DNA of 64,000 nt from the NCBI RefSeq assembly GCF_003024685.1, contig NZ_PYLQ01000004.1, positions 62,001 to 126,000 of the forward strand, given 5' to 3'. Within the stretch, counting starts at the first letter, position 1. Every line of letters begins with the position of its first letter. This DNA comes from Faecalibacillus intestinalis. Lineage in GTDB: Bacteria > Bacillota_I > Bacilli_A > Erysipelotrichales > Coprobacillaceae. The position numbers and the translations under genes are program-made. This document shows positions 1 to 64,000 of this stretch, in pieces. The notes below the pieces were generated by a model. That model was not told the origin of the DNA. It searched no databases and was given only the letters and a program-made list of their open reading frames with translations.

Positions 1-601
1 TCATTTTATTATATGTATTAGACATACGCACATTATTTAGAAAGTTGTTCATACCACCAATGCTTTTAGAGATTGACATTTGATTATCATTTAAAATTAA
101 AATTACTTTATTATTAATTGAACCAAGATGATTTAAAGCTTCTAAAGATTCGCCGCCTACAATAGCTCCATCGCCTACTACAGGAACAACGCTAAAACTT
201 TCTTTATTTAAGTCTCTTGCAATTGCCATTGCTACAGCTGCCGAAAGAGCTGTAGAAGAATGACCAGCCTCCCAAACATCATGTTTACTTTCACAACGTT
301 TTTGAAAGCCTGATAAACCATTGAATTTTCTTAAATGTGTAAAATCTTTTGCACGTCCTGTTAAAATTTTATGAACATAACATTGATGTCCTACATCAAA
401 AAATATTTTATCTTCAGGTGAGTTAAACACATAATGCAAAGCAATAGTTAATTCAACAATTCCTAAATTACTTGATAAATGTCCACCTGTTTGAGAAACA
501 GATTCAATAATAAATTGGCGAATATCCTTTGCTAAGTCATTCAATTCCTTTTCTGTTAATTCTTTTAAAAAAGAAGGACCTTTAATTTTTGTTAAATCCA
601 T
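1..601 (-). CDS. dxs: 1-deoxy-D-xylulose-5-phosphate synthase, N-terminal part (cut by window edge)
   Basis: The first 200 residues of DXS are visible and the gene continues beyond the left edge. The enzyme condenses pyruvate and glyceraldehyde 3-phosphate with thiamine diphosphate, the first step of the MEP isoprenoid pathway. The sequence starts [15 protein letters not shown] and contains the [15 protein letters not shown] segment and the [15 protein letters not shown] thiamine-diphosphate binding stretch, both typical of the family. The start codon directly follows the ispA stop (TAAATG), so the two are translationally coupled. It is the last visible gene of an xseA-xseB-ispA-dxs run, the same order as in B. 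subtilis. Confidence 0.93.
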
Positions 602-1450
602 TTATCTCACTCTTTTCCATAATTTTTCAATAATTTCCAAAATCAATCCATGATTTAGTGTTAAAGAATACACAAGTTGCTGAGCTTCATTAAATAGTAA
701 ATCAACTTCTTTTTGAGAATTTTCAATTCCTAAAAGTGTAACATAAGTTTCTTTATGATTTGCTTCGTCACTTCCTGTATTTTTACCCAATGTTTTGGCA
801 TCAGATGTCACATCTAAAATATCGTCTTGAATTTGAAATGCTAAGCCAATTTTATAACCTATTTGTTTTAAAATTTCTAAATCGTTTGGTGAGGCAATTA
901 AAGCCCCCATTTGAAAGGCACAAGATAATAATTTTCCTGTTTTATAATGGTGAATTTTATCTAATGTTTCTTTTGAAAGCTTTTTATCTTCATTTTCAAT
1001 ATCATATTCTTGTCCTAAAATCATCCCATTTATACCACTTGATGTATATAAACAAGAAACAAGTGAAAGTTTTAATGAATCATCTAGATTGGTTTGTAAA
1101 ATGATGTTTACTGCTTCATTAAGAAGACCATCTCCTGCTAAAATTGCTGTTGCTTCACCAAATTGTTTATGGCATGTTGGTTTTCCACGTCTTAAATCAT
1201 CATTGTCCATTCCAGGTAAATCATCATGGATCAATGAATAAGTGTGTATCATTTCTAATGCACAAGCAATATCAATATACTTTCTATAATCAAGACCATA
1301 TGCTCTAATCACTTGTAAAACAATTAATGGTCTAATTCGCTTTCCCCCTGCTTTTAAAGAATAATACATAGCTTCCTTAACCTTACTATCAGGATATTGA
1401 GATAAAATATTTTCAAGTCTTTGATTAATTTCATTTATAACATTATTCAT
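602..1450 (-). CDS. ispA: Polyprenyl (farnesyl/geranyl) diphosphate synthase
   Basis: This 282-residue all-helical prenyltransferase extends dimethylallyl diphosphate with isopentenyl diphosphate to make C10-C15 chains. The first Asp-rich motif reads DDLPGMDNDD with the following RRGKPTCH, and the second reads FQIQDDILDVTSD; both bind Mg and diphosphate. GGKRIRP near residue 36 is the IPP-binding stretch. Length is normal for bacterial farnesyl diphosphate synthase. The start overlaps the end of xseB by 8 bases and is preceded by GAGGT. It lies between xseB and dxs, as in B. subtilis. Exact chain length cannot be read from sequence alone. Confidence 0.94.
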   Translation of the reverse strand: MNNVINEINQRLENILSQYPDSKVKEAMYYSLKAGGKRIRPLIVLQVIRAYGLDYRKYIDIACALEMIHTYSLIHDDLPGMDNDDLRRGKPTCHKQFGEATAILAGDGLLNEAVNIILQTNLDDSLKLSLVSCLYTSSGINGMILGQEYDIENEDKKLSKETLDKIHHYKTGKLLSCAFQMGALIASPNDLEILKQIGYKIGLAFQIQDDILDVTSDAKTLGKNTGSDEANHKETYVTLLGIENSQKEVDLLFNEAQQLVYSLTLNHGLILEIIEKLWKRVR

Positions 1451-1670
1451 TATTTTCTACCTCTACATCAAAATCTTCTAATTGACCATCAATAAGTATT
1501 TTAGAAACTTTATTTTCTACATTTCCTAATTTTTTTGAACAATATCGAGAAAGCTGTACGCCTTCTTGAAAAAGTTCAACACTATCATCTAAAGATGTTT
1601 CGTTATTTTCTAATAAATCGACAATTTCTTCTAATCGTTTTATTGCCTGTTCGAATGTCATTTTTTCCAT
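1443..1670 (-). CDS. xseB: Exodeoxyribonuclease VII small subunit
   Basis: A 75-residue helical protein with the family core TFEQAIKRLEEIVDLLE followed by LDDSVELFQEGVQLSRYC. XseB subunits wrap the XseA stalk to form exonuclease VII, which degrades single-stranded DNA from both ends in mismatch repair and damage processing. An ATG at 1676 overlaps the xseA stop (TAATG), but AAGGAG sits only two bases before it. The ATG at 1670 has an eight-base spacing and is preferred. The acidic C-terminus (EDFDVEVENNE) overlaps the ispA start. Confidence 0.92.
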   Translation of the reverse strand: MEKMTFEQAIKRLEEIVDLLENNETSLDDSVELFQEGVQLSRYCSKKLGNVENKVSKILIDGQLEDFDVEVENNE

Positions 1671-1675
1671 ATACA

Positions 1676-3007
1676 TTACTCCTTATAAATCGTTGCTTTA
1701 ACGTAACCGTCTTTTAAATAGATAGAAACATTATCTTCATTATTTAAATCATCTATACTTGAAACATATTGATTTTCTTTTTTTACTAAAGCATAGCCCC
1801 TTTCTAACGTTTGTAAAGGACTTAATGCATTTAATTTAGAAATCAACATACTTAAGTTATTTCGATTGGCTTTAAGTTTGTTATGAAAATTTATTTTTAA
1901 TAAATTTTCATATGTTTGAATCTTTTGTTGATAATGACTTACAAATACTTTATTTTGAGATTGTAATTGTAAATTAAGTTTTGTATAAATAACCATATTA
2001 TTATTTAAACGTTTTTCCATGAAATTAGAAATTTTATCTTGTAAATAAGAAACATATTGTAAGTGATCACCATATAGTTTTTCAGGATTTTTAAATAAAT
2101 AAAAGTGTGTTAAGCGATTTATTCTTGTATTCAATGTTTCAATTTTATACTTCATATTTGATTTTAAAAGACCATCTAACATTGATAAATGCTTATACAT
2201 ATCTTCTATATTAGGTGTGGCTTCAATAGCTGCATAAGTAGGTGTTAACGCTCTTAAATCACATACATAATCACATATTGTAAAATCTGTTTCATGCCCT
2301 ATTCCACAAATAATAGGTGTTTTTAATTCAAAAATTGTTCTTGCTAATGCTTCTTCATTAAAATTCCATAAATTCTCTAACGAGCCACCACCTCGTGCCA
2401 AAATAATGGTATTAAAGTGAAGTTCATCTACGAATTTCAAAGTTGAAATAATTTTAAAATATGCGTCTTTCCCCTGTACAGGTATAGGAAAAATGATAAC
2501 TCTACACACAGGAAAACGTTTTTTTAAAGTACGCATTACATCCATTAATGCAGCACTAGGATATGCTGATAAAACAGCAATTTTGCTAGGGTAAGAAGGA
2601 ATATTTTTTTTATATTTTTCATCAAACAAACCTTCTTGTAGTAATGATTTTTTCAAATTCTCAAATTTTAAAAATAATGAACCTAGTCCATCAGGTTCAA
2701 TATTTTTAACTATTAATTGATTATATCCTGTAACTGCATAAACAGAAACAGTTGCTTCTATTAAAACTGAATCACCATTTTTTACATCAAAATTTAATTG
2801 TTCAGCAAATCCTTTATACATAATCGCACTAATATGTGATTTACCATCTTTTAGTGTAAAATACAAATGACCAGAACTCATATTTCTTTTAAAATTAGAT
2901 ATTTCACCCTTGATGAAGACATGCTGTAATTGCATATCAACATCTATTTTTCGCTTTAAATAGTTATTTAAAGCAGAAACTGTTATATATTTTTTATCCA
3001 ATGGCAC
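1676..3007 (-). CDS. xseA: Exodeoxyribonuclease VII large subunit
   Basis: This 443-residue protein has an N-terminal OB-fold (about 5-100) that binds DNA, a catalytic domain holding GHETDFTICDYVCDLRALTPT (shown in part) and ARGGGSLENLWNF, and a long coiled-coil stalk (about 260-390) that binds XseB. It cuts single-stranded DNA to oligonucleotides. The start is GTG with GGAG six bases upstream, inside the end of nusB (14-base overlap). A TTG two codons later is possible but has no better ribosome site. Gene order nusB-xseA-xseB-ispA matches B. subtilis except that folD is absent. Confidence 0.93.
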   Translation of the reverse strand: MPLDKKYITVSALNNYLKRKIDVDMQLQHVFIKGEISNFKRNMSSGHLYFTLKDGKSHISAIMYKGFAEQLNFDVKNGDSVLIEATVSVYAVTGYNQLIVKNIEPDGLGSLFLKFENLKKSLLQEGLFDEKYKKNIPSYPSKIAVLSAYPSAALMDVMRTLKKRFPVCRVIIFPIPVQGKDAYFKIISTLKFVDELHFNTIILARGGGSLENLWNFNEEALARTIFELKTPIICGIGHETDFTICDYVCDLRALTPTYAAIEATPNIEDMYKHLSMLDGLLKSNMKYKIETLNTRINRLTHFYLFKNPEKLYGDHLQYVSYLQDKISNFMEKRLNNNMVIYTKLNLQLQSQNKVFVSHYQQKIQTYENLLKINFHNKLKANRNNLSMLISKLNALSPLQTLERGYALVKKENQYVSSIDDLNNEDNVSIYLKDGYVKATIYKE

Positions 3008-3392
3008 CTAAAACTCCATTAATAAATTTATAAGCATCTTCATCACAGTATTTTTTTGCTAATTCAACTGCTTGATTAATTGAAATTTCTTTAGAAACTT
3101 CATTTCGTTCATAAATAGCTACATAAAGAATTGCTTTTTCCATCATAGAAAGACGATCAATTGACCATGATTTTTTCAAATTCTTTTCAATAAGAGGCAC
3201 ATATTCATCAATACGTTCAATCGTATTGAAAACAATTTCTTTACAAAGTTCAATTTCTCTTTCATCCATTCTTGGTTTATAACATTCGTTTAAATAATTC
3301 ATAATTTCTTCTTCTGTTGAATTTGTTAAAAGATATTGGTAAACTGCAATAACAGCTTTTTCTCTAATTAATTTTTTTCTTACTTTTTCCAT
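2994..3392 (-). CDS. nusB: Transcription antitermination factor NusB
   Basis: NusB binds boxA RNA with S10 and supports rRNA antitermination. This copy has 132 residues from the chosen start MEKVRKKLIREKAVIAVYQ. Family signatures are the C-terminal SINQAVELAKKYCDEDAYKFINGVLGAI and the central MMEKAILYVAIYE. A longer reading from 3419 is open, but GGAAGGAA lies six bases before the ATG at 3392 and the family begins there. A terminator upstream at about 3463-3487 separates it from yqhY, so nusB probably has its own promoter in the short AT-rich gap; I could not place that promoter with confidence. Confidence 0.92.
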   Translation of the reverse strand: MEKVRKKLIREKAVIAVYQYLLTNSTEEEIMNYLNECYKPRMDEREIELCKEIVFNTIERIDEYVPLIEKNLKKSWSIDRLSMMEKAILYVAIYERNEVSKEISINQAVELAKKYCDEDAYKFINGVLGAIG

Positions 3393-3462
3393 ACACATTT
3401 CCTTCCAAAATATATTCATATTCTATCATAGTTTCTTACGAAATTAAATAAATAAACACAAT

Positions 3463-3487
3463 AAAAAAGGAATTGCTAGACAATCCC
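3463..3487 (-). terminator. Intrinsic terminator after yqhY
   Basis: GGGATTG pairs with CAATTCC (one G-U pair) around a TCTAG loop, followed by TTTTTTATT on the minus strand. The yqhY stop codon touches the 5' arm. Confidence 0.72.
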
Positions 3488-3801
3488 TAGAATTTAATTT
3501 TATTGACATTAACATTCACTTTAACATTTCTAAAGCCAATATATCTATCAATAGCATTTACAACTTCGTTTTGAATTTCACTAACAACTTTTCCAACATT
3601 AAGCCCATAATCAATGACAATGTCAATACCGATGATTACTTGATTATGATCATTGATTTCAATATTTACAGAACTTTTCCCACCATCAAAATCAATTCCG
3701 TTTATTTTACTCACTTCATGATTAGTAATTGCTTGAAAAACAGATAATTCAATATATTGTTCACCTAAATTATTTTTCTTTTCTACTGTATAGTATTCCA
3801 T
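3487..3801 (-). CDS. yqhY: Asp23/Gls24 family envelope stress response protein
   Basis: A 104-residue Asp23/Gls24 domain protein. The family pattern is visible: an early LSVFQAITNHEVSKINGI, then VNIEINDHNQVIIGIDIVIDYGLNV and VVSEIQNEVVNAIDRYIG, ending in VNVNVNKIKF. In B. subtilis yqhY lies between accC and nusB and its loss disturbs fatty acid synthesis control; here it keeps its place next to nusB although accB and accC are missing. No transmembrane segment is present, so it is likely cytoplasmic. The molecular function of the family is unresolved. Confidence 0.88.
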   Translation of the reverse strand: MEYYTVEKKNNLGEQYIELSVFQAITNHEVSKINGIDFDGGKSSVNIEINDHNQVIIGIDIVIDYGLNVGKVVSEIQNEVVNAIDRYIGFRNVKVNVNVNKIKF

Positions 3802-3872
3802 AAAATTACTCCTTTATATCTCTATACCTTATTTTATCTAAAAATCATTGATTATTCAAGTTAGAAGTATCA

Positions 3873-4331
3873 TTAGTCTTCTACAAATTTAACTTCAATG
3901 ATATATCCATTATATTTATTATGAATATGCTTGATGATTTTATTAGCATCTTTCGAAGTTGCATCTTTTAATTTTACAACTACTTTCATGTGTCCACCAT
4001 CAATCTCACAAAAACATTCTTTATACCCTTTATCAGTTAATAACTGACAGATATCTTTTTCATTTTTTATAATTGCTTTTGTTTTTTCATTAGAAGTAAG
4101 TGCTGTTGAAATTTCTTTTTCAGATGCTTTTGAAGAGGAAATTACCGTATTATTGTCATTAATTTTATTTTCATGATTTTTATTAAGTTCACTTTGTAAA
4201 ATTTCTATTCTGCTTAATGATTTTTTTGAGACTGTGTCATCTTGATCAATTGGTGGTACTAATAAATAATAAATTGATAAAACAAGAATCAATGTAAATA
4301 ATGATAAAAATGTTATAGCTTGTTTATTCAT
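3873..4331 (-). CDS. spoIIIAH: Stage III sporulation protein AH-like (SpoIIIAH) membrane protein
   Basis: SpoIIIAH sits in the mother-cell membrane during engulfment, its extracellular YscJ/FliF-like domain pairing with forespore SpoIIQ to form a channel. This 152-residue protein begins MNKQAITFLSLFTLILVLSIY, the typical N-terminal helix of SpoIIIAH. It has a charged, low-complexity linker (about 30-90) and a compact C-terminal domain (about 95-150) with KVVVKLKDA and IIKHIHNKYNG. GAGGGG is six bases before the chosen ATG at 4331. A longer reading into efp (4463) is rejected because it overlaps a conserved gene and has no homology. The other spoIIIA genes are not beside it. A sigma-E-like promoter precedes it. 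Confidence 0.82.
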   Translation of the reverse strand: MNKQAITFLSLFTLILVLSIYYLLVPPIDQDDTVSKKSLSRIEILQSELNKNHENKINDNNTVISSSKASEKEISTALTSNEKTKAIIKNEKDICQLLTDKGYKECFCEIDGGHMKVVVKLKDATSKDANKIIKHIHNKYNGYIIEVKFVED

Positions 4332-4350
4332 GAACATCCCCTCATTACCT

Positions 4351-4379
4351 ACTATATGCAATCCCGTTTTAGAATATGA
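4351..4379 (-). promoter_or_regulatory. Sigma-E-like promoter for spoIIIAH
   Basis: Minus strand: TCATATT at -35 (rc of 4373-4379), a 14-base spacer, then CATATAGT at -10 (rc of 4351-4358). The Bacillus/Clostridium sigma-E consensus is KMATATT, 14-15 bases, CATACANT, so the -35 is a full match and the -10 has one mismatch. It lies directly between the efp terminator and the spoIIIAH ribosome site, which implies a very short leader. Confidence 0.7.
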
Positions 4380-4404
4380 AAAAACACTAGGTTTTGTCCT
4401 AGTG
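4379..4404 (-). terminator. Intrinsic terminator after efp copy 1
   Basis: CACTAGG, loop ACAAAA, CCTAGTG, then TTTTTTC on the minus strand. The efp stop codon lies immediately before the stem. It also overlaps the -35 element of the spoIIIAH promoter at its far edge. Confidence 0.85.
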
Positions 4405-4962
4405 CTAAGCTCTGCCTGAATATTTTCCTTCAGCAGTTGAAATAACGACCATTTCTCCTTCATTAATAAATAAAGGGACTTTGATTTGGAATCCAGTTTC
4501 TAAAACAGCATTTTTTGTTGCTCCAGTTGCTGTATCTCCTTTAACCGCTTGTTCTGCTTCAGTAATTTGTAAAGTAACTTTATCAGGTAATTGTACACCT
4601 AATACTTCACCTTCAAAACTTCTAATCGTTGCTGTATCACTTTCTTTTAAGAAATTCTTTTCCCATTCTAAATTTTCAGCTGGAATTTCAATTTGTTCAT
4701 ATGTTTCTCCATCCATAAATACAAATGCATCCCCTGTATTATACAAGTATTGCATTTCTTTTTTATCGATTTGTGCTCTTTTTACTTTATCATTTCCACC
4801 GAATGTCATTTCAGTAGTAGATCCAGTACGTAAGTTTTTCATTTTAACTTTAATATTTGCTGCTGCTCTGGCAGTTTTATTATGAGAATAATCTAATACT
4901 ACAAATAAATTTCCATCCATTTGAAAAGTAACACCTGGTTTTAAATCACTAACGTTAATCAT
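4405..4962 (-). CDS. efp: Elongation factor P, copy 1 (Arg at loop tip)
   Basis: EF-P enters the ribosomal E site and speeds peptide bonds at polyproline stretches. This 185-residue protein has the KOW-like domain I (about 1-65) and two OB domains, ending GKYSGRA. The domain I loop reads HNKTARAAAN where B. subtilis EF-P has HVKPGKGAAF, so the modified Lys32 is replaced by Arg32 and the PGKG turn is lost. A second EF-P at 55229-55786 keeps the Lys. This copy occupies the ancestral locus next to spoIIIA and yqhY remnants. It has its own terminator and is divergent from comGA. Confidence 0.92.
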   Translation of the reverse strand: MINVSDLKPGVTFQMDGNLFVVLDYSHNKTARAAANIKVKMKNLRTGSTTEMTFGGNDKVKRAQIDKKEMQYLYNTGDAFVFMDGETYEQIEIPAENLEWEKNFLKESDTATIRSFEGEVLGVQLPDKVTLQITEAEQAVKGDTATGATKNAVLETGFQIKVPLFINEGEMVVISTAEGKYSGRA

Positions 4963-5136
4963 AATAATCTCCTTTTTAATAATATCCTTGTTGATTGTAA
5001 CAAAAAATTATTATGAATGGAATAGTTTTTTTGTTTTTACAATCGATATTCTTACTATTTATATTTTTTGAAAAAAATCAACTTTAAAAAAAGAAATTTA
5101 AGAATAAATTGTCTATATAATAATAGGAGGATTTTT

Positions 5137-6096
5137 ATGGAGGAACTATTTGAACAGATTATTTATCAAGCTATTAAAAAAAATGTAAGTGATATTCATT
5201 TACAATGTACAGAGAAAGGAGTGATTAAATTTAGGATTTGTGGGGAACTACTTACTTATGAAACCTATGAAAAAACAAATATTATTCAATTAATGAATTA
5301 TATTCGTTTCATTTCTAAAATCGATTTAAATTATTACCGTAAACCTCAAACAGGACATTATGTGTATGTTTTAAATAATAAAAAATATAACTTAAGAATT
5401 TCCTCACTTATTGGAAAAGATATGGATTCCATTGTTATTCGTATCCTAAATAATCATCAAAAATTATCATTAGAAAATATTAGTAAAGATATTCATGTTT
5501 ATCAATTTTTAAAACAGATTGTCCAAAAGGATAGCGGATTATTTGTAATAAGTGGTGCAACTGGCTCTGGGAAATCTACAACATTATATGCTATTTTAGA
5601 TACAATTAATAAGATGTATAAAAAAAATATTATTACACTAGAGGATCCTATTGAAATCAATAAAGATTATTGTTTGCAAATTGAAATTGATGACAGAAAA
5701 GGTATCAGCTATCATGAATCGTTAAAACAAATATTAAGACATGACCCAGATGTCATAATGGTCGGTGAAGTACGTGATGAAAAGACAGCTCAATTAGCAC
5801 TTACATGTGCTTTAACTGGACATCTTGTACTAACAACTATTCATGCAAGTAATTGTATAAATACGATTAAAAGATTAGAAAACTTAAACATTTCATCTCT
5901 TGATTTAGAAGACGTTCTTCTTGGTATCATGACACAAAAAATGCGTTTTAACGATAAAAAAGAAGTATTTATTTTAAGTGAATACATTGATCAAAAAAAT
6001 TTATTAAAATATTTTGATCGAAAGAAAATAGATTACTATGATTTTTCAAAAGCTGCATGCACATTAAAAAATGTAGGTGTTTTAAATGAAAAATAA
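5137..6096 (+). CDS. comGA: Competence type IV pilus assembly ATPase ComGA
   Basis: A GspE/PilB-type traffic ATPase that powers assembly of the DNA-uptake pseudopilus on the cytoplasmic face. The 319-residue protein has Walker A GATGSGKSTT (about 156-165), the Asp box around ITLEDPIE, Walker B DPDVIMVGEVRD and the His box TTIHAS. It is shorter than many ComGA proteins (about 350). The start MEELFEQII is preceded by AGGAGG at a six-base spacing; an in-frame upstream ATG at 5068 has no ribosome site and adds a non-conserved tail. First gene of the comG operon, overlapping comGB by 11 bases. Confidence 0.93.
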   Translation: MEELFEQIIYQAIKKNVSDIHLQCTEKGVIKFRICGELLTYETYEKTNIIQLMNYIRFISKIDLNYYRKPQTGHYVYVLNNKKYNLRISSLIGKDMDSIVIRILNNHQKLSLENISKDIHVYQFLKQIVQKDSGLFVISGATGSGKSTTLYAILDTINKMYKKNIITLEDPIEINKDYCLQIEIDDRKGISYHESLKQILRHDPDVIMVGEVRDEKTAQLALTCALTGHLVLTTIHASNCINTIKRLENLNISSLDLEDVLLGIMTQKMRFNDKKEVFILSEYIDQKNLLKYFDRKKIDYYDFSKAACTLKNVGVLNEK

Positions 6097-7087
6097 ATTA
6101 CTTAGTTTTATTGATCTACTTATTTTTTTCTTTAATCAAGGATATTCATTACAAGAAACGCTTGATTTTTGCAGTTTGCTTAACTATGAAAAAGAAGTAA
6201 AGGAAATAAAGAACTATTTAAATCAAGGTCTTTCTCTTGACGAAATTTTTATAATGCTTCCCTTTCCTACTCTATTTAAAGAATATTATTCATTTTTTAA
6301 AAATGAATTCACATTAGAAACTGCATTAAAAAAGTCAATTGAAATTTGCAAAAAAAGAGATGAGTATAAAAATATTTTTTTAAAAAAATTGGCATATCCA
6401 ATTATATTGCTTATTTTCTTATTTGTTTTTTCTATTTTTACTGTTTTTTACTTATTACCACAGGTTGAAATTTTATTTAACGATTTTGATATTCAAAAAT
6501 CATTTATTATTCAATGTCTATTTGTATTATTACATGCAATTCCTATTTTTTTAACACTAATTACTATAATAAATATTATTTTAATGATATTTATCTATCA
6601 AAGCATTGCAAAACAAAAATTCAATCAGATAGATTTTTTGATTAATCACACACATTTTATTAAAAAATTGATTTGTAAGTATTATTCGTTAAAGTTTGCA
6701 ATTTATTATAATGAATTACTCATACAGCACTATGATACAACATCCATTATTGAAACTTTATATGATAAAATAACTGATAGTGATATTAAAATGATTGTTT
6801 ATGAACTTTATCGTTTAATTGTAAATGGTCATGATTTTAATTTAGCAGTTAATGATTTTCCTTACTTTTCAGATGATTTTAAAAAATTTATATCTATTAT
6901 TCAAAATAGTCATGAAAACCAAAGTTTAGAAAATTATATCCAACTTACATTTATGCAATTAAATCAATTTGTTTCTAAATTTATAAAAATCATAGTTCCA
7001 TTGATTTATGGTTTTGTTGCTACATTTGTAATTGTTGTGTATGTTTCAATAATAATTCCTATGATGAATGTTGTCTCAAATTTATAA
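6086..7087 (+). CDS. comGB: Competence type IV pilus assembly membrane protein ComGB
   Basis: A polytopic inner-membrane platform protein of the GspF/PilC (T2SSF) family that couples ComGA to pseudopilin assembly. The 333-residue protein has hydrophobic segments near 103-128 (YPIILLIFLFVFSIFTVFYL), about 148-172, and 300-328 at the C-terminus (IKIIVPLIYGFVATFVIVVY). Two cytoplasmic F domains flank the middle pair of segments, although the first is short and Phe-rich. The start overlaps comGA by 11 bases, consistent with coupled translation. Sequence is more diverged than comGA, but position and topology support the call. Confidence 0.9.
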   Translation: MKNKLLSFIDLLIFFFNQGYSLQETLDFCSLLNYEKEVKEIKNYLNQGLSLDEIFIMLPFPTLFKEYYSFFKNEFTLETALKKSIEICKKRDEYKNIFLKKLAYPIILLIFLFVFSIFTVFYLLPQVEILFNDFDIQKSFIIQCLFVLLHAIPIFLTLITIINIILMIFIYQSIAKQKFNQIDFLINHTHFIKKLICKYYSLKFAIYYNELLIQHYDTTSIIETLYDKITDSDIKMIVYELYRLIVNGHDFNLAVNDFPYFSDDFKKFISIIQNSHENQSLENYIQLTFMQLNQFVSKFIKIIVPLIYGFVATFVIVVYVSIIIPMMNVVSNL

Positions 7088-7107
7088 AAAGGAGGATTAT
7101 AAGGATT

Positions 7108-7419
7108 ATGAATTCTAATAAAAAAGGTTTTACACTCATTGAAATGATTTTTTGTATTTCTGTAATACTAGTTATTTTACTGCTTGTTATTCCAAATGTT
7201 ACAAGTAAAAATCGTTTAGTAAAAGAAAAAAGTTGTGATGCGCAAATTGAAGTTGTTAACTCACAAATCATTTTGTACGAAATCGAGCATGGAGAATTAC
7301 CAACTAGTATGTCTCAATTAACTTCTGGCAGCCATCCTTATTTAAAGGAAAAACAAGCTGTTTGTCCTTCAGGACTTGCCATAAGAATAAGTGATGGTGA
7401 AGCCTATGTTTCAAAATAA
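7108..7419 (+). CDS. comGC: Major competence pseudopilin ComGC
   Basis: A 103-residue prepilin. The class III signal KKGFTLIEM is followed by a hydrophobic helix to about residue 32. ComC-type peptidase would cut between Gly7 and Phe8 and methylate the new N-terminus. Two cysteines (about 44 and 88) could form a stabilising disulfide, as known for ComGC. It is the third gene of the operon, after a 20-base gap with AAAGGAGGA-type ribosome site, and is the main subunit of the DNA-uptake pseudopilus. No prepilin peptidase gene lies in this window. Confidence 0.92.
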   Translation: MNSNKKGFTLIEMIFCISVILVILLLVIPNVTSKNRLVKEKSCDAQIEVVNSQIILYEIEHGELPTSMSQLTSGSHPYLKEKQAVCPSGLAIRISDGEAYVSK

Positions 7420-7813
7420 AGGATTTACTTTGATTGAAATGTTGTTAGTAATATCTATTATATTAACATTGTCAGTACTTTCATTCCCTTTTATGAATAC
7501 AAAAACAATTTATATAACGGATGAATGTGTAAAAAAACAAATAGAAATGATTATTAATCAGGCTAAAAGTAAGGCAATAATTAGTCATGAAAAAGTTAGT
7601 TTAATTGTATCAAAACAAGAAATATCTTTTATTGATCATCAAAAAAAATACAGAGTAGTTTTACCTAATAATTATTTTTTCAATAATATTAAAGAAATAT
7701 ATTTCAATAAAGATGGCAATATAAATCAAGCAAATCATATTGATCTCATTGCACCCAAAAAGAAATATACCCTTATTTTTCATCTTGGAGCTGGTGATTA
7801 TGAGTTTAAATAA
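7406..7813 (+). CDS. comGD: Competence minor pseudopilin ComGD
   Basis: A 135-residue prepilin-like protein starting MFQNKGFTLIEMLLVISII, so it has the Gly-Phe cleavage site and Glu5 of the mature chain. A soluble domain of about 105 residues follows. The start at 7406 overlaps comGC by 14 bases; in-frame GTG and ATG codons from 7391 exist but place extra residues before the short basic leader. Assigned as ComGD from order and size. Minor pseudopilins prime the pilus at its tip. Confidence 0.85.
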   Translation: MFQNKGFTLIEMLLVISIILTLSVLSFPFMNTKTIYITDECVKKQIEMIINQAKSKAIISHEKVSLIVSKQEISFIDHQKKYRVVLPNNYFFNNIKEIYFNKDGNINQANHIDLIAPKKKYTLIFHLGAGDYEFK

Positions 7814-8024
7814 AAAAGGTTTTACTTTGATTGAAAGTCTTTTTGCTTTTAGTATCTTTACTACTGTTATTATTCTATTAGTGTCTTTATATGTAACAAA
7901 TTCAAAAACAAACATCAAAGTCAATCAAGAATACGAAACTTATCAGTCAAAGAAACAACAAATAGAATATACACTTAATTTAGATGAAGGAATAGAGACA
8001 TGTCTAAAAAAGGCTTTACATTAG
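7800..8024 (+). CDS. comGE: Competence minor pseudopilin ComGE
   Basis: A short prepilin-like protein of 74 residues, MSLNKKGFTLIESLFAFSIF, with the class III signal and Glu at mature position 5. The soluble part is only about 40 residues. The start overlaps comGD by 14 bases and has GGAG upstream; a longer in-frame reading from 7740 is not needed. ComGE is assigned from its position between comGD and comGF. In B. subtilis ComGE is somewhat longer, so this is a reduced form. Confidence 0.8.
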   Translation: MSLNKKGFTLIESLFAFSIFTTVIILLVSLYVTNSKTNIKVNQEYETYQSKKQQIEYTLNLDEGIETCLKKALH

Positions 8025-8410
8025 TAGAAGTATTATTGAGTTTATCTATCACATTACTTATTGTTTTAAACTGTTCATTACTAGTGAAAGTTTTAAAAAT
8101 TTCTAATCAATCAAAATATATCGATACATCGCTAGAAAATGCAATATTTTCACTTAGTAATGAACTTATAACGGCTAAAAATATAGAATATGGTGATAGT
8201 TTAAGTTTTCTCGATGAAAATGACGATTCTCATAAAATAATACTACAAAATAAACGACTCGTTATTACACCTGGACATCATATTTTATATCATGACATTG
8301 ATTCTGTATATTTTGAAAATACGAATGGATTTATCAAAATAAATTTAATGAGTAATAATAAAGAATATCAATTTATTGTAGGTAGTGATTATGAAAAAAA
8401 AGAAGAATAA
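8000..8410 (+). CDS. comGF: Competence minor pseudopilin ComGF
   Basis: A 136-residue prepilin-like protein starting MSKKGFTLVEVLLSLSITLL. The Gly-Phe cleavage site, mature Glu5 and hydrophobic helix are all present. It overlaps comGE by 25 bases. Its soluble part contains alternating strands (IDTSLENAIFSLSNELI, YEFENTNG-like segments) as in ComGF. The end overlaps comGG by 20 bases. Confidence 0.83.
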   Translation: MSKKGFTLVEVLLSLSITLLIVLNCSLLVKVLKISNQSKYIDTSLENAIFSLSNELITAKNIEYGDSLSFLDENDDSHKIILQNKRLVITPGHHILYHDIDSVYFENTNGFIKINLMSNNKEYQFIVGSDYEKKEE

Positions 8411-8762
8411 CGGAAATGTTCTACAAATCACCCTTATTTTATTGCTCATGCTTTCTCTTAATATATTTTCATTATGTCATTTGACAATTCTAAATAGTCA
8501 AGGTTTTCAATCTATGAAACAAACGAATGATATAAGACTACTTAAAAATATACTTATTGCAAATTATAAATACGAAAATCAAAATAGTATTTTATTAAGT
8601 AATTATTTAGAACTTGAAAATTACACAATTTCGTATACTGTTGATGATATGGGAGATTATTTTTTAATAGAAACAAGATTAAAAAATGATCGATATAAAC
8701 TCAATATCACATTTTATCTTGAATTGGATAAAGAAAAAAATGTTATAAAAAAAGTAGAATAA
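8391..8762 (+). CDS. comGG: ComGG-like protein of the competence pseudopilus
   Basis: The last gene of the operon encodes 123 residues with one N-terminal hydrophobic helix (about 12-32) after a basic MKKKKNNGN leader. The canonical G-F-T-L-x-E prepilin motif is absent: the junction reads NGNVLQITLILLL with no Phe or Glu at the usual sites. ComGG in other Firmicutes is also the most divergent subunit. The ATG at 8391 follows GGTAGTG; a GTG two codons earlier is less likely. The call rests on order, size and the membrane helix. Confidence 0.72.
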   Translation: MKKKKNNGNVLQITLILLLMLSLNIFSLCHLTILNSQGFQSMKQTNDIRLLKNILIANYKYENQNSILLSNYLELENYTISYTVDDMGDYFLIETRLKNDRYKLNITFYLELDKEKNVIKKVE

Positions 8763-8775
8763 ATTGTTATTCTAC
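8746..8775. terminator. Hairpin between converging comGG and yqgX
   Basis: A perfect 9-base inverted repeat, GTAGAATAA (8754-8762) and TTATTCTAC (8767-8775), around a 4-base loop. It overlaps both stop codons. On the minus strand it is followed by TTTTTTTAT, so it ends the hydrolase gene; on the plus strand no clear U-run follows. Confidence 0.65.
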
Positions 8776-9389
8776 TGAAGATATGGATTATTTAATTTTT
8801 CTTGTATTAAAGTTGTCAATTCACCGTGTCCAGGATATATTTCATAATCATCTTTTATTTCTTTGATTTTTTTTATACTATTTCTTGTGTCTGTTGAAGA
8901 TGATGTTGGAAAATCAAATCTACCAATTCCATTTTTAAACAAAACATCTCCTGAAAAAATAACATGGTAATTTTTTAAGATGATAAAGCATGAACCAATT
9001 GTATGTCCTGGCAAATGTAAAAATTCAAAATGAAAGTCACCAATATCTATATTCTTATCAACAGCTGTTACTTTAGATTTAATTTTTAATTCACCGTAAT
9101 AGTTAGATAAATTTAATTGATCATTGTAAATCATTTCATAATCATCTTGATGAATATAAACAGGGCAATTATATTTTTCTACTAATTCATCTATAGCTCC
9201 AATATGATCAAAGTGACCATGTGTTAATAAGATAGCAGTTAATTGTAAATTATTTTGTGTTAAATAATTTATAAGTAGCTCAGCCTTATCCCCTGGATCA
9301 ATTAGAATCGAATGATTATTATTTTCTATCAAATAACAATTTGTTGACATTATTCCAAGTACAAATTTTTTAATAATTAATCTTTCCAT
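8772..9389 (-). CDS. Metallo-beta-lactamase fold hydrolase (YqgX/glyoxalase II-like)
   Basis: A 205-residue MBL-fold enzyme. Metal ligands are visible in LTHGHFDHIGAI (HxHxDH), LPGHTIGS, SGDVLF and the C-terminal YPGHGELT. The compact size without the glyoxalase II C-terminal domain matches YqgX, which hydrolyses thioesters such as S-lactoyl-bacillithiol or related substrates in Bacillus; the substrate here is unknown. In B. subtilis yqgX also lies close to comGA. It converges on comGG and has its own ribosome site (GGAGA) after the rpmG terminator. Confidence 0.86.
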   Translation of the reverse strand: MERLIIKKFVLGIMSTNCYLIENNNHSILIDPGDKAELLINYLTQNNLQLTAILLTHGHFDHIGAIDELVEKYNCPVYIHQDDYEMIYNDQLNLSNYYGELKIKSKVTAVDKNIDIGDFHFEFLHLPGHTIGSCFIILKNYHVIFSGDVLFKNGIGRFDFPTSSSTDTRNSIKKIKEIKDDYEIYPGHGELTTLIQEKLNNPYLQ

Positions 9390-9403
9390 AAAATATTCTC
9401 CAA

Positions 9404-9431
9404 TAAAAAAATAAGCCTAAGCTTATTTTTT
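9404..9431 (-). terminator. Intrinsic terminator after rpmG
   Basis: An 11-base stem (AAAAAATAAGC with GCTTATTTTTT) and a 4-base loop, with a T-run on the minus strand. The rpmG stop codon is inside the stem. Confidence 0.8.
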
Positions 9432-9572
9432 TTCTTTGTGTACAGTTTTTTTATTGCATCTAGGGCAATATTTATTTACTTCCATTCTATCTGGATGATT
9501 TCTTTTATTTTTAGTGTTGATATAATTTTCTTCTCCACATTCTGTACATTTTAAAATGATATTATCTCTCAT
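9423..9572 (-). CDS. rpmG: 50S ribosomal protein L33 (zinc-binding form)
   Basis: A 49-residue protein starting [18 protein letters not shown] and ending [14 protein letters not shown]. The CTEC and CPRC pairs show this is the Cys-containing, zinc-binding L33. [15 protein letters not shown] is typical of the family. Its start ATG at 9572 is preceded by GGAGGTG. It lies between the class B PBP gene and the hydrolase. Firmicutes often carry a second, zinc-free copy for zinc limitation; none is in this window. Confidence 0.95.
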
Positions 9573-9644
9573 GATTACACCTCCGCATCACTAAAACTTT
9601 CTTAAATATAATAACATATTAATTAATGAAATACTAGCATTTTT

Positions 9645-11780
9645 TTAATTTAAACCATATTTTTCTACATATTTATCAACAACTTGATGTGCAATAATTG
9701 GTGCAGATGAATCAGCACCCGATGAAGAACGATCTTCTCTAAATGCAATACTAGCAAATGCAACTAATGGTTTACTATCTTCTGTTGCTGAAATATAACC
9801 AATTTGTAGATGGTTTGGGTGGTCAACATTTGAATTACCATCATATTTTTCAGCTGTTCCTGTCTTACAATAAACAGCATATGGCTTTTCTGACCAATAC
9901 GTATGTGATGTTCCATCTGTTCTTGTAACACATGCGCGCATTCCAGCTTTTATTTGTTTAAATGCATCTGCCTGTGAAGAAACATCATCTTGAATATTTG
10001 TTTTAAATTTATATGTTGTATATCTATTTCCTTCTCCATCACTTTTAAATGATTCAATAAGGAAATGAGGTTGAACTTTTTTACCCATATTAGCAAGGGT
10101 ACATGTATATTGTGCCAATTGAATTGGAGTATATGTGTCATATTGTCCGATACATGCATCTAATAAATGCCCAGGGGCAGTATCTCTTCCTTTATATCCG
10201 TCACTTTCATTTGGAACATCCAATCCAGTTTTAACACCTAAACCTAATTCACCAAAATCCCTTCTGATAGTAGAGAGCGTTTTGACAAAACGATTGAGAT
10301 CAACATTTAAAGCGCCATGAGGTACATATTCAACACCAGCTAACTTCATAGCAATTCTAAACATATAAACATTTGATGACCAAGCAAGCGCATCTATTTC
10401 ATTAATATTTCCCATTGTTTTCCATGATTTTTTTGCTTTTGTAGAACCTTTAAACCAAAGCGGCTCATCTACAAAATAAGTATTAGGAACAATGATATTT
10501 TCTTTAAATCCTGTATATAATGTACCCGCTTTTGAAGTAGAACCAATTTCTACCGCTTCTAAAAAGTTACCTGTAGAAATATCTTTGACCTCACCAGTTT
10601 CTTTGTTAATTTCTTTAGCTGACATAACTAAAATTTCTCCATTATTAGGATTCATCATTACAAAATACATTTTATTGAAATAAGTATTAAAGCTATTACA
10701 TGTCGTTAATTCATTAGTAATAAGTTCATCAGCAAAAGATTGTAACTCTAAATCAATAGATAAGCGAATGTTATCTCCTTTTTCACCATTAACATTATTT
10801 GTGATAATAGGATCACCATTACTATTATATTTAACAGAATATGATGAATTTGATGCTTTTAAAATATCTTCATATTGTTTTTCTAAACCACTTGTACCGA
10901 CTCGTGAATTACCAGTATACCCTTTTGCAAGTAATTCTGTTTTTAATTCCGTAGGCAATCCTTGTCTTTTAGTTGTTAATTTTCCAACCAACGCGCCAAG
11001 TTGACCATCCACCATTGATTGACGAGACCACCCACTACTTATTTGAATACCTTTTAAAATATTTGTATTTTCTCCTATAACACTAGCTTCTTCGACTGTA
11101 ATCCCTTCTACTAAAGTTACAGAACCTGTTTTACATCGTTTCATTAAATATTCAAAACGTGTTTGTTCTATTTCATCCTGTGTCATATTTTGATATATAT
11201 ATTCCATAGATAATTTAGAAACAATCAAATTGGTTTTTGCCTTAGAATAATCAGCATCATCAGGATTTTCTATTTTTAATTTTTTTAACTCTTTGTCACT
11301 TAACAAAGATTCTGCTAATTTTTCATGAGCAATAATAAAATAATCTTTTATATTTCTTTCAGTAATGTTATTAACGTTATTTTTAGAAAAGTCAATTGTA
11401 ATTTTTTCACTTAAAAATTTTGCAATATACGTAATTTCTTTATCTGTAATTTTCTTAGGTGCATAATAATCAACACAAATAACATTTTGATTACCCATGA
11501 TTTTTGTATAATTACGATCATAGATTTCTCCACGTGGTGCATCATTTGTATATGTTGTACTTCCATAAGTTTCCAGTTTAACTTCTAATGTATCAGCTTG
11601 AGTTAATTGTACATAAGCCAATCTAACAATTAAAATAAAAATTAAAACAAGTGTCACAGCAATTAATTCAATTAATCTTTTAGATACAATTATATCAGAT
11701 TTACTATTTTGATATTTCTTTTCTTCATTAAATCCATGAAATCTTACAGTAGCAGTTTTTTTGTTAAAAAACTTTGGCAT
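9645..11780 (-). CDS. Class B penicillin-binding protein (transpeptidase)
   Basis: A 711-residue membrane-anchored DD-transpeptidase that cross-links peptidoglycan. One transmembrane helix lies at about 36-58. A dimerisation domain (about 75-320) precedes the transpeptidase domain. Active-site motifs are GSTSK (SxxK), WSSNVYMF (SxN) and CKTGTAEKY (KTG). No PASTA repeats follow the catalytic domain. The N-terminal cytoplasmic part is basic. B. subtilis pbpA lies in this general region, but assignment to the elongation, division or spore enzyme cannot be settled from this sequence. The start is supported by AAGGAGG. Confidence 0.9.
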   Translation of the reverse strand: MPKFFNKKTATVRFHGFNEEKKYQNSKSDIIVSKRLIELIAVTLVLIFILIVRLAYVQLTQADTLEVKLETYGSTTYTNDAPRGEIYDRNYTKIMGNQNVICVDYYAPKKITDKEITYIAKFLSEKITIDFSKNNVNNITERNIKDYFIIAHEKLAESLLSDKELKKLKIENPDDADYSKAKTNLIVSKLSMEYIYQNMTQDEIEQTRFEYLMKRCKTGSVTLVEGITVEEASVIGENTNILKGIQISSGWSRQSMVDGQLGALVGKLTTKRQGLPTELKTELLAKGYTGNSRVGTSGLEKQYEDILKASNSSYSVKYNSNGDPIITNNVNGEKGDNIRLSIDLELQSFADELITNELTTCNSFNTYFNKMYFVMMNPNNGEILVMSAKEINKETGEVKDISTGNFLEAVEIGSTSKAGTLYTGFKENIIVPNTYFVDEPLWFKGSTKAKKSWKTMGNINEIDALAWSSNVYMFRIAMKLAGVEYVPHGALNVDLNRFVKTLSTIRRDFGELGLGVKTGLDVPNESDGYKGRDTAPGHLLDACIGQYDTYTPIQLAQYTCTLANMGKKVQPHFLIESFKSDGEGNRYTTYKFKTNIQDDVSSQADAFKQIKAGMRACVTRTDGTSHTYWSEKPYAVYCKTGTAEKYDGNSNVDHPNHLQIGYISATEDSKPLVAFASIAFREDRSSSGADSSAPIIAHQVVDKYVEKYGLN

Positions 11781-11880
11781 ATTTTTCCTCCTTCCTTGAA
11801 CAATTATATTATACTTTAGATTATTAGTAAATTTGAATTAATCGATAATATAAATTTATTTAACATATTTAACATATTTA

Positions 11881-11904
11881 AAATAGCAGCGATTGCTGCT
11901 ATTT
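11881..11904 (-). terminator. Hairpin at the end of lepA
   Basis: A perfect 10-base stem AAATAGCAGC/GCTGCTATTT with an AATC loop. The U-tract is short (TTTTAAATA), so termination may be weak. The lepA stop codon overlaps the stem. Confidence 0.65.
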
Positions 11905-13711
11905 ACTCATCATCAACTGATAATATTGCCATGAAAGCTTCTTGTGGAATTTCAACACTTCCAACTGCCTTCATTCTCTTTTTACCTTCCTTTTGTTTCT
12001 CTAGAAGTTTCTTTTTACGCGAAATATCTCCACCATAACATTTAGCAAGGACGTTTTTACGCATTGCCTTAATTGTAGTTCTTGCAATGATCTTACCTTG
12101 TAATGCTGCTTGTACAGGAACTTCAAACATTTGTTTTGGAATAATTTCTTTTAATTTTTCACAAATTACTTTTCCTCTTGAATAAGCAAAATCTTTATGA
12201 ACAATAGATGATAAAGCATCTACAACATCACCATTTAATAAAATATCCATTTTTTGTAATTTACTTTCTCGATATCCTATTAATTCATAATCAAATGAGG
12301 CGTATCCCTTTGTACTAGATTTCAATTTATCAAAGAAATCATAAACAATTTCTGATAAAGGAATATTATAAATAATATTACGACGTGTTTCATCAATATA
12401 ATCTATATCAACATATTCTCCTCGTTTTGATTGACATAGTTCCATGATAGATCCAATATACTCATTTGGAGTCATAATTGAAGCTTTTACATAAGGTTCT
12501 TCAATATAATTTATTACTTGTGGAGATGGCATCATTGCAGGATTGTCAATTTCAACCATTGTTTTATCTGTTAAAAATACTTTATAAATAACAGATGGTG
12601 CAGTAGCAATAAGTTCTAAATCAAACTCTCTTTCTAATCTCTCTTGAATAACATCCATGTGTAATAATCCTAAAAAACCGCATCTAAAACCAAATCCTAA
12701 TGCTTGCGATGTTTCTGGTTCAAAGACAAGAGACGAATCACTAAGTTGTATTTTTTCCAATGCTTCTCGTAAATTTTTATACTTAGAATTATCAACTGGA
12801 TATAATCCACAATAAACCATAGGATTTAACTTTCTATACCCTGGCAATTGCTCATGACTTTCATTTTCTAAAGTTGTTATTGTATCCCCTACATGAACAT
12901 TTTGAATAGATTTAATAGAAGCTGATATCCATCCAACTTCCCCACAAACTAATTTATCTTTTTTAACTTCCGCAGGAGTTCTTACACCTAATTCAGTTAC
13001 TTCGTAAGTAGCTCCTGTAGCCATAAATTTAATTGTATCTCCAACCTTTATAGATCCTTCTTTAATTCTAACGAATACAACAACACCTCTATAGCTATCA
13101 TAAAATGAATCAAAAATAAGTGCTTGAGTAGGATGGTTAATATTCCCACTTGGTGCAGGAACCTCTTTAACAATCATCTCTAACACATCTTCAACGTTTA
13201 AGCCACTTTTAGCCGAGATACGAGGTGCATGGTCTGCAGGTAATCCAATAACATCTTCGATTTCTTGAATAACATGTTCAGGGTTTGCACTAGGTAAATC
13301 TACCTTATTTATAACTGGTAAAATTTCCAAATCATTATCTAAAGCCAAATAGACATTTGCCAATGTTTGTGCTTCCACACCTTGTGCTGCATCTACAACT
13401 AACACTGCTCCTTCACATGCAGCTAATGAACGAGATACTTCATAAGTAAAATCGACATGGCCAGGAGTATCAATAAGGTGTAAAAGATAGGTATTTCCAT
13501 CTTTTGCTTTGTATTGAAGTTGAACAGCATTTAATTTGATTGTAATGCCTCTTTCACGTTCTAACTCCATGCTGTCTAATAGTTGAGCCTTCATCTCTCT
13601 ATTTGAAACCGCACCGGTCATTTCTAAAATACGATCCGCCAAAGTACTTTTCCCATGATCAATATGCGCTATGATTGAAAAATTTCTTATTTTATCTTGA
13701 TTAATTGTCAT
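11903..13711 (-). CDS. lepA: Elongation factor 4 (LepA) GTPase
   Basis: A 602-residue translational GTPase that binds ribosomes and affects back-translocation or subunit maturation. G1 is [11 protein letters not shown]3 DTPGHVDF and G4 NKVDLP. EF-G-like domains II, III and V follow, then the LepA-specific C-terminal domain with [26 protein letters not shown] in two parts, ending in [14 protein letters not shown]. Length is normal. GGTGA precedes the ATG. A strong sigma-A-like promoter lies just upstream. Confidence 0.97.
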
Positions 13712-13737
13712 TTATTTTCACCGACTTTCAATAATAG

Positions 13738-13766
13738 ATTTTATCAAAAAACAATATAAATGACAA
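13738..13766 (-). promoter_or_regulatory. Sigma-A promoter for lepA
   Basis: Minus strand TTGTCA, exactly 17 bases, then TAAAAT, ending about 26 bases before the lepA start codon. Confidence 0.72.
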
Positions 13767-13775
13767 TTTATTTAT

Positions 13776-14081
13776 TTAAAAATATTTGTTTAAAATTTCA
13801 ATGAGTTCTCCATATATAATCACTTCTTTAAAATCATAATTAGCCATTGTAAATTTATTAGCTATTAAACGCCCTCTAACAGCAATGATCATTCCAATTT
13901 GAGCAACATCAGACATCATGTCTTCTAGTCCCTTCCACAAAGCAATAGAAAAAACATCAAATTTTTCTTTTCCTATCTCCTCAGGAAATGGTCTTTTAAC
14001 CTCAATGTCAATAAAAGCCATATTTTCAACATGATATACATTTTTTACTATTTTTCCTACTAAAGAAATTGAATTTAACAT
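13776..14081 (-). CDS. Short single-stranded DNA-binding protein (OB fold)
   Basis: A 101-residue SSB-family protein. It begins MLNSISLVGKIVKNVYH and holds the OB-fold strands FDVFSIALWKGLEDMM and IIAVRGRLIANK. It ends soon after the fold (IYGELIEILNKYF), so it lacks the acidic tail through which normal SSB recruits replication and repair proteins. B. subtilis SsbB, a competence protein, is likewise short and tail-poor, so a competence role is possible but not shown. Direct repeats lie upstream. The start is supported by AAGGAGG. Confidence 0.8.
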   Translation of the reverse strand: MLNSISLVGKIVKNVYHVENMAFIDIEVKRPFPEEIGKEKFDVFSIALWKGLEDMMSDVAQIGMIIAVRGRLIANKFTMANYDFKEVIIYGELIEILNKYF

Positions 14082-14136
14082 AAACAGTCCTCCTTAGTAT
14101 TATCATAGTTCTTATAAAAAAATAATCATGCTAAAT

Positions 14137-14167
14137 CGACTAAAAAGTCTATTTAAACGACTAAAAA
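14137..14167. repeat. Two direct repeats upstream of the SSB-like gene
   Basis: CGACTAAAAA occurs at 14137-14146 and again at 14158-14167, exactly 21 bases apart, within otherwise AT-rich DNA between acpS and the SSB-like gene. Two helical turns of spacing would suit a tandem operator, but no regulator is identified. Confidence 0.45.
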
Positions 14168-14175
14168 ACAAATAA

Positions 14176-14219
14176 AAAACATTAATATTTATATCCTAAG
14201 ATATATTTATTAATGTTTT
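14176..14219. terminator. Long hairpin terminator after acpS
   Basis: A 44-base near-perfect hairpin: outer 12-base stem AAAACATTAATA/TATTAATGTTTT, a T-T mismatch pair, inner stem TATATC/GATATA and a 4-base loop. The minus strand continues TTATTTGTTTTTT. Confidence 0.8.
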
Positions 14220-14232
14220 ATTACTCTATACT

Positions 14233-14565
14233 TTATTGATTAGGGTCATTATTTTCAATAACAACAAAGGCAACTGCATAATGATTTTCATGAGAAATAG
14301 AAACATGACAAGGCTCATCTTTAATATAGGGTTTACCATTTTTATCATTTAAACAGCATATCTCCTTAAATGATTTATAACCTGCTGCTTTTACAAATGC
14401 CTCTTTGACTGCAAATCTACCACCCACAAATTCTCTTTTTGCTTTATCGTTACCTTTTGATAAATACAAAGAAAATTCATCTACATGTAAAATTTTCTTT
14501 GCAAGTTGATCCAAATGATTTAATCTTCTTAAATCACAAATATCTACACCAATTCCTTTAATCAT
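14233..14565 (-). CDS. acpS: Holo-[acyl-carrier-protein] synthase
   Basis: AcpS moves 4'-phosphopantetheine from CoA to the serine of acyl carrier protein. The 110-residue protein has the Mg-binding GIGVDICDLRRL near the N-terminus and GGRFAVKEAFVKA with the conserved Glu, plus VSISHENHYAVAFVV near the C-terminus. Length is normal. The upstream gene ends TAGTGATG, so a GTG at 14568 is possible, but the ATG at 14565 has AAGGA at a better distance. It is probably co-transcribed with the acidic protein gene before it. Confidence 0.93.
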   Translation of the reverse strand: MIKGIGVDICDLRRLNHLDQLAKKILHVDEFSLYLSKGNDKAKREFVGGRFAVKEAFVKAAGYKSFKEICCLNDKNGKPYIKDEPCHVSISHENHYAVAFVVIENNDPNQ

Positions 14566-14567
14566 CA

Positions 14568-15299
14568 CTAATCCTTAAATTTCTTTTCATACAGACTCAT
14601 CAATTCATCTAAAGACATATTGTCATCAATTTCATCAATTAAAGAATTTTGTTCCTCTGATTTTTTTTGACCAAAATCAAGTTTAAACTCCCCTGTTCGT
14701 TCCTCAATAATTTTAAGTTGATCTTGTTCTTCTTCAACAATTTTAGCAATATTTCTTAAATTATCTTCAACTGTTGGAAGCTTTTCTTCTTCAACGATTT
14801 CGGGTTCTATTGTTTTTTCAGCATCAGTATTTGTTTCATCTTGAAAATCTTTTGAATCTTCAACAGCAGTAAGAACAGCTTCACTATCTGTTTCTTCTTT
14901 TTCTTCAAAATTACCATAATACGGAGATATTACTTGAACAAGTGAATTATCTTTTTTCTTTGGTTTTTTTACTGAATTTTTCTTAACTACTCTAACTGTT
15001 TCTTTTTTTTCTTCATGCATTCCAAACATTGGAGAAATGATATCCATCATTTCATAATTTTTCTTAACTTCGGGTTCTTCTTTCTTTACTACTTTTTTTT
15101 CAACCTTTTTAACATTTTTGGAAGTAGTTTCTTTTGGTATTTGTTGACTTTCACTTTTTTTAGTAACTTCTTCTTTTTTAAATTCTTCGTCATAAATAAG
15201 TGGTTTAGAAAACTTTTCATTTCTTCTTTGTTCAACAATTGGGTCTACAGTTTCAAAAATATCATCATCGTTTGATTTTTTAAAAAAATGTTTAAACAT
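14568..15299 (-). CDS. Unknown acidic/lysine-rich protein with duplicated ISP-x-x-G motifs
   Basis: I do not recognise this 243-residue protein. It starts MFKHFFKKSNDDD, a short amphipathic-looking segment, then is highly charged and probably disordered to about residue 180, ending in a helical segment (DDNMSLDELMSLYEKKFKD). Two near-copies of a motif occur 36 residues apart: DIISPMFGMHEEKKE (about 86-100) and QVISPYYGNFEEKEE (about 122-136). There is no signal peptide or clear membrane helix. GGAAGGAG precedes the ATG at 15299; an upstream TTG is rejected. It overlaps acpS and lies in a run with thioredoxin-like, trmB and rsuA genes. A scaffold or adaptor role is a guess. Confidence 0.75.
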   Translation of the reverse strand: MFKHFFKKSNDDDIFETVDPIVEQRRNEKFSKPLIYDEEFKKEEVTKKSESQQIPKETTSKNVKKVEKKVVKKEEPEVKKNYEMMDIISPMFGMHEEKKETVRVVKKNSVKKPKKKDNSLVQVISPYYGNFEEKEETDSEAVLTAVEDSKDFQDETNTDAEKTIEPEIVEEEKLPTVEDNLRNIAKIVEEEQDQLKIIEERTGEFKLDFGQKKSEEQNSLIDEIDDNMSLDELMSLYEKKFKD

Positions 15300-15323
15300 A
15301 ATAACTCCTTCCTTCAATACACT

Positions 15324-15644
15324 TTATTTTATTGATTGTATAAATGTTTCTATTTCTTCTTGCGTTTTTCTTAATTTACTTACAAAGCGACCTGTCTCTT
15401 GTCCATTTTCATAGCTGACAAAAGAAGGTATTCCTAAAATATCTAAATCTTGACATAAATCAATAAAATGATCTCTATTAATACTATAAAATGTAAAATT
15501 TGGATATTTTTTTACAACATTACCTATAAAAGGTTTGATAAACATACAATCAGGACACCAAGAAGCTGTAAATAAGATGATTGATTTTGTTTGAATAGCC
15601 TTTTCATATTCTTCTAATGAGTTTATTTCAATTAATTGATCCAT
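15324..15644 (-). CDS. Thioredoxin-family protein
   Basis: A 106-residue thioredoxin fold. The redox motif is WCPDC in ILFTASWCPDCMFIKPF, not the WCGPC of housekeeping thioredoxin, and the cis-proline segment reads GIPSFVSY. This resembles the YtpP-type thioredoxin-like proteins of Bacillus, whose partners are unclear; YtpP also lies near trmB in that genus. TAAGGAGT is placed well for the ATG at 15644. The start of the gene lies four bases after the trmB stop. Confidence 0.87.
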   Translation of the reverse strand: MDQLIEINSLEEYEKAIQTKSIILFTASWCPDCMFIKPFIGNVVKKYPNFTFYSINRDHFIDLCQDLDILGIPSFVSYENGQETGRFVSKLRKTQEEIETFIQSIK

Positions 15645-15648
15645 TTTT

Positions 15649-16296
15649 TTACTCCTTATAATCACTAATTATCATTTTATAAATAGGTCCATTTACTGAA
15701 AATTTTCTTTCATATTCTGTCATAATATTATCATTTGCTTCTGGAGAATTATGTAAATCTAAAGAAACATAATCTAAATGATAATTGTTTTCTGTTACTG
15801 ACTGTAATGAATATTCAAATAAACCTCGATTATCTGTTTTAAATTCAATAACACCATCTTTTTTCAATAATCGACGATAAACATCTAAAAACGCTGAAGA
15901 CGTTAAACGTCTTTTTGCATGTCTTTTTTTTGGCCAAGGATCACTAAAGTTTAAAAATAAATGATCAATTTCACCATTTTCAAAAACATTTTCTAATTCA
16001 ATTGCATCAAAATGCATCAATTTTAAATTAGGCAATGATTGATTTTTATTAATTTTATTAATTGCTGCTGCTAAGACACTTGGAAATTTTTCAATCCCTA
16101 TGTAATTGTTTTCTGGATGTTTTAAAGCATTTTGATAAATAAAATCGCCTTTCCCCATTCCAATTTCTATATATAACGGCTGATTTATTTCAAATATATC
16201 ATGATAATGACCTTTATGTTCTTCAGGTTTTAAGATAACTAAATCAGCATTCTCTTCCATAATTTCATAAGCTTTTGGGTTGTTTCTTAATCTCAC
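15649..16296 (-). CDS. trmB: tRNA (guanine-N7-)-methyltransferase
   Basis: A 215-residue class I SAM methyltransferase that makes m7G46 in tRNA. Family motifs include YIEIGMGKGDFI for SAM binding, IGIEKFPSVL, LNFSDPWPKKRHAKRRLT with the catalytic Asp, and the C-terminal NIMTEYERKFSVNGPIYKM. The start codon is GTG with AAGGAGG seven bases upstream. Length is normal. Confidence 0.95.
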   Translation of the reverse strand: MRLRNNPKAYEIMEENADLVILKPEEHKGHYHDIFEINQPLYIEIGMGKGDFIYQNALKHPENNYIGIEKFPSVLAAAINKINKNQSLPNLKLMHFDAIELENVFENGEIDHLFLNFSDPWPKKRHAKRRLTSSAFLDVYRRLLKKDGVIEFKTDNRGLFEYSLQSVTENNYHLDYVSLDLHNSPEANDNIMTEYERKFSVNGPIYKMIISDYKE

Positions 16297-16329
16297 AAAA
16301 AATCCTCCTTATTTTTTATACAAATAGTA

Positions 16330-17040
16330 TCACAAATCATTCATTAAGTCGACTAATTCATCTTCGGATAATTCTCTAAATTTTCCAATTTGTAAAGAAG
16401 TATCTAATTTTAAATTCTTCATCTGTAACCTTTTTAAATAAGTTACTTTTTTACCGACGCTTTCTACCATTTTTTTCACTTGATGAAACTTTCCTTCAAA
16501 AATTTCAATTAATACTTCAGATGTATTATCTTCAGTTTTTATAATGGATAAATTTGAACTTTGACATCTATAATGATCAATAGTAATTCCTTCTTTAAAC
16601 TTTAAAATATCATTTTCATCCATTATTCCTTCGACACATGCATAGTACAATTTAGAATGATGTCGACTAGGTGCTAATAACTTATGTGCAAAATCTCCAT
16701 CATTTGTTAGTAATAATAAACCCTCCGTATCCAAATCTAACCTTCCTACTGGAAATAAATCATACTGTTCATACCCATAAATCAAATCAACAACTGTAGG
16801 ATGAACATTATCTTTTGTAGCAGAAACATAACCAGCAGGTTTATTAAGCATAATATAGACATATGGTTTATATGTAATAAGCTCACCATCAAAGATAATT
16901 TTATCTGTTTCATAATCTACTTTAAAATCATCCTTTTTTATAATACTTCCATTAACAGTAACAAAACCTTTTCTAATATAATTTTTTACTTCTTTTCTAG
17001 TTCCAATACCATAATGAGCTAATAATTTATCAAGTCGCAT
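16330..17040 (-). CDS. rsuA: RsuA-family pseudouridine synthase (16S rRNA type)
   Basis: A 236-residue protein with an N-terminal S4 RNA-binding domain (MRLDKLLAHYGIGTRKEVK) and a pseudouridine synthase domain carrying PVGRLDLDTEGLLLLTNDG, with the catalytic Asp in GRLDLDT. By size and opening sequence it fits RsuA, which modifies U516 of 16S rRNA; RluB/E/F relatives are not excluded. The start overlaps the lipoprotein gene by 11 bases and no strong ribosome site is seen, which suggests translational coupling. An ATG two codons earlier is also possible. Confidence 0.9.
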   Translation of the reverse strand: MRLDKLLAHYGIGTRKEVKNYIRKGFVTVNGSIIKKDDFKVDYETDKIIFDGELITYKPYVYIMLNKPAGYVSATKDNVHPTVVDLIYGYEQYDLFPVGRLDLDTEGLLLLTNDGDFAHKLLAPSRHHSKLYYACVEGIMDENDILKFKEGITIDHYRCQSSNLSIIKTEDNTSEVLIEIFEGKFHQVKKMVESVGKKVTYLKRLQMKNLKLDTSLQIGKFRELSEDELVDLMNDL

Positions 17041-17518
17041 TACCATGTAAAATAATATACCTTTCTATTTGTTTATCCTCTGTGTTATATGTTAAATAGA
17101 GCTTAACATCAAATTTATTTTTTGATGTTGTTCCTGATAAATTGATGCCTTTATAATAACCATTCTTCTTATCAATATAATTAGGCTTTAATGAAAAAGT
17201 ATCCTTTTCTAATAAACCAATACTCGGAATATTTTTATCCTTTTTATCAATAAATGCGATTGCTTTAATATTTTTCATTTCAATAACAGGATTATTAATG
17301 ATAATATCATACCGTATTTTTTTATTTGATATTTTATTAGTAATTAATTGAATTGAACAATCATCACAGCTTTCATCAAATGAAGTAGACATCTTTAAAC
17401 GATTATAATAACTAACATATTCATTATATTGTTTTTTTGAATAAGATGTTGTATTTTTTTGACTTGAACAACCTAATAAAATAAATAAAGATAAAAAAAT
17501 AATTAATCTATTTTTCAT
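17030..17518 (-). CDS. Lipoprotein of unknown function
   Basis: A 162-residue exported lipoprotein. MKNRLIIFLSLFILLGCSSQ gives a signal peptide with the lipobox LLGC, so Cys17 would be lipidated and the protein held on the outer face of the membrane. The mature part has a Cys-x-x-Cys-like pair (DESCDDCSI) and a beta-rich body. I do not recognise the family. AGGTGAT precedes the ATG at 17518, with a TATAAT at 17534-17539 upstream, so it likely has its own promoter. A longer reading from 17551 is rejected. Confidence 0.78.
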   Translation of the reverse strand: MKNRLIIFLSLFILLGCSSQKNTTSYSKKQYNEYVSYYNRLKMSTSFDESCDDCSIQLITNKISNKKIRYDIIINNPVIEMKNIKAIAFIDKKDKNIPSIGLLEKDTFSLKPNYIDKKNGYYKGINLSGTTSKNKFDVKLYLTYNTEDKQIERYIILHGNAT

Positions 17519-17552
17519 ATAATCACCTTTTATATTATAACATAGAGACAAT

Positions 17553-17590
17553 AAAAAAAAATTAAAATAGGAAATAATCCTATTTTAATT
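17553..17590 (-). terminator. Intrinsic terminator after the DUF1540 gene
   Basis: A perfect 13-base stem AATTAAAATAGGA/TCCTATTTTAATT with a 5-base loop, followed by TTTTTTTATTG on the minus strand. The stop codon is inside the stem. Confidence 0.85.
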
Positions 17591-17732
17591 TAAAAGTTCC
17601 GCACTCTGTTTCTTGCTCATCACATGGTGAACTACAATTACATTTTGAAACTTTAATCTCATTGGCTAAACATTTATTATTAGAATCATGATATGCACAT
17701 GTCGTAACTGAACATCTTACATCTTTTGCCAT
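17580..17732 (-). CDS. DUF1540 domain Cys-rich small protein
   Basis: A 50-residue protein, too short for most gene callers: it begins MAKDVRCSVTTCAYHDSNN, continues KCLANEIKVSKCNCSSPCDE and ends TECGTFKLK. The seven cysteines in a C-x4-C-x8-C-x9-C-x-C-x4-C-type layout match DUF1540, a probable metal-binding family common in spore formers, function unknown. GGAGGTGAAACAT precedes the ATG. A sigma-G-like promoter lies upstream with the same spacing and -10 sequence as the SASP gene promoter, so expression in the forespore is likely. Confidence 0.85.
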   Translation of the reverse strand: MAKDVRCSVTTCAYHDSNNKCLANEIKVSKCNCSSPCDEQETECGTFKLK

Positions 17733-17751
17733 ATGTTTCACCTCCGTTAAT

Positions 17752-17780
17752 TATTTTGACCAATAATATAAAATCTATGC
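17752..17780 (-). promoter_or_regulatory. Sigma-G-like promoter for the DUF1540 gene
   Basis: Minus strand GCATA (rc of 17776-17780), 17 bases, CAAAATA (rc of 17752-17758). The sigma-G consensus is GHATR, about 18 bases, CATNHTA. The SASP promoter at 61493-61521 has the same spacing and identical -10. Confidence 0.6.
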
Positions 17781-17781
17781 A

Positions 17782-17810
17782 AAAATAAAAGTCCTTTTAT
17801 TTAGGACCTT
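17782..17810 (-). terminator. Intrinsic terminator after the Cse60-like gene
   Basis: AAGGTCCT pairs with AGGACTTT (one wobble) around a 7-base loop that contains the stop codon; TTATTTTT follows on the minus strand. Confidence 0.75.
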
Positions 17811-18015
17811 TATCATCATATTCAATTAAACAACTAAAAGAGTATTCTAATTCAGATGAAAAACACATTGCAACACAATAATGCATCCGTATTATATGAT
17901 ATCCCAGTTTAAGAAAATCATTAATTTCATCTTGTAAGTCTAATTCATGAGTACATTCTATAAGTTTAACTTTCATAAACAAAGTATAATCTACAAAAGT
18001 TAAAAAAATTGTCAT
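17797..18015 (-). CDS. Cse60-like sporulation protein
   Basis: A 72-residue reading whose conserved part starts at Met14 (ATG at 17976): MKVKLIECTHELDLQDEIN, then DFLKLGYHIIRMHYCVAM and FSCLIEYDD. This matches the small Cse60 family, known in B. subtilis as a sigma-E-controlled gene of unknown function. The first ATG at 18015 overlaps the epimerase stop (TAATG), which would couple translation, while homology favours 17976; neither has a clear Shine-Dalgarno site. Similarity is modest, so the family call is tentative. Confidence 0.65.
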   Translation of the reverse strand: MTIFLTFVDYTLFMKVKLIECTHELDLQDEINDFLKLGYHIIRMHYCVAMCFSSELEYSFSCLIEYDDKGPK

Positions 18016-18893
18016 TATTGGTTAATTTCTACAGCAAATTCAACTTCAAAATTTTTACCAACAGGTAATTCAACACAACTTTCTTTTTCTTTAAATTCAC
18101 CATTAAAATCAGTATAGTCAGCATGTCCAACCCATGGTTCAATAGCAATTAATCCACCAACATGTTTTGCGGCCCAAAGTCCAACATGATCAAAACCATT
18201 CATATGAAAAACAATTGATTTATCATGATTTAATGATTTAAGCGCAATATTTTCTGATTTAAACTTTTTAATAACAATTGCATCTGTATTAAAAAGCTCT
18301 TGTCTAACAAAAAATCTTTTTTCATTATCAAAGAAAGGTTTTTCAACTCTTGACATACCTCTTTTTTCAACATCAATTATTTTTCGATTGCATGTTTCGT
18401 TTTCTGAAAATTCCAAATAATAATCATTGCTTGATTCGTTTTCCATAAATGGACAAGCAAAAGCAGGATGTCCTCCAACTTGGAAATAAATAGGTTGATG
18501 ATCCGTATTTTTTACTTTAATATGACATGTTAATTTATTTTCAACAAGTCTATATGTGACATTTAATTCAAATAAGAAAGGATATTGTTTTATAATTTCA
18601 TCATTAGATTTTAATGAGAATATTACTTCAGTATCACTAACTTGGTTTGTTTCAAATTCATTGTGTCTTGCAAAACCATGTTGTGTCATATGATACTCTT
18701 TACCATTAATCACACATGTATCATTTTTTAACGCTCCAACAATTGGAAATAAAATAGGTGCACTGTTTGCCCATTGAGATGCATCTCTTCTCCACATATA
18801 ATTCAATTGATCTTTTTTTCCTTTAATTGAAATAATTTCTGCTCCTTTTGGATGTAAAGAAACAGTTAATAAATCATTAGATAATTCTACCAT
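18015..18893 (-). CDS. Aldose 1-epimerase family protein (LacX-like)
   Basis: A 292-residue beta-sandwich epimerase that would interconvert alpha and beta sugar anomers. Conserved elements are HGFARHNEFE and VGGHPAFACPF, which carry the two family histidines, and the C-terminal IEPWVGHADYTD. The overall form is closest to LacX/YeaD-type members whose sugar substrate is often unknown. It follows the rbfA operon terminator in the genome map and has AGGAGG before the ATG, with a TATAAT at 18918-18923 as a likely -10. Confidence 0.88.
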   Translation of the reverse strand: MVELSNDLLTVSLHPKGAEIISIKGKKDQLNYMWRRDASQWANSAPILFPIVGALKNDTCVINGKEYHMTQHGFARHNEFETNQVSDTEVIFSLKSNDEIIKQYPFLFELNVTYRLVENKLTCHIKVKNTDHQPIYFQVGGHPAFACPFMENESSNDYYLEFSENETCNRKIIDVEKRGMSRVEKPFFDNEKRFFVRQELFNTDAIVIKKFKSENIALKSLNHDKSIVFHMNGFDHVGLWAAKHVGGLIAIEPWVGHADYTDFNGEFKEKESCVELPVGKNFEVEFAVEINQ

Positions 18894-18939
18894 AATAATC
18901 CTCCTATCAGTATTTTCATTATATCATAAAATAAATTCT

Positions 18940-18972
18940 AAAAAAAAGAAAAAGATTATTTCTAATCTTTTT
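18940..18972 (-). terminator. Intrinsic terminator after rbfA
   Basis: A perfect 10-base stem AAAAAGATTA/TAATCTTTTT closed by a GAAA tetraloop, then CTTTTTTTT on the minus strand. It ends the long rimP-nusA-infB-rbfA transcript and overlaps the rbfA stop. Confidence 0.88.
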
Positions 18973-19306
18973 CATGTAATGAATTAATAATACTTTCAAT
19001 TTTATTTCCATATTCTAAAGAAGTATCTAAAACAAAATGTAATTCAGGACACTTTCTTACTTTTAATTTTTTAGCAAGTAAATTACGAATGAATCCTTTA
19101 GATCTTTCTAATGCTTCCATTCCTTTTTCTTGATTATAATTTTTTCCTAAAAAAGTAACATACACTTTAGAAATAGATAAATCATTTGTTGTTTCAACAG
19201 CGGTAATTGTACACATACGTAAATCTCTATCACGTACTTCATTTTGTAAAATCAAAGAAACTTCTCTTAAAATTTGAGTATTTATTCTATCTGTTTTTAA
19301 TGACAT
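18962..19306 (-). CDS. rbfA: Ribosome-binding factor A
   Basis: A 114-residue KH-like protein that matures the 30S subunit by acting on the 16S 5' region. Family features are KTDRINTQILREVSLIL, VTFLGKNYNQEK and KLKVRKCPELHFVLDTSLEYG. A TTG at 19315 is in frame, but AGGAG is correctly spaced for the ATG at 19306. It lies 12 bases after infB; the ylxP gene found between them in Bacillus is missing. Confidence 0.94.
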   Translation of the reverse strand: MSLKTDRINTQILREVSLILQNEVRDRDLRMCTITAVETTNDLSISKVYVTFLGKNYNQEKGMEALERSKGFIRNLLAKKLKVRKCPELHFVLDTSLEYGNKIESIINSLHEKD

Positions 19307-19318
19307 AAGACTCAACTC

Positions 19319-21163
19319 CTATTTCTTTTCTACTTCTTCCATAACATAACCTTCAATGATATCGCCTTCTTTAATATCATTATAGTTTTCAATGTTTAAA
19401 CCACATTCAAAACCAGCATTGACTTCTTTAACATCATCTTTAAAACGTCTAAGTGAAGCAAGTTTTCCTTCGTATACAACAATACCATCACGAATCAAAC
19501 GAATACCACAGTTTCTTTTAATTGAACCATCGGTAACATAACATCCTGCGATATTTCCTATTTTACTTGCTTTAATAACTTGTCTAATTTCTGCTTGACC
19601 AGTAATTACTTCATGGTATTCTGGTGCTAACATACCTTTCATTGCAGTTTCAATTTCTTCAACCATTTTATAAATAACATTATGAAGACGAATTTCAACA
19701 TTTTCTTCTTCTGCCTTATTTCTAACTTTTGCATCTGGTCTTACATTAAAACCATAAATAATTGCTTGAGAGGCACTTGCTAAAATAACATCAGATTCAG
19801 AAATTGCACCAACAGTTGAACGAATAACGTTAACACGCACACCATCTACATCGATTTTTTCTAATGAAGCTTTTACAGCTTCTGCAGTTCCTTGTACATC
19901 CGCTTTAACAATAATATTTAAATCAATAATTTGACCTTCTTTAATTTGAGAATACAAATCATCAAGAGATAAAGCAGCTCCAGAATTACGATCTTTTTCA
20001 ATTTTAGCTTTCATACGTGTTTCACCAACACTACGTGCTTGTTTTTCAGTTTCGAAAACCATAAATTTATCACCGGCAACAGGAACTTCATTTAAACCTG
20101 TAATTTCTACTGGTGTACCTGGTAATGCTTCTTTAATAACACGTCCTTTATCGTCTAACATTTGTCTTACTCTACCATAAGCAGCACCAACAACGATTGG
20201 ATCACTTGCACGTAAAGTACCATTTTCTACTAATAATGTAGCAACAGCTCCTCTACCTTTATCAAGTTTACCCTCAACAACACTACCATATGCATATCTA
20301 TTTGGGTTAGCTTTTAAATCAGCTAATTCTGCAACAACAGTTAATGTTTCCAATAATTCTTCAATACCAATTTTCTTTTTAGCAGAGATTTCACAATAAA
20401 CAGTATCTCCACCCCATTCTTCAGGTAATAATCCTTCTTCAGCCATTTCAGCTTTAATTCTTTCAGGATCAGCACCTTCTTTATCAATCTTATTAATTGC
20501 AACAACGATAGGAACTCCTGCAGCTTTTGCATGGTCAATAGCTTCTTTTGTTTGAGGCATCACACCGTCATCAGCAGCAACAACGATAATAACAATATCA
20601 GTCACTTGTGCTCCACGTGCTCTCATTGCTGTAAAAGCTTCATGACCTGGTGTATCTAAAAATGTAACTTTTTTACCGTTTACTTCTACTTGATAAGCAC
20701 CAATATGTTGAGTAATACCACCAAATTCACCATCAACAACTGCAGATTTTCTAATAGTATCTAGTAATGTTGTTTTTCCATGATCAACATGTCCCATAAT
20801 TGTTACAACTGGACATCTTGGTTGTAAATCAGCTTCATCATCCACAACTTCAATATTTTCAAAATTAACTTCATCTACTGGAACATGTTTTTCACATTCA
20901 CAACCATATTCTAAACAAATTAATTCAACTTGTTCATCATTTAATGATGAATTGATTGTTACCATAGTTCCTAATAAAAATAATACTTTTATAACATTAG
21001 CAGGTGTTTGTCCTAGCTTTTCAGCTAGTTCACCAACTGTAATTCCTTCTTCATAGGAAATCACACCATCTTTTATTACTGATGTTTCTTTCTTTGCAGG
21101 AAAGTTTGATTGTAATTGTTTCTTCTTTTGAGAACCTTTTTTCTTTTTAAATTGTTTTGCCAT
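19319..21163 (-). CDS. infB: Translation initiation factor IF-2
   Basis: A 614-residue GTPase that places initiator tRNA on the 30S subunit. A short IF2N domain ([20 protein letters not shown]) is followed by the G domain with [20 protein letters not shown] and NKIDKEGA, then OB and C-terminal domains ending in [21 protein letters not shown]. The N-terminal region is about 100 residues shorter than in B. subtilis. It follows ylxQ by four bases in the classical nusA-infB operon. Confidence 0.97.
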
Positions 21164-21167
21164 AAAA

Positions 21168-21470
21168 TCAACCTCCTATCAATTCTTTTATTTTTTTCGC
21201 AAACCCTTGATTTATAATACCTAATGCAACGCGATTATTTTTTCCAACTGCTTTTGAAATGGTTTCAATATTTTCATCAACAATGAAATAATCAACATGA
21301 TAAAAATGACATTTATCAGTAATTTTTTTCTTAGTATTAGCACTAGCATCATTTGCAATAACAACAAGTTTTGTTTCATTTGCAGCGATACTTTTTATCA
21401 AAGTTTCTCCTGAAACAATTCCCTTTGCAACATTAGCAAGCCCTAATAAATTTAAATATTTTTTATTCAT
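21168..21470 (-). CDS. ylxQ: L7Ae-family ribosomal/kink-turn protein YlxQ
   Basis: A 100-residue protein of the L7Ae/L30e fold, which binds kink-turn RNA. Recognised by [37 protein letters not shown] and the [16 protein letters not shown] segment. It sits between ylxR and infB, as in B. subtilis. Its start overlaps the end of ylxR; a GTG one codon earlier could also serve. Exact cellular function is not established. Confidence 0.9.
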
Positions 21471-21720
21471 CACAATATTTTTTTAACTCCTCAAAAATTT
21501 CATCAGGAATTTCTACTTGTAAAGAACGAGATAAAACTTTTTTCTTTTTAGCAATTTCGATTGCTTCTAAGCTTCTTTTTAAATAAGCACCTCGTCCATT
21601 CATTTTACCAGTAGCATCTACAAATACTTGACCTTCTTTATTTCTTACAACACGAATTAACTCTTTTTTAGGTAATTGTTCATTTGTTGCAAGACATTTT
21701 CTAAGTGGAATTTTTCTCAT
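21463..21720 (-). CDS. ylxR: YlxR family protein (RNase P modulator RnpM type)
   Basis: An 85-residue protein with RKIPLRKCLATNEQLPKKEL, RVVRNKEG and GRGAYLKRSLEAIEIAKKKK, the hallmarks of YlxR. The B. subtilis member binds RNA and has been linked to RNase P control and gene regulation. Overlaps ylxQ by 8 bases and follows nusA by 11 bases, as part of the nusA-infB operon. Confidence 0.92.
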   Translation of the reverse strand: MRKIPLRKCLATNEQLPKKELIRVVRNKEGQVFVDATGKMNGRGAYLKRSLEAIEIAKKKKVLSRSLQVEIPDEIFEELKKYCDE

Positions 21721-21731
21721 TCTATCTCATC

Positions 21732-23048
21732 CTAATCTTCATCATAATATTTGTCATATTCGTCATAGTCGATATCTTCATCATATTTACTGTATTCATC
21801 ATCTTCATAATCATCAAAATCTTCATAATCTTCTACATCAGATTCTGAAGTGACTTCTTCAACTTCATTTTCGATATTTTCTTTTTCTTCAACAATAGTT
21901 TCTTTTTCTTCTTGGTTATCTAGCATTTCTTGAGCAAATTCATCTTGGAATGTTTCATCAACAGGTAATTCTTCTTTTTGTTGAATTTGTTCCATTAACC
22001 CTAATTCAGTTGCTTCAGATAATGATTTAATATCAATTTTCCATCCAGTAAGTCTTACTGCTAAACGAGCATTTTGACCACGTTTACCAATAGCTAATGA
22101 TAATTGATCATCAGGTACAATAACTAACGCACTGTGTTTTTCTTCATCAACAGAAACAGTTAACACATCTGAAGGTGATAATGCATGTGAAATATAAACA
22201 ACTGGGTCACTTGACCATTCAACGATATCAATCATTTCACCATGTAATTCATCAACAACGTTTTTAACTCTTGAACCCTTAGGTCCAACGCAAGAACCAA
22301 TAGGATCTAATCCTTCAACTGCAGTGTATACAGCAATTTTACTTCTTTCACCAGGTTCACGAGAAACAGATTTAATTTCAACTGTACCATCATAAACTTC
22401 AGGAACTTCTAATTCAAATAATCTTCTTACAAATTGTGGTTCTGTTCTGCTTACAACGATATGTGTTCCTTTAGTTCCACGATCAACGTCACTTACATAT
22501 ACTTTGACATGTTGTCCTTCATGTAATGTTTCTCCAGGGATTTGTTGATTTAGTCCTAAAAATGCTCCAGTTTTTCCAATATTGATAATAGCAAATTTAG
22601 GTTCAACACGATCAACAATACCTGTAATGATATCATCTTTTTTATCAGCAAATTCATTATATAATGTTTCTTTTTCAGTTTCGCGTATTTTTTGTCTGAA
22701 AAGTTGTTTTGTTTGAATTGCTGCTAAACGACCAATATGATCTACATCTGCTTCAGTTTCTACAATATCACCCACTTGATAATTTGGGTTGATATCATGT
22801 GCTTCATCTAAAGATACTTCTAAATCTTCATCTTCTAAATCATCAACAACTGTTCTAATTTCAAATAATCTAATTTTTCCAGTTTTTCCATTAATTTCTA
22901 CACGTACATTTGCTTCTGGAACCATATAATTTTTTTTATAAGCTTTTGCAATTGATTCCTTTAACATTTCTAAAAACACGTCTTTTTCAATACCTTTTTC
23001 TTCACATAAAGCATTTAAGGCGCTCATAAATTTTCTGTTACTAGCCAC
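21732..23048 (-). CDS. nusA: Transcription termination/antitermination protein NusA
   Basis: A 438-residue RNA polymerase factor. An N-terminal domain (1-130) is followed by S1, KH1 and KH2 domains; KH motifs are seen in GSCVGPKGSRVKNV and LAIGKRGQNARLAVRL. The C-terminus (about 360-438) is a long Glu/Asp/Tyr-rich tail with SEYDEY-like repeats, in place of the extra repeats of enterobacterial NusA. Within the rimP operon. A leader hairpin upstream of rimP may give NusA control over its own operon. Confidence 0.96.
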   Translation of the reverse strand: MASNRKFMSALNALCEEKGIEKDVFLEMLKESIAKAYKKNYMVPEANVRVEINGKTGKIRLFEIRTVVDDLEDEDLEVSLDEAHDINPNYQVGDIVETEADVDHIGRLAAIQTKQLFRQKIRETEKETLYNEFADKKDDIITGIVDRVEPKFAIINIGKTGAFLGLNQQIPGETLHEGQHVKVYVSDVDRGTKGTHIVVSRTEPQFVRRLFELEVPEVYDGTVEIKSVSREPGERSKIAVYTAVEGLDPIGSCVGPKGSRVKNVVDELHGEMIDIVEWSSDPVVYISHALSPSDVLTVSVDEEKHSALVIVPDDQLSLAIGKRGQNARLAVRLTGWKIDIKSLSEATELGLMEQIQQKEELPVDETFQDEFAQEMLDNQEEKETIVEEKENIENEVEEVTSESDVEDYEDFDDYEDDEYSKYDEDIDYDEYDKYYDED

Positions 23049-23060
23049 TTTTATTTCCTC

Positions 23061-23531
23061 CTAAAATTTTACAGCTAATCGTATAAATTGAATGTTCTCA
23101 TAATTGACAACAATTTTTTTCTTTATATTTTTTACAAGATATTCAAATTCTAATTCTTGATTATCAACAGATTTTAAATATCCTTCAACTTCATATAATC
23201 CGGCTTTAGGATTTTTAAATTTTGCATAAACATATTCACCAACAGATTTTTGAACTTGTTCAAAAGTTTTTAATGGTTTTTCAATTCCAGGTGAAGAGAC
23301 TTCTAAAATGTATTCATCTTTAATTGGATCAGTTTCGTCAAGTTTATCACTAATTAACTCACTTACCGCAACACATGTATCCATATCTAGATACCCTTCA
23401 TTTTTTTCGATATAAATACGTAAATACATTTCATTATTATCTTTTACATATTCAATATCATCTAAATAACAATCATTTTGTTCGATCAAAGGTAAGACCA
23501 TTTCTTTAATACTTTCCAATAACTCCATTTT
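23061..23531 (-). CDS. rimP: Ribosome maturation factor RimP
   Basis: A 156-residue protein that assists early 30S assembly. Signatures include LRIYIEKNEGYLDMDTCVAVSE (split here for length: LRIYIEKNEG and DMDTCVAVSELI) and YILEVSSPGIEKPLK. The ATG at 23531 has GGGGTGA at four bases; a longer reading from 23606 would start inside the promoter region and is rejected. First gene of the rimP-nusA-ylxR-ylxQ-infB-rbfA operon. Confidence 0.94.
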   Translation of the reverse strand, partial: KMELLESIKEMVLPLIEQNDCYLDDIEYVKDNNEMYLRIYIEKNEGYLDMDTCVAVSELISDKLDETDPIKDEYILEVSSPGIEKPLKTFEQVQKSVGEYVYAKFKNPKAGLYEVEGYLKSVDNQELEFEYLVKNIKKKIVVNYENIQFIRLAVKF

Positions 23532-23552
23532 TTCACCCCATTCAATAATAAA

Positions 23553-23570
23553 GAGTGGGTTCCCCCACTC
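23553..23570 (-). promoter_or_regulatory. Leader hairpin before rimP (candidate attenuator)
   Basis: GAGTGGG, GGAA tetraloop, CCCACTC: a perfect, GC-rich 7-base stem in an AT-rich genome, followed by the broken U-tract TTTATTATTG. It lies between the predicted rimP promoter and the rimP ribosome site, so it must be in the 5' leader of the operon. A hairpin with an imperfect U-tract is what a NusA-dependent terminator looks like. Confidence 0.68.
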
Positions 23571-23594
23571 GTTTCTCTTTATGAAACTATAAGT

Positions 23595-23623
23595 AATATA
23601 GCACATTTTTCATTTATAATCAA
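23595..23623 (-). promoter_or_regulatory. Sigma-A promoter for the rimP-nusA operon
   Basis: Minus strand TTGATT (rc of 23618-23623), 17 bases, TATATT (rc of 23595-23600). Transcription would start near 23588, giving a leader of roughly 57 bases. Confidence 0.72.
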
Positions 23624-23627
23624 GTCA

Positions 23628-26600
23628 CTAGAAAAGTGATAATTGATTTTCTTCTTGCATACCATCAAAAACACCCATTTTTGTTAGTTGTTTAATATGC
23701 GAATTGTTCAATTTAGTCCTTTTAATCACGTCTTCTTTAGATAAGAAAGAACCATGTTTACGTGCCTCAATAACAGTATTAGCTACCGATTCACCTAATG
23801 AATCAACTGAACTAAACGGTGGAAGTAAGCCACTTGGATCATCTGGATCTAAAATGAATTTATTGGCATCAGACTTTTCTAAGTTTAAAGGACTAAAATG
23901 GAATCCTCGATCAATCATTTCTAAGGCAATTTCAAACACATCCCACAATCCTTCATCCTTATTTGAAGATTGTCTGTTTTCCCTTAACATTTCAATTTCT
24001 TTTCTTCTTGAAAGAATAGCATCTTTACCAGCAACTAATGTTTCAATATCAAAAAAATCACATCTTGTGGAAAAATATACTGCATAATATTCTCTTGGAT
24101 AATATAATTTCCACCAAGCTACACGAATAGCTGATAAAACATAGGCTACCGCATGGGCTTTAGGGAACATGTATTTAATTTTCTTACATGAATCAATATA
24201 CCATTGAGGAACATTGTATTCTTTCATTAATTCTTCGTATTTCTTTTCTGGGAAAACTGCAGGTGATTTTCCTTTACGAACACATTCCATGATGTCAAAA
24301 GCATCTTTATTAGGAAGGCCTTTTTCAATCAAATAAACCATAATATCATCACGACATCCAATAACTTCTTTTAAGGTACATGTTCCATTTTTAATCAACG
24401 TCTCTGCATTACCTAAATAAACATCTGTTCCATGTGAAAGCCCCGAAATGATTACTAAATCATTAAAAGTTTGTGGTTTTGTCTGATCTAACATACTACG
24501 TACAAAGGTTGTACCAAATTCAGGTAATCCTAAAGCACCGCTCTTGCAATTGATATAGGATAAATCAACACCTAAAGCATCACTCGTTGTAAAAAGTGAC
24601 ATAACTTTTGTATCGTTTGTTGGAATTGTTTTAGGATCAACACCTGTTAAATCTTGTAACATACGAATAACGGTTGGATCAACATGTCCTAAAATATCGA
24701 ATTTCAAAACGTTATCATGAATAGCATGGAAATCAAAGTGAGTCGTACGCCATTCAGCAGATAAATCATCCGCTGGATATTGGTAAGGCGTGAAATCAAA
24801 AACATCATAATCTCTAGGAATAACAATAATTCCCCCTGGATGTTGGCCAGTCGTACGTTTAACGCCACCACACCCTCGAGCAATTCTTTCAAGTTCAGCA
24901 CTACGTACTTCATTATCAATTCCTAATGTTTCAGCATATCCTTTTGCATAACCATAAGCTGTTTTTTCAGCAACTGTAGAAATTGTTCCCGCTCTAAAGA
25001 CATGATCTTCTCCAAAAATAGTTTTAGTAAATGCATGAGCATTTGCTTGATACGCTCCCGAGAAATTTAAGTCGATATCGGGTACTTTATCCGCATTGAA
25101 ACCTAAGAAAGTTTCGAACGGGATATTATGTCCTTCACCTTTCATTGGTTTACCACATACAGGGCAAATCTTATCAGGTAAATCATAACCATCAGCAGCA
25201 ACACCTTCTTCTAAAAATTCACTATGACTACAATGAAGACATAGATAATGTGGTGGTAACGGATTTACTTCTGTAATTCCTGACATTGTTGCAACGAATG
25301 AAGATCCTACCGAACCTCTGGAACCTACTAGATAACCATCATCATTTGATTTTTTTACTAGTAAGTGGGAAATATAATAAATAACCCCAAACCCATGTTT
25401 AATGATATTACTTAATTCTTTTTCTAATCTTTTTTCCACAATTTCAGGTAGTTTTTCACCATAAAGTCGATGGGCTGTATCATAACAAATCTTTGTTAAA
25501 TTTTCATCTGCATTATCAATTGTTGGTGTAAATAATTTATCATGAATTGGTCGAATTTCTTCAACCATATCTGCGATTTTGTTTGTATTTGTTACAACAT
25601 ATTCATATACTTCATCCGCTGGTAGATAATCATAACATTTTAACATTTCATCTGTTGTTCTTAAATATTGAGATGGTGTAAATGCACGTGGATTTTTTCG
25701 GTCACATAAAGGATGAGCACGATGTCCAATCCCAATTTTGGGTTGTGATATAAAAACATCTCGATAAATTTTATCCTTTTCATCTAAAAAATGGACATCT
25801 CCAGTAGCTACAATAAGTTTATTTAATTTTTTTGCTGCTGTAATAAGACGTTTTATTGAAATAATTAAATTTTCTTCAGATTCAATTTGTCCACGATCAA
25901 TTAAATGATAGTAATCTTGAAAAGGTTGTATTTCCACATAATCATAAAATTCTAACAATTGTTCCAACTTTTCATCCGAAGAATTCAAAGCTGCTTCAAA
26001 AACATCTGAACGATAACAGCTAGTCCCATATAGCAATCCTTTACGGTAATATTCCAATCTTTCTTTTGGAATACGAGAACCATCATGGAAATAAGTTGTA
26101 TTTGCTTCAGAAACAATTTTAAACATATTTTTTAAACCTTCTTTGTTTAAAGCAAGTGCTGTCATATGATATGGGAAAACGATTTTATAAGCATCGTCTT
26201 TTTGTAATTTATTTAAATCAAGTAAATTATAATTTCCACTTTGCATAATAGAATGTAACATCGTTGTAAATACAGCACCTAAAACTTCAGCATCATAATC
26301 AGCTCTATGTGCTACATCATCGTCATAATTTACACGATAAACACGACATACATTTCCTAAACGATAAGATTTCATTGGTTTCATAATAGCTCTTGCTAAT
26401 GCCAAAGAATCAATAACCGGATTAGTTATAGGTTTTTGATTTAACCTCTTTAAACTTTCATTTAAAAAACCAATGTCAAATTTAGCATTGTGAGCCACTA
26501 AAATAGCATCACCAAAGAATTCTAATATTTGTGGTAAAAACTCTTTAATTGTTGGTGCATCAGCAACCATTTCATTTGTAATATTTGTAAGTTGAGAAAC

Positions 26601-27944
26601 ACGTGTTCCAATCTTTTTACCAGGATTTACAAAACTTTGTAAGCGATCAATCACTTCACCATTTTTAATTTTAACTGCACCAAATTCTGTAATTCCATCA
26701 TGGATAACAGAAAAACCAGTTGTTTCCAAGTCAAATGATACATATGTGGCATCTTCAATAGACATATCTTTTTCATTAAAAACAATATTAAAATAAGGTT
26801 CTATCATATTTAATTCAACACCATAGATCATCTTAATGCCCGCTTTTAAACTAGCTGCTTGAGCTTCAGGAAATGATTGAACGTTTCCATGATCAGTAAC
26901 TGCAATTGCTTTGTGTCCCCATTTGGCCACTTGATTAATATAATCCGAAACATTGCCTATTCCATCCATTGCTGACATTTTAGAATGTGTATGAAGTTCA
27001 ACTCTTTTAACTTCCACAGTGTCTTGCCTTCTTGCTGGTTCTTTAATAACTTCTATTTGACGAGCCATCATAACTGTTTCTCTCGCATAATTATCTAAAC
27101 GAATTTCTCCTGTTGCTTTGATCCACACTTTACCTTTATCTAGTACTTTAATATCCTCTAAAGTATTAGTTGTATTGTTTTCAAAGCGTTTTACCATAAT
27201 TGAATCCGTATAGTCAGTGATCCATAATGTTTGAATATGTTTTCCTGCTCGTGTTTTGATTAATTCAGTTTTAAAGACATACCCTTGAATCGTACAATTA
27301 TTTTCCATCGTTTGACTGTTAATTTCAGATAACTTTAAAAAAGTTGCATCACCCTTTGGTTTTCGATAATTATTTTTATAATCTACAGTTGGTTTTACTA
27401 GTTCCGATTTTTTTATTTCGGACATATCTATTTTCATTGGTTCATAGCTGTCCATTTCTTGTAATAAATGATTTAATTCATCATTATCTTGTTTAACATA
27501 AAAACTAAAATCTTTCTCTATTCCAATTTCCACAAAATACTTTTTAATTGTTGATTTTAATTGTTGGAATTGTTCCAATTGTATTTCATTTAACAAACCA
27601 ATCGATATAGTTTGTTTAATTTCAATATCTTCGATTTTCAACGAAGAAAATAATGGTGAAATTTGTTTTAGTTTTTCAATAATATACCCTAAATAAAGTG
27701 AAACATCTTTTGACTCAAAATTAAAATCATCATAACAAATTACAAATTCAGCCAGGTAAGGAAAATCAAGACCATGATCAAGTAAGAGTTGATACTCTGT
27801 AAATGGAATCAAATCCTTACTCAATATATAAAATGTATAATGGTTATCATGATGTACAATAACTTTTTTCAATGAAGCATGTAATAAAACATTAACATCT
27901 TCGATTATATTCAATTGTTTTAATAGTATTATTAATTTATTCAT
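23628..27944 (-). CDS. polC: DNA polymerase III alpha subunit, PolC type
   Basis: The 1438-residue Gram-positive replicative polymerase with its own proofreading. In order: N-terminal domain, OB domain (about 215-300, PRKGDATFLKLSEI region), PHP domain beginning ELHTHSKMSAMDG, an inserted DEDDh exonuclease (VSFDLETTGFSV to HRADYDAEV), and the polymerase core with PDIDLNFSG and GVKRTTGQHPGG. A zinc-like CLHCSH...CPVCG pair lies near 925-960. GAGGTG precedes the ATG at 27944. The gene proS, which lies between rseP and polC in Bacillus, is missing. Confidence 0.97.
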   Translation of the reverse strand: MNKLIILLKQLNIIEDVNVLLHASLKKVIVHHDNHYTFYILSKDLIPFTEYQLLLDHGLDFPYLAEFVICYDDFNFESKDVSLYLGYIIEKLKQISPLFSSLKIEDIEIKQTISIGLLNEIQLEQFQQLKSTIKKYFVEIGIEKDFSFYVKQDNDELNHLLQEMDSYEPMKIDMSEIKKSELVKPTVDYKNNYRKPKGDATFLKLSEINSQTMENNCTIQGYVFKTELIKTRAGKHIQTLWITDYTDSIMVKRFENNTTNTLEDIKVLDKGKVWIKATGEIRLDNYARETVMMARQIEVIKEPARRQDTVEVKRVELHTHSKMSAMDGIGNVSDYINQVAKWGHKAIAVTDHGNVQSFPEAQAASLKAGIKMIYGVELNMIEPYFNIVFNEKDMSIEDATYVSFDLETTGFSVIHDGITEFGAVKIKNGEVIDRLQSFVNPGKKIGTRVSQLTNITNEMVADAPTIKEFLPQILEFFGDAILVAHNAKFDIGFLNESLKRLNQKPITNPVIDSLALARAIMKPMKSYRLGNVCRVYRVNYDDDVAHRADYDAEVLGAVFTTMLHSIMQSGNYNLLDLNKLQKDDAYKIVFPYHMTALALNKEGLKNMFKIVSEANTTYFHDGSRIPKERLEYYRKGLLYGTSCYRSDVFEAALNSSDEKLEQLLEFYDYVEIQPFQDYYHLIDRGQIESEENLIISIKRLITAAKKLNKLIVATGDVHFLDEKDKIYRDVFISQPKIGIGHRAHPLCDRKNPRAFTPSQYLRTTDEMLKCYDYLPADEVYEYVVTNTNKIADMVEEIRPIHDKLFTPTIDNADENLTKICYDTAHRLYGEKLPEIVEKRLEKELSNIIKHGFGVIYYISHLLVKKSNDDGYLVGSRGSVGSSFVATMSGITEVNPLPPHYLCLHCSHSEFLEEGVAADGYDLPDKICPVCGKPMKGEGHNIPFETFLGFNADKVPDIDLNFSGAYQANAHAFTKTIFGEDHVFRAGTISTVAEKTAYGYAKGYAETLGIDNEVRSAELERIARGCGGVKRTTGQHPGGIIVIPRDYDVFDFTPYQYPADDLSAEWRTTHFDFHAIHDNVLKFDILGHVDPTVIRMLQDLTGVDPKTIPTNDTKVMSLFTTSDALGVDLSYINCKSGALGLPEFGTTFVRSMLDQTKPQTFNDLVIISGLSHGTDVYLGNAETLIKNGTCTLKEVIGCRDDIMVYLIEKGLPNKDAFDIMECVRKGKSPAVFPEKKYEELMKEYNVPQWYIDSCKKIKYMFPKAHAVAYVLSAIRVAWWKLYYPREYYAVYFSTRCDFFDIETLVAGKDAILSRRKEIEMLRENRQSSNKDEGLWDVFEIALEMIDRGFHFSPLNLEKSDANKFILDPDDPSGLLPPFSSVDSLGESVANTVIEARKHGSFLSKEDVIKRTKLNNSHIKQLTKMGVFDGMQEENQLSLF

Positions 27945-27977
27945 ATTACACCTCAAAAATCTTACCTATTATAACAC

Positions 27978-28002
27978 AAAAAAAGGCTTACGCCCTTTTT
28001 TT
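27978..28002 (-). terminator. Intrinsic terminator after rseP
   Basis: AAAAAAAGGGC, loop GTAA, GCCTTTTTTT on the minus strand, abutting the rseP stop. A TATAAT immediately downstream (27968-27973 on the plus map) is a likely -10 for polC. Confidence 0.75.
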
Positions 28003-29080
28003 AGAAAAATTTTCCAATATCATTTATAGTTACAAAAATCATTAGGCCAAAAACAAGAATTAGTCCTGCCATTTGTAAAGCATATTTCATTTTTGTTGGA
28101 ATTTCTCGACGAATAATTTTTTCAACTAATGCAAATAATACTTGACTACCATCTAGTCCTGGAATAGGAAGTAAATTAAACATTCCAATATTTGTTGATA
28201 GTAAAGCAGTCAATGACAACAATGTACTAATTGAACCAGATTGTGTAACTTGTGCAGTCACTGTATAAATTCCTACTGGACCAGAAAGTTGTGAAACAGT
28301 ATGTGTTAAATCTGTAATAAGTTTTCCTAATGTTGTAAAAATCAATAATGCATATTCTATAAATTGATTAATTCCTTGTCTTATAGCCTCAATAAAAGTC
28401 AATTTTTTAGTAGCCGCTGTTATTCCAATGACATAAGACTTGGATTCACTATTGTACTTTCCTTCAACTGTTTTTTCAATATTTTGATTCCCTCTTTTAA
28501 GGGAAATTTGCATTGTAACTGTATCTGTATCTAATTGTAAATTTTCATTAGATAAGACAGATTGAATATCTGAAAATGACGCAATGATATGTTCTTCACC
28601 ATTAATTGTGATTTTATTAATGGTGTCTCCAGCTTGAACTCCAGCATTATAAGCACCATTGTTTTTAACAACACTTCCAATTTCAGAAGTATTTGTTTGT
28701 ACTTCAACAAACGAATAAATACCAATTAATAAAACAAGGGCAAGTACAAAATTCATAAAAACACCAGCTAACATAATAATGCATTTTTTCCATGTTTTAA
28801 TTCCTTTTAGAGTTCTTTCATAAGGAACATCTTTCATTAATTCGTTGTCTTCTTGATCAGCTTCACCTGCCATTGCAACATAACCACCAATAGGAAGTGC
28901 ACGAATTTGATAATCTGTTTCTCCTTTTTTCTTAGAAAAAAGTTTAGGACCCATTCCAATAGAAAATTCAGCACAATAAACACCAAATAATTTAGCAGTT
29001 AGAAAATGTCCTAATTCATGGATTAATACAATAGCTCCTAGTATTACAAAAAAGACAAGAATATTTATAATCGTCTGCAT
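28001..29080 (-). CDS. rseP: Site-2 metalloprotease RseP/RasP
   Basis: A 359-residue intramembrane zinc protease that cuts anti-sigma factors and leftover signal peptides. The zinc motif HELGH lies at 21-25 in the first membrane helix and the third ligand is in NLLPIPGLDGSQVLF near 305. A PDZ domain (about 115-200, including VQAGDTINKITING) lies between. Four hydrophobic segments are visible. The start overlaps dxr by 16 bases. Gene order cdsA-dxr-rseP matches B. subtilis. Confidence 0.95.
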   Translation of the reverse strand: MQTIINILVFFVILGAIVLIHELGHFLTAKLFGVYCAEFSIGMGPKLFSKKKGETDYQIRALPIGGYVAMAGEADQEDNELMKDVPYERTLKGIKTWKKCIIMLAGVFMNFVLALVLLIGIYSFVEVQTNTSEIGSVVKNNGAYNAGVQAGDTINKITINGEEHIIASFSDIQSVLSNENLQLDTDTVTMQISLKRGNQNIEKTVEGKYNSESKSYVIGITAATKKLTFIEAIRQGINQFIEYALLIFTTLGKLITDLTHTVSQLSGPVGIYTVTAQVTQSGSISTLLSLTALLSTNIGMFNLLPIPGLDGSQVLFALVEKIIRREIPTKMKYALQMAGLILVFGLMIFVTINDIGKFF

Positions 29081-30228
29081 GTTTCATTTATCTCCTTTAA
29101 AACAAAATCTCTCGCCCATTGATCAATATCTAATAATTGATCAATAGTTGGATCTTTAACCAACTCATGAGCATTCATAGCTTTTTCAACTAATTCCTCT
29201 ATTTGTAAAAATTCAATTTTTCCTTCTCTAAACAAAAGATTAGCCATTTCATTTGCACCATTTAAAACACATGGTAAGCTTCCACCTGTTTTTCCAGCGC
29301 GATATGCTAAAGAAAGCGCATGAAATCTATTGAAATCTGGCTTTTTAAAAGTAAGCGAACCAAGTTCTGTTAAATCTAACGATTTACCATTAACTAATTT
29401 TTTTCTTTGTGGATAAGTTAACGCATACTGAATAGCTAAACGCATATCAGGTGTTCCCATTTGCCCAATGACAGAAGTATCTTCAAACTCTACAGCAGAA
29501 TGTAAAATACTTTCTGGATGAATCAAGACTTCAATTTGATCATAATCTACATCAAACAACCATTTTGCTTCCATGACCTCTAATCCCTTGTTAAATAAAG
29601 TAGCACTATCAATCGTAATTTTAGCCCCCATTGACCAGTTAGGATGATTCAACGCTTCTTTAACAGAAACACCCACAAGTTCTTCTCTTGTTTTATCTCT
29701 AAAACTTCCGCCACTTGCTGTTAATAAAATACGTTTAATTTTATTCATTTCATTTCCTTGAAGCGATTGGAAAATCGCTGAATGTTCACTATCTACTGGT
29801 AATAATTTTACACCATGTTCTTTAACTAATTTTGTAATAATATGTCCTGCAACCACAAGTGTTTCTTTATTAGCTAAAGCAATATCTTTTTTAGATTCAA
29901 TAGCATGAATTGTTGGTAACAAACCTGCAAACCCTACAATTGCATTTAATACAATATCAACTTGATCAATTGTTGCAATTTCATCTAAACCAGCACTACC
30001 AAAAACAAAACGAATATGTGGATATTTTTCTTGAAGATAGTTACAATCCTTTTCATCGATAACACAAACAACTTGTGGATTAATTTTTTGAATTGTTGTT
30101 TCAAGTAATACAATATTTTTGCCCGCAGACATTGCAACAACATTAAACTCATCTTGATGATGCAAGCAAACATCAACAGTTTGTTGACCAATAGAACCTG
30201 TAACACCTAAAATCGTAATATTTTTCAT
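29065..30228 (-). CDS. dxr: 1-deoxy-D-xylulose 5-phosphate reductoisomerase
   Basis: The second MEP-pathway enzyme, making MEP from DXP with NADPH. The 387-residue protein has the nucleotide motif GVTGSIGQQTVD at 8-19, LANKETLVVAG, LLPVDSEHSAIFQ with metal-binding residues, TASGGSFRD and NHPNWSMGAKITIDSATLFNKG in parts. Together with dxs, ispA and uppS, the window holds much of the route to undecaprenyl phosphate. It follows cdsA by three bases. Confidence 0.96.
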   Translation of the reverse strand: MKNITILGVTGSIGQQTVDVCLHHQDEFNVVAMSAGKNIVLLETTIQKINPQVVCVIDEKDCNYLQEKYPHIRFVFGSAGLDEIATIDQVDIVLNAIVGFAGLLPTIHAIESKKDIALANKETLVVAGHIITKLVKEHGVKLLPVDSEHSAIFQSLQGNEMNKIKRILLTASGGSFRDKTREELVGVSVKEALNHPNWSMGAKITIDSATLFNKGLEVMEAKWLFDVDYDQIEVLIHPESILHSAVEFEDTSVIGQMGTPDMRLAIQYALTYPQRKKLVNGKSLDLTELGSLTFKKPDFNRFHALSLAYRAGKTGGSLPCVLNGANEMANLLFREGKIEFLQIEELVEKAMNAHELVKDPTIDQLLDIDQWARDFVLKEINETCRRL

Positions 30229-30231
30229 TAT

Positions 30232-31014
30232 CTATAACCCCACAATCATTAAAAAGAAACTAAAAATCAATACATTAAAAGTTAAACTATCAATACGATC
30301 TAAAATTCCGCCATGTCCTGGTAATAATTTTGAATAATCTTTAACTTCAAAATATCTTTTAATGGCACTAAAAATCAAATCTCCTATTTGACTTGTCATT
30401 GTCATTACAATAATTGCTGGTACAATAATCCAATGATGTGCCAATATTCCTGCAAAATATGCAAAAACCAATCCTAAAACACTTCCTAGAACAATTCCAC
30501 CAATTGACCCTTCAATTGTTTTTTTAGGAGATAATCTTGGAATCAACTTATGTTTACCAAAAGCCATACCAGCAAAATAAGCTCCTGTATCACTACCAAA
30601 AGTTGCAATTGCTAATAACAATAAATATTCCCAACCATAGTCAACTCTCAAAACAAGTAACGCATGTAATCCAGAACAAACAAGAACACCCATCGTAAAA
30701 ACATAAGCACTTCTTTCAATATTACATTTATCATCAAAAATCATACATGCTAAAATAACCGCTAAATAAACCAAAATAGAATAGCTAGAAATAAGTAAAT
30801 GATTTCTGTTTAATAAAAATCCTGTAACAAAAAATAAACCAACAATGATATACATATACATTCCAATACGTGGTCTAGAACAAATATGTAACATTTCATA
30901 TACACTAAGACCCATTGCAACCCCTATAACAATTTTATAAAAAATACCCCCAAAAATGACTGCTGGAACTACAATTGCAATCAAGCACAGTGCAGTAATA
31001 ATTCTTTCTTTCAC
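30232..31014 (-). CDS. cdsA: Phosphatidate cytidylyltransferase
   Basis: A 260-residue integral membrane enzyme that makes CDP-diacylglycerol from phosphatidic acid and CTP. The C-terminal signature SPKKTIEGSIGGIVLG and FGSDTGAYFAGMAFG are plain, with about seven hydrophobic segments. The start is GTG, overlapping the uppS stop (TAGTG), with GGAGG nine bases before it. Confidence 0.95.
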   Translation of the reverse strand: MKERIITALCLIAIVVPAVIFGGIFYKIVIGVAMGLSVYEMLHICSRPRIGMYMYIIVGLFFVTGFLLNRNHLLISSYSILVYLAVILACMIFDDKCNIERSAYVFTMGVLVCSGLHALLVLRVDYGWEYLLLLAIATFGSDTGAYFAGMAFGKHKLIPRLSPKKTIEGSIGGIVLGSVLGLVFAYFAGILAHHWIIVPAIIVMTMTSQIGDLIFSAIKRYFEVKDYSKLLPGHGGILDRIDSLTFNVLIFSFFLMIVGL

Positions 31015-31751
31015 TATTTTAAACCTCCATATCTACGATCCCTATTTTGATAAAGCCAAATTGCTTTATGTAATTCTTTTTCATCAAAATCTGGCCAACA
31101 AACAGGAGTAAAAATAAACTCTGCATAAGCAAGTTGCCATAACATAAAATTAGATAATCTTTGTTCTCCACTTGTTCTTACCATTAAATCAACATCAGGT
31201 AAATTCGCAGACATTAATGTTGAACCAAAATAATTTTCATCAATATCCTCAATATCAAGTTTCCCATCTTTTACATCTTGTGCTATTTTTTTAGTTGAAC
31301 AAACGATTTCATCTCTACTACCATAAATAAAAGCAAAACAAAGTTTTAGTCCAGTATTACCCTTTGTTCTTTCTATAGCAGTATTGATAATATCTCTTGT
31401 TGCCTTTGGAGCTTTTTCTAAATGCCCAATCATACAAATTTGAACATTATTTTCAATTAATTCTTTTAAATAAAGTTCAAAAAATTTTTTGGGTAATTTA
31501 AATATAAATTGTACTTCTTCTTCAGGACGAGAAAAATTTTCTGTAGAAAAAGCATAAACTGTCATTGCTTTAACACCAAGTCTATTAGCCTCTAAAGCAA
31601 TCTTACGAATTGTCTTTGTCCCTTCGTTATGGCCATAAGTTCTTGGCATCATTCTCTTTTTAGCCCAGCGTCCATTGCCATCCATAATAAAAGCAATATG
31701 TGCTGGTATATTATTCATGTCTAATTCATAGTTTTCAATTTGATCATTCAT
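31014..31751 (-). CDS. uppS: Isoprenyl (undecaprenyl) diphosphate synthase
   Basis: A 245-residue cis-prenyltransferase that makes the C55 carrier lipid precursor. Motifs include IAFIMDGNGRWAKKR with the catalytic Asp, YAFSTENFSRP and LMVRTSGEQRLSNFMLWQ. The ATG at 31751 has AAGGAGG; a longer reading from 31829 would start inside the frr terminator and is rejected. Usual length for the family. Confidence 0.95.
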   Translation of the reverse strand: MNDQIENYELDMNNIPAHIAFIMDGNGRWAKKRMMPRTYGHNEGTKTIRKIALEANRLGVKAMTVYAFSTENFSRPEEEVQFIFKLPKKFFELYLKELIENNVQICMIGHLEKAPKATRDIINTAIERTKGNTGLKLCFAFIYGSRDEIVCSTKKIAQDVKDGKLDIEDIDENYFGSTLMSANLPDVDLMVRTSGEQRLSNFMLWQLAYAEFIFTPVCWPDFDEKELHKAIWLYQNRDRRYGGLK

Positions 31752-31802
31752 AGAATAATCCTCCTTAAAGTCATGATTGATTATAACATAAAACCATAAA
31801 AT

Positions 31803-31826
31803 AAAAAAGCGCCTAATAAGACGCTT
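31803..31826 (-). terminator. Intrinsic terminator after frr
   Basis: AAGCGTC pairs with GGCGCTT (one wobble) around TTATTA, followed by TTTTTAT on the minus strand. It separates frr from uppS. Confidence 0.8.
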
Positions 31827-31832
31827 CAATAA

Positions 31833-32378
31833 TTATACAGTCATAATATCTTTTTCTTTTACTTTACCAATTTCATCAACTTCTTTGACAAATTTATCAG
31901 TTAATTTTTGAACACGATTTTGACCGTCTTTAATTTCATCTTCACTACCATCGCATTTTTTAATTTCATCATTAGCATCACGACGAATATTTCTTATAGC
32001 AACTTTAGCATGTTCAGCAAATTTCCAAACATTTTTTGCATATTCTTTACGTCTTTCTTCTGTTAATGCTGGTACAGTAATACGAATAATTTCTCCATCA
32101 TTTTGAGGAGTTAAACCTAAATCAGCTTCATAAATTCCATGTTCGATATCTTTTAAAGCAGATTTATCATAAGGTTTAATTACTAATTGTCTACCTTCTA
32201 CAACAGAAACACCAGCCATTTGATTAATTGGTGTTGGTGATCCGTAATAGTTGACCATTACACGGTCTAACATTGCAGGAGTAGCTCTTCCAGTTCTAAC
32301 TGTCGCTAAATCTCTTTGGTAAGCTTCGATTGCTTTTTGCATTCTATCACTTGCATCATCTAAAATCATATTTATCAT
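31833..32378 (-). CDS. frr: Ribosome recycling factor
   Basis: A 181-residue two-domain protein that, with EF-G, splits post-termination ribosomes. It shows LATVRTGRATPAMLDRVMV, YGSPTPINQMAGVSV and the C-terminal IGKVKEKDIMTV. GGAGG lies eight bases before the first ATG. It follows pyrH by one base, the common pyrH-frr pair. Confidence 0.96.
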   Translation of the reverse strand: MINMILDDASDRMQKAIEAYQRDLATVRTGRATPAMLDRVMVNYYGSPTPINQMAGVSVVEGRQLVIKPYDKSALKDIEHGIYEADLGLTPQNDGEIIRITVPALTEERRKEYAKNVWKFAEHAKVAIRNIRRDANDEIKKCDGSEDEIKDGQNRVQKLTDKFVKEVDEIGKVKEKDIMTV

Positions 32379-32379
32379 A

Positions 32380-33096
32380 TTATTTTCCTCCAGAGATAGT
32401 TGTTCCTATTTTTTGTCCATCACAAGCTTTGGCAATATTACCATCTTCTTGCATATTAAATACACATAAATCAATATCGTTATCTTTACATAATGTAATA
32501 GCTGTTTGATCCATTACTTTTAAATCTTTTGCTAAAACATCACTATATGAAATCTCATCAAATTTTACTGCAGATTCATCTAATTTAGGATCAGCAGAAT
32601 AAACACCATCGACCCCATTTTTGGCCATTAAAATAACATCAGCATTGATTTCAGCAGCTCTTAATGCAGCTGTTGTATCAGTTGTAAAATATGGGCTTCC
32701 AGTTCCAGCTCCAAAAATAACGATTCTACCTTTTTCTAAATGTCTAACAGCACGTCTTCTAATGTATGGTTCTGCAATTTGTCTCATTTCAATTGCTGAA
32801 AGTAAACGTGTTTGAATTCCTAGTTGCTCTAAAGCATTTTGAACAGCTAAACCATTCATTACTGTTGCTAACATTCCCATATAATCAGCAGAAGAACGTT
32901 CCATACCCATTTGTGCACCAGTAACACCACGCCAAATATTACCACCACCACAAACGATGGCAATTTCAACACCCAAATCTTTAGCTTCTTTGATTTGTCT
33001 TGCAATATCGGCTACAGTATTAGCGTTTATACCAAAATGATCATCACCGGCTAATGCTTCACCACTTAATTTTAATAAAACTCTTTTATATTTCAT
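32380..33096 (-). CDS. pyrH: UMP kinase
   Basis: A 238-residue hexameric amino-acid-kinase-fold enzyme that phosphorylates UMP to UDP. Recognised by [32 protein letters not shown] and [20 protein letters not shown]. The ATG at 33096 has AAGGAG eight bases upstream; an in-frame extension from 33129 lies within the tsf terminator and is rejected. Confidence 0.96.
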
Positions 33097-33112
33097 AAAA
33101 TGTTCTCCTTTT

Positions 33113-33142
33113 TTAAAAAAAGGACACACTTGTAGTGTCCTT
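33113..33142 (-). terminator. Hairpin between tsf and pyrH
   Basis: A perfect 8-base stem AAGGACAC/GTGTCCTT with a 7-base loop, then TTTTTTTAAAAAAGG. It would lower pyrH-frr expression relative to tsf by partial termination. Confidence 0.8.
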
Positions 33143-33147
33143 AAAAA

Positions 33148-34029
33148 TTATTGTTTCATTTGTGCAGCTACTTCTTCAGCAAAGTTTTCTTCTTTCTTTT
33201 CGATACCTTCACCAACTTGGAAACGAGCCATTTCTAACACTTTAGCTTTTCCTAAGTATTTAGCAACTGATTCTTTTGGTGTTTTAATGAATTCTTGATC
33301 TAATAAACACCATTCAGAGAATACTTTATTTAATTTTCCACGTTTGATACCTTCTAGTACTTTTTCAGGTTTGTTAGCTAATTTAGGATCATTAGCCATG
33401 ATTTCAGTTTGAACTGCATCTTCTCTATCTTTTTCAACTTGTGGAATTTCATCTTGTGAGATATATTTTGGATTGATAGCAGCAACATGCATAGCAATGT
33501 CTCTTGCTTTTTCTTCATCACCGTCAGCTAATTTAACGATTGATACCATTTTTCCACCCATATGTGAATAAGCACCAAATACTTCATCATCATTTTTAGT
33601 GAAAGTTTTAATTCTTCTTAAAGATAATTTTTCACCAATTTTTCCAGATGCTTCTGCAATTGTAGTTTCAATAGTTTTTCCATCAACTTCAATTGCTTTT
33701 GCAGCTTCTAAATCAGCAGGGTTATTTGCAGCAACTGCTTCACATACACTATTTACTAATGCAACGAATTCAGCATTTTTTGCTACGAAGTCAGTTTCAG
33801 AGTTAACTTCAACCATAGCAGCTACATTTCCGTTAATAGCGAAAGCAGATAACCCTTCAGCAGCGATTCTATCAGCTTTTTTAGCAGATTTTGCGATTCC
33901 TTTTTCTCTTAACCAGTCGAATGATGCTTCGATGTCACCATCACATGCTTCTAATGCTTTTTTACAATCCATCATTCCAGCACCAGTTTTTTCACGTAAT
34001 TCTTTTACTAATTTTGCACTAATTGCCAT
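33148..34029 (-). CDS. tsf: Elongation factor Ts
   Basis: A 293-residue nucleotide exchange factor for EF-Tu. The N-terminal module KLVKELREKTGAGMMDCKKAL and VEVNSETDFVAKN are family signatures. It starts MAISAKLV at 34029 with GGAGG eight bases upstream. It follows rpsB with a hairpin between them. Confidence 0.96.
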   Translation of the reverse strand: MAISAKLVKELREKTGAGMMDCKKALEACDGDIEASFDWLREKGIAKSAKKADRIAAEGLSAFAINGNVAAMVEVNSETDFVAKNAEFVALVNSVCEAVAANNPADLEAAKAIEVDGKTIETTIAEASGKIGEKLSLRRIKTFTKNDDEVFGAYSHMGGKMVSIVKLADGDEEKARDIAMHVAAINPKYISQDEIPQVEKDREDAVQTEIMANDPKLANKPEKVLEGIKRGKLNKVFSEWCLLDQEFIKTPKESVAKYLGKAKVLEMARFQVGEGIEKKEENFAEEVAAQMKQ

Positions 34030-34059
34030 TTTCTTTTCCTCCATGAATTTTATTTTATT

Positions 34060-34083
34060 AAAAAGGGAAAGCTTTGCTTTCCC
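34060..34083 (-). terminator. Hairpin between rpsB and tsf
   Basis: A perfect 8-base stem GGGAAAGC/GCTTTCCC with an AAA loop and a TTTTTAAT tail. An rpsB-tsf attenuator at this position is common in bacteria. Confidence 0.75.
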
Positions 34084-34116
34084 ATCACAACATATTTATG
34101 ATTTCCAGCCTTGAGA

Positions 34117-34950
34117 TTATTCTTGAGTTGGTCTAGATTCTCTTCTTTGAGCTGGTCTACCAGCTTTATTTCTTGGCCCTCTTCTGTTGTTGTTTTCTAC
34201 AGAAGATACAGCATCATTCATAGTAACTTCTTTTTCATCTTCATCTTTAACATAAGCAACAGTTAATGGTTCACTTTTAGCTTCACAAATTGCATCTGCC
34301 ATAGCAGCAACAATTAATTTAACAGCTCTAATAGCATCATCATTTGCTGGGATTACATAATCAACTTCATCAGGATCACAGTTAGTATCAACAATACCAA
34401 ATACAGGGATTCCTAAGATTCTTGCTTCAGCAACAGCGTTGTGTTCAGCTTTAGGATCTACAACGAATAAAGCACTTGGTAATCTTCTCATTTCTTTAAT
34501 ACCACCTAAGTTCTTTTCTAACTTAGCAGCTTCTTTTTTTAGTAAGATAACTTCTTTTTTAGGCAATAAATCGAAAGTACCATCTTTTTCCATTTTTTCT
34601 AATTCAACTAATCTTCTAATTCTTTTTTGGATTGTTTTGAAGTTAGTTAAAGTTCCACCTAACCAACGTGAGTTAACATAGAAACTTCCAGAACGGATTG
34701 CTTCTTCTTTAACAGCTTCTTGAGCTTGTTTTTTAGTTCCTACAAATAAAACTTTTCCACCTTTTTCGGCAATTTCATTCATTGCTTTATAAGCTTCATC
34801 GATTTTTTTAGATGATTTTTGTAAATCAATAATGTAAATTCCGTTTCTTGATGTAAAAATGTATGGAGCCATTTTAGGATTCCATCTTTTTGTTTGATGT
34901 CCGAAATGAACACCTACTTCTAATAATTTTTTCATTGAAATTACTGACAT
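34117..34950 (-). CDS. rpsB: 30S ribosomal protein S2
   Basis: A 277-residue S2, with [33 protein letters not shown] and [20 protein letters not shown] in parts. The C-terminus is extended by about 40 residues compared with B. subtilis and turns basic and Arg-rich ([20 protein letters not shown]). Good ribosome site AAGGAGG. A strong promoter and a roughly 100-base leader precede it. Confidence 0.96.
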
Positions 34951-35052
34951 GTGTAATTTCCTCCTTTTCGTTTTTTTCCTCCATTATTTCAAACATTTAC
35001 CACCATTAGGCACTAGATAAATGAATTCATAATGTGTGTATTTTTTAATACC
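34951..35052 (-). promoter_or_regulatory. 5' leader of rpsB, possible S2-type autoregulatory leader
   Basis: From the predicted start near 35052 to the rpsB ATG is about 100 bases. It contains CATTTA and TAAATG arms enclosing TCTAGTGCCTAATGGTGG, and two purine-rich GGAGG stretches before the start. The structure is weak and no known leader family is recognised. Confidence 0.4.
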
Positions 35053-35058
35053 TGAAAC

Positions 35059-35087
35059 ATAATAGCATAAGATTTAAAACAAAACAA
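35059..35087 (-). promoter_or_regulatory. Sigma-A promoter for rpsB
   Basis: Minus strand TTGTTT (rc of 35082-35087), 17 bases, TATTAT (rc of 35059-35064). Confidence 0.7.
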
Positions 35088-35094
35088 CCCTTTT

Positions 35095-35994
35095 TTATGC
35101 TTTATTTCGAGGATGTGCCTTTAAATAAACATTTTTCAAATGTTCTTTTGTAACATGAGTATAAATTTGTGTTGTCGAAAGGTTTTCATGGCCCAATAAT
35201 TCCTGTACAGTTCTTATATCTGCTCCCGCATTCAATAAATGCGTGGCAAAGGAGTGTCTGAAAGTATGTGGATGTATTTTCTTGGTTGCATCATATTCTC
35301 TACCAATACGCTTTACAATATCCTGTATTCCTCTATTGGTCAGTTGTTCTCCTCTTTTATTAACAAAAACATATGGATGATCTTCTGAATTTACAAGTTT
35401 TCCCCTTACTTCTTCTATATATTTTAATAACCATTCACTAGCAAATTCATGGAAAGGAACATTACGGTCTTTGTTCCCTTTACCATGAATCAATAAAACT
35501 CGATTGTGAAAATCTATACAATCCAAGGTTAAATTTACTACTTCAGAACACCTTAACCCAGAAGCATACATGATTTCTAGCATCGCTTTATTACGAATCC
35601 CTAAATCATCTTGTGTATCAATACCATCCAATAAATCTACCATTTCTTCAGGAAACAAAAAATCAGGATTACGCTTTGTGGTTTTAATATTTTCAACAAG
35701 AATCATTGGATTATTTTCAGCCAATTCTTCTTTTACTAGATATTTATAAAATGATCTTAAACAACTGATTCGATTATTAATTGAATTCTTTGACAATTTT
35801 TTTTCATTTAAATAAGTTAAATATCCTCTTATATTTGTATACTTGACATCGTTAAAGTGAGAAATACTTTCACTTTTTAAAAAATCAATAAATTCATTTA
35901 AACTTCGTTGATAAGATTCAACTGTATTGATTGAGTAATGTTTTTGAAATTGAAGATATTTTATAAATTCTTCTTTATCTTGATTATAACTCAT
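35095..35994 (-). CDS. xerC: Tyrosine recombinase XerC
   Basis: A 299-residue tyrosine recombinase that resolves chromosome dimers at dif. An N-terminal SAM-like domain (about 1-90) is followed by the catalytic domain with [26 protein letters not shown] and [15 protein letters not shown], which give the Arg, His-x-x-Arg, His and Tyr catalytic residues. Position after topA-trmFO matches codV in B. subtilis, so this is a housekeeping recombinase rather than a mobile element. Overlaps trmFO by 11 bases. The clpQ, clpY and codY genes that follow in Bacillus are absent. Confidence 0.93.
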
Positions 35995-37285
35995 TGATAA
36001 ATTGATCCATTACTTCTATTGCTCTGTTAGCATAAGCTTCTTTTCTTAGTTTCTTTTTAACGCGTACAGGTAAATCTGGTAGAATTCCAAAATTAGCTTT
36101 CATTGGTTGGAAATTACTTTCATCACAATGCGTAATATAATATGCAAGTGCCCCCATGATTGTTTCCTGTGGAAAAATAACAGGTTTTTGTTTATTTAAA
36201 TAACGAACCATGTTCATTCCGGCAACGATTCCACTTTGAGCTGATTCAACATATCCTTCAACTCCTGTCATTTGTCCAGCAAAATAAATTCCAGAATGAT
36301 TTTTTAAACTGTAATCTTGATTTAAAAATTTTGGAGAACAAATAAACGAATTTCGATGCATGACACCGTATCTTACAAATGTTGCATTTTCTAATCCCGG
36401 AATTAAATGAATAATTCTTCTTTGTTCAGGCCATGTAAGATGTGTTTGAAAACCAACAATATTATATAAACTAGCTTGTACGTTATCTTGTCTTAACTGT
36501 ACGACTGCATATGGTTTTGTGCCATCAGGTTTTGTTAACCCAACCGGTTTCATAGGTCCAAACAATAAAGTTTGTTTTCCTCTTCTTGCCATTTCCTCAA
36601 AAGGCATACATCCCTCAAAAAATTTTTCTTCAAAATCTTTTGGTTTGACAACCTCTGCTTTCATTAATTCATCATAAAATACAGTAAATTGCTCCTCATT
36701 CATTGGACAATTTATATATTCATTTTCTCCTTTGTCATATCTTGATTTATAATAAGCAATATTAAAATCAATACTATCTTTTTCAACAATTGGAGCCGCA
36801 GCATCAAAAAAATAAAAATACTCTTCTCCTAATAATTCTTTGATTTTCGTAGACAAAGCATCACTTGTTAAAGGCCCACTTGCAATAATTGTTGGTGCTT
36901 GGGAAATTTCTGTAACTTCTTCATGAATCACTTCGATATTTGGATGATTTGTTATAAACTCAGTAACATCCGCAGAAAACTTTTCACGATCCACTGCAAG
37001 TGCTCCACCAGCAGGAACACTATTTTTTCTAGCAAATCGAATAATAACACTATCTAGTTTTTCCATTTCATTTTTTAATACACCTACGGCATTATTGAAA
37101 TTATCTCCTCTTAACGAATTAGAACAAACAAGTTCAGCAAATGATGATGTATGATGTGCCGGTGTCATTTTAATAGGTCTCATTTCATATAACTTTACTT
37201 TAATATTATTTTTTGCTAATTGATAAGCCGCCTCAACTCCAGCAAGACCAGCTCCAATTACATTGACTATTTTTTCACTTTCCAT
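35984..37285 (-). CDS. trmFO: Methylenetetrahydrofolate-tRNA-(uracil-5-)-methyltransferase
   Basis: A 433-residue FAD enzyme that makes ribothymidine at position 54 of tRNA using folate. The dinucleotide motif [14 protein letters not shown] begins at residue 10. Other signatures are [38 protein letters not shown] and the C-terminal [12 protein letters not shown]. It is co-transcribed with xerC downstream. Confidence 0.96.
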
Positions 37286-37299
37286 ATTTTCTCCTTTTT

Positions 37300-37325
37300 A
37301 AAAAAGTAGAACAAATGTTCTACTT
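37300..37325 (-). terminator. Intrinsic terminator after topA
   Basis: A 9-base stem AAGTAGAAC/GTTCTACTT around ATTT, followed by TTTTAAAAA on the minus strand. The topA stop codon is inside the stem, and the trmFO ribosome site follows directly. Confidence 0.75.
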
Positions 37326-39395
37326 AATAATTGTTTTACATTTTGGATAATTTGAACAAGCCTTAAATTCTCCCCAACGTCCCTTTTTAATAACCACTGG
37401 AGAACCACAGTTAGGACAAACTTCATCTGTCATAACAGGTTCTGCTTTCTTTTTAGAATTCTTAATATATTTACATTGTGGATAATTTGAACATGCTTCA
37501 AATTTACCATATCTTCCGGTTTTAAAAACCATTGGGCTTCCACACTTAGGACAGTTTTCTCCTGTAAATTCAGGTTCAACTTTTTCCTTTTTGATGTATT
37601 TACATTCAGGATAATTTTCACAAGCTATAAATTTACCATAACGCCCATGTCTTTCAACAAGATCATGTCCACATTCAGGACATTTCTCTCCTGTTTTTTT
37701 AGGTGAAATGACTTCCATTTTTTCATTTGCTTCATCCAATAAAGGTTGGAATTTTTTAATAAATGTATCTATAGCATCAAAATAATCATCTTGTCCTTCT
37801 GCAATATCATCTAGTTCTTTTTCCATTTGTGCAGTATATTCGACATTAATAATATCATTAAAAAATTGTGTTAGTCGATCACTTGTTAAAATTCCACTTT
37901 CAGTAGGTTTAAATGTTTTATCAACAAGTTCCACATACCCTCTAGTTTGAATCGTATCAATAATCATCGCATAAGTACTTGGTCTACCAATTCCAAGTTC
38001 TTCCATTTCTTTAATTAGTTTTGCTTCACTATAACGAGCAGGTGGTTTTGTAAAATGTTGTGTTTTTTCAATATTTTGACTTTCTAAAATTTCTTGTTCA
38101 ATTAATTCAGGTAAAATTTCATCTTTTTGTTTTTCATATGGGCTATATAAACGTAAATAACCATCAAATTTTAATACTGAACCACTTGCGTTAAAATAAT
38201 AGTTATTATTTTCTAATACTACACTTGTTGCATCAAAACGAGATGGTGCCATTAATGACGCCAATGCTCTGGCATAAATTAAAGAATACAATTTAAATTC
38301 ATCCGCACTTAAATACTCTTTAACAGACTCAGGTGTACGCATTGCACTTGTTGGACGAATTCCTTCGTGAGCATCTTGTACATTTTCTTTCTTTTTACTT
38401 ACTTTTACTTTTCCAACATAATTTTGACCATATTTTTCTTTAATATATTCTGTAGCACTTTCTACAAATAAATCTGACAATCTAGTCGAATCTGTACGCA
38501 TATAAGTAATAAGTCCTACTGTTTCATCTTCTAAAGCAATTCCTTCATATAGCTTTTGAGCAATCATCATTGTCTTTCTTGCTTTAAATCCTAATTTAGA
38601 AGACGCTTCTTGTTGTAATGTTGAAGTAATAAATGGTGGTTTTGATTCTCTTTTCTTACTTGATTTTTTTACACTATCAATAACAAATTCTTTAGAAAGT
38701 GCATTAAAGATTTCTAAAGCTTCTTGTTCATTTGAAATTTTTAACTTCTTTGTTCCTTTTTTATTAAGTTCACCTGTAAATTCAATTTCATCTTTTTCAA
38801 ATTGTGCTTTGATTTTCCAGTATTCTTCTGGAACAAAGGCTTCGATTTCACGTTCTTTTTCAACAATTAATCTCAAAGCAACCGATTGAACTCGACCAGC
38901 TGATTTAGATTTAATTTTTCTTTGTAATAATTTAGATAATTTAAATCCAATAATTCTATCCAATACTCTTCTTGTTTCTTGAGATTTTACAAGATTTTGA
39001 TCAATTTTACGAGGATGATTCAATGCATCAACAACTGCATCTTTTGTTACCTCATTGAAAACAATACGATTATCATCATCCATATCTAAACCTAAAACAT
39101 CTGCTAAATGCCATGAAATTGCTTCCCCTTCACGGTCAGGGTCGGTAGCAAGGTAAACTGTTTTCGCCTCTTTAACAGCTGCTTTCAATTCCTTAACGAC
39201 ATCTTTTTTATCCTTAGAAATAACATATTTTGGCTTATAATGATCTTCTTGATCAATCCCTAGCCCTTCTTTACCAGATGTTGATAAATCTCTAATATGC
39301 CCTTTAGAAGAAGTCACATGATATTCCTTCCCTAAATAATTTTCTATTGTTTTTGATTTAGAAGGAGATTCCACAATGACTAATTTATCATACAT
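37320..39395 (-). CDS. topA: DNA topoisomerase I
   Basis: A 691-residue type IA topoisomerase that relaxes negative supercoils. The Toprim domain holds KLVIVESPSKSKTIENYL and ATDPDREGEAISWH. The catalytic Tyr is in LITYMRTDSTRL. The C-terminus has three C4 zinc ribbons of the form CPxCG...GRYGKFxACxNYPxC (about 575-690). Gene order dprA-topA-trmFO-xerC is as in B. subtilis. Confidence 0.97.
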   Translation of the reverse strand: MYDKLVIVESPSKSKTIENYLGKEYHVTSSKGHIRDLSTSGKEGLGIDQEDHYKPKYVISKDKKDVVKELKAAVKEAKTVYLATDPDREGEAISWHLADVLGLDMDDDNRIVFNEVTKDAVVDALNHPRKIDQNLVKSQETRRVLDRIIGFKLSKLLQRKIKSKSAGRVQSVALRLIVEKEREIEAFVPEEYWKIKAQFEKDEIEFTGELNKKGTKKLKISNEQEALEIFNALSKEFVIDSVKKSSKKRESKPPFITSTLQQEASSKLGFKARKTMMIAQKLYEGIALEDETVGLITYMRTDSTRLSDLFVESATEYIKEKYGQNYVGKVKVSKKKENVQDAHEGIRPTSAMRTPESVKEYLSADEFKLYSLIYARALASLMAPSRFDATSVVLENNNYYFNASGSVLKFDGYLRLYSPYEKQKDEILPELIEQEILESQNIEKTQHFTKPPARYSEAKLIKEMEELGIGRPSTYAMIIDTIQTRGYVELVDKTFKPTESGILTSDRLTQFFNDIINVEYTAQMEKELDDIAEGQDDYFDAIDTFIKKFQPLLDEANEKMEVISPKKTGEKCPECGHDLVERHGRYGKFIACENYPECKYIKKEKVEPEFTGENCPKCGSPMVFKTGRYGKFEACSNYPQCKYIKNSKKKAEPVMTDEVCPNCGSPVVIKKGRWGEFKACSNYPKCKTIIK

Positions 39396-39460
39396 AATAT
39401 AACCCCCTTATCGCAAAAACTATTATTATTGTTTTTTTTCACTTTGTCAACTCCATTTCA

Positions 39461-40213
39461 TTAATCTTCAATAATATCATTTACAGTCAATACTAACTTG
39501 GCCCCTTGTTGAATCAATAAATTACACCCCATTGGATCCCCAATTCTTGATGGAATACAATAGATATCTTTTCCTTGATCTAATGCATATCCTACAGTAA
39601 TCATTGTTCCTGAACGTTTTTCAGCTTCTGTAACAACTACAGATTCACTTAAGCCAGCAATTAACCGATTCCTACTTGGAAAATCCTTAGCCTGTGGTAC
39701 ATAATCACCTGGTTTTTCACTAATAATAAGATGATTACTTTTTAATTGAGCATATAAATCTTGATTTCTTTTTGGATAACAATAATTAATTCCACTTCCC
39801 AATACTGCAACTGTTTTCCCTTTGTTTTTTAATGCACTTCTATGAGCGAGAGTATCAATTCCTAATGCCATACCACTTACAATCGTATATTCATTTTTTA
39901 CTAAATCACATACAATTTTATCCGTAATATTTGATCCATATTCACTAGGAACACGTTTACCAATAACACCTATGCATTTACCATTTAAAATATTCAAATT
40001 TCCATGATAAAACAATACAAATGGTGGACAAGATATTTCTTTTAAAGCATCTGGATAATCACTTGAAATAATCGTTGTATATTTTGAATTTACTTTAGCA
40101 ACTGCTTCCCTCCTTTCTTCTTGAGAAACTTTCTCTTTTGCTTGCAATGCTTTTAAAATACTTTGAAAATCACCTTGATATTTCAAAGCAAAAAATAGTA
40201 AGATTTCTTCCAT
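39461..40213 (-). CDS. dprA: DNA-processing protein DprA
   Basis: DprA loads RecA on incoming single-stranded DNA during transformation. This 250-residue protein carries the Rossmann-like domain with VIGKRVPSEYG, IVSGMALGIDTLAHRSAL, AVLGSGINYCYPKRN and FPSRNRLIAGLS. It ends at NDIIED, so the C-terminal winged-helix domain found in many DprA proteins is absent; it is also shorter than in B. subtilis. GAGGTGAT precedes the ATG at 40213. With comG it argues for transformability. Confidence 0.94.
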   Translation of the reverse strand: MEEILLFFALKYQGDFQSILKALQAKEKVSQEERREAVAKVNSKYTTIISSDYPDALKEISCPPFVLFYHGNLNILNGKCIGVIGKRVPSEYGSNITDKIVCDLVKNEYTIVSGMALGIDTLAHRSALKNKGKTVAVLGSGINYCYPKRNQDLYAQLKSNHLIISEKPGDYVPQAKDFPSRNRLIAGLSESVVVTEAEKRSGTMITVGYALDQGKDIYCIPSRIGDPMGCNLLIQQGAKLVLTVNDIIED

Positions 40214-40270
40214 ATTTATCACCTCACTATTTATATAGACATTTAAATTTGTTTTTTCTTCTTTTTTTTA

Positions 40271-40313
40271 TAAAAAAAGAACTAAATATCTAAATTTAAA
40301 GATATTTGTTCTT
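40271..40313 (-). terminator. Intrinsic terminator after rnhB
   Basis: A two-part stem: AAGAAC/GTTCTT outside and AAATATCT/AGATATTT inside with one bulged base, then TTTTTTTATA on the minus strand. The rnhB stop lies within it. Confidence 0.78.
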
Positions 40314-40911
40314 TCATTACTTCTTGTACTGGTTTAAAAGATTTCCTATGAATAGGGCATGGACCATATTTTCTAAGTGCCTCTTTATGTGCCTTGGTTA
40401 CATAGCCCTTATGTTTTTCAAAACCATATTGTGGATATTTTTTTGCATAATCTATCATCAAATGATCTCTTGTTACCTTAGCTAATATACTTGCTGCTGC
40501 AATAGATATAGAAAGGGTATCTCCTTTAATAATAGATAAATGTTCAATATCGTGTAAAGGCATCGCATCTGTTAAAGCAAACATTTTTTCTCTCTTTAAA
40601 ATTTGACAACATTTTTCCATTCCTTTTTGACTTGCGCTATATACATTTAATTGATCAACATCTTCAACAGAAATAACTTCAATGTGATAGGCTAATGCAT
40701 TTTCTATAATTATTTGATACATCGCTTCTCTTTTTTTTGCTGTTAATTGTTTTGAATCAAAAATACGTTCATCATAAAATCCTTTAGGAAAAATGACTCC
40801 TGCAACAACTAATTCGCCAGCCATTGGTCCTCTTCCAGCTTCATCAAGACCAATAATATAATCATAACCTAAATCATAATATCTATTTTCATATTCTAAT
40901 AAATTACTCAT
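40282..40911 (-). CDS. rnhB: Ribonuclease HII
   Basis: A 209-residue enzyme that removes ribonucleotides from DNA. The first catalytic Asp-Glu pair is in IIGLDEAGRGPMAGELVVAG; other Asp ligands are in LTDAMPL and the YVTKAHKEAL region supports the family. It overlaps ylqF by 8 bases and has GGGAG seven bases before its ATG. Confidence 0.95.
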   Translation of the reverse strand: MSNLLEYENRYYDLGYDYIIGLDEAGRGPMAGELVVAGVIFPKGFYDERIFDSKQLTAKKREAMYQIIIENALAYHIEVISVEDVDQLNVYSASQKGMEKCCQILKREKMFALTDAMPLHDIEHLSIIKGDTLSISIAAASILAKVTRDHLMIDYAKKYPQYGFEKHKGYVTKAHKEALRKYGPCPIHRKSFKPVQEVMKEQISLNLDI

Positions 40912-41761
40912 TTGGAAGCTCCCATGTTATTTTTGTAATAACACCATCAAATAAATCAGTAAAAAACATATCCATGACACGCTCATAATCAGTAATCCCT
41001 CTTACTGGTTTTATTTTTTTATTAAATGCGATATCATCATAACATTTTTCAACCCAATCACTTTGTAAATCAACAGCTATTTGATAACGATTTTCCAAAG
41101 TTCCAGGGTAATTTTTAACTAAATATTCAACTGCATAAATAAATAAATCTTCCCTTGGTAATATTTGCTGTTTAATAGAGCCAATAAGAGCAATATTTCT
41201 AGCAATATCCTCACTTTCGAATTTAGGCCATAAAACACCCGGTGTATCAAATAATTCAAAATCTTTATCTACCTTAATAATTTGTTGAGCTTTCGTTACA
41301 CCTGGTTTATTCCCCGTAACAGTTGCTTTTCTTTTTGCTAAGCGATTGATGAAAGTAGATTTTCCAACATTAGGAATACCTAAAACCATTGCTCGCATTG
41401 CACGAGGTTTCAATCCCTTCTTTGCTTCTCGTGCCATTTTATCTTTCAAAATTTCTTTGCAAACTTGTATGATCTTTTTATATTCATTAAATTGCTTAAG
41501 ATTAACACTCATAGCATAATAACCTTTACTTTTGTAAAAATCTATCCATTTTTGTGTTAGTTTATCATCTGCTAAATCTTCTTTTGTCATTACAATTAAC
41601 CTTGGCTTATTATTAACAACACTATTAAATAATGGATTTTTACTTGAATATGGAGCTCTAGCATCCACCAATTCAACAACAATATCTATTAATTTTATTT
41701 TATCAGCGATTTCTCTTTTTGCCTTAGCCATATGGCCAGGAAACCATTGTATTTGTGCCAT
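40904..41761 (-). CDS. ylqF: Ribosome biogenesis GTPase YlqF (RbgA)
   Basis: A 285-residue circularly permuted GTPase needed for late 50S assembly in Bacillus. The order of motifs is G4 (VMTKEDLAD), then G1 (LGIPNVGKSTFINRL), then G3 (FDTPGVLWP), which is the permuted arrangement. The N-terminal WFPGHMAKAKRE is a family signature. It sits between lepB and rnhB, as in B. subtilis. Confidence 0.95.
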   Translation of the reverse strand: MAQIQWFPGHMAKAKREIADKIKLIDIVVELVDARAPYSSKNPLFNSVVNNKPRLIVMTKEDLADDKLTQKWIDFYKSKGYYAMSVNLKQFNEYKKIIQVCKEILKDKMAREAKKGLKPRAMRAMVLGIPNVGKSTFINRLAKRKATVTGNKPGVTKAQQIIKVDKDFELFDTPGVLWPKFESEDIARNIALIGSIKQQILPREDLFIYAVEYLVKNYPGTLENRYQIAVDLQSDWVEKCYDDIAFNKKIKPVRGITDYERVMDMFFTDLFDGVITKITWELPNE

Positions 41762-41762
41762 A

Positions 41763-42308
41763 TTAGTTCATTCCTTTCATATGATTAAAAGGAAATAGTA
41801 TAATTCCTTTTTTTGATAAAACATTTTCAATTTTAAAACACCCTAATTCTCTTGAATCAAGTGAATTTACTCTATTATCACCTAAAACGAAAATTTCATT
41901 TTCACCAACTGAAATTTCAAAATCATCAGTAAAATAAGAAATATTATATCGACTCTTTACATCTTTTATATGTGATTTATTAAGATAATTTTCTTTAATA
42001 TACTTTCCATTAACATACAAACAATCATTTTTGTAAACAATTTTTTCTCCAGGTAACCCTATAACCCTTTTAATAATTACATTGTCTAATTGTTTACAGT
42101 CTAATGTGACAATATCAAATCTTTTAATTTGTTTTGAATTCAAATCAAGCCGAGACATAAAGGCAAGATCTCCGTCATGTAATGTTGGATACATTGAAGA
42201 ACCATCAACTTTGATCGGCATAATTATGCCTTTAAAAACAAAAACAATTGCTAAACAAACAACAATAAATTCTAATATTGCCATCATTGTTTTTTTACTA
42301 TATTTCAT
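41763..42308 (-). CDS. lepB: Signal peptidase I
   Basis: A 181-residue membrane protease that removes signal peptides outside the membrane. One N-terminal helix (about 10-32) precedes DGSSMYPTLHDGD with the catalytic Ser, VIIKRVIGLPGEK with the catalytic Lys, and GDNRVNSLDSRELG. AGGTGAT precedes the ATG at 42308; two upstream in-frame starts overlap that site. Confidence 0.95.
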   Translation of the reverse strand: MKYSKKTMMAILEFIVVCLAIVFVFKGIIMPIKVDGSSMYPTLHDGDLAFMSRLDLNSKQIKRFDIVTLDCKQLDNVIIKRVIGLPGEKIVYKNDCLYVNGKYIKENYLNKSHIKDVKSRYNISYFTDDFEISVGENEIFVLGDNRVNSLDSRELGCFKIENVLSKKGIILFPFNHMKGMN

Positions 42309-42365
42309 AGACATCACCTATCTTTATCTTATAGACCTGTTCTATTATACAACAATTAATGGTAG

Positions 42366-42392
42366 AAAAAAAGAAATGGTTACCCATTTCTT
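42366..42392 (-). terminator. Intrinsic terminator after rplS
   Basis: A perfect 9-base stem AAGAAATGG/CCATTTCTT around GTAA, then TTTTTCT on the minus strand. It overlaps the rplS stop codon. Confidence 0.85.
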
Positions 42393-42741
42393 ATTTTCTA
42401 ATTTCTTTGATTCTAGCAGCTTTACCAGATAAACCACGCAAGTAATTTAATTTAGCTCTACGTACTTTACCAACTTTAGCAACTTCGATTCTATCGATGA
42501 TTGGTGAATGAACTGGGAAAGTTCTTTCTACACCAACTTGGTAAGAAATTTTTCTAACTGTGAAAGTTTCAGCAATTCCTTTACCTTGTCTTGCGATACA
42601 AACCCCTTCAAATAATTGGATACGGTATTTATTACCTTCTTTAATTTTTACATAAACTTTTAAAGTGTCTCCAGCTTTGAAAACAGGGATATCAGATTTT
42701 AATTGTTTTTTAGTAATTTGTTCTACTAATGTTAAATTCAT
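42391..42741 (-). CDS. rplS: 50S ribosomal protein L19
   Basis: A 116-residue L19 starting [19 protein letters not shown] and including [28 protein letters not shown] and the C-terminal [25 protein letters not shown] lies seven bases before the ATG at 42741. It has its own promoter, a leader RNA and its own terminator, so it is expressed apart from trmD and lepB. Confidence 0.96.
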
Positions 42742-42761
42742 CTTTCTTCTCCTTTTCATTT

Positions 42762-42816
42762 ATAGTCTTGTATGTTCATTCGATTAACCAGCGGAACATA
42801 TGCAGTCACATTGACC
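42762..42816 (-). ncRNA. L19 ribosomal protein leader
   Basis: The rplS 5' leader contains TATGTTC (rc of 42794-42800) and GAACATA (rc of 42771-42777) forming a 7-base stem around CGCTGGTTAATCGAAT. The TTCCGCTGGTTAAT core and position just before rplS match my memory of the Firmicutes L19 leader family, thought to let L19 repress its own synthesis. Confidence 0.7.
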
Positions 42817-42822
42817 TATGCT

Positions 42823-42850
42823 ATTATAACATCGTTCAAAAAAATATCAA
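42823..42850 (-). promoter_or_regulatory. Sigma-A promoter for rplS
   Basis: Minus strand TTGATA, 16 bases, TATAAT. Transcription would begin near 42816, at the start of the L19 leader. Confidence 0.75.
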
Positions 42851-43569
42851 CTCTTTTTTTTAATTTTTGTCAACATATTTGCCGATTCTTCATCAAATTC
42901 ATAATTTTCTAATAAATCTGGTCTCTTTAAATAGGTTTTCTTTAGAGATTGGTATTTTCTCCATTTACGAATATTTTCATGATGACCAGAGACCAATACG
43001 TCAGGCACTCTATTTCCATCATATTCTATTGGTCTTGTATATTGTGGGTATTCTAATAATCCATCTGCAAATGAATCATCTTCATGGCTTTCTTGACGAA
43101 TAGCTCCTTCAAGTAATCTTATTACCGCATCACAAGTAACCATACTTCCTAGTTCACCACCAGTTAGTACATAATCACCAATAGACAATTCTAAATCAAC
43201 ATAATCACGAATTCTTTCATCAAATCCTTCATAATGCCCACAAATAATAATAAGATGCTTTTCTAATGAAAGCTTTTGTGCTACTTGATGCTTTAAAGTA
43301 ATCCCTTGAGGAGACATTAAAATAACAAGTGAATCATCCGTTGTTAATGTTTTTAAGCAATCAATGATTGGTTGACACATCAACACCATTCCCTGTCCTC
43401 CTCCATAAGGATAATCATCTACATGTTTATGCTTATCTTGAGTGAATTCTCTAAAATTATGAATCTTAATATCAACAACTTCTTTATCTATAGCTCTTTT
43501 GATAATTGAGGTATTTAAAAAACCTTCAAACATTTCTGGAAATAGTGATAAAATATCAATCTTCATCAT
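42847..43569 (-). CDS. trmD: tRNA (guanine-N1-)-methyltransferase
   Basis: A 240-residue SPOUT enzyme that makes m1G37 in tRNA and guards the reading frame. Signatures include DILSLFPEMFEGFLNTSIIKRA in parts, DDYPYGGGQGMVL, CGHYEGFDERI and SIGDYVLTGGELG in the trefoil knot. It overlaps rimM by 14 bases. Confidence 0.96.
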   Translation of the reverse strand: MMKIDILSLFPEMFEGFLNTSIIKRAIDKEVVDIKIHNFREFTQDKHKHVDDYPYGGGQGMVLMCQPIIDCLKTLTTDDSLVILMSPQGITLKHQVAQKLSLEKHLIIICGHYEGFDERIRDYVDLELSIGDYVLTGGELGSMVTCDAVIRLLEGAIRQESHEDDSFADGLLEYPQYTRPIEYDGNRVPDVLVSGHHENIRKWRKYQSLKKTYLKRPDLLENYEFDEESANMLTKIKKKS

Positions 43570-44056
43570 ACATTCCCTTAATCAAATGAACAAATATTTT
43601 TTTATTTTCAATATCTTCATTTTCAATAAATGCATCAACATATGGAATAGCAATCTTTTTATTTGCTGTTTGTACAGTTAAAACATCATGTGCACCATTA
43701 AAATAAACAGATTCTACTTTTCCAATTTCTTGATCATTATTAATGATCTGACAACCAATTAAATCATCGTAAAAATATTCATCATCATCTAATTCAACAT
43801 CTTCTTTTAAACCATAAACATTATAACCAATATATTTTTCTACTAGATTAATATCTTGTAATCCCTCAAAACTGATTAAATAATTTCCTTTATGAACTCT
43901 TACAGTTTTAATAATAAAAGGGTCTACAATTTCATTTAAGTAAAGCTTATGTCCCACAACAAATCTTTGATCATTGAAATCACTAAAAGAACGTATTTTA
44001 AGTTCTCCTTTAAGTGCATGCGTTCCAACAATTTTTCCAATTTTTAATTTTTCCAT
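43556..44056 (-). CDS. rimM: Ribosome maturation factor RimM
   Basis: A 166-residue 30S assembly factor that binds S19. An N-terminal domain beginning KIGKIVGTHALKGELKIRSF is followed by a PRC-barrel domain with DLIGCQIINNDQEIGKVESV and IAIPYVDAFIENED. GGAGGTT precedes the ATG. It is paired with trmD. Confidence 0.94.
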   Translation of the reverse strand: MEKLKIGKIVGTHALKGELKIRSFSDFNDQRFVVGHKLYLNEIVDPFIIKTVRVHKGNYLISFEGLQDINLVEKYIGYNVYGLKEDVELDDDEYFYDDLIGCQIINNDQEIGKVESVYFNGAHDVLTVQTANKKIAIPYVDAFIENEDIENKKIFVHLIKGMYDED

Positions 44057-44065
44057 ACAACCTCC

Positions 44066-44096
44066 AAAAAAAATAGATGTGTTTTACACATCTATT
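44066..44096 (-). terminator. Hairpin between khpA and rimM
   Basis: A perfect 10-base stem AATAGATGTG/CACATCTATT around TAAAA, then TTTTTTGG on the minus strand. The rimM ribosome site follows at once, so this may act as an attenuator inside the rpsP operon. Confidence 0.8.
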
Positions 44097-44340
44097 CATA
44101 TGATTCGAATTTAATATCTAATTTTTTATCAGAAAGACGTCCTGCAACAGACATTAATTGACGAATAGAATTAGCCATAACACCTTTACGACCGATTAAT
44201 TTTGCAATGTCATTTTTTGCTGAATAAACATGTAAAACAACAACATTCTCATCTAAAGAAGGCATTTGTCTTACTTCTAAATGTTCTTTATCCTCAACTA
44301 ATTCAATCGCTATATCTTTTAGTGTTTTTACATAATCCAT
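44092..44340 (-). CDS. khpA: KH domain RNA-binding protein KhpA
   Basis: An 82-residue single KH domain. The G-x-x-G loop is in IAKLIGRKGVMANSIRQL. KhpA pairs with KhpB (Jag) in Gram-positive bacteria and affects cell size and sRNA stability. It lies after rpsP as ylqC does in B. subtilis, though ylqD is absent. Confidence 0.93.
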   Translation of the reverse strand: MDYVKTLKDIAIELVEDKEHLEVRQMPSLDENVVVLHVYSAKNDIAKLIGRKGVMANSIRQLMSVAGRLSDKKLDIKFESYE

Positions 44341-44342
44341 AA

Positions 44343-44615
44343 TTATTTACCTTGTTTTGAATCAGCAAATTTTTTCATGATACCTTGTTTAGATAATAAG
44401 TTTCTAACTGTATCAGATGGTTGAGCACCATTGTTTAACCATTTTAAGATTTCTTCTTCTTTTAAGTTAACTTGAGCTGGATTAGTACATGGATTATATG
44501 TACCTAATAATTCAATAAATCTACCATCTCTTGGTGATCTTGAATCAGCTGCTACGATTCTATAGAAAGGTCTTTTTTTAGCACCCATTCTTGTCATTCT
44601 TAATTTTACTGCCAT
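44343..44615 (-). CDS. rpsP: 30S ribosomal protein S16
   Basis: A 90-residue S16 starting [20 protein letters not shown], followed by [22 protein letters not shown] in parts. AAGGAGG precedes the ATG. A promoter upstream overlaps the ffh terminator hairpin. Confidence 0.96.
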
Positions 44616-44649
44616 TTATATTTCCTCCTTGTTTTCTTATTGCTTGTAT

Positions 44650-44678
44650 AATTTAACATAGATAGAAACAGGTGTCAA
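44650..44678 (-). promoter_or_regulatory. Sigma-A promoter for rpsP, embedded in the ffh terminator
   Basis: Minus strand TTGACA (consensus, rc of 44673-44678), 17 bases, TAAATT (rc of 44650-44655). The -35 is part of the 3' arm of the hairpin at 44670-44697. Confidence 0.65.
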
Positions 44679-44697
44679 GCATTTTTACTTGACACCT
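44670..44697 (-). terminator. Hairpin after ffh
   Basis: A perfect 10-base stem AGGTGTCAAG/CTTGACACCT with an 8-base loop. The tail GTTTCTATCT is a poor U-tract, so termination may be partial. Confidence 0.7.
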
Positions 44698-44701
44698 TTC
44701 A

Positions 44702-46090
44702 TTATTTTTTCTTTTTCTTTTTATGACGTACTTTTTTACGATTTGGACCACCTACAAAGTGACCTCCTCCCATTTTTGGAAGTCCTGTTGCCATATCCAT
44801 ATTTGACATTTGTTTCATCATTTGTTTAGATTGTTCAAATTGTTTTAATAATCTATTAATAGCTGCTAAATCTTTACCACATCCTTTAGCAATACGTTGT
44901 TTTCTAGATAATGTAATAATACTTGGATCACGACGTTCTTCTAAAGTCATAGAATAAATAATAGACTCTGTTTCTTTCATTCTCTTATCTGTTGTTTCAT
45001 CGTTTAAATTAGGCATAGATGGCATACCAGGAATCATTTTCAAAATTCCTGAAAGTGGACCTAACTTCTTTAATTGATGCATTTGATCAAGCATATCATC
45101 CAATCCAAAACGTCCAGATTGCATTTTTTTCATAGCTTTCATTGTTTCTTTTTCATCATAGACATCTTGAACTTTTTCAACTAAAGAGACCACATCACCC
45201 ATTCCTAAGATACGATCTGCCATACGATCTGGGTAGAATAAATCAATAGCATCTAATTTTTCACCTGTACCAATAAATTTAATTGGAACATTCGTAATAT
45301 GTCTAATAGAAAGTGCTCCCCCACCACGAGAATCACCATCTAATTTAGTAAGCACAGCTCCTGTAATACTTAATTTTTCATTAAATGAAGCAGCTACATT
45401 GACAATATCTTGACCTGTCAATGAATCTACAACAAGTAAAATTTCATCAGGTTTTGCAATTTCTTTAACATTTGCTAGTTCTTGCATTAAAGGTTCGTCA
45501 ATGTGCAAACGTCCTGCCGTATCAATAATAATAACATCATTATTATTTAAAGCTGCATAATTCATAGCACCTTTAACAATATTTTCCGCACTTTCAGATG
45601 TTCCTTTTTCATAAACAGGCACATCTAATTGCTTTCCTAATGTTACCAATTGATCAACGGCTGCTGGACGATAAATATCTCCTGCAACCAATAATGGTTT
45701 TTTAGCATATTTTGTCTTAATTAATTTAGCAATTTTCCCAGAAGTTGTTGTTTTCCCAGAACCTTGTAACCCTACCATCATAATAACTGTTGGTTTTTTA
45801 CTAAAATCAACTTCTGAAACCTCATCACCTAATAAATGTACTAATTCATCATGTACAATTTTAACTAAAACTTGTCCAGGTTTTAATGAACCTACGACAT
45901 CTGCACCAATTGCTTTTTCTTTTGTTGATGCAATAAACTCTTTTACAACTTGATAGTTGACATCAGCTTCAAGTAAAGCAAGTCGAATTTCTGTCAACAT
46001 CTCTTCCATATTACTTTCAGTCAACTGACCTTGTCCAGATACCTTTTTTAAAGTTGACTGCAATCTTTCAGATAACGAATCAAACGCCAT
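44702..46090 (-). CDS. ffh: Signal recognition particle protein Ffh
   Basis: A 462-residue SRP GTPase that binds 4.5S/scRNA and signal sequences. NG domain motifs are GLQGSGKTTTSGK, DTAGRLHIDE and TKLDGDSRGGGALS. The Met-rich M domain (about 300-440) contains GMPSMPNLND and QSKQMMKQMSNMDMATG. The tail is strongly basic. Gene order smc-ftsY-ylxM-ffh-rpsP is conserved with B. subtilis. Confidence 0.97.
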   Translation of the reverse strand: MAFDSLSERLQSTLKKVSGQGQLTESNMEEMLTEIRLALLEADVNYQVVKEFIASTKEKAIGADVVGSLKPGQVLVKIVHDELVHLLGDEVSEVDFSKKPTVIMMVGLQGSGKTTTSGKIAKLIKTKYAKKPLLVAGDIYRPAAVDQLVTLGKQLDVPVYEKGTSESAENIVKGAMNYAALNNNDVIIIDTAGRLHIDEPLMQELANVKEIAKPDEILLVVDSLTGQDIVNVAASFNEKLSITGAVLTKLDGDSRGGGALSIRHITNVPIKFIGTGEKLDAIDLFYPDRMADRILGMGDVVSLVEKVQDVYDEKETMKAMKKMQSGRFGLDDMLDQMHQLKKLGPLSGILKMIPGMPSMPNLNDETTDKRMKETESIIYSMTLEERRDPSIITLSRKQRIAKGCGKDLAAINRLLKQFEQSKQMMKQMSNMDMATGLPKMGGGHFVGGPNRKKVRHKKKKKK

Positions 46091-46099
46091 ATATACCTC

Positions 46100-46429
46100 C
46101 TATAAATCTCTTAACATTTGTAAATGTTCATCAATATTTTTATGTTCTTCTTTTATATCTTTTTCTAAATCATCTATAATTTCAAGTCTTTTTTGATGTT
46201 TTTCTAATAAATTTAATTTTTCTTCATAATTTTCTAAATGTAAACAAGCTTTTTTTAAATTGTCAAAAACTGCATTTTTAGAAACATTTTTAATCAAAGA
46301 TATCTCTGACAAAGACAAATCCTCATGATAATACAAGTCTAAATACTCTCTTTGTTTTTCAGTTAATAAATCTTCATATAAATCCATCAAAAGATTTACT
46401 CTTTGCTTTTTTTCTAAACTATTTTCCAT
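46100..46429 (-). CDS. ylxM: YlxM family putative DNA-binding protein (SRP-linked)
   Basis: A 109-residue helix-turn-helix protein resembling sigma-factor region 4: LLTEKQREYLDLYYHEDLSLSEI and NVSKNAVFDNLKKA in parts. YlxM/UPF0122 is always tied to ffh and ftsY and stimulates SRP GTPase activity in streptococci. Its start overlaps the ftsY stop (TAATG). Confidence 0.93.
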   Translation of the reverse strand: MENSLEKKQRVNLLMDLYEDLLTEKQREYLDLYYHEDLSLSEISLIKNVSKNAVFDNLKKACLHLENYEEKLNLLEKHQKRLEIIDDLEKDIKEEHKNIDEHLQMLRDL

Positions 46430-47415
46430 TATGCTTCCTCAACTAACCCCTTACATAATCCATAAATATATTGTTCTAAGTCAAATTCTTGTAAATCATC
46501 AACTTGTTCACCTAACCCAATAAATTTTACAGGAATATTTAGTTGATCTTTAATAGATAAAACAATTCCACCTTTAGCAGTACCATCCATTTTTGTAAGA
46601 ACAATCCCTGTAATATCAGTAATCTTAGAAAATTCAATAGCTTGTGAAACACCATTTTGTCCTGTTGTTGCATCTACAACAAGAAGTGTTTCATGTGGTC
46701 CTTCAGGAACAACACGCTTAATAATACGATTCATTTTTTCCAATTCATTCATTAAATTCACTTTATTTTGTAAACGACCTGCTGTATCACAAATTAAAAC
46801 ATCCGCTCCTGTTTCTTTAGCTTTATTTAAAGCATCAAAAACAACGGCCGAAGGATCTCCTCCTTCTTTTCCTTTAACGATATCCACACCAACTCTTTCT
46901 GCCCAAACTGCCAATTGATCAATTGCTCCTGCTCTAAATGTATCACCCGCAGCAACAACGACTTTTTTACCTTCATCATGAACAATACGATGAGCAAGTT
47001 TCCCAATCGTTGTTGTTTTTCCAGCACCATTGACACCAACCATTAAAATAACAGTTAACCCTTCTGCTGAGTAATTGATTTTAGTTGACATAACACTTTC
47101 ATTAGCATAAATAACGAACATTTTATCAACAATAATATCATTAATTTCTCTTGGATCAGTTATATTTCTGATTCTTACTTCTGTTTTAATTTCAGATACA
47201 ATCTTCATGACCATCGAAACACCAACATCAGCCATAATTAAAATATTTTCTAATTCTTCAAAATACTCATCATTGATTTCTCTAAATCGGGCAGCTAATT
47301 CATTAATACGATCTGAAAATGTTTCAGAAGATTTATCTAAACCAACAACATATTTTTCATTTTGCTTAGTTGACTTTCCAACTAATTTTTCTTTTATTTG
47401 TGTAAAAAATCCCAT
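46429..47415 (-). CDS. ftsY: Signal recognition particle receptor FtsY
   Basis: A 328-residue SRP receptor GTPase. Motifs include VGVNGAGKTTTIGKLA, DTAGRLQNKVNLM and TKMDGTAKGGI. The N-terminal acidic A domain is very short, as usual in Gram-positives. Its start directly follows the smc stop, with GGGAGG upstream. Confidence 0.96.
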   Translation of the reverse strand: MGFFTQIKEKLVGKSTKQNEKYVVGLDKSSETFSDRINELAARFREINDEYFEELENILIMADVGVSMVMKIVSEIKTEVRIRNITDPREINDIIVDKMFVIYANESVMSTKINYSAEGLTVILMVGVNGAGKTTTIGKLAHRIVHDEGKKVVVAAGDTFRAGAIDQLAVWAERVGVDIVKGKEGGDPSAVVFDALNKAKETGADVLICDTAGRLQNKVNLMNELEKMNRIIKRVVPEGPHETLLVVDATTGQNGVSQAIEFSKITDITGIVLTKMDGTAKGGIVLSIKDQLNIPVKFIGLGEQVDDLQEFDLEQYIYGLCKGLVEEA

Positions 47416-50376
47416 CTAAATACCTCCCTTACGATTTTCATTAGAAAAATCTATTGCTTCTTCAAGTTTGACACTTACAAGTTTTGTAACACCTTTTTGT
47501 TGCATCGTCGCACCATATAACAAATCACATTCTTCCATCGTTCCCTCACGATGTGTTACTACAATAAATTGTGTTTGTTTAGAAAATTCTCTTAAGAATT
47601 TTGCAAATCTTTCAACATTAGCCATATCCAATGCTGCTTCAACTTCATCTAAGATACACATTGGCACAGGTCTTACTTTTAAAATAGCAAATAAACATGA
47701 AATTGCAATCAACGCTTTTTCTCCACCAGAAAATAATGTAATATTCGACACAGCTTTTCCTGGTGGTTGTACATCTATATCAATTCCCGTTTCTAAAATA
47801 TTATCTGGATCAGTATATTTGATTTGTGCTCTTCCCCCACCAAATAATTCTCTAAAAACATTATTAAATTCTTTATTGATCTTTTCAAATGTTGTTGAAA
47901 ATTTCTCAATCATAATTTGATCCATTTCATCAATTGCCTGTACTATTTTATCCTGAGCTTGTATTAAGTCAAGTCGTTGACTATTCATATTTTCGTAACG
48001 CGATGAAACTTCTTTATATTCTTCGATAGCATCAATATTAACATGACCAAGTGCTACTATTTCATTTCTAAGTGTAGCAACCTCTCCTCTAGCAAATTCA
48101 ATATCTACTTCATCATGATAATTTTCACTTGCATACTCATAAGTCATGGAATATTCATTAGATAATCGACTTAAATAATTATTTAATGATCCTTCATATT
48201 TAGTAGATAAAATAGCTTTTTCATTAATTTGTCCTTGAATGTCTTTAAGCATCCTTCTTAAATCTTTCAATTTTGATTCTAATTGCTCATTTTCATTAAC
48301 ATAGGACATTCTTAATTCTCTTTTTGATTTTATTTTTTCTGTTAATTCATCTCGATGCTTGATGGCTTCATTTAATTGTAAAACAAGTTGATTATCAATT
48401 TTACCACTTTTAAACTCATCCAATTCAACGCTTTGATGCGATAAACTTTCATATTCACCTTTAGCAACTACAAGTTCTTCCTTTTTTCCTTGAACAACAA
48501 CTTCTAACTTAGCATATGACATTTGTTTTTGTAGAAGTGTATGTGCCAATTCTTTAGCATCGTTTTCAAGTTTAAGTAATTCATTCTTTTCACGTACAAG
48601 TTTTTGTTCTAATTCATCTAATTTTTCTTTAACTTTTTCTAGTTCTCTTTTTTGAAGAATGGATGATTGTTGACGATTAACTGTTCCACCTGTAAGTGAA
48701 CCACCAACATTGACAATATTTCCATCCAAAGTAACAACTTTATATCGAGCATATGTTGCCTTTGATATTTCATAAGCATGATCAATATCATCAGCTAAAA
48801 TAACATTTCCCAATTGATTCAAAATAACATTATCTATATTTTTAGAACTTGAAACAAAATCACTTAATACACCTAAATAACCTTCTAAAGCTGGACATAA
48901 AATAGCATGTTCTTCTCTTAAAGAACGTGGTTCCATATCCGCTAAAGGTAAAAAAGTAGCACGTCCTGCCTTATTATCTTTTAAAAACTTAATTGCTAAT
49001 CTAGCTTGTAAATTATCTTTCGTAACAATAAATTGCAAAGCACTTCCTAAAGCAACAGAAACCGCTAAATCATACTTCGAATCATTTTCTAGTAAATCTC
49101 CAAAAACACCAATAATATCCGGATTATCATGAGCAAGTTCCATAATAGCCTTGACACCATGATGATAATTGGATTTATTTTCTACTAAATCCACTAATAT
49201 TTCTTGTCTATTTTTATTTTTCGTAATTTCTTGATTAAGATCATTAATAGATTGATGTTTATGATTGATTTTGGATGTTAAAACCGTTTGTTCTTGAGAT
49301 AAATCTTCAAGGGATTTTTCTGTTGTTTTTAATCGTTCAACACGGTCATTATATTCTTCAATCAAATCCGTCAAAATAGCTTTTAAGTTATCTAATTTCT
49401 TCTTTATATCATCACTGTTTTGAGACTGTAAAGCATGTTTTCTTTTTTGATCAACCTCTATTTTACTTGTTTCTAGTCTTGAAACTTCAGACATCGATTC
49501 TAATAATTGACTTTGTAGAGAATTTATTTCATTATCTAAAACAAACATTTTCTTTTTTATCTCATCATCAGCACTTTCTTTCAAAAAAATTTCTGCATCT
49601 AATGAACTGTGTCGTTCATTAAGGTCTTTTAATTGTAAAGATAGCGTATCTAGTTGATGTTTTAATTCCGAAACTTCATGAACAAGTACATTTACTTCAA
49701 TTGAAGTAAGTTTTTCCTTCAACGTTAAAAATACTTCTGCTTTTTCTTTTTGTTTTTTTAATGGTGCTATTTGTTTTTCTAATTCATAAACAATATCTTT
49801 TATACGATTTAAATTATCCGTTGTTCTCTCTAATTTTCTAATAGCCTCAATTTTTCTTTTTTTATATTTAGAAACTCCTGCAGCTTCTTCAAAAATAGCT
49901 CGTCTTTCTTCAGGACGACTATCAGCAAAATTAGAAATATTTCCTTGAGAAATAATAGAAAGCGAATCTCTTCCAAGTCCCGTATCTAAAAGCAGATCTG
50001 TAATATCTTTTAAACGACATTGTTGCCGATTTAAAAGATATTCAGCCTCATTTCCTTGTCGATAAAGACGTCTAGTAATTTCAACTTCATTATAGTCATA
50101 ATTGAGCATACGATCACTATTATCAAATATTAAAGTAACTTCAGCTAAATTTTGTGCCCGGCGATCTTGAGAACCAGCAAAAATAACATCTGCCATATTA
50201 CTTCCACGTAAAGATTTTACAGATTGTTCACCTAATACCCATCTAACTGCATCCGAAATATTAGATTTTCCACATCCATTAGGCCCTACAATTCCTGTTA
50301 TTCCCGGCTGAAATTCTATATTAACTTTATCTGCAAATGATTTAAATCCATGTAATTCTATTTTTTTTAAATACAT
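47416..50376 (-). CDS. smc: Chromosome partition protein SMC (short-armed)
   Basis: SMC dimers with ScpAB organise and separate chromosomes. Walker A is GPNGCGKSN at 31-39, the signature is LFSGGEKALIA and Walker B is CILDEVEAALD. The hinge lies at about 400-565, with coiled-coil arms at about 165-400 and 565-800. Total length is 986 residues, about 200 less than the usual 1180-1190; each arm is shorter by about 100 residues, while heads and hinge look complete. The frame is intact. The rnc gene that precedes smc in Bacillus is absent. Confidence 0.95.
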   Translation of the reverse strand: MYLKKIELHGFKSFADKVNIEFQPGITGIVGPNGCGKSNISDAVRWVLGEQSVKSLRGSNMADVIFAGSQDRRAQNLAEVTLIFDNSDRMLNYDYNEVEITRRLYRQGNEAEYLLNRQQCRLKDITDLLLDTGLGRDSLSIISQGNISNFADSRPEERRAIFEEAAGVSKYKKRKIEAIRKLERTTDNLNRIKDIVYELEKQIAPLKKQKEKAEVFLTLKEKLTSIEVNVLVHEVSELKHQLDTLSLQLKDLNERHSSLDAEIFLKESADDEIKKKMFVLDNEINSLQSQLLESMSEVSRLETSKIEVDQKRKHALQSQNSDDIKKKLDNLKAILTDLIEEYNDRVERLKTTEKSLEDLSQEQTVLTSKINHKHQSINDLNQEITKNKNRQEILVDLVENKSNYHHGVKAIMELAHDNPDIIGVFGDLLENDSKYDLAVSVALGSALQFIVTKDNLQARLAIKFLKDNKAGRATFLPLADMEPRSLREEHAILCPALEGYLGVLSDFVSSSKNIDNVILNQLGNVILADDIDHAYEISKATYARYKVVTLDGNIVNVGGSLTGGTVNRQQSSILQKRELEKVKEKLDELEQKLVREKNELLKLENDAKELAHTLLQKQMSYAKLEVVVQGKKEELVVAKGEYESLSHQSVELDEFKSGKIDNQLVLQLNEAIKHRDELTEKIKSKRELRMSYVNENEQLESKLKDLRRMLKDIQGQINEKAILSTKYEGSLNNYLSRLSNEYSMTYEYASENYHDEVDIEFARGEVATLRNEIVALGHVNIDAIEEYKEVSSRYENMNSQRLDLIQAQDKIVQAIDEMDQIMIEKFSTTFEKINKEFNNVFRELFGGGRAQIKYTDPDNILETGIDIDVQPPGKAVSNITLFSGGEKALIAISCLFAILKVRPVPMCILDEVEAALDMANVERFAKFLREFSKQTQFIVVTHREGTMEECDLLYGATMQQKGVTKLVSVKLEEAIDFSNENRKGGI

Positions 50377-50393
50377 AGATGCTCCTTTCTAGC

Positions 50394-50966
50394 CTATTTG
50401 AAAACTATTTTACCATTTTCAAACGATTCAATAATCGCAAGCGATTCTACTCTATAACCTAAATCAACTAATTTTTGATGTCCTTTTTGAAATCCTTTTT
50501 CAATAATAATACCGCATCCAACAATATGTGCTTTTGCTTGATTACACATATCGACTAATCCAAGCATTGCATTTCCATCAGCTAAGAAATCATCTACAAG
50601 TATCACATTTTCATTTTCATTTAAATATTTCTTTTTAACGCAAGCAATATATCTTGTTCCTTTAGTATATGAATATACTTCACTTGTATATAAATCATCA
50701 TTAACTGTTTTAGATGTTCCTTTTTTAGCAAAAACAACAGGAATATCATTTAATTCATAGCTAAGTGCTAATCCCAGTGCAATTCCTGATGCTTCAATTG
50801 TTAAAATCTTATCGATTTTTTCCCCCGCAAATCTTCTTTTAATTTCTTTAGCAATTGATCTATAAGTTTTTGGATCAATTTGATGATTAATAAAACTATC
50901 TACTTTTAAAATATCTGGTTCAATAATTTCTCCATCACTTAAAATCTTTTCTTTTAATTCTAACAT
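50394..50966 (-). CDS. xpt: Xanthine phosphoribosyltransferase
   Basis: A 190-residue purine salvage enzyme making XMP from xanthine and PRPP. It opens MLELKEKILSDGEIIEPDI and has the PRPP loop VILVDDFLADGNAMLGL and the Xpt segment TIEASGIALGLALSYEL. In B. subtilis xpt follows a purine riboswitch; here the histidine kinase gene ends only ten bases upstream, so no riboswitch fits and it likely shares that transcript. Confidence 0.94.
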   Translation of the reverse strand: MLELKEKILSDGEIIEPDILKVDSFINHQIDPKTYRSIAKEIKRRFAGEKIDKILTIEASGIALGLALSYELNDIPVVFAKKGTSKTVNDDLYTSEVYSYTKGTRYIACVKKKYLNENENVILVDDFLADGNAMLGLVDMCNQAKAHIVGCGIIIEKGFQKGHQKLVDLGYRVESLAIIESFENGKIVFK

Positions 50967-50976
50967 ACTAATCCCC

Positions 50977-52350
50977 TTACCTTTTCAATCTTTCAATTAA
51001 TTTTTGTTTTTCAATTGGCAGTCTTACAATAAAATTTGTACCCACATCTACTTGAGATAAAATATCTATCTTCCCATGATGTAAATCAACAATAGATTTT
51101 ACAATTGCCAAGCCGAGTCCATTTCCTTCAACGTTTCTTGCTTTATCTTCTCTATAAAATCTTTCAAAAATATGAGAAACGACTTCTTTAGACATTCCAA
51201 TACCCGTGTCTTCTATAGACACTTCTATATCTTTAGAATTTTTTTTCATCGTAATTGTAATGAGTCCACCTTCATTTGTATACTTTATAGCATTTGAAAT
51301 AATATTGGTCCAAACTTGTTCTAAACGTTGTTCGTCTCCTTCTATAAATATTTCTTTTTTAGGCATCTCAAAGACAATTTCTATATTTTTTTCCATTGCT
51401 TGATTTTCTTGAGTAGAAATAACTCGATTCATTTGTTCAACTAATGAATAATTTGTTAACTCTAATTCAATCTCTTCTCTATCAAGCAAGGTCAATTGTA
51501 ACATATTTTTTGCTAGAGAAGATAATCTTTTACTATTATATAAAATAATATTCGCATATTTTACTCTTTGTTCTTTTGGCAAGTCTTCTTCTTTTAAAAT
51601 ATTGGCAAATCCTTGAATAGACGTCAATGGTGTTTGAAATTCATGAGAAATATCTGAAATAAACTTTTGCCTTGTTTCATCTTGTTTTGCAAGTTGCCTC
51701 GCCATTTGATTAAATCCTTGATTTAATTTAGAAATTTCATCTTGTCCAACATTATCAACACGAACATTATAATTCCCATTGCTCAGTTCTTTGATTGCAT
51801 TTGTTAAACGTGTTAAAGGTTTAACAATAATATCGGCAATTACTAAAAAGACAATACTTCCTGTTAAAAAAACACACCCCAAAATCAAAATTGCTGAATT
51901 AGCAATTGCACTTTTTTGACCACTGGTATCTTTTTGAACATAGATATAATACTCTTGCCCATTGATCATATTCTTTGTACCATACGCTAACACCTCATTA
52001 TGATGCTTAAAGGAAAGCTCATTGTTTGTACTTTTAAACATTGCCATCATCTGTTCAGGTGTTGGATTATATTTTTTGTTTCCATAAGCAACATAGCCTT
52101 CACTGTTTGAATAACATGTTATGGCCATTTCACTACTTTTTGCATATAAGTCAATAATATCATCCCTATTTTCAATATTAATATTTGAAATCACTTTAGA
52201 AACATAATCATTTGTTGTAATCAAATCTTCTTCTACTGTGGATTCAATTTGTTGGTCATTTAATCTTAAAGATACAAAACCTGCTACTGAAAAGGAAGCT
52301 ACGATTGTAATAAAAAAGCCAAAAATCAATTTTGAATAAATAGATTTCAT
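50977..52350 (-). CDS. Sensor histidine kinase (HAMP-HisKA-HATPase)
   Basis: A 457-residue membrane sensor. Two membrane helices (about 8-28 and 149-171) enclose an extracellular domain of about 120 residues. HAMP follows (to about 225), then the phospho-acceptor ISHEFQTPLTSIQGF and ATPase motifs NIISNAIKYT, EDTGIGMS and GNGLGLAIVKSI. The architecture resembles HssS/PhoR-type kinases; the signal is unknown. Its start directly abuts the stop of the response regulator gene. Confidence 0.93.
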   Translation of the reverse strand: MKSIYSKLIFGFFITIVASFSVAGFVSLRLNDQQIESTVEEDLITTNDYVSKVISNINIENRDDIIDLYAKSSEMAITCYSNSEGYVAYGNKKYNPTPEQMMAMFKSTNNELSFKHHNEVLAYGTKNMINGQEYYIYVQKDTSGQKSAIANSAILILGCVFLTGSIVFLVIADIIVKPLTRLTNAIKELSNGNYNVRVDNVGQDEISKLNQGFNQMARQLAKQDETRQKFISDISHEFQTPLTSIQGFANILKEEDLPKEQRVKYANIILYNSKRLSSLAKNMLQLTLLDREEIELELTNYSLVEQMNRVISTQENQAMEKNIEIVFEMPKKEIFIEGDEQRLEQVWTNIISNAIKYTNEGGLITITMKKNSKDIEVSIEDTGIGMSKEVVSHIFERFYREDKARNVEGNGLGLAIVKSIVDLHHGKIDILSQVDVGTNFIVRLPIEKQKLIERLKR

Positions 52351-53022
52351 CTACTCTACCTCAACTTTGTATCCTAATCCTCTGACTGTTACAACATTAA
52401 AACCTGGTAAATGCCCGATATTTTCTCTAATTCTTTTAATATGGACATCTACTGTACGATCAAACCCATCGTAATCCATACCCCAAATCTTTTCAATCAA
52501 CTGTTCCCTTGAAAAAATTTGGTTGGGATGTTTAGCAAGTTCAAATAATAATTCAAATTGTTTTAGTGGCAAATGAATACATTCATCTTTATATCTGATT
52601 TCATATTTATCCCCATCCAATTCAACTTCATTTAAACGTACAATATGCGATGTATTAATATCATATCTTTTCATAATTGCTTTAACTCTAGCCATTAATT
52701 CATTAGGATCAAAAGGTTTAACAACATAGTCATCAACCCCTGAAGAAAAGCCACGTAACTTATCCTTGCTTTCCCCCTTGGCAGTAAGCATAATACAAGG
52801 AACATCTTTAAATTCTTTCATACTTTCAACAAGTTCAAAGCCATCCATTTTAGGCATCATGACATCGATAATTCCTAAATCAATATATTCATTTTCAAAA
52901 ATGGTCAATGCTTCTTCACCATTGGCCGCTTCAATCACTTCATAGCCTTCTTTATTTAAATAAAATTTAAGCAATTCTCTAATATCTTGTTCATCATCAA
53001 CAACTAAAACCCTTGGTTTCAT
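52351..53022 (-). CDS. OmpR/PhoB-family response regulator
   Basis: A 223-residue regulator. The receiver domain has VVDDEQDIRELL, the phospho-acceptor Asp in GIIDVMMPKMDGFEL, and KPFDPNELMARV. The C-terminal winged helix includes FSREQLIEKIWGMDYDGFDRTV in parts and HIKRIREN. GAGGTG precedes the ATG at 53022. It is the first gene of a regulator-kinase-xpt unit. Confidence 0.94.
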   Translation of the reverse strand: MKPRVLVVDDEQDIRELLKFYLNKEGYEVIEAANGEEALTIFENEYIDLGIIDVMMPKMDGFELVESMKEFKDVPCIMLTAKGESKDKLRGFSSGVDDYVVKPFDPNELMARVKAIMKRYDINTSHIVRLNEVELDGDKYEIRYKDECIHLPLKQFELLFELAKHPNQIFSREQLIEKIWGMDYDGFDRTVDVHIKRIRENIGHLPGFNVVTVRGLGYKVEVE

Positions 53023-53047
53023 CTTATACACCTCAATTCAATTCAAA

Positions 53048-53077
53048 ATTATATCATAAAACAATAAAATAATACAA
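53048..53077 (-). promoter_or_regulatory. Promoter for the two-component operon
   Basis: Minus strand TTGTAT, 18 bases, TATAAT, 26 bases ahead of the response regulator ATG. Confidence 0.6.
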
Positions 53078-53139
53078 TCTACTAGGATTTACTTTCTAAG
53101 AAGTTTGTCGATAAAGATACACAAAAAAAATATTTATTG

Positions 53140-53145
53140 TATAAT
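53140..53145 (+). promoter_or_regulatory. -10 element for the gamma-lyase-family gene
   Basis: TATAAT 26 bases ahead of the start codon. No good -35 is present at 17 bases. Confidence 0.5.
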
Positions 53146-53171
53146 ATATCAAGATTAAAGGAGATGTAAAA

Positions 53172-54425
53172 ATGATATTAGAAAAAATAGACCAAGATTT
53201 ATTAGCTTTAGCTAAACAATCAGATAATGATTTAAAAGACATTTATGCCCAAGTAGATGAACTTTGCCTTGTTAATTCAAATAAAGTTTTATCTGCTTTT
53301 ATAGAAAATCAAGTTTCTTATAGTGATTTTACCGATATTAATGGTTATGGTAACTATGATGAAGGAAGAGATAAACTAGAAAGAATTTTCGCCTCTATTT
53401 TAGGATGTGAAGATGCTTTAGTAAGACCTCAAATCATGTCAGGAACAAATGCATTATATTTAACTCTTTCTGCTTTATTAAAACATGGTGATACCATGAT
53501 TTCTATAAGTGGTGAACCTTATGATTCTTTACAAGAAATGATTGGTATAAGTGGTGATTCAAATCAATCATTAAAAGCCTATGGTGTAAATTACGAACAA
53601 ATCGATTTAATTGATAATGAATTTGATGAAGAAAGTATTGTTGAAAGACTCCAACAAAAAAATGTAAAACTTGTTGAAATTCAACGTTCTCGTGGATATA
53701 GTCAACGTTTATCACTTACAATCGATAAAATAGAATCAATTATTCATAAAATTAGAGAAGTTAATCAAGAAGTCATCATTATGGTTGATAACTGTTATGG
53801 TGAACTTGTAGAAACAAAAGAACCTGGAGATATTGGCGCTGATATTGTTGTAGGATCATTAATGAAAAACTTAGGCGGTGGAATTGCTCCAACAGGTGGT
53901 TATGTTGCCGGTAAAAAAGATTTAGTTTACGAAGTCGCACAAAGACTTACTGCCCCTGGTATTGGTAAAGACTTAGGCGCGAACTTTAATCTTAACAATG
54001 CTTTCTTTAAAGGTATGTTCATGGCTCCTAATGCTGTAAAAAATGCTTTAAAAACAGCTATTTTTACTTCATACATGTTAGAAAAATTAGGATATGAACA
54101 TGTATCACCATGTTATAACGAAAAAAGAACAGACCTTATCCAAACATTAGATTTACATAGTAAGGAAAAATTAGTGAATTTCACTCAAGGAATTCAATCA
54201 TCAAGTCCAATTGATTCCTTTGTACGTGTTCTTCCTGCCCCAATGCCTGGTTATCCTTTTGATGAAGTTATGGCTAGTGGAAGTTTTACTCAAGGAAGTA
54301 CTATTGAATTAAGCGCGGATGCCCCTGTAAAAGAACCTTATACTTTATATATGCAAGGTGGTTTATCAATTGAATATGGGAAACTTTCCATCTTACTTGC
54401 TTTAACACAAATGAAAAACAAATAA
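53172..54425 (+). CDS. ynbB: Methionine gamma-lyase family protein (aluminum-resistance type, YnbB)
   Basis: A 417-residue PLP enzyme of the 'aluminum resistance protein' family. Visible are NGYGNYDEGRDKLERIF, RPQIMSGTNALYLTL, DNCYGELVETKEPGDIGAD in parts and GSLMKNLGGGIAPTGGYVAG with the probable PLP Lys. The reaction is unproven; family members look like carbon-sulfur lyases. It is one of few genes here on the plus strand, between the two-component system and an SDR. GGAG precedes the ATG. Confidence 0.92.
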   Translation: MILEKIDQDLLALAKQSDNDLKDIYAQVDELCLVNSNKVLSAFIENQVSYSDFTDINGYGNYDEGRDKLERIFASILGCEDALVRPQIMSGTNALYLTLSALLKHGDTMISISGEPYDSLQEMIGISGDSNQSLKAYGVNYEQIDLIDNEFDEESIVERLQQKNVKLVEIQRSRGYSQRLSLTIDKIESIIHKIREVNQEVIIMVDNCYGELVETKEPGDIGADIVVGSLMKNLGGGIAPTGGYVAGKKDLVYEVAQRLTAPGIGKDLGANFNLNNAFFKGMFMAPNAVKNALKTAIFTSYMLEKLGYEHVSPCYNEKRTDLIQTLDLHSKEKLVNFTQGIQSSSPIDSFVRVLPAPMPGYPFDEVMASGSFTQGSTIELSADAPVKEPYTLYMQGGLSIEYGKLSILLALTQMKNK

Positions 54426-54429
54426 AAAG

Positions 54430-54462
54430 AAGACTCAATTGCTGATTCAACAGTTGAGTCTT
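54430..54462. terminator. Bidirectional terminator between converging genes
   Basis: AAGACTCAA and TTGAGTCTT, 15 bases apart, with TTTTTT after it on the plus strand and a C-interrupted T-run (CTTTTTATTTG) on the minus strand. It serves the gamma-lyase gene and probably the SDR gene. Confidence 0.85.
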
Positions 54463-54464
54463 TT

Positions 54465-55211
54465 TTACATACTCCCTATTTGTCCGCCATCAATTCGAAT
54501 AATCGAATTATTTATAAAATCAGCTTCATCACTAATCAAAAACTTCACTAAATAAGCCACTTCTTCAGGTTTGCCATAGCGTTTAACCATAATTTTTTCT
54601 TGTTCTTCTTTTAAAAATTCTTCATCATAGCCATCAAGTTCATTTTCTGTACCAATAAATCCTGGTGCAATACAATTTACATGAATATAGGGTCCAAACT
54701 CAAACGCCAAATTGTGTGTTAAAGAAATAAGCGCCGCTTTAGAAGCATCATAATCAATACACATAGGATAATATGTATTCATCCCATTTGTCGAGGAAAT
54801 ATTGATAATACGTCCATAGTCTTGTTTAAGCATATGTGCTGAAACACTTCTACTACAATTATAAGCCCCTACAACATTAACATCTAAAGTCTTTCTAAAT
54901 TCATCTGCCGTTTTTAAATGAAACAAATTAGATAAATCAATTCCTGCATTATTGATTAAAATATCAACACCACCTAATCGTTCATCAATTTCTTGAATCA
55001 TTTTTTCAACTTGATCTTCTTTAGAAACATCTGCTTTTAAAGCCAAACAACGTACATAATATTGTTGAATAATATGTTCTTTTAAACATTCTGCTTCTTG
55101 ATTTGACGTTAAATAATTAATAACAATATCATATTGATTCTTCGCTAACTCTAAAGCAATGGCTCTACCAATACCTTTGGCACCACCTGTAATTAATACA
55201 ACTTTACCCAT
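54465..55211 (-). CDS. Short-chain dehydrogenase/reductase (FabG-like)
   Basis: A 248-residue SDR with GGAKGIGRAIA for NAD(P) binding, NNAG, catalytic ISSTNG Ser and YDASK Tyr-Lys, ending FINNSIIRIDGGQIGSM. It looks like 3-oxoacyl-ACP reductase, but it lies outside a fab cluster, so the substrate is open. The start codon lies three bases after the U-run of the efp copy 2 terminator, and no Shine-Dalgarno site is visible. No alternative start exists because the nucleotide motif begins at residue 8. Confidence 0.9.
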   Translation of the reverse strand: MGKVVLITGGAKGIGRAIALELAKNQYDIVINYLTSNQEAECLKEHIIQQYYVRCLALKADVSKEDQVEKMIQEIDERLGGVDILINNAGIDLSNLFHLKTADEFRKTLDVNVVGAYNCSRSVSAHMLKQDYGRIINISSTNGMNTYYPMCIDYDASKAALISLTHNLAFEFGPYIHVNCIAPGFIGTENELDGYDEEFLKEEQEKIMVKRYGKPEEVAYLVKFLISDEADFINNSIIRIDGGQIGSM

Positions 55212-55212
55212 G

Positions 55213-55238
55213 ATAAAAAAGAGCTTTATTAAGCTCTT
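55213..55238 (-). terminator. Intrinsic terminator after efp copy 2
   Basis: AAGAGCTT, AATA, AAGCTCTT, TTTTTATC on the minus strand: a perfect 8-base stem containing the efp stop in its loop and ending three bases before the SDR start codon. Confidence 0.85.
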
Positions 55239-55786
55239 CCTGCGTATTTTCCATCAGCTGAAAAAACAACGATTTTTTCACCTTGTTCAATAAATTGAGG
55301 AACTCTAAGAGTTAAACCTGTTTCAGTTTTAGCGTCTTTTGTTTGGTTAGATGGTGCCCCTTTGATAGCTGGATCTGTTTCTACAATAGTTAATTCTACT
55401 TTTTCAGAAACAGAAACGTTTAATAATAATCCTTCAAAGAATACTAAATAAACTTCAGTTCCTTCGACAATAAAGTATTTATTATAACCAACTTGTTCTT
55501 CAGATAATTCATATGTATCATATGTTTCCATATCCATGAAGTAGAAGGTATTGTCTGCTTCATAAGAAAATTGAGCTGCTTTTTTAGAAATATTAGCTTG
55601 ATCAAATTTAGTTGAAGCATTGAAGTTCTTTTCTTGAATAGCTCCTGTTTTCAAGTTTCTCATTTTAGTTTTTAAAATAGCTGCTCCTTTACCAGGTTTA
55701 ACATGTTGGAAATCCAACACTTGGCAAGGATCACCATCAATAATTAAAGTTAATCCTGTTCTAAAATCTCCTGCACTAATTGCCAT
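55229..55786 (-). CDS. efp: Elongation factor P, copy 2 (canonical Lys loop)
   Basis: A 185-residue EF-P. The domain I loop is HVKPGKGAAIL with Lys33 at the tip, as in B. subtilis EF-P, which is modified there with 5-aminopentanol. The N-terminus ISAGDFRTGLTLIIDG and C-terminus GKYAGRA fit. Domain II is rather diverged (YLVFFEGLLLNVSVSEKVEL). It is not at the ancestral efp locus, is monocistronic with a strong promoter and terminator, and coexists with the Arg-tip copy at 4405-4962. Confidence 0.94.
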   Translation of the reverse strand: MAISAGDFRTGLTLIIDGDPCQVLDFQHVKPGKGAAILKTKMRNLKTGAIQEKNFNASTKFDQANISKKAAQFSYEADNTFYFMDMETYDTYELSEEQVGYNKYFIVEGTEVYLVFFEGLLLNVSVSEKVELTIVETDPAIKGAPSNQTKDAKTETGLTLRVPQFIEQGEKIVVFSADGKYAGRA

Positions 55787-55823
55787 ATACTATCTCTCCT
55801 ATTAATAATTTTTTACACGTCCT

Positions 55824-55852
55824 ATTGTAGCAGTTTAAATCAATATTCTCAA
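55824..55852 (-). promoter_or_regulatory. Sigma-A promoter for efp copy 2
   Basis: Minus strand TTGAGA, exactly 17 bases, TACAAT, then a 30-base leader with GGAGAG before the ATG. Confidence 0.72.
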
Positions 55853-55905
55853 GTACTCCTGAAAAACTCCTCGTGCTTTGAAAATATTTTATTTTAAATT
55901 ATTTT

Positions 55906-57132
55906 TTAAAATAAAGATACTTTTTCTTTATTTTGGTGTTCTTTGATATATCTACTCCATTTAATATATCCATAAGTTGTATTTGTAAAATAACCCAGTT
56001 TTAAAGCAAGTAAAACATATTGTCCTGACATTATGTTAATAACTGCTTCTAAAAATGCACATATATACCAAGCAATCCATTGTTCTCTTAATCTAAAGAA
56101 AATAAAGAGACCGTTGGCGATTCCAACTGCTGATGCACAAGCGTCAATATAAATAATAGCTGTTTCTAATGTTTTATTGTTATAAAAATCAGTAGCGATA
56201 TCTAAACCACTAATAAAATAACCTACAACAACCGTCCAAACAATAATACCAATAATAACTAAAACTTCTTGATATCCTTTTAATTTTCTTACCATTGTAA
56301 GTTCATCTTCTTCATCATCGCGATGTTTAGACCAGTTAATATAACTAATAATGTCAATAGGTAACCAGAAAAATAAAGTTGTTGCCATTGTTGCAAAACG
56401 ATACATTAAAACAACAGAAGAAACAATTTCTACAATTTCTACCAAGACAGAAACCAAGAAATTATACCTTGATTGTTTAGATATCAGTAGTTCACATAAA
56501 ATATTTAAGAATGTATCTAATAAATAAAGAATCATAATGATAATACCGTTTACACCATTGGCACTATCTTCTGGGAATAACACAGATAAAATCGTAGCTA
56601 ACACCATAATTGAGATAAACCATGATTTTTCATATGTTGTAAATTGTTTAGAGAATAACATCATAAGCGCAACAGATAACATTAAAATAAATGTTGCACT
56701 CGCTAAATTGAAAACAGATAATGTTTCTTCTGCCATCATTTCTTTATAAGTATGACTTGCTTCTTGATGACTTACATCTTTATGATCAAAATAAAGATTT
56801 TGTCCATTTTCTGTTTTGAATTCATATGCTTTGATTGAATTTTTATTTAATTTAACATAATCTTCATAATCATAAGATACCACAAGTTTTTGATCACCTT
56901 TTCGATAAATGACATCACAAACTTTGTTATCCGAATCATAATCTTCTTCATCTTTATCTCTATCCATCGTGACAGATTGAACATATTGCAGATCTCCTAC
57001 GTCTTTATGAATTTGCATCAAACCATAAAAAACTGAACCAATTGAAGTAAAAACAAGTAAACATAAAACAATTATTTCAAATGTTCTTAGTTTTTTATTA
57101 GATTCGATATTTTTTTTGAAAAATTGAATCAT
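55906..57132 (-). CDS. PnuC-like transporter with extra N-terminal extracytoplasmic domain
   Basis: A 408-residue membrane protein. The C-terminal part (about 165-395) looks like the PnuC vitamin transporter fold: WLPIDIISYINW, then EQWIAWYICAFLEAVIN and YFTNTTYGYIKWSRY, with the expected aromatic pattern. It would move nicotinamide riboside or a related vitamin. The N-terminal part is unusual: a helix at 18-38, then about 90 polar residues with strands (about 41-130), then a further helix at 138-160. PnuC proteins are normally 200-250 residues. No upstream riboswitch is recognised. A weak A/T-only hairpin overlaps the stop. Confidence 0.72.
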   Translation of the reverse strand: MIQFFKKNIESNKKLRTFEIIVLCLLVFTSIGSVFYGLMQIHKDVGDLQYVQSVTMDRDKDEEDYDSDNKVCDVIYRKGDQKLVVSYDYEDYVKLNKNSIKAYEFKTENGQNLYFDHKDVSHQEASHTYKEMMAEETLSVFNLASATFILMLSVALMMLFSKQFTTYEKSWFISIMVLATILSVLFPEDSANGVNGIIIMILYLLDTFLNILCELLISKQSRYNFLVSVLVEIVEIVSSVVLMYRFATMATTLFFWLPIDIISYINWSKHRDDEEDELTMVRKLKGYQEVLVIIGIIVWTVVVGYFISGLDIATDFYNNKTLETAIIYIDACASAVGIANGLFIFFRLREQWIAWYICAFLEAVINIMSGQYVLLALKLGYFTNTTYGYIKWSRYIKEHQNKEKVSLF

Positions 57133-57234
57133 TATTTAAACCTCTCCCTTATCTTAAAATGCTTTATCATTATAATAAATATTTATAAAAAATACACTCT
57201 TTTTTTCTATTTATTATAATTATTTCATAAAATT

Positions 57235-57267
57235 GCAAAAAATAGGAATAACTCGTATTCCTATTTT
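57235..57267 (-). terminator. Intrinsic terminator after the unknown membrane protein gene
   Basis: A perfect 12-base stem AAAATAGGAATA/TATTCCTATTTT with loop CGAGT, then TTGCAATTTT on the minus strand. Confidence 0.75.
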
Positions 57268-57270
57268 AAA

Positions 57271-58920
57271 TTATTTAGCTTTAAATTGACTAATAACCAC
57301 ACTTTGATGTTCATTCGAAATAAAATGAATTTCAACTTCATTGCCAGCTTGTACAAGCGGTAACGAATTAGAAAGGGACAGATCCGCAATATAAATATGA
57401 TCATCACCCTCTAGTTTAAAATAATAGACACTGTTGCCTTCTTTAACAGCACTATTAATTGAAGAAATTTTGCCAGTTAAAGTATTTTCTTCAAATTCTT
57501 CATGACTTTTACCATTTTGAGATAAAACCTCATAATAAGCTTTTTCAGCCTCAGATACACTACTTCCTGTTGCTACAATTTGATAATTTTTAACACTGAC
57601 AAAAGCATACATCTTAACAAGATTACTACTATCTTTTAAAGAAAGGAAATAAGTAGGCTCTCCTCCTGCATTGACTAAAATTGGAAATGTTGCTTTATAT
57701 TTTAAGTTTTGTACCTTTCCTTCTGCCGAAGACATTGCCGAATATTCTTCTGCTCCAGAAATATGATAATATTTGCCTTCTTTTGTACGTAAATTAATTA
57801 ATGCAAATCCAACATTACTTGCATCTTTAGAAACACTTGTAAGACCTGTGTACAAATAAACATCATCATCAATAACAATATAATTATATCCATCTGTTGG
57901 TTGTAACACACCTTTTTGTGAGAAAACAGAATTAATATAACCATGTGTATATTTTCCATAATTTTCTAACTGTTGAATAACTAAATCTGCTGGATAAACA
58001 CGATCTACCCAATTAGGAACATCTTTAATATCATAATATTTATGCTTACCATCAACAGCATTTACTAAAACTGCTCCTACAATATCTTTTCCACCAAAGG
58101 GACCTATTTTATATTCAAATACAGGAGCAATCCAATAAGGAATACCTTCATCGTTAATTTCAAAAGCTAATTCTTCAAACATTTTCGTAGGATAATTCAT
58201 CCTTAAATGACGATTAATATTTCTACCAAAATGTTCAGATTTTGAATATTTCATGCCTTCTTTCAATTCAACAACTTCAGACTCTTGACTTACCATATTC
58301 ACTTTAACATAAGCTGGTAAGCCTTCTTTTCGATTTGTTATCCATTTAATTAAATCACTATATTCTAATGGTGTAACTCGATAAGGAGTATCTTGATAAT
58401 TAATTTGTTCATAAGATTCATCTACTTCAAACTGTGAAACATAATCTATCATTTGTCCCATTTTTCGATCACCTAGTTTAATAGCACTTTCACGATCTAC
58501 AACAGGAATTGATTGATAAGAAATCGTCTCATTATCTTTATAAAAATCAGCTTTTTTATTTAATTGTAATTGATTTTGATATGTTTTTGCATGAAAAATA
58601 GGCAAACTATATACCGAACCAACGCCTATATAAACAAATAAGGCAACGACTACAAACATTAAATATTTAGATGTTTTATCAAATGTACCTAATAATATCG
58701 CATGTAAAATAACAAAGATAACAATTAAAAAAATCAAATGGAAAATAAATGTTTGAGATTGATAATGAATTGGTAGTAATAAAACATACTCTCCTATAAT
58801 ACCTAAAAGACAAACGACAATCAATGGAATTAAATAGCTCCATTTTTTAGTTGTTTGTATTTTAGATGAAGAAAAATGTCTTTTTATTTCGTCAATGATA
58901 CTTTGTATAAAATTATTCAT
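57271..58920 (-). CDS. Membrane protein of unknown function with large external domain
   Basis: I do not recognise this 549-residue protein. Three helices (about 27-51, 55-78 and 83-109) are followed by a long, probably extracytoplasmic region. That region is rich in short beta segments, with EYSDLIKWITNRKEGLPAYVKV in parts, YWIAPVFEYKIGPFGGKDIVGA, and DDDVYLYTGLTS, and the alternation resembles PepSY-type or lipoprotein-like sandwich domains, but this is only an impression. It closes with an OB-like stretch (LTGKISSINSAVKEGN to HIYIADLSLSNSLP). The start overlaps nrnA by 8 bases, so the two are expressed together. Confidence 0.7.
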   Translation of the reverse strand: MNNFIQSIIDEIKRHFSSSKIQTTKKWSYLIPLIVVCLLGIIGEYVLLLPIHYQSQTFIFHLIFLIVIFVILHAILLGTFDKTSKYLMFVVVALFVYIGVGSVYSLPIFHAKTYQNQLQLNKKADFYKDNETISYQSIPVVDRESAIKLGDRKMGQMIDYVSQFEVDESYEQINYQDTPYRVTPLEYSDLIKWITNRKEGLPAYVKVNMVSQESEVVELKEGMKYSKSEHFGRNINRHLRMNYPTKMFEELAFEINDEGIPYWIAPVFEYKIGPFGGKDIVGAVLVNAVDGKHKYYDIKDVPNWVDRVYPADLVIQQLENYGKYTHGYINSVFSQKGVLQPTDGYNYIVIDDDVYLYTGLTSVSKDASNVGFALINLRTKEGKYYHISGAEEYSAMSSAEGKVQNLKYKATFPILVNAGGEPTYFLSLKDSSNLVKMYAFVSVKNYQIVATGSSVSEAEKAYYEVLSQNGKSHEEFEENTLTGKISSINSAVKEGNSVYYFKLEGDDHIYIADLSLSNSLPLVQAGNEVEIHFISNEHQSVVISQFKAK

Positions 58921-59845
58921 TTATTCTCTCCTTGATATCATTTAATAATAAAGATAATTCATCTAAAGATAAAAGTGTTGCCCCCGAAGCAAACGCATGT
59001 CCGCCACCTCGATATTTATTCGCAATTTCATTAACAGGAATATGTCTCGATCTCATTGAAACACGCCAATTATGATCTTTTGTATTTTCTGTTATAGCTA
59101 ACCATACTTTATATTCATCAACTGAACTTAATAAATTAACAAAATCAGAGCCTCTTTCTCTTGAAATATTTAAATGTTTTAAATCTTCATCTTTTAAAAC
59201 ATAGTAAGCAACACCCTCATCTTCAATATAATGATTTAGGATAAAAGCATTCACTTTTAAATCTTTCGCATGTTTCATATACATTCTTTCATAAAGTGCT
59301 TGCATATCAAAATCATAATTATATAAATATATTGCCGCTTCAAAAGTACGTTCATCAGTAGCTGAATACATAAATCTATTTGTATCCCCTATAATTCCCA
59401 TATAAAGAGCCGCAGCTCCAAAGCTTGAAAGTTTTACACGTTTATTTTTTAAAAACAAAGCCACTATTTGACTACATGAAGAAGCTGTACTATCTTCTAA
59501 ATTTAAATTTCCATAAGAATCAACAACAATATGGTGATCAATTTTTATAATTTCTTTACATAAACTAATATCACCATCAATTCTTTCTTGATTAGCTGTA
59601 TCTAAAACAATTCCTAAAGTTGGTTTTTCAAAATTCGGTTCATTGATTTCTCCATTAAATTGATATTTAGCCACTAAATCAGAAGAAAAATCACCTGCAA
59701 AATAGACTTCTTTATTTTCAAAAGTATTTTGAATTAAATCATACATTCCGAATTGACTCCCAAAAGCATCATAATCCGGATTAACATGACGATATAAACA
59801 AATACATTCATATTCTTCTATTTTATTTAAAATCTTTTCTATCAT
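58913..59845 (-). CDS. nrnA: DHH family nanoRNase/pAp phosphatase (NrnA-like)
   Basis: A 310-residue DHH-DHHA1 phosphoesterase that degrades short oligoribonucleotides and pAp. Metal motifs are RHVNPDYDAFGSQ, VLDTANQERIDG, IKIDHHIVVD and the C-terminal GGGHAFASGATL. GGGTG precedes the ATG at 59845; a GTG three codons earlier overlaps that site. Its downstream partner is the unknown membrane protein gene. Confidence 0.92.
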   Translation of the reverse strand: MIEKILNKIEEYECICLYRHVNPDYDAFGSQFGMYDLIQNTFENKEVYFAGDFSSDLVAKYQFNGEINEPNFEKPTLGIVLDTANQERIDGDISLCKEIIKIDHHIVVDSYGNLNLEDSTASSCSQIVALFLKNKRVKLSSFGAAALYMGIIGDTNRFMYSATDERTFEAAIYLYNYDFDMQALYERMYMKHAKDLKVNAFILNHYIEDEGVAYYVLKDEDLKHLNISRERGSDFVNLLSSVDEYKVWLAITENTKDHNWRVSMRSRHIPVNEIANKYRGGGHAFASGATLLSLDELSLLLNDIKERINE

Positions 59846-59886
59846 AATTTTCACCCTATTTTATAATAACATACCTTAGACAAAGA

Positions 59887-59908
59887 AAAAACCTGTTTGC
59901 ACAGGTTT
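59887..59908 (-). terminator. Intrinsic terminator after ackA
   Basis: AAACCTG, TGCAAA, CAGGTTT, TTTCTTTG on the minus strand, overlapping the ackA stop codon. Confidence 0.82.
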
Positions 59909-61106
59909 ATAAATCTAACAAACGAACTGTATCTCTTGCAATCATGACTTCTTCATTTGTTGGAATGACCATCACTTTAATTTGAGAATACTGGTGTGAA
60001 ATCACACGATTTTCATCACTTCTAATGCTGTTGAGCTCTTCATCTAAGAAAACACCAAATGCTCTTGAGACATTGTCAATAATTAAACGTCTTAAATAAG
60101 CAGCGTTTTCACCAACTCCCGCTGTAAAGCAAATAGCGTCACAACCACCTAATTCAGCGTAATATTGTCCAATATATTTTGAAACAATACGTGCATATAA
60201 TAAACCAGTTAATAAAGCACGTTCATTTCCTTCGTTAAATAAGGCATTTTCAATATCTCTAGAATCAGAAGAAATGCCTGAAATTCCTAACATTCCAGAT
60301 TTTTTATTATAGATTTCTAAAACTTCATCTGCTGTTTTATTTAATTTTTTACATAAATAAGGCATAACTGAAGGATCAACATCTCCAGAACGTGTTCCCA
60401 TCATTACACCTGCAAGTGGTGTAAATCCCATAGATGTATCAATACATTTACCATCTTGAACAGCTGAAATACTTGCTCCATTTCCTAAATGACAAACGAT
60501 AATTCTTGATTCTTTAGGATTTCCTAACATTTCAATAGCTTGTTGAGAAACATATTTATGACTTGTCCCATGTGCTCCATATTTTCTTACTTTTAAATCT
60601 GTATAATATTCAAGTGGTAAAGGATATAAATATCTTTCTTTATCTAATGTTTGATGGAATGCCGTATCAAAAACAAAAACATGTCCTACATGATCAGGTA
60701 AAGCTTCTTTAAATGCTTTATAACCAATGATATTTGCTGGATTATGTAAAGGAGCTAACTCTGATAAATCTGCAACTTTTTTTACTGCTTCTTCGTCAAC
60801 GACTACAGAATCATCAAAATCTTCTCCTCCATGTACAACACGATGTCCCACTGCATCTATTTCTTCTAAACTTTCAACAATATGATGATCAACAAGAGCA
60901 TTTAATAATAAGTCAACTGCCACTTGATGATCAGGAATTGGTGTTTGTGTTTGTATTTTTTCTCCATTTACTTTAATTACAAAATTCCCAACTTCTTGTC
61001 CAATTCTTTCAACTAATCCCGAAGTGATAACTTCTTCACTTGGCATATTGATCAATTGGAATTTTAAAGAGGAACTTCCTGCGTTTACCGCCATTACTTT
61101 TACCAT
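59907..61106 (-). CDS. ackA: Acetate kinase
   Basis: A 399-residue ASKHA enzyme that makes ATP and acetate from acetyl phosphate. Signatures are NAGSSSLKFQLI, GHRVVHGGE, FDTAFHQTL, HLGNGASISAV and TAGVGENAAYLR. AGGAGG precedes the ATG. A TATAAT and a partial palindrome lie upstream. No phosphotransacetylase gene is nearby. It indicates acetate-producing fermentation. Confidence 0.97.
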   Translation of the reverse strand: MVKVMAVNAGSSSLKFQLINMPSEEVITSGLVERIGQEVGNFVIKVNGEKIQTQTPIPDHQVAVDLLLNALVDHHIVESLEEIDAVGHRVVHGGEDFDDSVVVDEEAVKKVADLSELAPLHNPANIIGYKAFKEALPDHVGHVFVFDTAFHQTLDKERYLYPLPLEYYTDLKVRKYGAHGTSHKYVSQQAIEMLGNPKESRIIVCHLGNGASISAVQDGKCIDTSMGFTPLAGVMMGTRSGDVDPSVMPYLCKKLNKTADEVLEIYNKKSGMLGISGISSDSRDIENALFNEGNERALLTGLLYARIVSKYIGQYYAELGGCDAICFTAGVGENAAYLRRLIIDNVSRAFGVFLDEELNSIRSDENRVISHQYSQIKVMVIPTNEEVMIARDTVRLLDL

Positions 61107-61134
61107 AATTTACCTCCTAGCAATATAATTATAT

Positions 61135-61152
61135 TGTACATAATTTAGTACA
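61135..61152. promoter_or_regulatory. Partial palindrome upstream of ackA
   Basis: TGTAC, 8 bases, GTACA. It sits just upstream of a TATAAT in the ackA promoter region. It does not match a CcpA cre site. Could be an operator; no regulator is known. Confidence 0.3.
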
Positions 61153-61210
61153 CAAAAACAATATTTCTAAGTGAAATTATCAAAAAAATGTAAGCTCTTT
61201 CAACACTTAT

Positions 61211-61249
61211 AAAAAAAGAATAGTCCTCTTTTATTAAGAAAACTATTCT
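61211..61249 (-). terminator. Intrinsic terminator after the SASP gene
   Basis: AGAATAGT/ACTATTCT outer stem with an inner wobble-paired stretch, then TTTTTTTAT on the minus strand. Confidence 0.78.
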
Positions 61250-61256
61250 CATATTA

Positions 61257-61469
61257 CTATTTGTTATTATATGAAGAACGAGACATTTGTTCTTGTCCCA
61301 TTTTAACTAATCTTTTAGTAATTTCTCCACCAACAGAGCCATTCGCTCTAGCAGTTGTATCAGGACCTAAATTAACACCAAATTCATTTGCAATTTCATA
61401 TTTCATTTGGTCGATCGCATTTTGAGCTCCTGGTACAACTAATCTATTGCTATTATTACTTTGTGCCAT
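61257..61469 (-). CDS. Alpha/beta-type small acid-soluble spore protein
   Basis: A 70-residue SASP, the protein that coats and protects DNA in the dormant spore. It has [20 protein letters not shown], then [19 protein letters not shown] with the GPR protease site region (EIANEFGV), and [26 protein letters not shown] precedes the ATG. A sigma-G-like promoter is upstream and a terminator follows, so it is a single-gene unit made in the forespore. This is the strongest evidence here for spore formation. Confidence 0.95.
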
Positions 61470-61492
61470 GTTGTGTCACCTCCTGACACTTT

Positions 61493-61521
61493 TATTTTGC
61501 ATCAGGAATAAAAAACTATAC
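61493..61521 (-). promoter_or_regulatory. Sigma-G-like promoter for the SASP gene
   Basis: Minus strand GTATA (rc of 61517-61521), 17 bases, CAAAATA (rc of 61493-61499). Spacing and -10 equal those ahead of the DUF1540 gene. Confidence 0.65.
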
Positions 61522-61528
61522 GCCTTTT

Positions 61529-62725
61529 TTAAAAAATCTCTTCATCATTTTTATAGTTTGCATCAACAACAATTGTTTCAACATTTTCTACACATTCATT
61601 AACATATGTTTCATAATCAAAAGTTGCTTCAAAAGCTTCAGCCTTATAACTTTTTGGTTTTGTAGCAGGTGCTTTAGGTGTGAAAATTGTACAACAATCC
61701 TCATGTGGTCTAATAGAAATATCATAAGTATCTATTTTTTGAGCAATATCAATAATTTCTAATTTATCAAGACATAACACAGGTCTTAATACCGGAATTG
61801 AAATAACTTGATTGATTACATTCATACTATCTAATGTTTGTGAAGCCACTTGTCCAATACTTTCACCGTTAACAAGTGCTAAACAATGATTTTTTATAGC
61901 AAGTTTTTCTCCAATACGATACATCATTCTACGCATAACTGTCATGGCATAACTTTCATCACAATGATCATAAACTGCAAGTTGTAATTTTGTAAAATTA
62001 ACAACATGAACTGTAATCTGACCATGTGTATAATGTCTTAATTTATCTACTAAATCAAAAACTTTTTCTCTAGCAAATTCATTTGTGTATGGTGGCGCTG
62101 CAAAGTGAACACATTCAATATCGACACCACGTTTTAAAGTTAAATATCCTGCTACAGGAGAATCAATTCCACCCGATAACATTAACAATGCCTTTCCACC
62201 AATACCAACAGGATATCCACCTGCACCTTTAATAACATTTGTCATAACGTAAATAGCGTCATGTCTAATCTCAACTGTAACCAACATTTCTGGATGATGA
62301 ACATCTACTTTTAACTGTCTATCTACATGATGAAAAACATGTCCTGCAATTTCTCTATTAATGTCTTGTGACTTTTTAGGAAATGTTTTATCACTACGTT
62401 TTGTGTTGATTTTAAATGTTGTTTTTGTATCTTCGTTGATCATTTTAGCAATTGCATCTTTAACAACATCTAGATCTTTTTCAAATTTATAGGCATTTGA
62501 AAAAGAATGAATACCAAAAACTGTTTTTAATTTTTCATTGACTAACAAATGATTTGCACCATTTAGATAAATGTATAAACGATCATATTGTAATTGATAT
62601 TGTAATTGTGGAAATTCAAAAAGAATTTCTTTTGCGTTTTTTAATAATTTTTGTGTAAATAATTTTCTATTTTTACCTTTTGTTGTAAGTTCTCCAAAAC
62701 GAACGACAATATAATTTGCTTCCAT
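61529..62725 (-). CDS. thiI: tRNA 4-thiouridine synthase ThiI
   Basis: A 398-residue enzyme that makes s4U8 in tRNA. A THUMP domain (about 60-165) is followed by the PP-loop ATPase LMLSGGIDSPVAGYLTLKRG. The protein ends shortly after the synthase domain, so it lacks the rhodanese domain of E. coli ThiI, as is normal in Firmicutes. It follows a cysteine desulfurase gene by three bases, the usual pairing for sulfur supply. Confidence 0.95.
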   Translation of the reverse strand: MEANYIVVRFGELTTKGKNRKLFTQKLLKNAKEILFEFPQLQYQLQYDRLYIYLNGANHLLVNEKLKTVFGIHSFSNAYKFEKDLDVVKDAIAKMINEDTKTTFKINTKRSDKTFPKKSQDINREIAGHVFHHVDRQLKVDVHHPEMLVTVEIRHDAIYVMTNVIKGAGGYPVGIGGKALLMLSGGIDSPVAGYLTLKRGVDIECVHFAAPPYTNEFAREKVFDLVDKLRHYTHGQITVHVVNFTKLQLAVYDHCDESYAMTVMRRMMYRIGEKLAIKNHCLALVNGESIGQVASQTLDSMNVINQVISIPVLRPVLCLDKLEIIDIAQKIDTYDISIRPHEDCCTIFTPKAPATKPKSYKAEAFEATFDYETYVNECVENVETIVVDANYKNDEEIF

Positions 62726-62728
62726 ATC

Positions 62729-63862
62729 TTACCTCTGTTTTTTTATTGAATCTAATACTTCTTTCAAACAATAAATAAATTTATCAATTTCTTCTTCTTT
62801 TGTCAAATCACTTATACTTACTCTCAAAGCACTTTTTGCAACTTCATCAGGCAAATGCAATTGTTGCATCACCCTAGAAACATCACTTGTTTTAGAACTA
62901 CACGCACTTCTTGTAGAAATAAGAATATCTTTTTCCTCCAAAGCATGCAAAATAACTTCTGGTTTATAACCAATACATGAAAAATTAACAATATGACTTG
63001 ACACTTTACCTCCAGTGTTAATAATAACATCTGGAATTGTCTGTAATTCTTTTATTAAATATTTATTTAATTTCGAAACATATTTTTCTTTTTGATCAAA
63101 ATTTTCTAATGCTAATCTTAAAGTTTTAGCAAGAACAATATACGTGCAAGCATTACTAGTTCCTCCACGTAAACCAAACTCTTGCTGTCCTCCATTAATA
63201 AGTGGTACTAAAGTAGTAGATTTTCTTTTAAAAAGCAATCCGCTCCCCTTTAAACCATTTATTTTATGTGCAGAAAACGATGCACAGTCGATACCTTTTA
63301 AATCTATCTTTATCTTACCTAAAGCTTGCACCATATCAACATGGAACTTAACAAGCGGATGATCTTTGAGTACATTTTTTATTTCCTCAATGGGTTGAAT
63401 AGATCCAACTTCATTATTAATACACATGACACTCACTAAAATCGTATCATTTCGAATACTTTTCTTTAAATCATCAATATGAATATGTCCCGTATGATCA
63501 ACAGGTAAATAAGTTACTTCAAATCCAAATACTTCTTCTAATTCTTTACATGTTTCATACACTGAAGAATGTTCTATCGAAGTTGTGATAATATGTTTCC
63601 CTCTATTTTGATATTGAAAAGCAATTCCTTTAATAGCCATATTGTTTGCTTCACTTCCACAACTTGTAAAAATCATTTCTTCTTCATCAACATCTAACAT
63701 TTTAGCAAGTAAACCTCTCGATTTTTCTAATAAGCGATTCACTTCAATTCCTTGACTATAAATACTATCAGCATTATAAAAATATTTTTCTAACAATTGT
63801 GTATATGTTTTTAAAACATCCTTATTATAAGGTGTGGTCGCAGCATAATCTAGATATACCAT
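62729..63862 (-). CDS. Cysteine desulfurase (NifS/IscS family, ThiI partner)
   Basis: A 377-residue PLP enzyme that takes sulfur from cysteine. It begins MVYLDYAATTPYNKDVL, has the PLP Lys in SFSAHKINGLKGSG and the active Cys in STRSACSSK. Linkage to thiI suggests the NifZ-type role of delivering sulfur for tRNA thiolation in B. subtilis, rather than general Fe-S assembly. GGAGG precedes the ATG at 63862. Confidence 0.94.
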   Translation of the reverse strand: MVYLDYAATTPYNKDVLKTYTQLLEKYFYNADSIYSQGIEVNRLLEKSRGLLAKMLDVDEEEMIFTSCGSEANNMAIKGIAFQYQNRGKHIITTSIEHSSVYETCKELEEVFGFEVTYLPVDHTGHIHIDDLKKSIRNDTILVSVMCINNEVGSIQPIEEIKNVLKDHPLVKFHVDMVQALGKIKIDLKGIDCASFSAHKINGLKGSGLLFKRKSTTLVPLINGGQQEFGLRGGTSNACTYIVLAKTLRLALENFDQKEKYVSKLNKYLIKELQTIPDVIINTGGKVSSHIVNFSCIGYKPEVILHALEEKDILISTRSACSSKTSDVSRVMQQLHLPDEVAKSALRVSISDLTKEEEIDKFIYCLKEVLDSIKKQR

Positions 63863-63916
63863 ATTTCCCTCCATATTTTATTTTTATTCAATTTTCGATA
63901 ACATATGACCCTCATG

Positions 63917-63949
63917 AAAAAAGTCCTATTCAGCCTTAGGACTTTTTTT
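63917..63949. terminator. Hairpin terminator at the right edge
   Basis: AGTCCTA/TAGGACT stem flanked by A5 and T7 runs with an 8-base loop. It can act on either strand; the stop codon of the edge fragment overlaps it. Confidence 0.75.
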
Positions 63950-64000
63950 ATTAACCAACATTTCATAAGAATCTGGTTTTATTTTTTCAATAATATCAAC
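63926..64000 (-). CDS. C-terminal fragment of an unidentified gene
   Basis: Reading from the right edge on the minus strand gives VDIIEKIKPDSYEMLVN and KKSPKAE then TAG. Only 24 residues are visible, too few to assign. The stop codon lies inside a terminator hairpin, an arrangement seen at many genes here, which supports a real gene end. Confidence 0.5.
   Translation of the reverse strand, partial: VDIIEKIKPDSYEMLVNKKSPKAE

Follow-up and report, generated by a model that had tools for sequence, protein, structure and literature searches.

The closest described counterpart of the locus reported here is the SpoIIIAA-AH:SpoIIQ (A-Q) complex of Bacillus subtilis, whose role as a feeding tube, a zipper or a recruiting platform is still argued. 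In wall-less B. subtilis, SpoIIQ and SpoIIIAH alone drive zipper-like engulfment (PMC4605598; PMC4982068). The direct contact between the two proteins, which needs Leu109 of SpoIIQ and involves pairing of SpoIIIAH residues 212–214 with SpoIIQ, can be lost in this species and is dispensable for sporulation (PMC12720343). In Clostridioides difficile, engulfment fails when spoIIQ or spoIIIAH is mutated, a more severe defect than that of spoIIIA mutants, which complete it in 10–20% of cells if they still make SpoIIIAH; a second promoter within the operon drives spoIIIAG-AH, and the authors suggest that the pair served engulfment ancestrally (PMC4605598). For the Erysipelotrichia, Davis et al. (2013) did not find the spoIIIA genes and saw SpoIIQ (PMC3749518), a 2021 survey described most spoIIIA genes as lost (PMC7924749), and in a 2024 survey spoIIQ and 'spoIIAH' (in our reading spoIIIAH) are listed among the genes that RF39 has in addition to those of Erysipelotrichales (PMC10868615).

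The window analysed here, a stretch of 64,000 nucleotides from the genome of Faecalibacillus intestinalis (the home genome; family Coprobacillaceae, order Erysipelotrichales), carries spoIIIAH without the other genes of its operon. The A-Q complex of B. subtilis is matched by an orthologous SpoIIIAH with the same fold, the same locus flanks and a sigma-E-like promoter after efp, and by an orthologue of SpoIIQ that retains Leu109 and has a degenerate first zinc ligand. Unlike in B. subtilis, SpoIIIAE and SpoIIIAG are absent across our order sample and SpoIIIAA and SpoIIIAC/AD from the home genome, accBC is not at the locus, and spoIIIAH stands as a single cistron behind a promoter of its own. 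The C. difficile pair is comparable through its internal spoIIIAG-AH promoter and an engulfment role partly separable from SpoIIIAA-AF (PMC4605598), but that species has a full spoIIIA operon.

The spoIIIAH gene occupies positions 3873–4331 of the window on the minus strand and encodes 152 residues plus the stop. Its conserved start is the ATG at 4331; a longer open reading frame up to 4463 was rejected, being merely an in-frame extension that reaches into efp. The protein is composed of a membrane anchor (residues 3–24), a flexible linker, two helices and a ring-building-motif domain (residues about 41–150). It scores 44.2 bits against PF12685, the Pfam SpoIIIAH family (cut-off 30.6), and a lineage profile built from 22 relatives matches the B. 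subtilis SpoIIIAH chains 3UZ0_A (E = 2.8e-17) and 3TUF_A (E = 2.8e-16) far above all other entries. The AlphaFold model (mean pLDDT 77, pTM 0.57) consists of the membrane helix, two helices and a beta-beta-alpha-beta domain (H-H-E-E-H-E). Its top structural match in Foldseek and VIA-align is SpoIIIAH 3UZ0_C, with a Z score of 16.7 and an r.m.s. deviation of 1.2 Å over 112 residues, followed by PrgK (Z 10.1), EscJ (Z 9.6) and FliF. These proteins of type III secretion systems and flagella have a similar C-terminal fold, but SpoIIIAH is far nearer and no secretion apparatus partners are found here. The gene is a true SpoIIIAH. Three other PF12685 matches in the home genome were rejected as a second copy, all scoring at most 18.7 bits, below the cut-off, and covering only the N-terminal part of the profile.

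The home gene order is efp, spoIIIAH, yqhY, nusB and xseA. An efp-family gene with three EF-P Pfam domains (4405–4962, minus strand) bounds the old spoIIIA locus on its upstream side, and the downstream flank of the old spoIIIA-accBC locus is formed by yqhY (Asp23 family; 3487–3801, minus strand; PF03780, 39.5 bits) and nusB (2994–3419, minus strand; TIGR01951, 99.1 bits). The B. subtilis order at this place is efp, spoIIIAA-AH, accB-accC, yqhY and nusB, so that the home locus resembles the ancestral one minus spoIIIAA-AG and accBC. At the window locus, the only place covered for these genes, neither accBC nor spoIIIAB or spoIIIAF is found. Both flanks, efp and yqhY-nusB, are kept at Coprobacillaceae spoIIIAH loci, and in several Erysipelotrichaceae yqhY alone remains, downstream, and spoIIIAH is preceded by a RelA-like gene or by others. 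In a third group of Bacilli, efp lies upstream at about one third of the loci and gerE and gerM, recognized by their GerE and Germane domains, lie downstream. Judging by genus names, for instance Candidatus Aphodocola, which NCBI places no more precisely than Bacilli incertae sedis, this group is probably RF39-like. Another Bacilli lineage thus has the same orphan, as efp-spoIIIAH-gerE-gerM, and RF39 is its likely name. The three arrangements triangulate one ancestral place, with the caution that the efp adjoining spoIIIAH in Coprobacillaceae is a diverged paralogue. As a separate observation, the RF39-like loci (L106–L156, e.g. L118:4998–6817) may represent a compact spoIIIAH-gerE-gerM-like cluster of engulfment and late mother-cell genes.

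The promoter lies at 4351–4379 on the minus strand, with a −35 box TCATATT (4379–4373), a 14-base spacer and a −10 box CATATAGT (4358–4351). When 20 spoIIIAH upstream regions are aligned, the TCATA and CATA blocks are invariant and the spacer is not. The motif TCATA-N14..17-CATATA is found upstream of 23 of the 24 Coprobacillaceae spoIIIAH genes, at 0.0003 per shuffled upstream region, and a single time in the 64-kb window, before spoIIIAH; the Holdemania loci have TCATAA-N15-CATACAGT in a GC-richer background. Between efp and this promoter stands a terminator-like hairpin 3' of efp (4380–4405, minus strand; CACTAGGACAAAACCTAGTG-TTTTTT, i.e. CACTAG...CTAGTG-T6), inferred by reading the sequence; its T-run reaches right up to the promoter. 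The internal promoter of C. difficile is a precedent for expressing spoIIIAH independently. Most spoIVA genes in the family likewise have TCATATA as their −10 box, and 4 of 20 add a −35-like box at that spacing; spoIVA is a standard sigma-E gene. The sigma assignment is unproved, as the exact two-box motif precedes only some spoIVA genes and others have the −10 box alone, and mother-cell expression under sigma-E is inferred from motif conservation, without transcript data. The spoIVA upstream regions (L007, L011 and L205–L224) have in common the −10 TCATATA and differ in their −35; several carry GTTCTA about 16 bases upstream, perhaps an alternative −35, which is also present before spoIIIAH in RF39-like loci.

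A preliminary description of the window, made from the letters alone, had proposed a lone SpoIIIAH-like gene behind the promoter TCATATT-N14-CATATAGT, with efp, yqhY and nusB in their expected places. The identity holds by Pfam, lineage profile and fold, the flanks hold, and the promoter holds exactly as proposed. It had further held that the reading would fail if the C-terminal domain lacked the YscJ/FliF-like fold or if a complete spoIIIA operon, with another spoIIIAH, lay elsewhere: the model and its PDB matches pass the fold test, and no second SpoIIIAH passes the cut-off in the home genome. The comparison of the locus across related genomes that it suggested yields the three arrangements above and one inferred ancestral place.

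The channel parts were searched for in the home genome, which is rated 100% complete in 53 contigs, and in a sample of 196 genomes of the order Erysipelotrichales. SpoIIIAE exceeds the cut-off neither in the home genome nor in any of the 196, with a working B. subtilis positive control; this 321-position family gives no match at all in 194 genomes and sub-threshold fragments with stops in the two others. No SpoIIIAG passes the cut-off in any of the 196, home genome included (best 21.9 bits versus 147.7). SpoIIIAC/AD and the SpoIIIAA ATPase are likewise not found over cut-off in the home genome. Two SpoIIIAC candidates were rejected (17.1 and 13.7 bits versus 24), the better one having a stop, as was a SpoIIIAA candidate, a 62-residue patch in a 393-residue open reading frame (29.6 bits versus 281.3), whose profile weakly matches all 14 control genomes. 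Every tested channel part is lost, SpoIIIAE and SpoIIIAG order-wide and SpoIIIAA, SpoIIIAC and SpoIIIAD from the home genome, with SpoIIIAB and SpoIIIAF covered at the locus only, in agreement with Davis et al. (PMC3749518) and the 2021 survey (PMC7924749).

In the same sample, SpoIIIAH closely follows two other sporulation proteins. A plain Pfam search undercounts it, PF12685 alone finding it over cut-off in 41 genomes and scoring 16 of the 57 final positives under cut-off, so it was counted with the lineage profile, leaving out a match of 20.7 bits in genome G004. SpoIIIAH is present in 57 of the 196 genomes, from two families and about 26 genera, SpoIVA also in 57, and full-length SpoIIQ in 58, the latter separated from other M23 proteins by a clear score gap (74.8 to 52.7 bits). 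SpoIIIAH and SpoIIQ occur together in 56 genomes, SpoIIIAH alone in 1, SpoIIQ alone in 2 and neither in 137; SpoIIIAH and SpoIVA occur together in 54, with three singletons of each kind and 136 genomes with neither. These counts come from related genomes, and Fisher values overstate the evidence. This near-perfect co-occurrence places SpoIIIAH in the sporulation programme, spore formation by the home species itself not being shown here. SpoIIIAH is undetectable in two genomes with SpoIIQ and SpoIVA, G017 and G061, either by true loss or through an assembly gap. Of the 57 SpoIIIAH-positive genomes, 46 also have GerM, which in B. subtilis assists SpoIIQ; in the other 11, the home genome among them, it is undetected.

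The home spoIIQ, which encodes an M23 protein (L038), lies between spoIID and an mbl-like gene. It matches SpoIIQ of the SpoIIQ-SpoIIIAH crystal (3TUF_B) with E = 4e-32, and scores 171.2 bits (E = 3e-50) against the NCBIfam equivalog NF053738 without reaching the cut-off of 250; synteny, the PDB match and the strong family match support an orthologue despite this score. In other spore-formers spoIIID lies between spoIIQ and mbl; the corresponding gap here is about 105 bases (L038 1347–1453), and spoIIID is absent from this place. The first zinc ligand of SpoIIQ, part of an intact site in C. difficile, is Asn or Ser in 28 of 28 aligned proteins, and the peptidase is therefore probably inactive. 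The position of Leu109 is Leu in 25 of the 28 order proteins and hydrophobic in all. On the SpoIIIAH side, residues V147-K-F149 are equivalent to 212–214, and Val147, the counterpart of Val212, does not vary among 63 sequences. No other part of the soluble domain is as conserved as the strand holding these residues (145–149; 3.35 bits versus 2.16 for residues 49–123), a pattern that a structural core strand might also show. Conservation of the binding surfaces is shown; physical binding in this lineage is inferred from it, without binding data. Unusually, the membrane helix of SpoIIIAH is more conserved than its soluble domain (3.86 versus 2.77 bits), which is not the case for SpoIIQ (2.80 for the helix versus 3.26 for the domain). 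Residues 8–26 of SpoIIIAH (window about 4310–4254), with the pattern FLxLFxLxLxLSxYYxxxP, are nearly invariant across orders, with no known membrane partner left.

Purifying selection acts on spoIIIAH, with dN/dS values of 0.03–0.13 in seven close pairs and intact frames. The window gene gives 0.36 against Faecalibacillus faecis; this was not taken as relaxed selection, since between these two genomes xseA, nusB and comGB nearby give 0.27–0.33 and synonymous sites approach saturation. The home SpoIIIAH diverges at about the rate of xseA or nusB.

The reading that we favour, with a probability of roughly 0.65, is that SpoIIIAH and SpoIIQ, without the SpoIIIA channel, serve here as a zipper and scaffold for engulfment, the function being inferred. 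In this view, spoIIIAH would be the last surviving spoIIIA cistron, still in the ancestral position, flanked by efp and yqhY-nusB, and its promoter would most simply be the old spoIIIA promoter, moved beside it by the deletion of spoIIIAA-AG. SpoIIIAH would be made in the mother cell, sit in the engulfing membrane via its single helix and, across the intermembrane space, bind the ectodomain of SpoIIQ from the forespore; during engulfment the pair would work as a zipper or ratchet and also provide a positioning scaffold. Without the SpoIIIA ATPase, the export-gate proteins and the SpoIIIAG ring, no canonical feeding tube would form. A lineage without the tested channel parts that has the pair fits the suggestion that engulfment is its ancestral role. 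Against the zipper stand the dispensability of the contact in B. subtilis, the two genomes without SpoIIIAH, the undetected home GerM and a divergence as fast as that of xseA and nusB. The preliminary description had left two possibilities, channel parts lying elsewhere or a reduced SpoIIIAH-SpoIIQ zipper without ATPase and rings; the second is supported, zipper action remaining an inference. Its claim that spoIIIAA-AG are gone holds genome-wide for the tested SpoIIIAA, AC/AD, AE and AG and at the locus only for AB and AF, its claim on accBC at the locus only, and the complete operon elsewhere that would have refuted it did not appear in the genome-wide search for SpoIIIAA, AC/AD, AE and AG. 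The search for spoIIQ that it proposed found the orthologue beside spoIID, and its argument that a conserved promoter speaks against simple decay stands, in agreement with selection and co-occurrence.

Such decay, in which spoIIIAH would be a remnant heading for loss, could be defended from the disappearance of the rest of the operon and from at least two genomes with SpoIIQ and SpoIVA that lack the gene. It is very unlikely given the conserved promoter, the co-occurrence with SpoIIQ and SpoIVA, the low dN/dS and intact frames, and the retention of spoIIIAH in 54 of the 57 SpoIVA-positive genomes over two families and in another order-level lineage. We also give little credit to the possibility that SpoIIIAA-AG are present but beyond the reach of the profiles: SpoIIIAH itself falls below the Pfam cut-off in 16 of 57 genomes and is fully recovered by the lineage profile, but SpoIIIAE is without a match in 194 of 196 genomes, the other two having only sub-threshold fragments with stops, SpoIIIAG reaches no more than 21.9 bits of 147.7, and Davis et al. 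likewise found none (PMC3749518).

Two further alternatives are unlikely but harder to dismiss. A channel might persist, with unrelated membrane proteins replacing SpoIIIAA-AG beside SpoIIIAH and SpoIIQ; the intact ring-building fold is compatible with it, and the over-conserved helix of SpoIIIAH, not paralleled in SpoIIQ, hints at a specific membrane contact. However, no candidate partner is present at the locus in Coprobacillaceae or Erysipelotrichaceae, and self-association or targeting might account for the conserved anchor. The pair might instead be mainly a landmark placing, for example, SpoIVFA/SpoIVFB, SpoIIE and GerM, without a mechanical role in engulfment. For this speak the spoIVFA- and spoIVFB-like genes (in the order minD-IVFA-IVFB-rplU, and named by gene order, M23 domain and sequence), the gerE and gerM genes after spoIIIAH in the RF39-like lineage, and work in B. 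subtilis that favours seeing the essential role of SpoIIQ in recruitment (PMC12720343); against it, GerM is undetectable in 11 of the 57 SpoIIIAH-positive genomes, including the home genome, and the landmark overlaps the zipper-and-scaffold reading and is hard to separate from it by sequence. A bolder version of the zipper-and-scaffold reading, which we hold only tentatively and would not bet on, is an ancient and stable endosporulation without the SpoIIIA channel in two order-level lineages of gut Bacilli, SpoIIIAH-SpoIIQ alone spanning the intermembrane space; neither engulfment nor sigma-G activation would in that case require a feeding tube, the hyperconserved helix perhaps engaging an unknown partner.

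No report of an orphan SpoIIIAH in Erysipelotrichales was met in the literature searched, and a prior mention cannot be excluded. The present data contradict the 2024 inventory (PMC10868615), and the absence of all spoIIIA genes noted in 2013 is also corrected (PMC3749518). The functions ascribed to the complex are hard to separate in B. subtilis and C. difficile, which have all the parts. The lineages described here have apparently performed the separation, the channel parts being gone and the pair retained under selection, which points to a channel-independent function and offers natural, partly culturable systems for testing it. Sporulation predictors leaning on spoIIIAE, spoIIIAD or spoIIIAG need caution: SpoMAG reports spoIIIAE and spoIIIAD in all its predicted spore-formers, and its Erysipelotrichales and RF39 genomes scored 0% (PMC12536801).

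No Rfam family match was obtained at any point of the window. Two EF-P genes are present, at 4405–4962 and 55229–55786, both on the minus strand. The one beside spoIIIAH has Arg at the usual modified loop Lys (HNKTARAA versus HVKPGKGAA) and the other is canonical; the Arg type recurs next to spoIIIAH in most Coprobacillaceae, with a further diverged form at L025, L028 and L034. Divergent from efp lies a competence-pilus-like operon (5137–8762, plus strand) with comGA, comGB and several pilin-like genes, which is found near the locus in many relatives.
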